From the NCBI RefSeq assembly GCF_000731095.1, contig NZ_JMTZ01000047.1, forward strand, positions 1-32,775: a DNA stretch of 32,775 nt, written 5' to 3'. The number at the start of each line of letters is the position of its first letter. Within the stretch, counting starts at the first letter, position 1. Below are positions 1-32,775 of the stretch, one piece after another. A program made the position numbers and the translations under genes. The notes under the pieces are model-generated. The model was not told the origin of the DNA. It worked only from the letters and a program-made list of their open reading frames with translations, and searched no databases. The stretch is from Lysobacter antibioticus. Its GTDB lineage: Bacteria; Pseudomonadota; Gammaproteobacteria; Xanthomonadales; Xanthomonadaceae.

Positions 1-59
1 CCTGTGCGCCGCCCTCCGGGTCTCCACTTGACCGGTAAAGCGGCAAAGCAGATCAAGAC

Positions 60-117
<58 letters not shown>

Positions 118-129
118 CGTTTGTCGCGA

Positions 130-477
130 TTACTCGTCGTGCCGGATGCGCGAGTCCTCGGGCGCCTGCGCGCGATCATACAGGCCGTAATCGCGCACAA
201 CCTCCGCCACGCGCAGCCGATAGCCGGCGAAGATCGAGTCCCGGCCCGCCTTTTGGATCTGCCTGTGCATTTCGAGATTGCGCCAATGCCTCACCGCATC
301 CTCGTCGTGCCAGTACGACAGCGACAACAGCTTGCCGGGTTGGCTCAAACTCTCGAAACGCTCGATCGAAACGAAACCATCGATCTGGGCGAGAAAGGGC
401 CGCAAGCGTTCGGCCGCGTCGAGGTAATCCGGGCGGGCCTGCGGATGCGGCTGCGCTTCGAAGATCACCGCGATCAT
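130..477 (-). CDS. Antibiotic biosynthesis monooxygenase (ABM)-type small protein
   Basis: A 115-residue protein starting [10 protein letters not shown]. The pattern of an initial beta strand (AVIFEA), an amphipathic helix with a [13 protein letters not shown] core, then a [10 protein letters not shown] strand and a [17 protein letters not shown] segment is typical of the ABM dimeric ferredoxin-like fold (HmoA/YqjZ-like proteins). Members range from quinol monooxygenases to heme-degrading enzymes, and no residue seen here decides the substrate. The ATG (475-477) overlaps the stop of the upstream NIPSNAP-like gene as ATGA, so the two are translationally coupled. The longer open frame upstream to 1002 is a shadow of the neighbour. 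The family call is fairly sure; the function is unknown. Confidence 0.82.
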
Positions 478-818
478 GCCGGCACGCCCATGGTTGCAGG
501 CATACGGAACGCGCCATCGACGATTTCGGTCCAACTGCGTTCCTCGCGCAGGATGAAGCGGTGCTCGCGGGCGAAGGCGAAGTTGTCGCGGCCTTCGGCA
601 TCGGTCTTGAGGCGGGCGCGGTAGGTCTCGTAGTCGGCCAGGCTGTCGAAGGCGATCAGTCCCCAGGCGATGTCGTTGCTGCCTTCGTGCGGCAGGAAGT
701 AGCCGACCAGGTCGCCGCCGCAACGCGGGATGATGCGGCCCCAGGCTTCGGCGTAGCGGCGGAAGGCGTCGAGCTGGAAGGGGTCGATCCGGTAACGGAT
801 CATGCAGGCGATGCGCAT
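474..818 (-). CDS. NIPSNAP family protein
   Basis: A 114-residue protein, [20 protein letters not shown], with the NIPSNAP hallmarks: a short strand, a helix with an [24 protein letters not shown]-like segment, a W/F-rich strand ([17 protein letters not shown]) and a C-terminal FILREERSW strand. NIPSNAP proteins share the ABM ferredoxin-like fold and often pair with ABM proteins in bacteria. The ATG at 816-818 is preceded by GGAG with about 8 bases of spacing. It is the first gene of a two-gene unit whose second gene overlaps by 4 bases. It faces an ArsR-type regulator across a short gap with a palindrome, which suggests that regulator controls it. The biochemical role is unknown. Confidence 0.85.
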
Positions 819-869
819 CGTTGGGCTCCGGGAGAGGTGGCCGGCACCATAGCGATTGCCGCCGGGGCG

Positions 870-893
870 ATGCTTCGCTCAGTATCGAAGTAT
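870..893. promoter_or_regulatory. Inverted repeat, candidate ArsR-type operator
   Basis: ATGCTTCG (870-877) and CGAAGTAT (886-893) form an inverted repeat matching at 7 of 8 positions with an 8-base spacer. It lies in the gap between the divergent NIPSNAP-like gene and the ArsR-type regulator. ArsR/SmtB proteins bind such dyads across their promoters. That this regulator binds here is an inference from position and symmetry. Confidence 0.5.
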
Positions 894-922
894 TCCCGCC
901 GGGCGTGATGCAGGATCGCCGC

Positions 923-1612
923 ATGGACATTTCCGCCAACCTCAACCGGGTCGCCGCGCTGATCGGCGACCGCGCCCGCGTCGACATCCTGACCGCGCTC
1001 ATGGCCGGTCGCGCCCTTACCGCGACCGAACTGGCCGAGGCCGCCGGCGTGGCCCGCCCGACCGCCAGCGCGCATTTGTCGGCGCTGACCGAAGCGCGCC
1101 TGCTCAGCGTCGAGAAGCAGGGCCGCCATCGTTACTTCCGTATCGCCGACGACGATGTGGTGCGGTTGCTCGAAGATCTGATGCGGGTGGCGTACCGCAT
1201 CTCGGATGCGCCGGTCAGCGTCGGGCCGAGCGACCTGGCGCTGCGCAAGGCGCGGGTCTGCTACGACCACCTCGCCGGCGAGTGGGGCGTGCGCGTGCAC
1301 GACAGCTTCGTGCGCCGCGGTTTTCTGCATCTGGGCGACGACGACCTGCAGCTCACCGAGCGCGGCCGCGGTTTCGTCGCCGAAGCCGGGATCGCGCTGG
1401 AGGCCTTGCCGCGCACCCGTCGGCCGCTGTGCCGAGCCTGCCTGGACTGGAGCGAACGCCGCCATCATCTGGCCGGCGTGCTTGGCGCGGTCTTGCTGGA
1501 TCGTTTCATCGCCCAGGGCTGGCTGCGCCGCATCCAATACTCGCGCGCCTTGAACGTGACCGCGCGAGGGCAACGCGGTCTGGCTGCATTCGTGGAAGAG
1601 CCTGCGCCCTAG
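923..1612 (+). CDS. ArsR-family winged-helix transcriptional regulator
   Basis: A 229-residue protein from ATG 923, which has AGGA seven bases upstream; an in-frame ATG at 908 is the alternative. Residues of about 1-95 form a classic ArsR winged helix: LNRVAALIGDRARVDILTAL, then the recognition region ELAEAAGVARPTASAHLSAL, then a wing around VEKQGRHRYFRIAD. The protein is longer than minimal ArsR proteins. It carries a C-terminal part with a CRACLDWSERRHHLAG segment, seen in a subgroup of long ArsR-like regulators, whose cysteines might sense a metal or an oxidant. It is divergent from the NIPSNAP/ABM pair with a dyad in between, so autoregulation and control of that pair are likely. It ends 28 bases from the convergent ydcF-like gene. 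The inducer is unknown. Confidence 0.9.
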   Translation: MDISANLNRVAALIGDRARVDILTALMAGRALTATELAEAAGVARPTASAHLSALTEARLLSVEKQGRHRYFRIADDDVVRLLEDLMRVAYRISDAPVSVGPSDLALRKARVCYDHLAGEWGVRVHDSFVRRGFLHLGDDDLQLTERGRGFVAEAGIALEALPRTRRPLCRACLDWSERRHHLAGVLGAVLLDRFIAQGWLRRIQYSRALNVTARGQRGLAAFVEEPAP

Positions 1613-1640
1613 CGCGCAACCCGGCTCAACCCAGCCCGGC

Positions 1641-2423
1641 TCAGCCGCCGACGCCGAGCTTGGCCGCGAGCAGGCCGGCGTACTCTTTGAACGCCTCGCC
1701 GCTGCGGCGCAGGGCACGGCGGGTCGGCCACCACGGCGACGCCGCGCCGTGCTTCGGCACCGGCTCGAAATCTTTCTCCGCCGAAGCCAGCGGCAGCACC
1801 TGCAGGCCTTGTCGCTCGAACAGCGCCCGCGCGCGGCTCATGTGCAGGGACGAGGTCACCAGAGCGACCCTGCGCCATCCGTGCGTGCGCGCCCACTGCG
1901 CGCTGTTGCGGGCGTTGTCGCCGGTGCTGCGGCTGCGCTCGTCCAGCACCAGGGCGCGCTCGGGTACGCCGAGCGCGTGCATCGCCGCGGCCATCTCGCG
2001 CGCTTCGCTGACGCCGTGGGTGCGTGGGGTCGGGCCGCCGCTGAGCAAGACCCATGGCGCGCGGCCGTCGTGCCAGGCGCGCGCCCCCAGGGCGACGCGG
2101 TTGCCGGCGAGGCGCGGATCGTTGGGATCGCCCTGTTCGAACCAGGCGACGCTGCCGATACCGCCGCCGAGCACGACGATCGCATCGACCATCGGCAGGC
2201 CCTGTGCGGATTGCGGCGGATAGCGCAGCGCCAGGCTATTGCGCAGCGCGTTGGAGGCCGCCGGCAGCGACCACAGCAAGGACCAAGCCAGACTGATGCC
2301 GATCAAGGCCAGCGCGCCACGGCGCCGGCGCAAGGCGAAGGCCAGCAACGCCAGCACCAGCAGGCAGCACGACAAGTGCAGCGGTTCCAGCGGCCACGCC
2401 AACCATCGGCCGATGCCGGTCAT
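1641..2423 (-). CDS. YdcF/ElyC/SanA-family (DUF218) envelope protein
   Basis: A 260-residue protein. Two N-terminal membrane segments (about residues 12-30 and 36-55) are followed by the DUF218 domain: VDAIVVLGGGIGS, then LAGNRVALGARAW, then VLLSGG, DERSRSTGDNARNSA with the conserved acidic/Asn signature, and LVTSSLHMSRARALF. In E. coli ElyC affects peptidoglycan assembly and use of lipid carriers and SanA affects envelope barrier function; the molecular activity of the family is unsettled. It is the last gene of the polysaccharide operon, 10 bases after the GT4 gene, so a role in envelope or lipid-carrier homeostasis during polymer synthesis is plausible but inferred. It converges on the ArsR-type gene with no clear terminator between them. 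Confidence 0.88.
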   Translation of the reverse strand: MTGIGRWLAWPLEPLHLSCCLLVLALLAFALRRRRGALALIGISLAWSLLWSLPAASNALRNSLALRYPPQSAQGLPMVDAIVVLGGGIGSVAWFEQGDPNDPRLAGNRVALGARAWHDGRAPWVLLSGGPTPRTHGVSEAREMAAAMHALGVPERALVLDERSRSTGDNARNSAQWARTHGWRRVALVTSSLHMSRARALFERQGLQVLPLASAEKDFEPVPKHGAASPWWPTRRALRRSGEAFKEYAGLLAAKLGVGG

Positions 2424-2433
2424 GGCCGCAGGC

Positions 2434-3687
2434 TTACTTCGCCACCCGCGCCAGGTCGGCGGTGTCGTCGTCGAGCAGCCGGGCCAGGGCGTCGGTCATC
2501 AACGCGGCCTGGCGGTCGCGCGAATACGAGGGCGCCGCGGCCAGGCTGGAATCGCGCAGGCGGCGCATACGGCCGGGGTCCTCGACCAGGGCCAGGATCG
2601 CCGCGGCCATCGCCTCGGCGTCTTCCGGCGGCACGCACACGCCGCAGTCGGTGGTTTCGACGATGCGGGTGGCTTCGCCGCGCGGCAGCGACATCAGCGC
2701 GGGGATGCCCATGCCCATGCCTTCGAACAGCTTGGACGGGATCACCCCGGAGAACACCGGGTTGTTGCGTAGCGGGATCAGCGAGATGTCGCACAGGCTC
2801 CACAGCTTCGGCATCATCTCCTTCGGCTGGCGCGGGATCATGCGCACGTTGCTCAGCCCGCGCTCGGCGACCAGGCGCTCGACGCGCGCACGCTCGGCGC
2901 CGCTGCCGGCGAAGAAGAAGGCGATGCGCGGATCGTGCTGCAGCCGCTCGGCGGCGTCGACGACCTTCTCCAGGCCATGGGCCATGCCGTGGGTGCCGAG
3001 GTAGCCGACCACGAAGCGGCCGTCCAGGTCGTACTGGCGGCTCAGGTTCTCGTCGCGCGCGGCCGGGGCGTAGCGTTGCAGGTCGACGCCGTTGAGCACG
3101 ACGTGGATCTTGTCGGCGGCGATACCGCGCTGGATGAGTTCTTCGCGGAAGGTGTGGGTGACCGGCACGATCGCGTCGGCGCTGCGGTACAGGAACATCT
3201 CCAGGCGTTCGAGCGCGCGCACCGCGGCGCTGCGCTTCATCGCGCCGACCGCGGTGATCGAGGCCGGCCACAGATCGCGCAGCTCGAACACGAACGGCCG
3301 CCGGCGCAGGCGCGCCAACGCCCAGCCGCCGAGCGCGCAGAAGAACTGCGGCGAGGTCGCCACCACCACGTCGTGGCGCGGCTCGAACAGGCCGGCGACG
3401 ACCGAGGCGGCCATGAAGCTCAGATAGTCGAGGGTGCGCTTGACGAAGCCCTCGTTGGCGGTGATGTAGGTCTTGACCCGGACCACGCGGATGCCGTCGA
3501 CGGTCTCGACGCTGCGCCAGGCATTGCGGTAGCCGTCGAACAGCTTGCCCTCGGGGAAATTCGGCGCGCAGGTGATCACCGTCACCTCGTGCCCCGCGCG
3601 CACCCAGCGCACCGCGTGCTCGTAGGTGCGCGTGGCCGGCGCATTGCCTTCGGGCGGGAAATTGTCCGACAGAAACAGAATGCGCAT
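2434..3687 (-). CDS. GT4-family glycosyltransferase (WbuB-like)
   Basis: A 417-residue GT-B fold enzyme. The N-terminal domain has the family opening MRILFLSDNFPPEGNAPATR, then GHEVTVITCAPNFPEG, and the FELRDLWPASI motif typical of WbuB-like transferases that add aminosugars such as FucNAc to O-antigen or capsule units. The C-terminal nucleotide-sugar domain has FVVGYLGTHGMAHGLEKVVDA, FFFAGSGAERARVE, and the IPSKLFEGMGMGIPAL motif with the acidic residue expected for donor binding. No membrane segment is visible, so it is probably peripheral on the inner face of the cytoplasmic membrane. The start is ATG with no strong ribosome site, 6 bases after the preceding stop, so it is probably translated by coupling. 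Donor and acceptor sugars cannot be read from the sequence. Confidence 0.92.
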   Translation of the reverse strand: MRILFLSDNFPPEGNAPATRTYEHAVRWVRAGHEVTVITCAPNFPEGKLFDGYRNAWRSVETVDGIRVVRVKTYITANEGFVKRTLDYLSFMAASVVAGLFEPRHDVVVATSPQFFCALGGWALARLRRRPFVFELRDLWPASITAVGAMKRSAAVRALERLEMFLYRSADAIVPVTHTFREELIQRGIAADKIHVVLNGVDLQRYAPAARDENLSRQYDLDGRFVVGYLGTHGMAHGLEKVVDAAERLQHDPRIAFFFAGSGAERARVERLVAERGLSNVRMIPRQPKEMMPKLWSLCDISLIPLRNNPVFSGVIPSKLFEGMGMGIPALMSLPRGEATRIVETTDCGVCVPPEDAEAMAAAILALVEDPGRMRRLRDSSLAAAPSYSRDRQAALMTDALARLLDDDTADLARVAK

Positions 3688-3693
3688 GAGAAC

Positions 3694-5346
3694 TCAGCAA
3701 TCCCAATGGAACGTGGTGGTCAGCGCGCCGGCCTCGGGGGGCAGCGCGATTTCGAGGACATCGCAGGCTTCGCTCAGGCCGAAGCCGGCGTGATAGGTGC
3801 TGCGGGCCGCGGCGGTCGTTGCGTTCGCCGGTTCGACCTGCCAGCGCACCGCGCCGGATTCGTCCAGGCGCAGTTGCGGGCCGTCGAGGCGGACGTCGGG
3901 CATCAAGCGGAAGCGGGCGACGGCGCGCTCGAACTCGCCTTCGATGCGGTCTTCGACGCGCAGCGAACCGGCTTGCAATACCCAGCGCCGGCGATGCAGC
4001 GGCCGGCCCTTGAGGCGCCGGTAGCCGTCGTGGGCGGCGCTGAGCCACAGCCCCTCGTCGTTGCGGCCGTGTTCGACCGCAAGCGGATGGGCGCGACGGG
4101 CGACGCGGAAACTGCTCCATACCTCGGAGGAATCGGCATCGTCGATTTCGACCGTGTTATGCGAGGCGGTGCCGCGCTGCCACAGACGCTCGGCGCCGAT
4201 GTCGTAGCGCGAGGTGCCGGCGTTGGCCAACACCCGGCGGCCGCCGAGCGAGAGCTCGAAGCTGAGGGTGTCGGCGTGGGCATGGCCGGGCAGATAGGCC
4301 GGGCCGATTTCGCCGACGTCGGCGATCAGCACCGCGGGTCCGCATTGCAGCCGTACATAGCCCGACACCGGCAGCACCTGCAGCGCATCGTCGCAGGCCG
4401 CCGGCACCGCCACGCCGAGCAAGCGCGCATAGGCCTGCAACTGCGCCAGGGTCGGGGCGATGCCGTGGGCGGCGTCGTTGAAGAAGGCGATGCCGCCGTC
4501 GGGATGCGTCATCACCGCCAGCCAGCCGAGCATGCGGCTCGCACGCTGGCGCCACAGCTCGATGTCGCGTTCGGGGAAGGCGCCCGGGAACAAGGTCGCC
4601 AACTGCACCAGGTCGAGCAAGTCCTCGAGCAGGATCGCGTGGTACATCGGGCTGCGTTCGAAATGCCCGCCGTCGGCGAGGATCTGCTCGTCGATCTCGG
4701 CGCGCAGACCGCGCAGGCCGACGCTGCGCCAGCGTTCGGCTTCGGCGCCGTCGAAGAAGGCGCCGGCGAACAGCAGCGCCTTGTAGTTGGCCCACAGATG
4801 GTTGCCGAGCAAATGCCGTTCCAGGCGACCGCGCAGATAACGCGCCTGCGTCGCCAGGCTGTTGAGCACGCTGCGGCGCAGCGCCGGGTCGGTGACGGTG
4901 TCGCCGGCGCAGCACCATTTGACCCAGTTGACGATGCGCAGCGACAGGCAATACGGCTCCCAGCCGTTGCCGGCGGCCGGCGGATTGGCCGCGATCCACT
5001 GCCGGATCAGGTCGCGATGCCAGGCCAGCCGCGCCGCCGCGTCGTCGGCGTTGAGATCGTCGAAGTAATGCAGGTTGTACAACCACAGCTTCGGCAGGGC
5101 GGAGCTGTTCCAATCGTCGCCGGCGATCTCGTGTTCGTCGTTGAGGAAACGGAAGCGCTGCGCGCTCAGCATCGAGGCCGCGCGTGCGCAACCGCGCCAG
5201 CGATCGCGCACGACCGCCGGCGGCGGCGCCGGCGAATCGTCGATGCGCGGGCGGTGCAGGCGATGCCAGGCGCGGCCGTAGATTTGCACGGCGCGCAGAT
5301 GGCGCACCGTGTGCCACAGGCGCGGCACTCGGGACGACGAGGTCAC
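3694..5346 (-). CDS. Heparinase II/III-family protein
   Basis: A 550-residue protein from a GTG start. An alpha-helical N-terminal domain (PKLWLYNLHYFDDL near residue 90; GNGWEPYCLSLRIVNWVKW; the LLGNHLWANYKALLFAGAFF segment) is followed by a beta-sandwich heparinase II/III domain. That domain contains GHAHADTLSFELSLGG near residue 350 and RGTASHNTVEIDD. These proteins are commonly encoded beside a two-domain MDR/Gfo-Idh-MocA oxidoreductase and a GT4 enzyme in polysaccharide clusters, exactly as here. The family contains uronate lyases. However, no signal peptide is visible: the N-terminus is Arg/Trp-rich without a hydrophobic core. A secreted lyase is therefore doubtful and a cytoplasmic role in polymer synthesis or editing is possible. 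The family call is strong; the reaction is unknown. Confidence 0.88.
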   Translation of the reverse strand: MTSSSRVPRLWHTVRHLRAVQIYGRAWHRLHRPRIDDSPAPPPAVVRDRWRGCARAASMLSAQRFRFLNDEHEIAGDDWNSSALPKLWLYNLHYFDDLNADDAAARLAWHRDLIRQWIAANPPAAGNGWEPYCLSLRIVNWVKWCCAGDTVTDPALRRSVLNSLATQARYLRGRLERHLLGNHLWANYKALLFAGAFFDGAEAERWRSVGLRGLRAEIDEQILADGGHFERSPMYHAILLEDLLDLVQLATLFPGAFPERDIELWRQRASRMLGWLAVMTHPDGGIAFFNDAAHGIAPTLAQLQAYARLLGVAVPAACDDALQVLPVSGYVRLQCGPAVLIADVGEIGPAYLPGHAHADTLSFELSLGGRRVLANAGTSRYDIGAERLWQRGTASHNTVEIDDADSSEVWSSFRVARRAHPLAVEHGRNDEGLWLSAAHDGYRRLKGRPLHRRRWVLQAGSLRVEDRIEGEFERAVARFRLMPDVRLDGPQLRLDESGAVRWQVEPANATTAAARSTYHAGFGLSEACDVLEIALPPEAGALTTTFHWDC

Positions 5347-5389
5347 GACCGTATTCCGCTCGGAGAGGCGACGAGGCGACGCATGGCGT

Positions 5390-7543
5390 TCAGACCGAGG
5401 CGTCCAGTTCGATGGTGACGCGCGCCACCTCGAACACGTCTTCGGCGGGGATCGGCGCTGCGGCCTGGCCCTTGACCGCCTGGATGAAGGCGGCGGCGCA
5501 CTGCGCCTGGCCCTTGTCCTGGCGCCACAGGTTCATCTTCTTGAAGCCCGGCCAGCCGTAGCCGCGCAGGCGGCGGAAGTTATCCAACTGCAGCACGCGG
5601 CCGGCAGTGAACACCTCCAGACGTTCCTTGGGGAAGCTCTTGTCGCCGTTGGCGAGGTAATGCACGGTGCCGAACGAGCCGTCGGCGAAGCTCAGGGTGA
5701 AGCTGACCCGGTCGCTGCGGATGCCGGCGCCGGGGACGTTGCCGACCGCGGTGAGCTGGTGGCCGACGATCGGCGAGTCGGCGAGGAAGCGCAGCAGGTC
5801 GACGAAATGGCAGGCCTCGCCGATCAGGCGGCCGCCGCCGAGCTGGCTGTCCTGGGTCCAGTGGTCGGCCGGGATCGCGCCGGCGTTGACCGTCATCACG
5901 AACGACTTGGGCTCGCGCACGCCGGCCAGCAGCGTGCGCATCTTCTGCACCTGCGGGGCGAAGCGGCGGTTGAAGCCGACCATCAGCACCGGCGGGCGGC
6001 CGTAGATCGAATGCTCGGCGTAGGCCTTTTCGATCGCCTGCAACTCGTCCAGGGTCAGGCACAGCGGTTTTTCGATGAATACGTGCTTGCCGTGGCGCAG
6101 CGCCTTCAGGGTCAGCTCGGCATGGCTGCCGTGCTGGGTCGCGATCACCACCGAGCCCACGCCGTTCTCGCGCAGGGTCGCGTCGGTGTCGGTGCTGGCG
6201 TTGCGGAAACCGAACTTCTTGCCGAAGTGGACGCTGCTGACGCCGCCGCTGGACACCACCGTGTGCAGTTCGGCGCCGGCCTTGGCGAAGGCCGGGATCA
6301 GCACGCGGCCGGCGTAGTTGCCGGCGCCGATGAAGGCGATCGCGTCGCCGCCCTTGTCGGTATCGGAGGTCGCGGCCGGGGTCTTGACCGACAGCGGCAC
6401 GGTGCGGCGCACCAGGGTCTCCGGAATCGCCTTGTCGCGCCCGTAGTCGAGGACGATGCCCAGCGAGGGCTCGTGGCCGCCGAGCAGGGCATAGGCCTGT
6501 TCGGCCTCGGCGATCGAGTAGCGATGGCTGATCAGCGGCGGCGCGTCGATCGCGCGGCTGGCCATCATGTCGAGCACGGCCTCGAAGTTGCGTTGTTCGG
6601 TCCAGCGCACGAAGGCGACCGGATAGTCGTTGCCGCGTTCCTCGTAGGACGGATCGTAGCGGCCCGGGCCGTACGAGCACGACACCTGGAACGACAGTTC
6701 CTTCTCGTAGAAATCCGCGCGTGACAGTTCCAGGCCGGTGACCCCGACCAGGACGATGCGGCCGCGCTTGCGGCACATGTGCGCGGCCTGCGAGACCGGT
6801 TCGTTGCTCTTGGTCGAGGCGGTGATCAGCACCGCGTCGACGCCGCGTCCGCGCGAGAATGCCTGCGCCGCGGCCAGCGGGTCTTCGCCCTTGGACAGGT
6901 CGACCGTCTCGGCGCCGTAGCTGCGCGCGATGGCGAGCTTGGAGCTGTCGAAGTCGATGCCGAGCACGCGGCAGCCGTGGGCGCGCAGCAGTTGCACGGT
7001 GATCAGGCCGATCAGGCCCAGGCCGGTCACCACCACCGCTTCGCCGAGGCTCGGCTGGACCAGGCGGATACCTTGCAGGGCGATCGCGCCGAGCACGGTG
7101 AAGGCCGCGGCTTCGTCGCCGACGCCGTCGGGAATCTTGACGCACAGGTTGGACGGCACCGCCACCACTTCGGCGTGCTTGCCGTTGGAGGCGATGCGGT
7201 CGCCGATTTCGAAACCGGTCACGCCGGCACCGACGCCGATCACCGTGCCGACGTTGCAATAGCCCAGGGCCAGCGGTTGGTCGAGCTTGCTGCGCACCGC
7301 GTCGACAGTGGTGGCCAGGCCGTCGGTGCGGATCTTCTCCAGCACCATGCGCACCTTGTCGGGTTGCTGGCGCGCCTTCTGCAGCATGTTGGCCTTGCCG
7401 AACTCGACCAGCATACGCTCGGTGCCGGCCGACACCAGGGTGACGTGGGTGCGGATCAGCAGATGGCCGCGGCGCAGGGCGGGGGCGGGCACGTCGGCGA
7501 TTTCGGTGCTGCCGTCGCGCAGGTTTTGCAGGACCTGTTGCAT
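5390..7543 (-). CDS. Two-domain oxidoreductase (MDR plus Gfo/Idh/MocA)
   Basis: A 717-residue fusion. The N-terminal part (about 1-375) is a medium-chain dehydrogenase: a GroES-like start, then a Rossmann motif VTGLGLIGLITVQLL near residue 168 followed by GIDFDSSKLAIARSYGAE. The usual catalytic zinc Cys/His site is replaced by a SAGTERML segment, so this is probably not a zinc alcohol dehydrogenase. The C-terminal part (about 400-717) is a Gfo/Idh/MocA enzyme with AFIGAGNYAGRVLIPAF and the EKP motif (VFIEKPLCLTLDEL) near residue 488. Such fusions recur beside heparinase II/III genes in polysaccharide loci, and they probably oxidise or epimerise a nucleotide-sugar or uronate. The substrate is unknown. 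The gene sits 43 bases upstream of the heparinase-family gene, in the same operon. Confidence 0.9.
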   Translation of the reverse strand: MQQVLQNLRDGSTEIADVPAPALRRGHLLIRTHVTLVSAGTERMLVEFGKANMLQKARQQPDKVRMVLEKIRTDGLATTVDAVRSKLDQPLALGYCNVGTVIGVGAGVTGFEIGDRIASNGKHAEVVAVPSNLCVKIPDGVGDEAAAFTVLGAIALQGIRLVQPSLGEAVVVTGLGLIGLITVQLLRAHGCRVLGIDFDSSKLAIARSYGAETVDLSKGEDPLAAAQAFSRGRGVDAVLITASTKSNEPVSQAAHMCRKRGRIVLVGVTGLELSRADFYEKELSFQVSCSYGPGRYDPSYEERGNDYPVAFVRWTEQRNFEAVLDMMASRAIDAPPLISHRYSIAEAEQAYALLGGHEPSLGIVLDYGRDKAIPETLVRRTVPLSVKTPAATSDTDKGGDAIAFIGAGNYAGRVLIPAFAKAGAELHTVVSSGGVSSVHFGKKFGFRNASTDTDATLRENGVGSVVIATQHGSHAELTLKALRHGKHVFIEKPLCLTLDELQAIEKAYAEHSIYGRPPVLMVGFNRRFAPQVQKMRTLLAGVREPKSFVMTVNAGAIPADHWTQDSQLGGGRLIGEACHFVDLLRFLADSPIVGHQLTAVGNVPGAGIRSDRVSFTLSFADGSFGTVHYLANGDKSFPKERLEVFTAGRVLQLDNFRRLRGYGWPGFKKMNLWRQDKGQAQCAAAFIQAVKGQAAAPIPAEDVFEVARVTIELDASV

Positions 7544-7660
7544 GGTGATTCCAGTACGTATCGAGAGGGGGGATGCCGCGCCGGCTGGGGGGAGCCGCGC
7601 GGCCGATCGGTAGGCCGGCTCAGTGACGCAGGCAGATCAGCGGGGTTTCACGCGGAAGAC

Positions 7661-8758
7661 TCATGGCTGCAGGCTCGCGCATTCGGCGATCACCCGCGCC
7701 ATCGCCGTGTCCCAGGCCTCGTAGCGCAGGGTGCGCAGGCCGGCGCGGCGCTGTTCGAGCAGGGCCGGCGCCTCGGCGATGCGCAGCAGCTGTTCGCTGA
7801 GCTGGCGGCTGTCGCCGTAGTCGCACAGGAAACAGGCCTGCGCGTCTTCGAACGGCTGCGAGGTGCTCAGGCCGGGGTTGGTGAAGAACGGAATCTCCAG
7901 CGCGGCGCAATCGAACCACTTGTTCGGCTCGGCCAGGCGGTTGATCTCCAGCGAGGGGTCGTAGAAGGCCAGCACCACGTCGGCGCTCAGCAACAGCGCC
8001 AGCGCGTCCTCGTTGCTGACGATGCCGCGGTAATGCGGCCCGAGCAGTTCGGCCAGGCGCTTGGCGTCGTCGCCGAGCAGGCGTCCGGCGGCGACGAACT
8101 CGATGCGGCCGGCGGTCTGCTCGACCGCTTCGCGCATCATGGTCGCGCCGCGTTCGGGCGAGATCAGGCCGCTGATGAGTACACGCAGGCGGCCGCTCTT
8201 CGGCGGCAGTTCGGCGGCCAGGCTGCGCGCACGCTCGATCACGTCGGTGTGCGGGGTGTTGCGGACGATGCGGATATTGGCGGCGTCGCCGTCGACCGCG
8301 CGCGAGGCGCCCGGCAGCACGTGCAGGGAAGCGCGGCGGCCGACGAAGCCCTCGACCCATTCGATGATCCGCTTGACCGGCTTCGGCCAGGCGTAGCTCT
8401 TGGACAGCTTGTCGCGGTCGAGGAAGACGTATTGGCAGCGGCGCACCGAAGCGACCAGGGCGCAGGGCAGAGCGGCGTCCAGGCGCGAGCAGAAATAAAT
8501 GCCGGCGCGCGGCTGCACGAACACCCGCAAGGTCAGCCAGGCGACCCACAGGGCGTAGCCGAGGGCATTGACCGCGCCGCCGCCCCAGGAGCCGAAGCTC
8601 AGCAGCACCTTCACCCGCGGCAGTTCGGCGGCCTGCTTGTCGCGGCTCCAGATCCAGAACTCGTAGGGGATCGACGCGCTTTCGAGCACCTTCGACAGCT
8701 TGCTCAGATACGGATTCTTCAGGTAGGGGTTGCCCTGGCCGAGAATGATCGCGTTCAT
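7661..8758 (-). CDS. Glycosyltransferase, GT-B-like, specificity unknown
   Basis: A 365-residue protein starting MNAIILGQGNPYLKNPYLSK. The N-terminal half has a VLLSFGSWGGGAVNALGYAL segment and one strongly hydrophobic stretch (about 70-85) that may dock on the membrane. The C-terminal half looks like a GT-B donor domain: LRVLISGLISPERG, IEFVAAGRLLGDDAKRLAELL, then ADVVLAFYDPSLEINRLAEP and the loop NKWFDCAALEIPFFTNPG, which occupies the position of the donor-binding E/K-rich loop. It belongs to the divergent GT1/GT4-like enzymes of polysaccharide loci. Its ATG overlaps the stop of the polymerase gene (ATGA), so the two are coupled. The 117-base gap after it shows no clear element. Confidence 0.8.
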   Translation of the reverse strand: MNAIILGQGNPYLKNPYLSKLSKVLESASIPYEFWIWSRDKQAAELPRVKVLLSFGSWGGGAVNALGYALWVAWLTLRVFVQPRAGIYFCSRLDAALPCALVASVRRCQYVFLDRDKLSKSYAWPKPVKRIIEWVEGFVGRRASLHVLPGASRAVDGDAANIRIVRNTPHTDVIERARSLAAELPPKSGRLRVLISGLISPERGATMMREAVEQTAGRIEFVAAGRLLGDDAKRLAELLGPHYRGIVSNEDALALLLSADVVLAFYDPSLEINRLAEPNKWFDCAALEIPFFTNPGLSTSQPFEDAQACFLCDYGDSRQLSEQLLRIAEAPALLEQRRAGLRTLRYEAWDTAMARVIAECASLQP

Positions 8759-10086
8759 GCCGTCACCAGCCTGGAGCGGATCGGCCGGTTGCCGAGGTAA
8801 CTCACCACGAACAGCAGCAACACGGTGATGAAATAACGGCTCCAGCCGCCGAGCAGTTCCATATACAGAAATCCAATCGAGAACATGAAGATCGAGAAGC
8901 TGTAGATCACCACCCCGACCGGGGTGACCGTGCGCATCCGCGAATAGGCGTTGCGTATCAAGGCCAGGCAGATGCCGTTGGCCGCGCCGAACAGGATCAG
9001 GCCGAGCATGCCGAAGTTCATGTAGCCTTCGGTCGGCAGGCCGGTGGTGTAGGAGGTCAGCTTTTCGCCGTCGAGGGTGTAGCTGCCGGGATAGATCATG
9101 TTGCGGAACGCCGGGCCGCCGCCGAAGGGCTTGTCGGGCCAGATCGCGCGCGGCACCGGGTTGACCGCGGCGGCGAACAGGGTCTCGCCCCACAACGGAT
9201 GCCAGGCGTAATCGTGCTGGGCCAGCCAGATCAGGTTTTCGCTGTTGCCGAAGGCGCCGTTCAAACCGTACACGAGCAGCTCGGTCGGGTCCTGGCCGCT
9301 GAGTGCGGACGGGCCGGCGCTATCGAGGGTGGTGCGGATCTTGGCCCAGGCCGAGAAGCCCAGCGCCAGCGCCAGCATCACCGGCAACAGCATCAGTGCC
9401 TTGCGCAGGCGCCCGGGGAACATCGACAGCGAGGCGAACAGGATGATCGCGATCAGGCTGAAGACGAAGTTGCGGTTGCCCATCGCCACGAACGCTACGG
9501 CGATCACCAGCACCGTGGCCGAGATCGCGATCAGCCGCCACAGCGCCGGGCTGCGGCCGCGCTCTTTCTTTTCGGCCAGATAATTGGTGACCAGGATCGC
9601 GCCGTAGCAGATCGCGGCGAAGGCCAGCACCACCGCCGGGCCGAGGCCGCGCCGGATCACGATGCGGTCGCGCATGTAGTCGGCGAGGTCGTGGCTGGCG
9701 ATGGTGCGCGCCAGGTACAGCACCGCCGCCATCGCCGGAATGCCGACCAACACCAGCACGCGGCGGCGTTCGCGCGCGGTCAGGCTGCGCACCTTGGGCA
9801 GCGACGGCGTCGAGAACCCGCCCATCGCCAGGTAACCGCCGATGCCGGAGATGCAGAACATCACCGACAGCATCAGCGCCATGGCCTTGGCGTCGGTCGA
9901 GTAGTAGAACGGGTAGGACTGGATGCCGCGCAGTTCCTTCACCCACGGCATGAAGCCGTAGATGAAGGCCATGCCGAGCAGGAAGGCGTAGATCGGCTTG
10001 ACGAACATACGGTCCATCCGCCCGCCGACGCGCAGGAACGTCACCAGGGTCAGGCTCGTGAAGAAGATGAAATAGAGAATCGCCAA
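8755..10086 (-). CDS. wzy: Oligosaccharide repeat-unit polymerase (Wzy-like)
   Basis: A 443-residue very hydrophobic protein with about ten to twelve predicted membrane segments. It includes a large periplasmic loop between late segments bearing the PRAIWPDKP motif (in NPVPRAIWPDKPFGGG), which recurs in O-antigen/EPS polymerases. Wzy joins lipid-linked repeat units on the periplasmic face, and the gene's place between flippase, acyltransferase and glycosyltransferase genes supports this. The first usable codon is TTG at 10086. An in-frame TGA lies 24 bases further upstream, and the first ATG would delete the first membrane segment, so TTG is the best start. Low similarity is normal for Wzy, so the symbol is by role, not by sequence identity. 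Confidence 0.8.
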   Translation of the reverse strand: MAILYFIFFTSLTLVTFLRVGGRMDRMFVKPIYAFLLGMAFIYGFMPWVKELRGIQSYPFYYSTDAKAMALMLSVMFCISGIGGYLAMGGFSTPSLPKVRSLTARERRRVLVLVGIPAMAAVLYLARTIASHDLADYMRDRIVIRRGLGPAVVLAFAAICYGAILVTNYLAEKKERGRSPALWRLIAISATVLVIAVAFVAMGNRNFVFSLIAIILFASLSMFPGRLRKALMLLPVMLALALGFSAWAKIRTTLDSAGPSALSGQDPTELLVYGLNGAFGNSENLIWLAQHDYAWHPLWGETLFAAAVNPVPRAIWPDKPFGGGPAFRNMIYPGSYTLDGEKLTSYTTGLPTEGYMNFGMLGLILFGAANGICLALIRNAYSRMRTVTPVGVVIYSFSIFMFSIGFLYMELLGGWSRYFITVLLLFVVSYLGNRPIRSRLVTA

Positions 10087-10151
10087 GACGACGCCGTGAT
10101 TGATCCGTCAGTGCTGCGGTGGAGGGAAGGGGCTGAAAGAAGGGACCGGGC

Positions 10152-10742
10152 TCAGTGCGCGTTGCCGCGGTTGCGCCACGAGCTCGGTTCGGGTTCGGGG
10201 TGCGGATGGGCGGTCTCGCGCACCGCGCTCGGCAACAGATGCGGGTGGGTCTTGGCGAGGTAGTCGGTGACCGAGCCGACCACCTGGGCCGGGCTGCCCA
10301 TGACGATGCTGAGCGGGGCGATCTTGCCGCGCACCACGCTGCCGGCGGCGACGATGCAGCCGGCGCCGATGTCGGCGCCCGGCATGATGATCGAACCGGT
10401 GCCGATGAAGCTGAAACGGCCGATGCGCACCGGCTTGATGCGTATCTCGGGTTTGTCGAAGCGGATGCCGAGCTCCTTGGCCACGGTGTTGATCGCCGCG
10501 TCGTGGGTCAGGATGCGCACGTTGCTGGAGATGGTGCAGCCCTCGCCGAGGGTGATCAGCGAATAGTCGGTGCCGTCGAACCAGATCTTGGCCGACAGAT
10601 AGTTCGGCATGCCCTCGATGTGCGCGCCTTCCGAGCGCAGGAACCAGGTGAACAAGCGCGTCACCAGGCCGGGCTTGATGAACCAGCCGATGCGGATGAC
10701 CGACAGCACGACGGATTTCTTGAGCAGGCGCGATACGTTCAT
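10152..10742 (-). CDS. Hexapeptide-repeat (left-handed beta-helix) acyltransferase
   Basis: A 196-residue protein with an N-terminal hydrophobic/amphipathic segment (VVLSVIRIGWFIKPGL) and then imperfect hexapeptide repeats: LGEGCTISSNVRIL, IGRFSFIGTGSIIMPGADIGAG and CIVAAGSVVRG, closed by IVMGSPAQVVG. This is typical of the CatB/WbbJ/NodL-like O-acetyltransferases. The His in ILTHDAA sits where the catalytic base lies in this family. It most likely acetylates a sugar of the repeat unit; which sugar is unknown. Its ATG overlaps the wzx stop by ATGA. A longer open frame upstream is a shadow of wzx. Confidence 0.88.
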   Translation of the reverse strand: MNVSRLLKKSVVLSVIRIGWFIKPGLVTRLFTWFLRSEGAHIEGMPNYLSAKIWFDGTDYSLITLGEGCTISSNVRILTHDAAINTVAKELGIRFDKPEIRIKPVRIGRFSFIGTGSIIMPGADIGAGCIVAAGSVVRGKIAPLSIVMGSPAQVVGSVTDYLAKTHPHLLPSAVRETAHPHPEPEPSSWRNRGNAH

Positions 10743-12028
10743 TGGAGGCTTCCAGGCAGCGCTTTGCGGAACTCGCCGCGATTGCACAATGCGAAGGTCA
10801 ACAACTGGGCGGTGGTGGCGACGACGTAGGCGATCGCCAGGCCGGTGGCGCCGCCGTGCAGGCGCAGGGCCAGCACGCTGGCGCCGAGCAGGGCGGCCGA
10901 GAACACCGCATTGCCGGCGAACAGCACGCCGGGCCGGCCGTCGGCGGTGGCCTTGCGCATCAGGATGGTGGTCGGCGCCATCGCCACGGTCGACAGCAAC
11001 AGCCACTGCAGCGGCACGATCGCGCCGGCGTAGGCCGGGGCGAAGCGATGGATCAAGGGCGGTGCGGCCACCGCGACCAGGCCGGCGACCGCGGCGGTGA
11101 CCGTGACCAGCAGCAGGATCGAGTGGCGCAAGGCGGTGTTGGCCTCGTGCTTGTCGCCGCGCGCCAGCGCCGCCGCCAGCAACGGCAGAGTGGCGTTGGC
11201 GACCACGCCCATGCCGAACATCAGGATCGAACGCGCCTGGTTGCCGAGCGAGAAATTGCCGAGGCTGGTGGCGCCGCCGACGCTGCTCGACAGCATCACC
11301 ATCGACAGCCAGATGCTCGGCATGGTCAGCAAGCCCGACACCGACGAGGGCAGGCCGAGCTTCCACAGCACGGTCCAGTCGCCGCGTTCGGTGGCGCGCA
11401 GCGACAAACGGTGGCCCTGCTCGCGGCGATAGCGGCGCAGCGCATGTTCCTGGCCGAGCACGATCACGATCTGCGCGGCGATGTAGCCGTAGATCGCCCA
11501 GGCGATGTCGCGGCGCAGCGCGGCCAGCACGATCGCCAGGAACACCAGCGGCGCGCTGAGCAGGTTGGCCAGCGCCTGTTCCTTGACCTTGTGCAAGGCC
11601 AGGGCGACGCCGTTCTGGATCGCGGTGAGGAAGCCGGTCAGCACCAACAGCGCCGAGGCGGCGTACACCGCGACCAGATCGTTCGATCCGCCGACCTTGA
11701 CTGCCAGCGGGTACGACAGGGCGAGCAACAAGGCCGCGAACAGCAGCGAGGCGAACAGCGCCGAACCGTAGGACACGGTCAGCGCCGTGGCGATGCGGCG
11801 CGGATCGGTGGCCGCGGCCTCGGCGACGATCTTGGTCGCCATCTGCCCCAGGCTCAACGCGCAGAAGGTGGTGAACAACAGCGCGGTGGTCTGGATCAGG
11901 GTGAACTGACCGAACGCGGTGGGGCCCAGCGAATGCGCGGTGAACAAGATGCCGGCGAACACCGCGCCACGCGACGCCATGGCGCTCAACGCCGACAGGC
12001 TGGCCGTGGTGATCAGTCGCCGCATCAT
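10739..12028 (-). CDS. wzx: Lipid-linked oligosaccharide flippase (Wzx-like)
   Basis: A 429-residue integral membrane protein. About twelve hydrophobic segments are spread evenly along its length, and the N-terminus has the MATE/Wzx-like pattern MMRRLITTASLSALSAM followed by SLGPTAFGQFTLIQTTALLF. Members of this superfamily flip undecaprenyl-PP-linked repeat units across the cytoplasmic membrane. Position in the operon, 34 bases after wecC and overlapping an acyltransferase, agrees with the role. There are two adjacent ATG codons (12028, 12025). The substrate sugar unit cannot be inferred beyond the operon's UDP-ManNAcA supply. Confidence 0.87.
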   Translation of the reverse strand: MMRRLITTASLSALSAMASRGAVFAGILFTAHSLGPTAFGQFTLIQTTALLFTTFCALSLGQMATKIVAEAAATDPRRIATALTVSYGSALFASLLFAALLLALSYPLAVKVGGSNDLVAVYAASALLVLTGFLTAIQNGVALALHKVKEQALANLLSAPLVFLAIVLAALRRDIAWAIYGYIAAQIVIVLGQEHALRRYRREQGHRLSLRATERGDWTVLWKLGLPSSVSGLLTMPSIWLSMVMLSSSVGGATSLGNFSLGNQARSILMFGMGVVANATLPLLAAALARGDKHEANTALRHSILLLVTVTAAVAGLVAVAAPPLIHRFAPAYAGAIVPLQWLLLSTVAMAPTTILMRKATADGRPGVLFAGNAVFSAALLGASVLALRLHGGATGLAIAYVVATTAQLLTFALCNRGEFRKALPGSLQ

Positions 12029-12062
12029 CGTGGTCGTGTCCGGGTCGAGCGCCTTGCGGCGC

Positions 12063-13319
12063 TCAGGTCCAGATGCCCTTGGTGTCGATGATCTTCAGGT
12101 GCGCCGGCATCGACAGCTCCTTGAAGGGTTTGTGATCGACCAGCAACACCGCGATGTCGGCCTGCGCGCTCGCGGTCGGCAGGTCCACCAGGATCACGTT
12201 CGGCGAGTTGAGCTTGTCCGGCAGCACCGAGATGTGCGGCTCGACCGCGAGCACGCGGCCCGGGTGGCGGTTGGCCAGTTCGATTGCGATGTCGAGCGCC
12301 GGGCTTTCGCGCAGGTCGTCGATGTCGGGTTTGAAGGCCAGGCCGAACACGGCGATGGTCAGGTCCTTGCCCTGCTTGCCGTCGGCCTGCGCCTGCTCGA
12401 TCGCTTCCTCGACCTTGTTCATGACCCAGGCCGGCTTGCCGTTGTTGACCTCGCGCGCGGTGCGGATCAGGCGCGCTTCTTCCGGTGCGCTGTCGACGAT
12501 GAACCACGGGTCGACCGCGATGCAGTGGCCGCCGACGCCGGGGCCCGGCTGCAGGATGTTGACGCGCGGATGGCGGTTGGCCAGGCGCACCAGGTCCCAG
12601 ACGTTGATGCCGAGCTTGTCGCAGATGATCGACAGCTCGTTGGCGAAGGCGATGTTGACGTCGCGGAAAGCGTTCTCGGTGAGCTTGCACATCTCCGCGG
12701 TGCGAGCGTTGGTGACCACGCATTCGCCGCGCACGAAGCTCTTGTAGAGCTCGCAGGCGCGTTCCGAACAACGCGGAGTCATGCCGCCGATGACGCGATC
12801 GTTCTCGATCAGCTCGCGCATGACGTGACCCGGCAACACGCGCTCGGGGCAGTAGGCGACGTTGACGTCGGCCTGTTCGCCGGCCTGCTGCGGGAAGCTC
12901 AGGTCCGGGCGCGCGGCGGCGAGCCAGTCGGCCAGGCGCTCGGTGGCGCCGACCGGCGAGGTCGATTCCAGCACCACCAGGTCGCCCTTCTTGAGCACCG
13001 GCGCCAAGGCTTTGCCGGCGGCTTCGATGTAGGCCAGGTCGGGCTCGTGGTCGCCCTTGAACGGCGTCGGCACGGCGATCAGGAAGGCGTCGGCGGGTTC
13101 GGGCTGGGTCGAGGCGCGCAGGAAGCCGCCGGTGACCGCCGCGCGCACGGCGACGTCGAGTTCCGGTTCGACGATGTGGATTTCGCCCCGGTTGATGGTA
13201 TCGACGGCATGGCGGTTGATGTCGATGCCGATCACCTTTTTACGCGCTGCGGCGAACGCGGCGGCGGTGGGCAATCCGATGTAGCCAAGGCCGATGACCG
13301 AGACGGTTTCGAAACTCAT
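12063..13319 (-). CDS. wecC: UDP-N-acetyl-D-mannosamine dehydrogenase
   Basis: A 418-residue NAD-dependent UDP-sugar 6-dehydrogenase, close in length to E. coli WecC. It has the Rossmann start VIGLGYIGLPTAAAFA, the EST motif (VVLESTSPVGATE), YCPERVLPG, the catalytic-lysine region CKLTENAFRDVNIAFANEL (Lys212) and the catalytic cysteine in GPGVGGHCIAVDPWF (Cys266). The YCPERVLPG and HCIAVDPWF patterns favour the UDP-ManNAc dehydrogenases over UDP-glucose dehydrogenases. Reaction: UDP-ManNAc + 2 NAD+ to UDP-ManNAcA. It uses the product of the fused WecB domain encoded just upstream. ATG has a good GGAG ribosome site 8-9 bases upstream. Confidence 0.94.
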   Translation of the reverse strand: MSFETVSVIGLGYIGLPTAAAFAAARKKVIGIDINRHAVDTINRGEIHIVEPELDVAVRAAVTGGFLRASTQPEPADAFLIAVPTPFKGDHEPDLAYIEAAGKALAPVLKKGDLVVLESTSPVGATERLADWLAAARPDLSFPQQAGEQADVNVAYCPERVLPGHVMRELIENDRVIGGMTPRCSERACELYKSFVRGECVVTNARTAEMCKLTENAFRDVNIAFANELSIICDKLGINVWDLVRLANRHPRVNILQPGPGVGGHCIAVDPWFIVDSAPEEARLIRTAREVNNGKPAWVMNKVEEAIEQAQADGKQGKDLTIAVFGLAFKPDIDDLRESPALDIAIELANRHPGRVLAVEPHISVLPDKLNSPNVILVDLPTASAQADIAVLLVDHKPFKELSMPAHLKIIDTKGIWT

Positions 13320-13417
13320 GAAAGACTCCGTTGAATGCCCGCGGGGGAGGGCGTTGCTGCTCGATTAAGAGACGTTGCGAAGAGGGACCGTACGAACCAG
13401 AAAATACGAACGCACAG

Positions 13418-13440
13418 CGGAGGCGGACGGGCCGCCTCCG
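13418..13440. other. Perfect 9-bp GC-rich hairpin between wecAB and wecC
   Basis: CGGAGGCGG (13418-13426) pairs perfectly with CCGCCTCCG (13432-13440) around a 5-base loop. On the minus-strand transcript the stem is followed by a moderately U-containing stretch but no clean U-run. It could be a leaky terminator or attenuator, or an mRNA-stability element that sets the ratio of WecAB to downstream products. Confidence 0.6.
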
Positions 13441-13454
13441 GTGCGCATGCGGCG

Positions 13455-13481
13455 CGCAGGCGCAAGCCCGCGGCGCCTGCG
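13455..13481. other. Second perfect 9-bp hairpin between wecAB and wecC
   Basis: CGCAGGCGC (13455-13463) pairs perfectly with GCGCCTGCG (13473-13481) around a 9-base loop, 14 bases from the first hairpin. It lies 10 bases past the stop codon of wecAB in transcription order. Tandem strong stems in the only sizeable gap between these two genes suggest post-transcriptional control. Confidence 0.6.
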
Positions 13482-13491
13482 GATGCCGACG

Positions 13492-15822
13492 TCAGGCCGC
13501 CAACTGCGAGGCCGTGGTCTTGAGGCCGGCCAGGGCTTCGACGATGCGCTGGCAGGCCTTGCCGTCGCCGTAGGGGTTATGGGCGATGCTCATGGCCTGA
13601 TACGCGGCGGGATCGTCGAGCAAGGCGGTGATGCCGTCGGCGATCGCCTTGCGGTCGGTGCCGACCAGCTTGACCGTGCCCGCGCCGACCGCTTCCGGAC
13701 GCTCGGTGGTGTCGCGCATGACCAGCACCGGCTTGCCGAGCGAGGGCGCTTCTTCCTGGATGCCGCCGGAGTCGGTCAGGATGATGTGGGCCGCGTTCAT
13801 CAGATACACGAACGGCAGGTAGTCCAGCGGCTCGATCAGGTGGATCTGCGGCATGTCGCTGAGCAGGCGGTTGACCGGCTCGCGCACCTGCGGGTTGAGA
13901 TGCACCGGATAGACGATGTCGACGTCCGGATGGCGCAGGGCGATGTCGCGCAGGGCGTGGCAGATGCGCTCGAAACCGCCGCCGAAGCTTTCGCGGCGAT
14001 GGCCGGTGACCAGCACCACGCGGCGTTCCGGGCGCAGGAAAGCGAACTGCGCGGACAACTCGGCGCGCAACGCCGGCGTACGCTCGATGCGCTGCACCAC
14101 TTGCTTGAGCGCGTCGATCACGGTGTTGCCGGTGATCTCGATGCGGTCGGTCGGAATGCCTTCGGCGCGCAGGTTGTCGCTCGACGACTCGGTCGGCGCG
14201 AAATGGATAGCGGCGAGGGCGCCGGTGAGCTTGCGGTTGGCTTCTTCCGGCCACGGCGAGTACAGATTGCCGGTGCGCAGGCCGGCTTCGACATGGGCAA
14301 CCGGAATCTGCTGGTAATACGCCGCCAGGGTGGTGGCCATGGTGGTCGAGGTGTCGCCGTGCACCAGCACCACGTCGGGCTTGAGCTCCGACAGCACACG
14401 CTTCATGCCGGTCAGGATCGCGGTGGTGACGTCGGTCAGGTCCTGGCCCGGCTTCATGATCGCCAGGTCGTAATCGGGTTGGATGTCGAACAGGGTCAAC
14501 ACCTGGTCGAGCATCTGCCGGTGCTGGCCGGTCACGCACACGCGCGCCTCGAAGCGAGGGTCGCCGGCGAGCAGCAAAGCCAGCGGCGCCATCTTGATCG
14601 CTTCCGGACGCGTACCGAACACGCACAAGGTCTTGATGCGGTAGGCCGACTGCGGCATTGCCGCGGTCGAGGCCATCGCCGGCAGGGTCGCGGCGTCGTC
14701 GCCGAACAACTCGTTGCGGCCGAAGCTCAGGGTCGCGGCTTCGGCGAGCGCGGGAGCGGTTGCGGTCTCGCCCTCGGGCTGCCAGGCCGAAGCGGGCTGC
14801 GGCTTCCAGCCGTGGGTGGTCGCGGTGGTGTAACCGCCGAGCAGGCCGAAGAACAGCAGCAGGTTCAGGCCGAGCCCGGCACCGCGCAGCGAGTAACCCA
14901 GCGCGGTCAGGACGCAGGCCGCGGCGATCAGAATCAGCAGGGTCGCGCGCGGCGAGCGGCCGGAATCGAGCAGCATGTAGTGCAGGTGCTGGCGGTCGGG
15001 CTTGAACGGCGAACGCCCCTGGCGCACGCGGCGGTACATCACCGCCAAGGTGTCGATCACCGGCAGGGCCACGCACCACAGCACGGCGGCGGCGTGGATG
15101 CGCGGCGTGCCGCGCTGGTTCATGTAGATCAGGCTCCATGCGAGCACGTAGCCCAGCAGCATGCTGCCGGCGTCGCCCATGAAGATCTTGCGCCCGCGCC
15201 AGCCGCCGAGGTTGACGAACAGGTAAGGAATCAAGGCCGCGAACAGCACCGGCAACAAGGGCAGGGCGCCTTGCGAGAGCAGGCCGGCGCGATCGAACAG
15301 CAGGATCGCGGCGATGCTGACCAGGGCCAGGCTGCCGGCCAGGCCGTCGATACCGTCGAGCATGTTGAAGGCATTGATCAGGCCGACCACGCCGATCACG
15401 GTCAGCGGAATGCCGAGCAGACCGAGGCGGATCGGGCCGGTACCGAAGACGTTGCCGACGTCGTTGAGGTAGAGGCCGCTGCCGGTGATCATCAGGCCGG
15501 TCGCCAGCACCTGCACGAACAGGCGCGAGCGCACGCTGAGGTCCTTGGCGTCGTCGATCGCGCCGACCACCACGATCAGCGCGGCGCTGCCGAGCAGCGA
15601 GAGCGCATAGCGGTCGGCCAGGCCGAGGTAGACCGCGCCGGCGAGCAGGCCGGCGAAGAAACACAGGCCGCCGATGACCGGGATATGCCCCTGATGCCGC
15701 TTGCGCGCATTGGGCCGGTCGACCAGGCCTATGTGCTCGGCCAGAGGATGCATCGCGTACATCGCGACACAGGTGACGAATAGCGCGAGGGCGCACGCTA
15801 TCGCAAATTTTTCATCCAGCAT
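13492..15822 (-). CDS. Fused GlcNAc-1-P transferase (WecA) and UDP-GlcNAc 2-epimerase (WecB)
   Basis: A 776-residue fusion in one frame. Residues of about 1-335 are a polyprenyl-phosphate GlcNAc-1-phosphate transferase with about ten membrane segments. It has [18 protein letters not shown], the Mg-binding AIDDAKD (88-94), [25 protein letters not shown] and the His-rich [10 protein letters not shown] roughly 60-residue Ala/Thr/Pro-rich linker follows. Residues of about 395-776 are a non-hydrolysing 2-epimerase with [57 protein letters not shown] and [20 protein letters not shown]. One product therefore starts the lipid-linked unit and makes UDP-ManNAc for WecC. A TTG-start extension to 15864 is open, but ATG 15822 begins at the natural WecA N-terminus. 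It is the first gene of the polysaccharide operon. Confidence 0.9.
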
Positions 15823-16842
15823 GACGATGAGTCCGGGGGTAGTCTTCGTTGACCTGGCCGACAATCGCCGCCCCCCACGGTGATCGTCCCTTTGGCGTTT
15901 CTAGTTGTTCTTGCGGTTGTTCGCGGTGCGTCGGCCGGTCGATGCCGGTCGATTCGAATAATGGTTTTCAAAAACAAAAGTGGAATGACTGATCGACATG
16001 TCCGGCGGCCGTGGGTGCAGATGCGCTGTGCATCGCATGTCGCTGGGATCGTCTGCCTGCGGCAGCGTCCGTTTGCATGCGTGCTCGTGCGCGACTGCTT
16101 GCCTGTGTACTACACGGTGAGCTGCATACGTGCGCCTAGGTTGCCATCTCGAGTTCAGGAAATACTGTGAATCCGTAAGGGCTTTCACGGTGACGTCGTC
16201 CCGTCGCGAACGAATCTCATGTTTCGTTCATTTGTCGTTCGCATTCGCGGCGAGTGAGCGAGCGTGATTCTGTTCTGGGTTGCGCTTCGCATGCGAACTG
16301 CGACGTTCGATTACGCATTGGTTAGCGCTGCGTAAAAACATCCAATGGCCAAGAAGTGTCCATGCGTTGCCGTCGCCTTGCGTATCGTCGTTTTCCTCGA
16401 AAAAGCGGCTTTTTTGCGGATCCGGCAACTGGGTTTCGCGATCGCCGGTGCCGCCCGCTGTATGTTCCATCGCTGCAGTCGGTCGGCTGTCCGCGTGCGC
16501 TCCTTGCGGCGATACCGCAGCGCCGACAGGCTGCTCTGCTTGCATGACGCTGCAATGTCATCGCTGCGGCGAATGAGCGGAAACGTTCGCCTTGCATCAA
16601 ACCGCGCCGACCCTGCGACTGTGCCGCAGCCGTCGGCGGTTCCAAATAGCGCTTTTGCATAAGCGAAAGCGCGTCGTGCATATGTACGCCGATCGAGTTT
16701 CGCTCTCGATCCGGTTCGCATCGCGCCTGCGACCGCATCGGCAGAACCGACGGCATTCGCAGAACCCGATCGCAGCGAGCGCGGAGCGGCGCATCGACGG
16801 CGTTCGCTGCGCGCGGGTCCTGCCGGCGCAGCGATGTGCGGA
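15823..16842. other. About 1 kb without a convincing gene, upstream of wecAB
   Basis: This stretch lies between the end of wzc and the start of wecAB, both on minus. The base composition is visibly less GC-rich than in the flanking genes, and small frames on both strands lack domains and consistent codon use. It should hold the promoter and leader of the polysaccharide operon. Visible elements are an A/T-rich patch at about 15955-15985, an 11-base dyad GTGTA-C-TACAC at 16105-16115, and a GTGAA/TTCAC dyad at about 16167-16187. A CGCTGCGC/GCGCAGCG stem sits at 16805-16833 just past the wzc stop. None is decisive. Confidence 0.6.
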
Positions 16843-19068
16843 TCAGCGTTCGGCGATCGGTTGGTATTCGTAACCGTAGGCGTAGGTACTGTCATGGCGC
16901 TTCTCGACCGCATTGAGAATGGCGCCCCTGAGCTCGATACCGTTCTGCTCGAAGCGCTGCTTGGCGAGCGCCAGTTCCTTGGCGGAATTGAAGCCGAAAC
17001 GCGCGACCAGCAGGCTGGTGCCGGCGTAGCGGCCGATGATCGCCGCGTCGGTCACCGCCAGGATCGGCGGGGTGTCGATGACTACCAGGTCATAGCGTTG
17101 CGACACCGTGTTCAACAGCGTGGCGAAGTTCGGGTGCATCAACAGCTCGGACGGATTCGGCGGCACCTGTCCGCGCGGAATGAAGTCCAGGCCGGGGATG
17201 GTCGAATGACGCGTCGCGCCGGCGATGTCGACGCGGCCGACCAGCAGATCGGACAAGCCGTTCTGGTTGGTGTGGCCCATCACCCGATGCAGGGTGCCGC
17301 GGCGCAGGTCGGCGTCGATCAGCAGCACGCGCTGGCCGCCCTGGCTGATGACGGTGGCCAGGTTGGTCGAGACGAAGGTCTTGCCGGCGCTCGGGCCCGA
17401 GCCGCAGATCATCAGGATGTTGTTCTTGGCCTCCATCATGGCGAAGTGCAGGCCGGTGCGCAGGCTGCGCATGGCCTCGATCGCCAGGTCGTTGGGCGCA
17501 TCCAGCGACAACAGGTGCGGCTTGTCGTGGCGCTTGCCGTTGCTGCGCAGCTGCTTGCCCAGGCTTTCGTGGTCGCGCTGGTACTGGCTCATCGGAATCG
17601 AGGCGTAGACCGGCAGGCCCAGCTGTTCGATTTCCTTGGCCTCCTCGACGCCGCGGTTGAGCATTTGCCGCACCAGCACCCAACCGATCGCCGCGAACGC
17701 GCCGAGGAAGGTGCCGATCAGCACCAGCTGCAGACGCTTGGGTTTGACCGGCTCGTTGACGTCGACCACCGAGGGGTCGATGACGCGGGCGTTGCCGACC
17801 GTGCCGGCGCGCGCGATGTCGAGCTGCTGGGCCTGGTTGAGCAGGTTGGTATAGGTCTGGGTGCTGACCTGCATGTCGCGGGTCAGGCGCAGCAATTCCT
17901 GTTGGGTCTCGGGCAGGCCGCCGATGCGGTCGCTGAGTTCCTTCTTGCGCGCTTCGATCTCGCCGAGCTGTTCCAGCAGCGCCCGGTAGGCCGGGTGCTT
18001 GGGGGTATAGCGGCGGCTGACTTCGGCCTGCTGCATCTTCAATTGCGAGATGCTGTTGTCGAGGGCAACGATCTGGTCGAGGTAGGACTTGGTCTCGACG
18101 GTGATGTCGACGGTATGCGCTTGCGACTGATAGGCGTTGAGCGCCTGCTCGGCCTTCTCCAGGTCGCGGCGCACGTTCGGCAACTGGCCCTTGACGAATT
18201 CCAGGCTGTTGGCGGCTTCGGCGGAATTGCGTTCGACGTTCTGGCGGGTGTACTGGCGGGTGATCGCGTCCAGGGTCGCGGCGGCCTGGCCCGGGTCGCC
18301 GAGCAGATAGCTCAGCTGGATGATGCCGGAGTCCTTGGCGCGCTCGGTCGCGGTCAGGTTCTTTTGCAGGGCGGTGATGATCGCCAGGCTCGGCAGCTTG
18401 ACCAGGTCGAAGCGCATGCCCGGGTTGGCCGCCATCTCCTTGATCTGCAGTTTGACGCCGCCGCCCGCGGCGGGCTCGCCGACCTTGCCGGTCAGCAGCA
18501 GGGTGTCGTCTTCGTCGTATAAGCGGTACGCGCCGGCGTTGTCGGCGACCAAGGTCAGCGGCAGGCCGAGCAGTTCCTTGGAGACGTCGAACTGGAACAC
18601 GTCGAGGCGCTCGCCGCCCCAGCCGTAGCTGCTCAGGCCGAACCACGGCGAAGCGACTTCGCCCGGCGTCGACGGGCTGAAACCACGCGACAGCACGCCG
18701 CCGATCAGCGGAAACTGCCTGGGTTCGACCTGCACGTCGAGCTTGAGGTCTTGCACCGCCTTGCCGACCACCGCACGCGAGGTCAACAGCGCGATCTCGG
18801 TCACCGCCTGCGGCGCCGAATCGGTCAGCACCTGCGAGACCGCATTGAGGCCGGGCAGGGTGGGGGTATTGGATTCGACCTGGATCATCGCGTTGGCCTG
18901 GTACACAGGCGCGGCGAGCAGGGCATAGGCGACGCTGAGGGCGAAACCGGCCGCGGTGACGCTGGCGATCAGCCACTTGTGGTCGATAAGCGTGCCGAGT
19001 AGCGCGGCCAGATCGATCTCATCGTTATCGTCCTGAGACGGACCAGGAGCCGCGGATGTTTTCGACAT
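16843..19068 (-). CDS. wzc: Polysaccharide co-polymerase / bacterial tyrosine kinase (Wzc-like)
   Basis: A 741-residue BY-kinase. A Wzz domain starts after the first membrane segment (about 34-54), followed by a long periplasmic coiled-coil region with the GNVR-type RYTPKHPAYRALLEQLGEIE segment. The second membrane segment is near 440-460. The cytoplasmic kinase has Walker A GSGPSAGKTFVSTNLA (about 557), Walker A' VLLIDADLRRG and Walker B LVVIDTPPILAVTDAA. The C-terminus carries a tyrosine cluster (Tyr729, 731, 733, 735) for autophosphorylation. Wzc controls chain length and export together with Wza, and its phosphorylation is reversed by the phosphatase encoded 36 bases upstream. Unlike many capsule loci, wza is on the opposite strand. 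Confidence 0.95.
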   Translation of the reverse strand: MSKTSAAPGPSQDDNDEIDLAALLGTLIDHKWLIASVTAAGFALSVAYALLAAPVYQANAMIQVESNTPTLPGLNAVSQVLTDSAPQAVTEIALLTSRAVVGKAVQDLKLDVQVEPRQFPLIGGVLSRGFSPSTPGEVASPWFGLSSYGWGGERLDVFQFDVSKELLGLPLTLVADNAGAYRLYDEDDTLLLTGKVGEPAAGGGVKLQIKEMAANPGMRFDLVKLPSLAIITALQKNLTATERAKDSGIIQLSYLLGDPGQAAATLDAITRQYTRQNVERNSAEAANSLEFVKGQLPNVRRDLEKAEQALNAYQSQAHTVDITVETKSYLDQIVALDNSISQLKMQQAEVSRRYTPKHPAYRALLEQLGEIEARKKELSDRIGGLPETQQELLRLTRDMQVSTQTYTNLLNQAQQLDIARAGTVGNARVIDPSVVDVNEPVKPKRLQLVLIGTFLGAFAAIGWVLVRQMLNRGVEEAKEIEQLGLPVYASIPMSQYQRDHESLGKQLRSNGKRHDKPHLLSLDAPNDLAIEAMRSLRTGLHFAMMEAKNNILMICGSGPSAGKTFVSTNLATVISQGGQRVLLIDADLRRGTLHRVMGHTNQNGLSDLLVGRVDIAGATRHSTIPGLDFIPRGQVPPNPSELLMHPNFATLLNTVSQRYDLVVIDTPPILAVTDAAIIGRYAGTSLLVARFGFNSAKELALAKQRFEQNGIELRGAILNAVEKRHDSTYAYGYEYQPIAER

Positions 19069-19104
19069 TGGGGTGAGACCTGCTGAAGAGTGGATCGTGC
19101 TATG

Positions 19105-19539
19105 TCAAAGACGGGCCGCCCAGCTACTCACCCCTGAGTTGATCAGCTGATAGGCCTGTTCGAAAGCGCTGCGCGGTTTCCGGTACGGGTCCGGAACCGC
19201 GGTGTCGTCCTGCCATTTGCCCAGCAGGTAGGTCTTGCCACGTGCGTGCGGCGCCAACTGCAGCACCGCGTCGAGGTGTTTGCGCTCCATCGCCAGGATC
19301 AGGTCGGCCGAATCGATCATGGCGCGATCGATCTGCCGCGCCACGTGCGACTCGCCGTTCAAGCCGTGCTCGTTGAGCAGGACTTGCGCGGTGGCGTCGA
19401 TCGGATGGCCGACCACCGCGGCCAGGCCCGCCGACTCGACGACGATGTTCTTGCCTTGCAGGCGGTGCCGCAGTAGTACTTCAGCGGTCGGACTTCGGCA
19501 GATGTTGCCGATGCAGACCATCAAAACCCGGTTGAACAC
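19105..19539 (-). CDS. wzb: Low-molecular-weight protein-tyrosine phosphatase (Wzb-like)
   Basis: A 144-residue enzyme of normal family length. The P-loop CIGNICRS (Cys9 to Arg15) carries the catalytic Cys-X5-Arg-Ser, and the general acid lies in the DPYRKP motif (VPDPYRKPRSAFEQAY). The start is GTG at 19537-19539 with an AAGGTGAG ribosome site, which fits the normal N-terminus FNRVLMVCIGN; the internal ATG would cut into the first strand. It dephosphorylates the Wzc tyrosine tail. It is the first gene of the minus-strand wzb-wzc unit, led by a sigma70-like promoter near 19729-19757. Confidence 0.94.
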   Translation of the reverse strand: MFNRVLMVCIGNICRSPTAEVLLRHRLQGKNIVVESAGLAAVVGHPIDATAQVLLNEHGLNGESHVARQIDRAMIDSADLILAMERKHLDAVLQLAPHARGKTYLLGKWQDDTAVPDPYRKPRSAFEQAYQLINSGVSSWAARL

Positions 19540-19728
19540 GTGCGGTAGGTCTCACCTTGAAGGGGGCGTCGGAACGGCCCGGGAAAGTTTCGACCTCGCG
19601 TGCGCGATGCCGGCGGCTGCAGAATCTCAGAGCCCGAGGGTGCATGGTTCGGGCCTTTCGTCCGGCTCCGTGCCGTCGGCGACTCGGTGCACGCAACATG
19701 TTGCAGTGCGCCGAAAGTGACGGTGCGG

Positions 19729-19757
19729 AATGTAAGAGCTGATTCTTGCAGGGTCAA
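19729..19757 (-). promoter_or_regulatory. Sigma70-like promoter for wzb-wzc
   Basis: On the minus strand TTGACC (19757-19752) and TACATT (19734-19729) are 17 bases apart, matching the -35 and -10 consensus at 5/6 and 4/6. Transcription would begin near 19722, about 180 bases before the wzb start. The CRP-like dyad is centred about 70 bases upstream. Prediction from sequence only. Confidence 0.5.
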
Positions 19758-19784
19758 CACGAAGCAAGCTCGCGACTTCAAAGA

Positions 19785-19800
19785 CGTGACGCGAGTCACT
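19785..19800. promoter_or_regulatory. CRP/Clp-like binding site between divergent promoters
   Basis: GTGA (19786-19789), six bases, TCAC (19796-19799): the core of the CRP consensus TGTGA-N6-TCACA with 8 of 10 positions matched. Xanthomonad Clp is a CRP homologue with this DNA preference and is known to control exopolysaccharide genes. The site lies about 70 bases upstream of both predicted start sites, at 19722 and about 19866, so one activator could drive both wzb-wzc and wza. The regulator is inferred, since its gene is not in the window. Confidence 0.5.
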
Positions 19801-19830
19801 TGGCGATTGCGTACGCCCGAAACGAATTCC

Positions 19831-19859
19831 TTGGCAATACGGCGTTTTAACGGAATATT
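19831..19859 (+). promoter_or_regulatory. Sigma70-like promoter for the wza unit
   Basis: TTGGCA (19831-19836) and AATATT (19854-19859) are separated by exactly 17 bases, matching consensus at 5/6 and 4/6, in an unusually A/T-rich patch. Transcription would begin near 19866 and leave a leader of about 740 bases before wza. A further TATACT box at 20224-20229 may supply a second, nearer start. Confidence 0.45.
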
Positions 19860-20223
19860 TTGACGGATTTGGATTTAACCGCATTGCGTTATCCGCATCG
19901 CGTTGCCGTCGATACGCCATGGTCGACGATGAACCGGTCGACGCCCGCTTCTGTCGAAGCCGCTCGTCGGCGATGTCATACGTGTGCAACGCGAATTGCA
20001 TCGGCGATGGAGGATCGGCGATGCGGTCACGTATCGCAACGCGAAACTTAAGCCTTCGCTGAACATCGCCGGCGCGATATGGCGTATGCGCAAGGCGCGC
20101 AAGGCCTTGCTGCGAGCGTTGCGGCCGCTTCGCGCCGTATCGCGCGCTCGCGAAAAACGTGATCAGGTACCGTTTGCCCGAATGCGCGTGAACGGCGAGG
20201 GGCCAATCGCCGCGCGCTGTCGC

Positions 20224-20229
20224 TATACT
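20224..20229 (+). promoter_or_regulatory. TATACT box, possible second wza-proximal promoter
   Basis: TATACT matches the -10 consensus at 5 of 6 positions and lies 53 bases before the ATG of the small leader frame. No good -35 is visible at the right distance, so it would need an activator or may be chance. Confidence 0.3.
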
Positions 20230-20282
20230 TCGGACAGGGGACTGCACTGCTAACGATCGTATCCGCTAGGAGCCCACGTCTC

Positions 20283-20450
20283 ATGAAGTACCTCGCCCTT
20301 GTTGCCGCAGGCCACCGCGCCGTTCCACCCGACCGCGCCCCCGGCTTCGCCTTCCGCAACGCATTGGGCCGCGCCGGATCGCCCGGGCCCTTCGTCCGCC
20401 GCAGCGCTGCAGCCCGAACCGGGTGCGCGTGCCGGCGGCCATCGCGTTAA
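20283..20450 (+). CDS. Possible 55-residue leader ORF upstream of wza
   Basis: ATG 20283 follows a strong TAGGAG ribosome site with about 10 bases of spacing, better than that of wza itself. The product starts MKYLALVAAGHRAVPPDR and is then Arg/Pro/Ala-rich with two cysteines near the end (RTGCACRRPSR). It matches no family I recognise. It ends at TAA, 158 bases before wza. It may be a regulatory leader peptide, a genuine small protein or a gene remnant. The good ribosome site is the main support; the composition is only weakly protein-like. Confidence 0.4.
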   Translation: MKYLALVAAGHRAVPPDRAPGFAFRNALGRAGSPGPFVRRSAAARTGCACRRPSR

Positions 20451-20608
20451 TCGAACCGGCAAGGTTCTCTGACGCGGCCACGTCGGCACCGGCCGACTCA
20501 ACGACCTCCCCATCGACATCCATGAAGTCGGCCGTCCATCGACAGGCCGATGTACGAACCCGTCCGGCGCGCTGTCCGCGCCCGCGACATCGAGAGACTG
20601 AATCGCAT

Positions 20609-21715
20609 ATGAGAAAGCTTTCTGGCTGGGTGGCGATCGCCGCCGCCGTCGTCGGACTCAACGGCTGCATGTTGGCCCCAGGCCAACATATGAGCCCGAA
20701 GCAGTTCGTGAGCGACGCGTCCCTCGACGAGGACCACGTCGAGATCGTGCCGATCACGCCGAAGCTGCTGGCGATGGACAAGGCCGACGCGCCGGTGGCG
20801 GAAGTGCCGGCGGAGTTGTTGGGCTACAAGCCCGAGCCTTACCGCATCGGCGCCGGCGACACCCTCTACATCACCATCTGGGACCACCCCGAACTGACTT
20901 CGCCGGCCGGCACCCAGCAACAGACCGCCGCCAACGGCCGCATGGTCGGGCCCGACGGCACGCTGTTCTATCCCTATATCGGCTCCCTGCAGGCGCAGGG
21001 CAAGACCATCGACGAACTGCGCACCTTGATCACCGCGAAGATCGCCCAGGTGATCGAAAGCCCGCAGGTCGACGTCAGCATCATCGACTACGGCAGCCAG
21101 CGCGTGACCTTGCAGGGCGCGTTCGTGAAGACCGAGCGCCAGTCGATCACCGCCACGCCGCTGACCCTGTCGCAGGCCATCGGCAGCGCCACCATCGACC
21201 CCTTGCGCGCGGACCTGTCCGGCCTGGTGCTGACGCGCGCCGGCCAGCACTACCGCATCGATCTCGACGCGCTCAACCGCGGCAAGCAGATCGCGCCCGA
21301 CATTTATCTGAGGGCCGGCGACCATATCTATCTGCCGTACAACGACCGCAAGGAAGTCTATGTGGTCGGCGAAGTGATCCGGCCGATGGCGATCAACTTC
21401 AAGACCAGCGACATGACCCTGTCGCAGGCGCTCGGGCGCACCGGCGGCCTCAATCCGCTGACCGCCAAGGGCGATGCGGTCTATGTCATCCGCGGCGTCG
21501 AGGACATGCAGAAACAGCCGGCCAAGATCTATCACCTCAGCGCCAAGTCGCCGGCGTCGTACGCCTTGGCCAGCCAGTTCACGGTGCGGGCCGGCGACGT
21601 GGTGTTCGTCGGGCCGGCCGGGGTGACGCGTTGGAACAGATTCGTCAACCAGTTGTTGCCGTTCTCCAACATCCTCAACAACTCCGCGAACACGCAGGAC
21701 CTGCTCGAGCGCTGA
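20609..21715 (+). CDS. wza: Outer-membrane polysaccharide export lipoprotein (Wza-like)
   Basis: A 368-residue protein. A lipoprotein signal peptide ends at GLNGC (Cys20), which decides ATG 20609 as the start; the longer frame from GTG 20423 would bury it. The poly-export domain begins at YKPEPYRIGAGDTLYITIWD and includes GRMVGPDGTLFYPYIG and SPQVDVSIIDYGSQRVTLQG. An SLBB domain follows (KEVYVVGEVIRPMAINF and LSQALGRTGGLNPLTAKG). The C-terminal segment NRFVNQLLPFSNILNN is the amphipathic helix that forms the outer-membrane barrel in Wza. It exports the polymer and works with Wzc, which lies on the opposite strand across a shared control region. Its ribosome site is weak. Confidence 0.95.
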   Translation: MRKLSGWVAIAAAVVGLNGCMLAPGQHMSPKQFVSDASLDEDHVEIVPITPKLLAMDKADAPVAEVPAELLGYKPEPYRIGAGDTLYITIWDHPELTSPAGTQQQTAANGRMVGPDGTLFYPYIGSLQAQGKTIDELRTLITAKIAQVIESPQVDVSIIDYGSQRVTLQGAFVKTERQSITATPLTLSQAIGSATIDPLRADLSGLVLTRAGQHYRIDLDALNRGKQIAPDIYLRAGDHIYLPYNDRKEVYVVGEVIRPMAINFKTSDMTLSQALGRTGGLNPLTAKGDAVYVIRGVEDMQKQPAKIYHLSAKSPASYALASQFTVRAGDVVFVGPAGVTRWNRFVNQLLPFSNILNNSANTQDLLER

Positions 21716-21749
21716 GCCGGCAGGTTTGAGCAGTAAGGCGATCGAGCGG

Positions 21750-22670
21750 ATGGGTAATCGCAGCACCAATGCAGGGCTCGTGGGCGGCCGATTCCTTCGG
21801 ACGCCTGCGTTCGCCCGTGCGTTGCTCTGCGCGCCCGCTGCGCGATTCGCGCTGGCGGCGTTCGTATCGCTTGCCTTGTGCGGCGCCTCGGCCGGCGCGC
21901 AGACACGGGTTTCGGTGAGCGGTGCGGTCGAGCATCCCGGCGAGCAGGTGTATGCGGGTAAAGCGCGCCTGCGCGATGCCGTGCTGGCGGCGCGGGTGCG
22001 GCCGCAGGCCTATGTGGCCGGCGCGGCCTGGCTGCGTCCTGGCCTGGTCGAAGCGCAGCGCCGTTTCAAGACCGGCGTCCTGTTCGATCTGTCACAAGTG
22101 ATCGCCGAGGCGAGCGCGCGCAACGACGAGGGCCTGCTGGCGCTTGCCGAACGCATGAGCGCTGGCGTGCGGGCGATGCCGGCGACCGGACGTCGCATCG
22201 TCTCGCTCGATCCGAAAGCGCTGGAAAGCGAGCGGGCGAACAATGCACCGCTCGCCGAGGGCGACCGCCTGCATTATCCCGAACTGCCGAAGTCGCTTCG
22301 CATCGTCGGCGCGGTCGGCAAGGATTGCGTACTGCCGTATGCGAGCTGGCGCGGCGTCCGCGACTATCTCGGCGATTGCCCGGCGACGGCCGAAGCCGAC
22401 CGCGATTGGGTCTATCTGGTCCAAGCCGACGGACGGGTGAGCGAGTACGGCATCGCCCTGTGGAATCGCGGCGAGCCCCTGCGCCTGGCGCCGGGCACGA
22501 CGATCTACGTACCGATCGATGACCGGCGTGTGCGGCGGACCGCGCCCGACCTCAATCGCGAATACGCCGAGTTCCTGGCCACTCAACCCTTGCCCGAGGC
22601 GGGCGGTGCAGCGCCGCAAGCCGAAGCGGTCGCGGCCCATGCCTCCGCGGCCGATGCGAGGCCGTTCTGA
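21750..22670 (+). CDS. gfcC: GfcC-family capsule/exopolysaccharide assembly protein
   Basis: A 306-residue periplasmic protein. An N-terminal signal peptide (hydrophobic core FALAAFVSLALCGASAGA, cut after about residue 50) is followed by VSVSGAVEHPGEQVYAG, the start of the beta-grasp/SLBB-like domain of GfcC. A helical middle and a second strand-rich domain (LRIVGAVGKDCVLPYASWRG, then LRLAPGTTIYVPID) complete the family pattern. In group 4 capsule operons GfcC accompanies Wza (GfcE) and the YjbH-like GfcD, as here. ATG 21750 is preferred over an upstream TTG at 21726. The stop codon overlaps the proposed CTG start of yjbH. Confidence 0.88.
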   Translation: MGNRSTNAGLVGGRFLRTPAFARALLCAPAARFALAAFVSLALCGASAGAQTRVSVSGAVEHPGEQVYAGKARLRDAVLAARVRPQAYVAGAAWLRPGLVEAQRRFKTGVLFDLSQVIAEASARNDEGLLALAERMSAGVRAMPATGRRIVSLDPKALESERANNAPLAEGDRLHYPELPKSLRIVGAVGKDCVLPYASWRGVRDYLGDCPATAEADRDWVYLVQADGRVSEYGIALWNRGEPLRLAPGTTIYVPIDDRRVRRTAPDLNREYAEFLATQPLPEAGGAAPQAEAVAAHASAADARPF

Positions 22671-25063
22671 ATACCGGCCGACCGCCTCCGCGCCACAGCC
22701 AGATCGCGCTGCTGGTCGTCGCCACGCTGGCCGCGCGCTTCGCCCATGCCGGCGATCAGGCGCCGACCCAGGGCGACTTCGGCGGCGCCGGCCTGTGGCA
22801 GACGCCGACCGCGCGCATGGCCGACGAAGGCGAACTCGCGCTGTCGGTCAGCCGGGTCGAGCCGTACTCGCGCTACAACTTCACCGCCCAGCCCTTGTCG
22901 TGGCTGGAAGGCAGCTTCCGCTACACCCGTTTCGACAACGACGCCGCGCCGGTCGCGGACGGCGGCCGTTCGAACTCGGCCAAGGCCTTCGACGCCAAGA
23001 TCCGCCTGAGCCGCGAGAGCCGCTACCTGCCGGAGGTGGCGGTCGGTGCGCGCGACATCGCCGGCAAGCGCTATTTCTCCAGCGAATATGTGGTCGCCAA
23101 CAAGCGCTTCGGCCCGGTCGACGCCAGCCTCGGCGTCGCTTGGGGCAATCTGGGAGCGCGCGGCAACCTGGCCAATCCCTTGTCGGCGCTCGACGATCGC
23201 TTCGATCACCGTCCTTCGCGCAGCGGTTTTTCCGACGCCCGCTATCAGTTCGACCGGCCGCGCTACTTTCATGGCCGCGCCGCGGTGTTCGGCGGCGTGG
23301 CCTATCGCCCGGCCGGCAAGCCCTGGGAAGTGAAAGTCGAATACGACGGCAACGACTACCGGCACGAGCCCGGGCCGCGCCGCATCAAGCAGAGTTCGCC
23401 CTTCAACGTCGGCGTGGTTTATCGCCCGAATCGCCATCTCGACCTGAGCTTGGGCCTGCAGCGCGGCAATACCGCCTCGTTCGCTTTGACCCTGCACACC
23501 AACGCGGCCCGCCTGGCCGAACCGATCAAGGCCAAGGACCCGCCGCCGGTCGTACGTCGTTACGACGATGCGCCGGCGATTCCGACGATGGCGGCTACGC
23601 CGGCAGCCGCGTCAGTGCACGTGCCGGCCGCCTCGGCGACCGCCGCTGCAGGACCGGCGGCTCCGACCGCGCTCGCTTCGGGGGCGATCGCAGCGACGAG
23701 CGCCGCTTCGCCGCCGTTGCCGCAGGCGGCACCGTCCCCGGGTCTCGCTCCGCTCACCGCGGTCAGCGAGGCCGGCGTAACGCCGCAAACCGGTCTGCCG
23801 CCAATCGCGACGACACCGGCCTCAACGACGCAAACGTGGCCCGAGCCGGCCGCGCCCGAGCAGGTCGACTGGGAACAGGTCAGCCGCGAGCTGTACGACA
23901 ACGCCGGCGTGAGGGTCAGCAAAATCTCGCGGCGCGGCAGCGAATTGTTCGTCACCGGCGAGCAGACCCGCTATCGGCATTCGGCGAAGGGCCTGGGCCG
24001 CACCGCTCGCATCCTCGATAACCAAGTCGATGGCTCGGTCGACTGGTACACCCTGGTCTCGACCCGCGCCGGCATGGTAGTGGTCGAGACCAGCGTGCAG
24101 CGCGAACGCTTCGGCGAACTGCTCGATGGCGAGGCCGACCTTAAGACCTTCCGCCTCGGCGTCGAGCGCAACCGCCCGCAGGCGCGTCGCGAAGAGCTGT
24201 TGTATCGGGCGCCGCTGGACCGCTACGACGGCGGGTTCGGCCTCAGCGTCGGTCACGAACTCGGTGCGCCCGACACCGCCGCCCTGTACAAGATCGGCAT
24301 GGCCTACGACGCCGACTACCGGTTCGCATCGAACCTGTGGTTGAGCGGCCGCATCGAGGCCCTGATCGCCGACAACTACGACCGCTACGACGGCGGCCCG
24401 GTCACGGCCTTGCCGCGCGTGCGCAGCGACGTGCGCGAGTACGTGACGTCCTCGCGCGTGACCATGCCGCAGCTGCAACTGACCGCAGCCGGCTCGCTGG
24501 GCGCCGATTGGTACGGCATGGCGTATGTCGGCATGCTCGAAAGCATGTACGGCGGCGCCGGCGCCGAGACTTTGTACCGGCCGTTCGGGCAGCGCTGGGC
24601 GATCGGCGCCGACGTCAACTGGGTGCGCCAGCGCAGCTTCGACCAGGATTTCTCGTTCCGCCGCTATCGCACCGTCACCGGCCATGTCAGCGCCTACATC
24701 GACACCGGCTACAAGGACATCAGCTTGAAGGTCAGCGCCGGGCGTTATCTGGCGCGCGACTGGGGCGCGACCGTGGACGTCTCGCGCCAGTTCAACAACG
24801 GCGTGCGCATGGGCGCCTATGCGACCTTCACCGAGTACTCGCCGCGCCAGCCCGGCGACGGCGGTTTCGACCGCGGCCTGTATCTGTCGGTTCCGTTCGA
24901 CCTGGCGCGACAGCGTTCCAGCCGCAGCCGCGCCGATTTCGCCTGGTCGCCGGGCATCCGCGACAACGGCGCGCGCTTGAACAAGCGCTATGGCCTGTAC
25001 TCGCTGACCGAGGATCGCGACCGCGCCAGCTTCTCCGGCAACCTGCACCGCATCGTCGAGTAA
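22667..25063 (+). CDS. yjbH: YjbH/GfcD-family outer-membrane exopolysaccharide protein with a CTG start
   Basis: A 798-residue protein if it begins at CTG 22667. No ATG, GTG or TTG exists in frame before 22817, yet the frame codes upstream for an ideal signal peptide (RPPPRHSQIALLVVATLAA then AHA, cut after about residue 28) and for the family N-terminus QGDFGGAGLWQTPTARMA. GAGG lies 5 bases before the CTG, which overlaps the gfcC stop as CTGA. The conventional call at ATG 22817 would lose both. The YjbH regions flank an unusual Ala/Pro/Thr-rich linker of about 100 residues (about 300-395). The C-terminal half is rich in beta strands ending in aromatic residues, as in outer-membrane barrels. 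Third gene of the wza unit. Confidence 0.87.
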   Translation: MNTGRPPPRHSQIALLVVATLAARFAHAGDQAPTQGDFGGAGLWQTPTARMADEGELALSVSRVEPYSRYNFTAQPLSWLEGSFRYTRFDNDAAPVADGGRSNSAKAFDAKIRLSRESRYLPEVAVGARDIAGKRYFSSEYVVANKRFGPVDASLGVAWGNLGARGNLANPLSALDDRFDHRPSRSGFSDARYQFDRPRYFHGRAAVFGGVAYRPAGKPWEVKVEYDGNDYRHEPGPRRIKQSSPFNVGVVYRPNRHLDLSLGLQRGNTASFALTLHTNAARLAEPIKAKDPPPVVRRYDDAPAIPTMAATPAAASVHVPAASATAAAGPAAPTALASGAIAATSAASPPLPQAAPSPGLAPLTAVSEAGVTPQTGLPPIATTPASTTQTWPEPAAPEQVDWEQVSRELYDNAGVRVSKISRRGSELFVTGEQTRYRHSAKGLGRTARILDNQVDGSVDWYTLVSTRAGMVVVETSVQRERFGELLDGEADLKTFRLGVERNRPQARREELLYRAPLDRYDGGFGLSVGHELGAPDTAALYKIGMAYDADYRFASNLWLSGRIEALIADNYDRYDGGPVTALPRVRSDVREYVTSSRVTMPQLQLTAAGSLGADWYGMAYVGMLESMYGGAGAETLYRPFGQRWAIGADVNWVRQRSFDQDFSFRRYRTVTGHVSAYIDTGYKDISLKVSAGRYLARDWGATVDVSRQFNNGVRMGAYATFTEYSPRQPGDGGFDRGLYLSVPFDLARQRSSRSRADFAWSPGIRDNGARLNKRYGLYSLTEDRDRASFSGNLHRIVE

Positions 25064-25070
25064 GCAGCGG

Positions 25071-25092
25071 GGCCGTTCGCAGCGGAACGGCC
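25071..25092. terminator. Hairpin between convergent yjbH and queH
   Basis: GGCCGTTC (25071-25078) pairs perfectly with GAACGGCC (25085-25092) around a 6-base loop, in the 47 bases separating two converging genes. There is no T-run on either side, so if it ends transcription it does so weakly or with help; it may instead protect mRNA 3' ends. Confidence 0.5.
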
Positions 25093-25110
25093 GGCACCCG
25101 CGGCCGTGGC

Positions 25111-25782
25111 TCAATCGCCGCCGTCGTTGCCGTAATACATCAGCCCGATCTTGATGCGCTCGCGTCCCTGCGCTTTGCGGTGGCGGTTGCTGTCGCGCAG
25201 CGAGTACACGCAGCCGCAGTATTCCTGCTGATAGAACTGCTCGCGCTTGCTGATCTCGATCATGCGCTGGCTGCCGCCGGCCTTGCGCCAGTTGTAGTCC
25301 CAGTAGACCAGGCCCTCGTACGGCGCGGCGGCGCGGTGGCCGCTGCCGTTGATCTGCTCCATGTTCTTCCAGCGCGAGATGCCGAGCGAACTGGTGATGA
25401 CCGGAAAGCCGTGCTCGTGCGCATAAAGCGCGGTGCGCTCGAAGCGCATGTCGAAGCACATGGTGCAGCGGATGCCGCGCTCGGGTTCGTTCTCCATGCC
25501 CTTGGCGCGGGCGAACCAATGGTCGGTGTCGTAGTCGGCATTGACGAAGGGAACGCCGTGCTTCTGCGCGAAGCGGATGTTCTCTTCCTTACGCAGCTCG
25601 TACTCCTTCAGCGGATGGATGTTCGGGTTGTAGAAGAACACCGTGTAGTCGATCTGCGACTCGACGAAGGCTTCCATCAACTCGCCCGAGCACGGCGCGC
25701 AGCACGAGTGCAGCAGCAGCCTGCCGCCGTCGCCGGGCAGGCGCAGCCGCTCGCGGCCAGGGCTCAGCGTCGCTGCGCTCAC
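25111..25782 (-). CDS. queH: Epoxyqueuosine reductase QueH (cobalamin-independent)
   Basis: A 223-residue DUF208/QueH protein. It has the hallmark [18 protein letters not shown] (Cys27, Cys28, Cys31), then [20 protein letters not shown], the [16 protein letters not shown] motif (Cys106, Cys109), [11 protein letters not shown] and the terminal YCGCVYS pair (Cys189, Cys191). It reduces epoxyqueuosine to queuosine in the anticodon of tRNAs for Tyr, His, Asn and Asp. QueH replaces QueG, a cobalamin-dependent enzyme, and needs no B12. The start GTG 25782 overlaps the mmsB stop as GTGA, so it is translated with the catabolic operon. Its place under the B12-riboswitch leader is therefore meaningful. 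The long open frame further upstream is a shadow of mmsB. Confidence 0.93.
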
Positions 25783-26669
25783 AGGTCTTTCGCCACCAGC
25801 TTGACCACGCTGGAGAAATCCAGGCCGCCGTGACCGGCGCGGCTGTTCATCGCGTACAGATTGCGCGCGAGTTCGCCCAGCGGGATCGAGGCGCCGCTGC
25901 TCATCGCTGCTTCCGCGGCCAGGCCGAGGTCCTTGAGCATGAGATCGTTGCCGAAGCCGCCGCTGTAGCCGCGCGAGGCCGGCGCGTTCTCGAGTACGCC
26001 CGGCCAGGGGTTGCAGACTTCCGTCGCCCAACTGCGGCTGGTGCTGACCGCCATCATCTGCGACAGCACTTTCGGGTCCAGCCCGTGCGCACTGCCGAGC
26101 GCGAGCGCTTCGCCGGTCGCGGCCATGATCACGCCGAGCGCCATGTTGTTGCACAGCTTGGCGACCTGGCCGGCGCCGCTGGCGCCGACGTGGAAGATGT
26201 TCTTGCCCATGGCCTGCAACAGCGGCCGTGCGCGTTCCAGCGCCGCGGCTTCGCCGCCGACGATGAAGGTCAACGTGCCGGCGGCCGCGCCGGCGGTGCC
26301 GCCGGACACCGGCGCATCGATCATCTGCAGGCCGCGCGCCGTCGCGGCCGCGGCGACTTTCTGCGCCGTGGCCGGGGCGATGGTGCTGCAATCGATGACC
26401 AACGCGCCCGCCGGCATCTGCGCGAGCAGGCCGGCATCGCCGAGGTAGAGACCTTCGACGTGCCGGCTCGCCGGCAGCATCGAGATCACCACCTCGGCAT
26501 CGACCACGGCATCGGCCGCGTCGATGGCGGCGTGGGCGCCGGCCACGACCGCGCCGGCGACGAGGGCCGGCGCGAGATCGAACACGCGCAGGCTGTGGCC
26601 GGCCTTGAGCAGGTTGGCGGCCATCGGCCCGCCCATATTGCCCAGGCCGATGAAAGCGATGCGGCTCAT
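25779..26669 (-). CDS. mmsB: 3-hydroxyisobutyrate dehydrogenase
   Basis: A 296-residue beta-hydroxyacid dehydrogenase of standard length. It has the NAD-binding [20 protein letters not shown], Asp31 at the end of strand 2 favouring NAD+, the substrate-binding [18 protein letters not shown] and the catalytic lysine in [13 protein letters not shown] (Lys171). It oxidises 3-hydroxyisobutyrate to methylmalonate semialdehyde in valine breakdown. Related enzymes also take 3-hydroxypropionate, which is the step needed in a propionate shunt. The ATG overlaps the preceding hydrolase stop (ATGA), and the stop overlaps queH. Confidence 0.94.
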
Positions 26670-27838
26670 GCGGTGGTCTCCGTGAGGGCGCCCAGATCGG
26701 CGAGCGGGTGCGCCTGCGCCGGCCAGGGGGCGGTGAAGAAAGTTTCGGCCCAGGCCGGCGTGGCTTCGGTCAGGTGGGCCGGGTTCCAGCGCGGACTGCG
26801 GTCCTTGTCGATCAACAGGGCGCGGATGCCCTCGGCGAAATCGCCGTGCGCGGTGCAATGCAGGGATGCGGTGTATTCGAGACGAAAGGTGTCGGCGAGC
26901 GACAGCCCGGCGGCGCGGCGCTGCAACTCGTAACCGAGCCGGGCCGAGCCGGGTGCGCCGGCGGCGAGGGTCTTGCGCGCGTTCTGCAGCCAGGCGTCGT
27001 CGCTGTCGAGCGCGGCGATCGCTTCGACTACCGCGGGCAGATCGTCGTGCGCGCAGGCCGCGGCGATCGCGGCCGCGTGGTGCTGCAAAGGGCCGGGTGG
27101 GGCGGGTTCGGCGCAACCCTTCAGTACCGCGCTGAGCCGGCGCGCATCGTCGCCGTCGTCGGCCCAGTTCACCGCGGCGAGTGCGGCGTACACCGTTTCG
27201 CGTTGCGCTTCCGGCAGATAGTGATCGGCGAGGCCGGCATGGATCGCGTCGCCGGCGTTGAGCGGCGCGCCGGTCAAGGCCAGGAACAAGCCCGCGCGTT
27301 GCGGCACCCGGTTCAACAGCCAACTGCCGCCGACGTCCGGGTACAGGCCGACGGTGATTTCCGGAAACGCCAGCTTCGAGCGCTCGCTGACCACGCGGTG
27401 GCTGGCGCCGGCCATCAGGCCGATGCCGCCGCCCATGACGATGCCATGGCCCCAGCACAGCAGCGGCTTGGGATAGGTGTGGATGCGGTGGTCGAGCCGG
27501 TATTCGGTTTCGAAGAACTCGCGCGCGTGGACGTTGTCGCGGATGTCGCGGCTGCCGCTGGCGCGATGCTCCAGCATGCCGCGATACAGCCCGTGCAGGT
27601 CGCCGCCGGCGCAGAAGGCTTTCTCGCCCGCGCCTTGCAGCACGACCACGGCGACGGCGTCGTCCTGGGCCCAGGCCAGCAACTGCGCATCGAGCAGTTC
27701 GGCCATGGTCAGCGACAGGCCGTTCAAGGTCGCCGCTGCGTTCAAGGTGGCGAAGCCGATGCGGCGCCCGTTGGCGGTGCCGCGTTCTTCGAACAGGACC
27801 GGCGCGGCGACTGCTTCGTTTTCGAGCACGGCGTTCAT
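26666..27838 (-). CDS. 3-hydroxyisobutyryl-CoA hydrolase (enoyl-CoA hydratase/isomerase superfamily)
   Basis: A 390-residue crotonase-fold protein, longer than enoyl-CoA hydratases and typical of HIBCH enzymes. The oxyanion-hole motifs are [15 protein letters not shown] and [19 protein letters not shown]. The HIBCH signature [20 protein letters not shown] gives Glu160 and Asp168, the residues that match the catalytic pair in this family. It releases 3-hydroxyisobutyrate from its CoA ester; 3-hydroxypropionyl-CoA is a known alternative substrate of the family. The ATG overlaps the enoyl-CoA hydratase stop by ATGA. Confidence 0.92.
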
Positions 27839-28644
27839 GCGTTCTTCCACTGCGGCGCGCGCTTTTCCAGGAAGGCGAGCACGCCCTCGGTCTGGTCGGC
27901 GCTGTCGAACAGATCGACGAAGGCCTCGCGCTCGCGCACCAGGGCGGTGTCGTGGCTCTGGCTGCGGGTGGCCTGGATCAGGGCCTTGCAGGCGGCGACG
28001 CTGGTCGGGCTCTGCTTCTCGGCCTGCTTGGCCCACTGCAGTGCGCGCGCCTTGGCTTCGCCCTTGCCGACCACCTCTTCGACCAGGCCGATGCGCAGGG
28101 CGGTGGCGGCGTCGACGCGTTCGCCGAGCAGCATCATCCGCTTGGCCCAGCCTTCGCCGACCAGACGCGGCAGGTGCTGGGTGCCGCCGGCGCAGGGCAG
28201 CAGGCCGACGGTGGCTTCGGGCAGGGCCAGTTGGGCCTGCTCCTCGACGATACGCAGATCGCAGGCGAGGGCGCATTCCAGCCCGCCGCCCATGGCGTAG
28301 CCGTTGATCGCGGCGATCGACACGCCGCGGAACGCGCTGAGGGTCTCGAAGGCTTCGCCGAAGCGGCGTGCGGCATCGCGCGCCAAGGCCTTGTCGCCGT
28401 CGGCGAACTGCTTCAGGTCGGCGCCGGCGGAGAAGAATTTCTCGCCTTCGCCGGTGACGACCAGGGCGTAGACCTCGCGGTCGGTATCGAGGTCGCGCAC
28501 CAGCTCGCGCAAGGCGGCGAGGCTGTCGCGGGTCCAGGTGTTGGCCGGGGGATTGCTCAGGGTGACGACGGCGGTGTGGCCGTCGATGTCGAGCTTCAGT
28601 CCGTCATAGACCTTCCCGGTGTGCTGCTTGTCGGCACGGCTCAT
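27835..28644 (-). CDS. Enoyl-CoA hydratase
   Basis: A 269-residue crotonase. Oxyanion-hole regions are EKFFSAGADLKQFADG and INGYAMGGGLECALACDLRI. The two catalytic glutamates are present, in GGGLE and in LPEATVGLLPCAGGTQHLPR. It hydrates methacrylyl-CoA in valine breakdown and could hydrate acrylyl-CoA. It sits between the acyl-CoA dehydrogenase and the hydrolase with 4-base overlaps on both sides, matching pathway order. Confidence 0.92.
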   Translation of the reverse strand: MSRADKQHTGKVYDGLKLDIDGHTAVVTLSNPPANTWTRDSLAALRELVRDLDTDREVYALVVTGEGEKFFSAGADLKQFADGDKALARDAARRFGEAFETLSAFRGVSIAAINGYAMGGGLECALACDLRIVEEQAQLALPEATVGLLPCAGGTQHLPRLVGEGWAKRMMLLGERVDAATALRIGLVEEVVGKGEAKARALQWAKQAEKQSPTSVAACKALIQATRSQSHDTALVREREAFVDLFDSADQTEGVLAFLEKRAPQWKNA

Positions 28645-29831
28645 CGCAATTCCTCTTCGGTGTTCAGCAGATGGCGCGCAATGATCACGCGCATGATTTC
28701 GTTGGTGCCTTCCAGGATCTGGTGCACGCGGCAGTCGCGCAGCAGCCGCTCGATCGGGTACTCGCGCATATAGCCGTAGCCGCCGTGGATTTGCAGGGCC
28801 TCGTTGCAGATGGCGAAGCCGGCATCGGTGGCGAAGCGCTTGGCCATCGCGCACCAGACGATGGCGTCGGCGCTGCCGGCATCGAGCTTGCGCGCCGCGG
28901 TATGCACCATCTGCCGCGCCGCGACCAGTTGCGTGGCCATGTCGGCGAGCTTGAACTGCAGCGCCTGGAACTCGGCGAGCGGTTTGCCGAACTGGCGCCG
29001 TTCGCCGAGGTAACGACGTGCGGCGTCGAGTGCGCCCTGGGCCGCGCCGAGCGAGCACGCGGCGATGTTGAGGCGGCCGCCGTCGAGGCCTTTCATGGCG
29101 ATCTTGAAACCGTCGCCTTCGCCAGCGAGCAGATGCGCGGCCGGCACCCGCACGTTGTCGAACACCACGCCGCGCGTGGGCTGGCTGTTCCAGCCGAGTT
29201 TTTCTTCTTTGCGCCCATAGGCGATGCCGGCGCTGTCGGCCGGCACCGCGAACGCGCTGATGCCGCGTGCGCCGTCGCCGCCGGTGCGCGCCATCACCAC
29301 CAGCATGTCGGTGGCGCCGGCCCCGGAAATGAAGGCCTTGGCGCCGTTGATCAGGTAATGATCGCCGTCGCGTTCGGCGCGGGTGCGCAGGGATGCGGCA
29401 TCGGAACCGGCGCCGGGTTCGGTCAGGCAGTACGAGGCCAGGCATTCGCCGCTGGCGAGCCGAGGCCCCCAGAGGTCGCGCACGGCGAGCGAAGCGTGCG
29501 CGGTCAGCATCCAGGTGGCCATGTTGTGGATGCTGATGAAGGCCGCCGTGGACGGATCGAGCGCGGCCAGTTCCTCGAACACGACCACCGCATCGAGCCG
29601 GGTCAGGCCCGAGCCGCCGGCGGCTTCGTCGACGTACAAGCCGCAGAACCCGAGCTCGCCGGCCTTGCCGATGGCCTCGCGCGGGAAGATGCCTTGCGCG
29701 TCCCAGTGCGCCGCGTGCGGCGCCAGTTCGGCCAGGGCGAAATCGCGCGCGGCCTCGCGGAAGGCGAGCTGGTCTTCGCCGAGCTGCGATGGCGGTGGAC
29801 TGACCGCCTGCAGGTTCATGACGGCGGCCAT
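28641..29831 (-). CDS. Acyl-CoA dehydrogenase (isobutyryl-CoA-type)
   Basis: A 396-residue FAD enzyme. It has CLTEPGAGSDAASLRTRAE and FISGAGATDMLVVMART in the central flavin region, then GRLNIAACSLGAAQGALDAA, RRQFGKPLAEFQALQFKLADM and the C-terminal QIHGGYGYMREYPIERLLRD. The catalytic base is in VHQILEGTNEIMR (Glu374), the position used by short-chain and isobutyryl-CoA (ACAD8-like) dehydrogenases. It oxidises isobutyryl-CoA to methacrylyl-CoA, and activity on propionyl-CoA to acrylyl-CoA would fit the shunt model. The ATG 29831 shares one base with the mmsA stop (TGATG); an alternative ATG is 12 bases downstream. Confidence 0.92.
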   Translation of the reverse strand: MAAVMNLQAVSPPPSQLGEDQLAFREAARDFALAELAPHAAHWDAQGIFPREAIGKAGELGFCGLYVDEAAGGSGLTRLDAVVVFEELAALDPSTAAFISIHNMATWMLTAHASLAVRDLWGPRLASGECLASYCLTEPGAGSDAASLRTRAERDGDHYLINGAKAFISGAGATDMLVVMARTGGDGARGISAFAVPADSAGIAYGRKEEKLGWNSQPTRGVVFDNVRVPAAHLLAGEGDGFKIAMKGLDGGRLNIAACSLGAAQGALDAARRYLGERRQFGKPLAEFQALQFKLADMATQLVAARQMVHTAARKLDAGSADAIVWCAMAKRFATDAGFAICNEALQIHGGYGYMREYPIERLLRDCRVHQILEGTNEIMRVIIARHLLNTEEELR

Positions 29832-31354
29832 CACTTCAGACTGATCGTGGTGTTGACGCCGTGGCCGAGCGTGTCGTCGTCGAACCAACGCGCGGTGACC
29901 GTCTTGGTCTGGGTATAGAACATCACCACTTGCTTGCCGTAGGGACCGAGGTCGCCGAGCTTGGAGGCGCGCGAGCCGGTGAACGAGAACAGCGGCACCG
30001 GCACCGGGATCGGCACGTTGATGCCGACCTGGCCGACGTCGATGTCTTCCTGGAAGCGGCGCGCGGCCGCGCCGGACTGGGTGAACAGAGCGGTGCCGTT
30101 GCCGTTGGGGTTGGCGTTGATCAGCTCGATCGCGGCTTCCAGAGTGTCGGCGGCGAGCACGATCAGTACCGGGCCGAAGATCTCTTCGTCGTAGATGCGC
30201 ATGCCGGGCTCGACGCCGGAGAAGATGGTCGGGCCGACGAAGTTGCCGCGCTCGAAACCCGGCACGGACGGCTTGCGGCCGTCGAGTTCGAGCCTTGCGC
30301 CTTGCTCGACCCCGGAGGCGATCATGCTTTCGACGCGTTCGCGCGCGGCGCAGGAAATTACCGGGCCGACATCGGTGCCGGGCTCGGTGCCGGCATTGAC
30401 CTTGAGCGTGCGCGCCTTGGCGACCAGCTCGGGAATCCAGGCCTGCGCTTCGCCGACCAGCACCGCGGTGGAGGCGGCCATGCAGCGTTGGCCGGCGGCG
30501 CCGAACGCGGCGCCGGCGAGGGCGTTGAGGGTTTGCTCCTTGTTGGCGTCGGGCAGCACCACCGCGTGATTCTTCGCGCCCATCATGCACTGCACGCGCT
30601 TGCCCGCCAGCGAAGCGCGGTGGTAGACATGGGTGCCGACCTTGGTCGAGCCGACGAAGGACACCGCCTTGATGTCGGGGTGGTCGCAGATCGCATTGAC
30701 CACGTCTTCGCCGCCGTGGACGACGTTGAGCACGCCCTTGGGCACGCCAGCCTGCAGCGCCAGCTCGACCAGGCGCATCGTCACCAGCGGGTCCTGTTCG
30801 GACGGCTTGAGCACGAAGGTGTTGCCGGTGGCGATGGCCATCGGGAACATCCACAGCGGAATCATCGCCGGGAAGTTGAACGGGGTGATGCCGGCGCAGA
30901 CGCCGAGCGGTTGCAACAGGGTGTAGGTGTCGACGCCGCCGGCGACGTTGTTGGCCAACTCGCCGAGTTGCAGGTTGCCGATCGCCGCTGCGTGCTCGAC
31001 CACTTCCAGGCCGCGGAATACGTCGCCTTCGGCGTCGGCCAGGGTCTTGCCTTGTTCGGCGGTGAGGATCGCGGCGAGCTCGCCCATGTGCTCGCGGATC
31101 AGTTGCTGGTACTTGAGGAAGATGCGCGCGCGCGCGCCGATCGGGGTCTTGCGCCAGCTCTTGAAGGCCTGGTGCGCCGAACGTACCGCGGCGTCGACTT
31201 CGTCCGCGGTCGCGAACGGCACCCGCGCCAGCACCGCCTGCGTGGCGGGGTTGACGACATCGCGCCATTGTTCGGATCGGGATTCGACGAATGCACCGTC
31301 GATCAGCAGCTTGACCGTCGCGACTTCGGTCGCGACGCGATTCATATCGTTCAT
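29831..31354 (-). CDS. mmsA: Methylmalonate-semialdehyde dehydrogenase (CoA-acylating)
   Basis: A 507-residue aldehyde dehydrogenase of the MmsA/IolA branch. It has the NAD-binding [20 protein letters not shown] and [13 protein letters not shown], and [13 protein letters not shown], with the Asn replacing the usual ALDH glutamate as in MmsA. The catalytic cysteine is in [11 protein letters not shown] (Cys291). It converts methylmalonate semialdehyde to propionyl-CoA and CO2; members also convert malonate semialdehyde to acetyl-CoA, the last step of a propionate shunt. ATG 31354 has GGAG 8 bases upstream, which can be hidden in a 6-bp stem. It is the first gene of the operon, with a cobalamin riboswitch in its leader. 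Confidence 0.95.
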
Positions 31355-31361
31355 TGTTTCA

Positions 31362-31400
31362 GCTCCGTGTCGCTCACCCGCGTGACGGGGATTGCGGAGC
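31362..31400 (-). promoter_or_regulatory. Hairpin that sequesters the mmsA ribosome site
   Basis: On the minus strand GCTCCG (31400-31395) pairs perfectly with CGGAGC (31367-31362), and the latter contains the GGAG of mmsA. The loop holds a smaller TCAC/GTGA stem. Such ribosome-site masking is the usual expression platform of translational cobalamin riboswitches in proteobacteria. How the aptamer state changes this stem is not visible by eye. Confidence 0.6.
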
Positions 31401-31444
31401 AAGACAAGTCGGTTCCACGCAACGGACATCCGCGTCGAGCCAGC

Positions 31445-31478
31445 CCGTCCGGTTGCCCACCGCAACACCCGAGGACGG
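31445..31478 (-). other. Two-part hairpin in the mmsA leader
   Basis: CCGTCC and GGACGG (31445-31450 with 31473-31478) form an outer stem, with GTTGC/GCAAC (31452-31456 with 31462-31466) inside. It lies between aptamer and ribosome site, overlaps the neighbouring palindrome by 2 bases and could therefore form as an alternative to it. Confidence 0.5.
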
Positions 31479-31494
31479 CATCGCATGCGATGCC
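31477..31494. promoter_or_regulatory. 18-base perfect palindrome just after the aptamer
   Basis: GGCATCGCATGCGATGCC is its own reverse complement. As RNA it gives a 7-bp stem with a CATG loop directly after the aptamer's closing helix. As DNA it could be an operator for a dimeric regulator. Either reading is possible. Confidence 0.5.
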
Positions 31495-31495
31495 C

Positions 31496-31693
31496 GCCAC
31501 TGGCCGGTCTCCGGGCTTGCGAGCGATGCGGAGCGATCCGCATCACCCCGACACCTTCCCGCGAAATCGCAGTGGTATTGAGTCGGGTGTTCTCGCCTAC
31601 CGTTGCGGGGGCAGCGCCGGAATGGAGTCTGTCGACTCGCACCGGCTTCCCGTTTCACCCTGCTCGCCGGTACGGCGGCAGGACACCTGTGGC
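31496..31693 (-). ncRNA. Cobalamin (B12) riboswitch in the mmsA leader
   Basis: Read on the minus strand, the conserved cobalamin aptamer blocks appear in the right order and spacing. They are ACAGGTG (about 31690), GGGAAGCCGGTGCGAGTC (31651-31634), CCGGCGCTGCCCCCGCAACG (from 31620), CCACTG then CGCGGGAAGG (31575-31553), and AGCCCGGAGACCGGCC (31517-31502). The P5 stem GAGTC/GACTC and a 7-bp stem GATGCGG/CCGCATC between the last blocks fit the fold. GCCAC (31693-31689) and GTGGC (31500-31496) can close the structure. It lies about 130 bases before the mmsA ribosome site with no gene between. These riboswitches usually turn genes off when adenosylcobalamin or a related corrinoid binds. Confidence 0.93.
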
Positions 31694-31699
31694 CGGCGG

Positions 31700-31728
31700 A
31701 GTGTAGGCGTCGGATCGAAAGCGGACAA
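31700..31728 (-). promoter_or_regulatory. Sigma70-like promoter of the riboswitch-mmsA operon
   Basis: On the minus strand TTGTCC (31728-31723) and TACACT (31705-31700) are 17 bases apart, each matching 4/6 of consensus. The predicted start site, about 31693, falls on the first base of the aptamer's closing stem, which supports the call. Confidence 0.5.
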
Positions 31729-32209
31729 GCTGCGCTGCGCAAAGCTGCGCGCTCGCTCGCACGACAGCGTGGTCGGATTGCTTCGAACGCCGCATTCATC
31801 TTGTCGTCGCGCGGATGTGTGACGCCTCTGCACGGCACCGCACCACGGCGAATGGGATGCATCGCGACGAATGCGCCCTGTTCGCTTGCTTGCGTAGGAG
31901 ATCGCGTTCGCCTGTGTGCGATGCTCGGGCGAAACGCCGGGCATCGCTCGATACTGTGATGGGCAGCGTGTATTCCTGGAAACGATGCGGGCGAAATGAC
32001 TGGTGCGGCGGGGGCTGCTGTGACCAGGGGCATCCGGATCGGCATGGGCGTATCGCCACGATGGGGAGCATCGGTGGTGGTGGATGGGTTGGTCGTCGAG
32101 CGCCGGCGCTGAAGCATCCCGCGGGCAGTGGCCGCTCGGGTGACATTCGCATGCCGTTGCAAGATCATGGCGAGAGCGCAATACGGCATTCCTGAAGGAG
32201 CGGCACCCG
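31729..32209. other. About 480 bases without a convincing gene
   Basis: The stretch lies between the riboswitch promoter and the small plus-strand gene. Several frames are open but are Arg/Ser/His-rich, lack domains and disagree with local codon use. No strong dyad, terminator or RNA fold is visible. It probably includes the promoter of the downstream small gene. Confidence 0.5.
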
Positions 32210-32458
32210 ATGACCAACCGTGAACGACGCAACGGCACCGAGCAGGCCAGTGCCGTGGCCTTGCGCGCAGGGCTGACCCGCGAGCAACTGGACGCGTTGA
32301 CGACCCTGGAGCATTTCCGCTGGGAACTGCGTTTCGTTCGGCGGCCGCTGTTCCTGGAGCCGATTCCGGTGGTATTCCATCCCGATGGCGAGCGTTACGC
32401 GGTGTTGGAGGCGGATGGTTCGCTCAATGAGAACCCGGGGTTCGAGATACGCCGCTGA
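32210..32458 (+). CDS. Small conserved-looking protein of unknown function
   Basis: An 82-residue protein. The ATG follows GAAGGAG with 8 bases of spacing. The product is soluble, with an EQLDALTTLEHFRWELRFVR helix followed by a beta-hairpin-like PLFLEPIPVVFHPDGERYAV segment and a polar tail (LEADGSLNENPGFEIRR). Codon use matches the real genes of the window. I do not recognise a family. It has no visible operon partner in the window. Confidence 0.75.
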   Translation: MTNRERRNGTEQASAVALRAGLTREQLDALTTLEHFRWELRFVRRPLFLEPIPVVFHPDGERYAVLEADGSLNENPGFEIRR

Positions 32459-32517
32459 GGGGTTGCCGGTGGCGCGGGTTGGTTCGTGTTCGTGGCATCG
32501 CGGTGGGGGCTCTGAGG

Positions 32518-32547
32518 GTAGGAGCGGCGCGAGCCGCGACCGCGGGA
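32518..32547 (+). repeat. REP-like repeat GTAGGAGCGGCGCGAGCCGC
   Basis: GTAGGAGC leads into a GCGGC-GCGA-GCCGC hairpin (32524-32537) and a CGACCGCGGG tail. This is the shape of the REP elements scattered between genes in Xanthomonadaceae and pseudomonads, which are moved by RAYT transposases. Confidence 0.75.
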
Positions 32548-32604
32548 TACGCAGTCGTCGCAGCTGAGGTGTCGTCTATCGAAGCGGCGTGTCTTCGCGA
32601 AGAT

Positions 32605-32651
32605 TAGGAGCGGCGCCCTACTGGATTTCCTTCGGTCACAAGCCGCCGCTC
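32605..32651. repeat. Second, degenerate REP-like copy as a large inverted repeat
   Basis: TAGGAGCGGCGC (32606-32617) repeats the start of the preceding element. GAGCGGCG (32608-32615) has a perfect inverted partner CGCCGCTC at 32644-32651 across about 28 bases. Together with the first copy this may form a REP doublet. Confidence 0.55.
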
Positions 32652-32727
32652 TGCTTGCCGCTGCAGCGCTTCTTACCGTAGAGCGTTGAACATCAAGGTC
32701 TAAAGCTTCCGTCCGCTAGCGCGGCCG

Positions 32728-32765
32728 GGTTACTTTCTTTTGCTAAGCCCAAAAGAAAGGTAACC
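32728..32765. repeat. Long A/T-rich inverted repeat at the window edge
   Basis: GGTTA-CTTTCTTTTG (32728-32742) pairs with CAAAAGAAAG-G-TAACC (32750-32765): 15 base pairs with a single bulged G around a 7-base loop. The A/T-rich arms contrast with the surrounding high-GC DNA. It resembles repeated intergenic hairpins of Xanthomonadaceae genomes and could also end transcription. The element may continue past the window. Confidence 0.7.
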
Positions 32766-32775
32766 AAAGAAAAGG

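Follow-up and report, generated by a model that had tools for sequence, protein, structure and literature searches.

The propionate shunt of Caenorhabditis elegans, which comprises five enzyme types, is induced at low B12, and QueH is the B12-free substitute for the cobalamin-dependent epoxyqueuosine reductase QueG. Cobalamin riboswitches control 'isozymes of B12-dependent enzymes' as a category (PMC3766115); the isozyme passage of that source does not name isobutyryl-CoA mutase, so we infer the place among such enzymes of the fused isobutyryl-CoA mutase IcmF, which, according to a passage of PMC10481361, acts also on isovaleryl- and pivalyl-CoA. A search of titles and abstracts in the open-licence literature found no description of a cobalamin riboswitch before mmsA or of an exchange between IcmF and a valine operon.

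The window, i.e., the whole stretch of 32,775 nt that was analysed, carries a cobalamin riboswitch on its minus strand, followed by the tightly packed genes mmsA, acd, ech, hibch, mmsB and queH (Table 1), whose successive junctions overlap by 1, 4, 4, 4 and 4 bases. Gene coordinates and family matches confirm the overlapping operon behind an aptamer that was proposed in the initial annotation, and the cobalamin aptamer itself was recovered by the covariance-model search. The match covers the full length of RF00174, identifying the element as a riboswitch, and is the only Rfam match above the gathering score (31.5 bits for RF00174) within the window. The aptamer model reaches 12 bases past the end of the initially annotated range (31693). 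All riboswitch assignments reported here are covariance-model results only; a loose B12-box regular expression matched everywhere and was set aside.

Table 1. Features of the riboswitch-led operon in the window.
Feature	Position	Strand	Evidence
Cobalamin riboswitch aptamer RF00174	31485..31705	-	cmscan 110.9 bits, E 3.1e-27, model 1-189/189
P13-type hairpin GTTGC-GGTGG-GCAAC (probable), directly 3' of aptamer	31452..31466	-	alignment of 10 leaders
Ribosome-binding-site hairpin (probable), GCTCCG 31400-31395 with CGGAGC 31367-31362	31362..31400	-	ViennaRNA
mmsA, CoA-acylating methylmalonate-semialdehyde dehydrogenase	29831..31354	-	TIGR01722 743.5 bits, cut-off 448.5
Acyl-CoA dehydrogenase, probably isobutyryl-CoA dehydrogenase	28641..29831	-	Pfam Acyl-CoA_dh_N/M/1; ACAD8 nearest
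Enoyl-CoA hydratase	27835..28644	-	NF006566 451.1 bits, cut-off 286
3-hydroxyisobutyryl-CoA hydrolase (HIBCH) type protein	26666..27838	-	PF16113 ECH_2 372.5 bits; NF004127 338.7, cut-off 274
mmsB, 3-hydroxyisobutyrate dehydrogenase	25779..26669	-	TIGR01692 396.6 bits, cut-off 291.6
queH, B12-independent epoxyqueuosine reductase, GTG start overlapping mmsB stop	25111..25782	-	PF02677 218.1 bits, cut-off 23.5, E 1.2e-64

The operon contains the complete gene set of the distal valine degradation pathway of the mmsAB type, including the dehydrogenase, enoyl-CoA hydratase, HIBCH, MmsB and MmsA. The nearest solved structures to MmsA are those of mitochondrial methylmalonate/malonate-semialdehyde dehydrogenase. 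The best solved relative of the acyl-CoA dehydrogenase is human isobutyryl-CoA dehydrogenase ACAD8 (1rx0, 462.2 bits; next 328.5), and no NCBIfam equivalog exceeded its cut-off, the top match being acryloyl-CoA reductase with 378.6 bits, far under the cut-off of 640. The enzyme is thus probably an isobutyryl-CoA dehydrogenase, and the enoyl-CoA hydratase would act on methacrylyl-CoA. These predicted substrate preferences follow the nearest relatives of the enzymes, which may also use C3 substrates by promiscuity. QueH has no NCBIfam match; it was identified by its PF02677 match and by the cysteines common with the solved QueH 7lc5, to which its CC, CxxC and CGC motifs align (cysteines 27, 28, 31, 106, 109, 189 and 191).

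Directly downstream of the aptamer, the leader forms a probable hairpin, which we take to be P13/L13. Every pair of its stem (columns 43–47 with 53–57) is present in 9 or 10 of the 10 leaders aligned; because the pairs hardly vary, this reflects conservation and not covariation. Closer to mmsA, one arm of a second probable hairpin (CGGAGC) contains the Shine-Dalgarno sequence. When the last 75 bases of the window leader were folded with ViennaRNA, the unpaired probability of GGAG was 0.04 or lower; across the 10 leaders, all four bases were below 0.15 in six and partly paired in two, and GGAG was mostly unpaired in the near-identical leaders L027 and L028. Folding of the whole window leader gave the hairpin in the centroid, with the minimum-energy structure lacking it. 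With the MAFFT-aligned set of 10 leaders as input, RNAalifold favoured different pairings and missed this hairpin, so that its prediction comes from single-sequence folds, and as a sign of repression by B12 it is only suggestive. The Shine-Dalgarno matches in the leaders of 22 riboswitch-less operons of relatives were mostly weak. Scans of positions 31300–32000 and 24950–25200 found no sigma-70 promoter or intrinsic terminator. A TTGTCC-17-TACACT arrangement was noticed upstream of the aptamer by eye only.

The sole PF01642 gene found in the genome carrying the operon (G000) encodes a fused isobutyryl-CoA mutase, IcmF (locus L045), of 1168 amino acids. The protein scored 1322 bits against the solved IcmF versus 267 and 257 bits against 2-hydroxyisobutyryl- and methylmalonyl-CoA mutase, respectively, and three aligned stretches together cover most of IcmF 4xc6. 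A single chain carries the B12, G-protein and mutase domains, and the active site has Phe/Gln in place of Tyr/Arg, which we take to be the mark of IcmF; this signature was present in all 24 IcmF loci read, including those of all 10 genomes with both systems. A Glu/Leu/Phe/Val dehydrogenase gene lies at a distance of some 3.7 kb from icmF, whose product would convert isobutyryl-CoA to butyryl-CoA. The methylcitrate enzymes PrpB, PrpC and PrpE are also encoded in this genome, with prpC, prpB and prpE in one locus; PrpB was found in 50 of 50 genomes searched, above the cut-off in 49.

Four further riboswitches were found in the same genome, upstream of two TonB receptors, one of them followed at some distance on its strand by a BtuR/CobO-type gene, and upstream of class I ribonucleotide reductase and MetE. 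The B12-dependent MetH and NrdJ are present as well, and QueG is encoded outside the operon. The initial annotation's pairing of QueH with QueG, and its view that a B12 riboswitch here heads B12-free substitutes, are thereby borne out, MetE and class I ribonucleotide reductase being likewise preceded by riboswitches. In relatives, a riboswitch lies immediately upstream of queH (L025, L026, L052–L055, L060, L066 and L092) or of metE-queH (L051 and L056), and the row in Devosia soli (L076) is riboswitch-metE-prpC-prpB-queH.

Across 99 genomes of the family, the operon and IcmF are almost mutually exclusive: an operon orthologue was found in 19, PF01642 in 80 and both in 5, and the 5 genomes with neither are all less than 90% complete. 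Among the 32 operons read, a riboswitch precedes all 10 that share a genome with IcmF and none of the 22 whose genomes lack it, the absence of IcmF being judged from HMM searches of drafts (G030, 87% complete; G088, 85%; the genome of L047, a MAG). The B12-dependent counterpart is present in every genome with a riboswitch-led operon. A recheck of 20 of the 22 with a custom model gave no match; for G018 (L021), coverage upstream of mmsA was limited to 685 bases. The linkage of riboswitch and mmsA therefore recurs in 10 of the 32 operons read; in three of these genomes (G223, G205 and G126), the riboswitch heads the five-gene operon with no queH match within the 15 kb read. Thirteen of the 32 riboswitch/IcmF outcomes were predicted in writing beforehand and all held: PF01642 was absent from the genome of L047 and present in those of L048 and L049, and L200, L201 and L202 were led by riboswitches and L203–L209 were not.

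A looser MmsA relative (47–53% identical), with no further gene of the operon in the sequence read, accounted for 23 of 42 TIGR01722 matches, and these loci were left out of the operon counts. Twenty of them are in operon-less genomes, with PF01642 in 19 of the 20, and G001, G053 and G090 carry both this relative and the operon. No riboswitch was found at the 23 loci, which means that an IcmF genome can carry an MmsA that is not under a B12 switch. The 32 operons likewise exclude the operon of family f8 (MmsA identity 57–61%); PF01642 had no match in 14 of 14 f8 genomes searched, and the five f8 loci read had no Rfam match.

In the tree built from operon proteins, the operons with a riboswitch fall into a single clade, being 10 of its 11 rows and spanning two families, and the riboswitch label consequently changes only 2 times. 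The 10/10 and 0/22 counts therefore lack independence and represent 2 independent contrasts only. The remaining member of the clade, L047 from a Luteibacter MAG, retains both leader edges with the aptamer core deleted, and appears to carry a fossil of a riboswitch leader; as noted above, it is from an IcmF-less genome.

The initial annotation had considered the operon to be a bacterial propionate shunt replacing methylmalonyl-CoA mutase at low B12, in which propionyl-CoA is converted via acrylyl-CoA, 3-hydroxypropionyl-CoA, 3-hydroxypropionate and malonate semialdehyde to acetyl-CoA. All five enzyme types of such a shunt are encoded in the operon, the name of the enzyme nearest to MmsA covers methylmalonate as well as malonate semialdehyde, and acryloyl-CoA reductase, although well under its cut-off, is the top NCBIfam match of the dehydrogenase. 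However, the premise fails because the only PF01642 gene found is icmF, the genome search having revealed no methylmalonyl-CoA mutase. The methylcitrate enzymes are present, the dehydrogenase is nearest to ACAD8, and the exchange of the operon and IcmF across relatives is consistent with isobutyryl-CoA rather than propionyl-CoA being the common substrate. The B12-free substitute set behind a B12 riboswitch is supported; the propionate shunt appears very improbable.

Alternatively, the operon could serve ordinary valine catabolism, its riboswitch having no special tie to IcmF and being, for example, a chance acquisition that happened once and then persisted through descent or transfer. The single clade with its two label changes would agree with this, but the clade spans two families, IcmF occurs in all 10 riboswitch hosts, the aptamer core was deleted in the one clade member whose genome lacks a PF01642 match, the 22 riboswitch-less operons sit in hosts without such a match, and the remaining riboswitches found in the genome are placed before genes for uptake or for B12-free isozymes; we regard this explanation as unlikely. 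One could also propose that the riboswitch is chiefly for queH and that the valine genes are passengers between them, as the riboswitches directly upstream of queH or metE-queH in relatives would suggest. This is quite unlikely in view of the riboswitch-led five-gene operons with no queH in the 15 kb read, although it could hold together with the operon being a counterpart of IcmF.

Judged from sequence comparisons, it is likely that the operon serves as a B12-free reserve switched on for isobutyryl-CoA and epoxyqueuosine when B12 is scarce. The aptamer, the operon and its gene families, IcmF, QueG, PrpB, PrpC and PrpE, and the co-occurrence rule are all found at the sequence level, and from them we infer the sign of the switch, translational control, the in vivo substrates and the direction of IcmF from isobutyryl- to butyryl-CoA. 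With adenosylcobalamin plentiful, the riboswitch would fold and hide the mmsA ribosome-binding site, and valine-derived isobutyryl-CoA would be converted to n-butyryl-CoA by IcmF. With B12 scarce, IcmF would be idle and the riboswitch would release the operon, allowing isobutyryl-CoA to proceed via methacrylyl-CoA, 3-hydroxyisobutyryl-CoA, 3-hydroxyisobutyrate and methylmalonate semialdehyde until propionyl-CoA is reached. The methylcitrate cycle could then consume the propionyl-CoA with no need for B12, and epoxyqueuosine reduction would pass from QueG to QueH. It is also likely that the operon is the B12-free counterpart of IcmF under an order-wide rule, whereby IcmF hosts keep a riboswitch over the pathway, IcmF-less hosts do not, and at least one host deleted the aptamer, and that riboswitch rows ending in queH are 'B12-independence' cassettes with interchangeable contents (queH alone, metE-queH, metE-prpC-prpB-queH, or valine pathway-queH).

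If this is true, a whole catabolic pathway together with QueH joins the B12-free substitutes under cobalamin riboswitches, IcmF gains a testable role in valine breakdown, and whether a riboswitch stands in front of the alternative pathway can be predicted from whether the genome has the B12 enzyme. It would also correct the expectation that such a gene set is a propionate shunt, and, for B12 ecology, valine users may shift their end product between butyryl-CoA and propionyl-CoA with the B12 supply.

As in the replacement of MetH by MetE and of NrdJ by NrdAB, an aptamer of the same family precedes a stand-in for a B12 enzyme of the same genome, but here the stand-in is a five-enzyme pathway with another end product (propionyl-CoA and not butyryl-CoA), plus QueH. 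The enzymes and gene families are those of the bacterial mmsAB (distal valine) pathway, and 22 relatives have an orthologous operon lacking a riboswitch, whereas this operon has a cobalamin riboswitch in front and queH at the end. The C. elegans propionate shunt has the same five enzyme types and an induction at low B12 that would be shared by the operon; however, the counterpart of the operon is IcmF, not methylmalonyl-CoA mutase, and methylcitrate enzymes are present. The Devosia soli row likewise places several B12-free substitutes behind one cobalamin riboswitch, with queH last, but contains MetE and methylcitrate enzymes and not the isobutyryl-CoA pathway.

The initial annotation described a cobalamin aptamer followed by six named genes on the minus strand, and a match to RF00174 and gene-family matches confirmed both. 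The mmsA start lies 130 bases downstream of the aptamer, and the junctions along the row overlap by 1, 4, 4, 4 and 4 bases. G000, the genome to which the window belongs as contig C47, spans 5.5 Mb and has a completeness of 100%. Positions 1-25063 look like an exopolysaccharide cluster, with export-, chain-length- and glycosyltransferase-like ORFs recognised by eye.

Features located in the window, in other loci of the same genome and in related genomes
Feature	Location	Strand	Basis or remark
Cobalamin aptamer	window, 31705-31485	minus	full-length covariance-model match (RF00174)
mmsA, acyl-CoA dehydrogenase, enoyl-CoA hydratase, 3-hydroxyisobutyryl-CoA hydrolase type, mmsB, queH, in this order	window	minus	profile matches
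YjbH-family protein	window, 22817-25063		PF06082
icmF	L045:4834-8340 (G000)		1168-residue protein
Pair of cobalamin riboswitches, separated by about 8 kb	L031:4514-15619 (G000, contig C43)		one leads class I ribonucleotide reductase, the other MetE
Fossil riboswitch leader, assigned by alignment	L047:4271-4455 (Luteibacter MAG)		genome without PF01642 match
Riboswitch, metE, 2-methylcitrate synthase, methylisocitrate lyase, queH	L076:4951-10675 (titled Devosia soli)	one strand	
Orthologous operon, family sample	G000, G001, G017, G018, G030, G043, G044, G048, G050, G053, G058, G064, G071, G077, G085, G088, G090, G092, G098		

Methylmalonyl-CoA mutase had been named as the B12-dependent counterpart of the operon; a search of G000 for the mutase domain family PF01642 returned one gene, matched in two stretches, and its product is IcmF, the fused isobutyryl-CoA mutase. 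Against solved structures this protein scored 1322 bits with IcmF, 267 with 2-hydroxyisobutyryl-CoA mutase and 257 with methylmalonyl-CoA mutase. It carries Phe and Gln at two signature positions, where we take methylmalonyl-CoA mutases to have Tyr and Arg; the Phe/Gln signature was found in all 24 loci examined (21 + 3), including all 10 genomes with IcmF and the operon. A Glu/Leu/Phe/Val dehydrogenase gene lies about 3.7 kb from icmF in G000. We propose that the operon would provide a B12-free isobutyryl-CoA route standing in for IcmF at low B12, as QueH would for QueG.

The operon had been interpreted as a propionate shunt switched on when B12 is scarce. The top NCBIfam match of its dehydrogenase is acryloyl-CoA reductase, but at 378.6 bits it falls far under the model cut-off of 640, and the nearest solved relative is ACAD8, isobutyryl-CoA dehydrogenase (1rx0; 462 bits, the next 328). 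PrpB was found in all 50 genomes searched, above its cut-off in 49, and prpB of G000 (locus L216) is grouped with 2-methylcitrate synthase and propionate-CoA ligase; judging from these genes, propionyl-CoA has another B12-free route. Together, these results speak against the shunt, although some activity on C3 substrates is compatible with them.

The reading of the operon as a stand-in for IcmF is consistent with gene distribution in a family sample of 99 genomes (f1, probably Xanthomonadaceae), where an MmsA identity of 80% or more defined orthologous operons. PF01642 matches occur in 80 genomes (31/41 + 49/58) and the operon in 19, with all five genes matched in 17; the operon of G030 is broken off by a contig end, and that of G088 has no hydratase match. 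Operon and IcmF are nearly mutually exclusive: 14 operon genomes lack a PF01642 match and five have one, while neither was found in five genomes, which are 72-86% complete (Fisher's exact test 2.7e-9, kinship ignored). Within a single genus (g29), nine operon genomes have no PF01642 match and three operon-less genomes have one. Twenty more genomes carry a more distant MmsA relative (47-53% identical) that is not accompanied by the other operon genes; PF01642 is present in 19 of the 20, and the 23 loci with this relative yielded no riboswitch. The co-occurrence rule concerns the operon, not every MmsA.

The riboswitch goes with the presence of both operon and IcmF. RF00174 precedes mmsA in all five family genomes with both (G000, G048, G058, G085 and G090) and in none of the 14 operon genomes without PF01642; two of the latter loci (L021 and L026) hold a match, but it faces a TonB receptor or queH, respectively. 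Outcomes for new genomes, three on whether IcmF is present and ten on whether a riboswitch is, were set down before checking. IcmF was not found in the riboswitch-less Luteibacter MAG (L047) and was found in Luteibacter yeojuensis (L048) and Lysobacter enzymogenes (L049), in agreement in 3/3 cases; three operons accompanied by IcmF in another family (G223, G205 and G126) were riboswitch-led and seven further g29 operons were not (10/10). Altogether, 32 operons were read (19 from the family sample, 10 from an order sample and three named loci), and the riboswitch was found in ten, namely 10/10 with IcmF and 0/22 without. A covariance model made in this analysis (R1) detected no aptamer in 20 of these 22, including L047; L021 and L026, whose aptamers are among its building sequences, were left out.

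A conserved hairpin lies 3' of the aptamer in the leader. In the predicted fold of the window leader, the Shine-Dalgarno GGAG pairs with an upstream CTCC; among ten predicted leader folds, all four bases are paired in six, part of them in two, and hardly any in the near-identical L027 and L028. For the whole window leader, this hairpin is present in the centroid and absent from the minimum-energy structure. The riboswitch would act on translation, turning it off with B12, where we infer both sign and level.

Both ends of the L047 leader match the riboswitch leader of locus L200, one at 78% across 63 bases (E 2.6e-9) and the other at 74% across 118 bases (E 1.7e-11), and between them L200 has 217 bases, nearly the whole aptamer core, and L047 has 11. 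A permissive Rfam scan gave no cobalamin match in the L047 leader, which, on this alignment, is the fossil of a cobalamin riboswitch leader with the aptamer core deleted. The icmF gap could reflect missing sequence, the genome being a MAG. A tree built by a quick method from three operon proteins (35 rows) places the ten riboswitch-led operons and L047 in one clade (SH-aLRT 96), so that just two changes suffice for the riboswitch label; when the IcmF trait was given the same values as the riboswitch trait, in line with what was observed, an independent-pairs test had two independent contrasts (p 0.5). Two families are interleaved in this clade, with L049 pairing with G126 of family f12 (97), a pattern suggestive of movement of the riboswitch-led operon between IcmF-bearing hosts. 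The nearest named operon to that of G000 is L049, of Lysobacter enzymogenes, on which ground G000 is probably a Lysobacter relative.

QueH was found in 12/99 family genomes and QueG in 96/99. Of at least 573 named QueH loci, the best 80 were scanned with R1, which gave 19 matches in 18 loci and none in the other 62. Two of the matched loci are the operons L048 and L049. The riboswitch directly precedes queH in L052-L055, L060, L066 and L092 (titled Paracoccus) and metE-queH in L051 and L056; L058 and L061, whose genes are unannotated, show the same spacing. The match is downstream of queH in L085, L118 and L103, the last with a second match facing away, and 8.5 kb upstream in L063. L076, by its gene content, represents another type of row in which a riboswitch leads B12-free substitutes. 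In G001, the gene behind a riboswitch encodes a protein that matches part of the catalytic MetE domain, and queH comes next. No riboswitch was found near queH in L019 or L020; the sequence of L023 reaches only about 90 bases upstream of queH. No queH match was present within the stretch read at the G223, G205 and G126 operons. In G048, the queH that closes the riboswitch-led operon (L029:5356-5989) is in two frames, possibly a pseudogene or a sequencing error. G018 (L021) has queH and no QueG match; the one riboswitch close to this queH is oriented towards the adjacent TonB receptor gene.

G000 has at least five cobalamin riboswitches (150 of 326 first-look candidates scored). Of the four outside the window, two lie before TonB receptors, one of which has a BtuR/CobO-type gene farther along the same strand; the third precedes both the large and the small subunit of a class I ribonucleotide reductase, and the fourth MetE. 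NrdJ, MetH and QueG, for which QueH had been proposed as the substitute, are all present, and thus each of the three riboswitches found away from the uptake genes heads B12-free replacements for enzymes that the genome also encodes. All ten genomes with operon and IcmF have NrdJ and MetH. No report of a cobalamin riboswitch before mmsA or of a swap between IcmF and the valine operon was found in the listed titles and abstracts of open-licence papers, and excerpts of PMC9600662, PMC2667541, PMC10378866 and PMC6593275 describe neither. Isozymes of B12-dependent enzymes are, in the excerpted text of PMC3766115, one of four target classes of cobalamin riboswitches.
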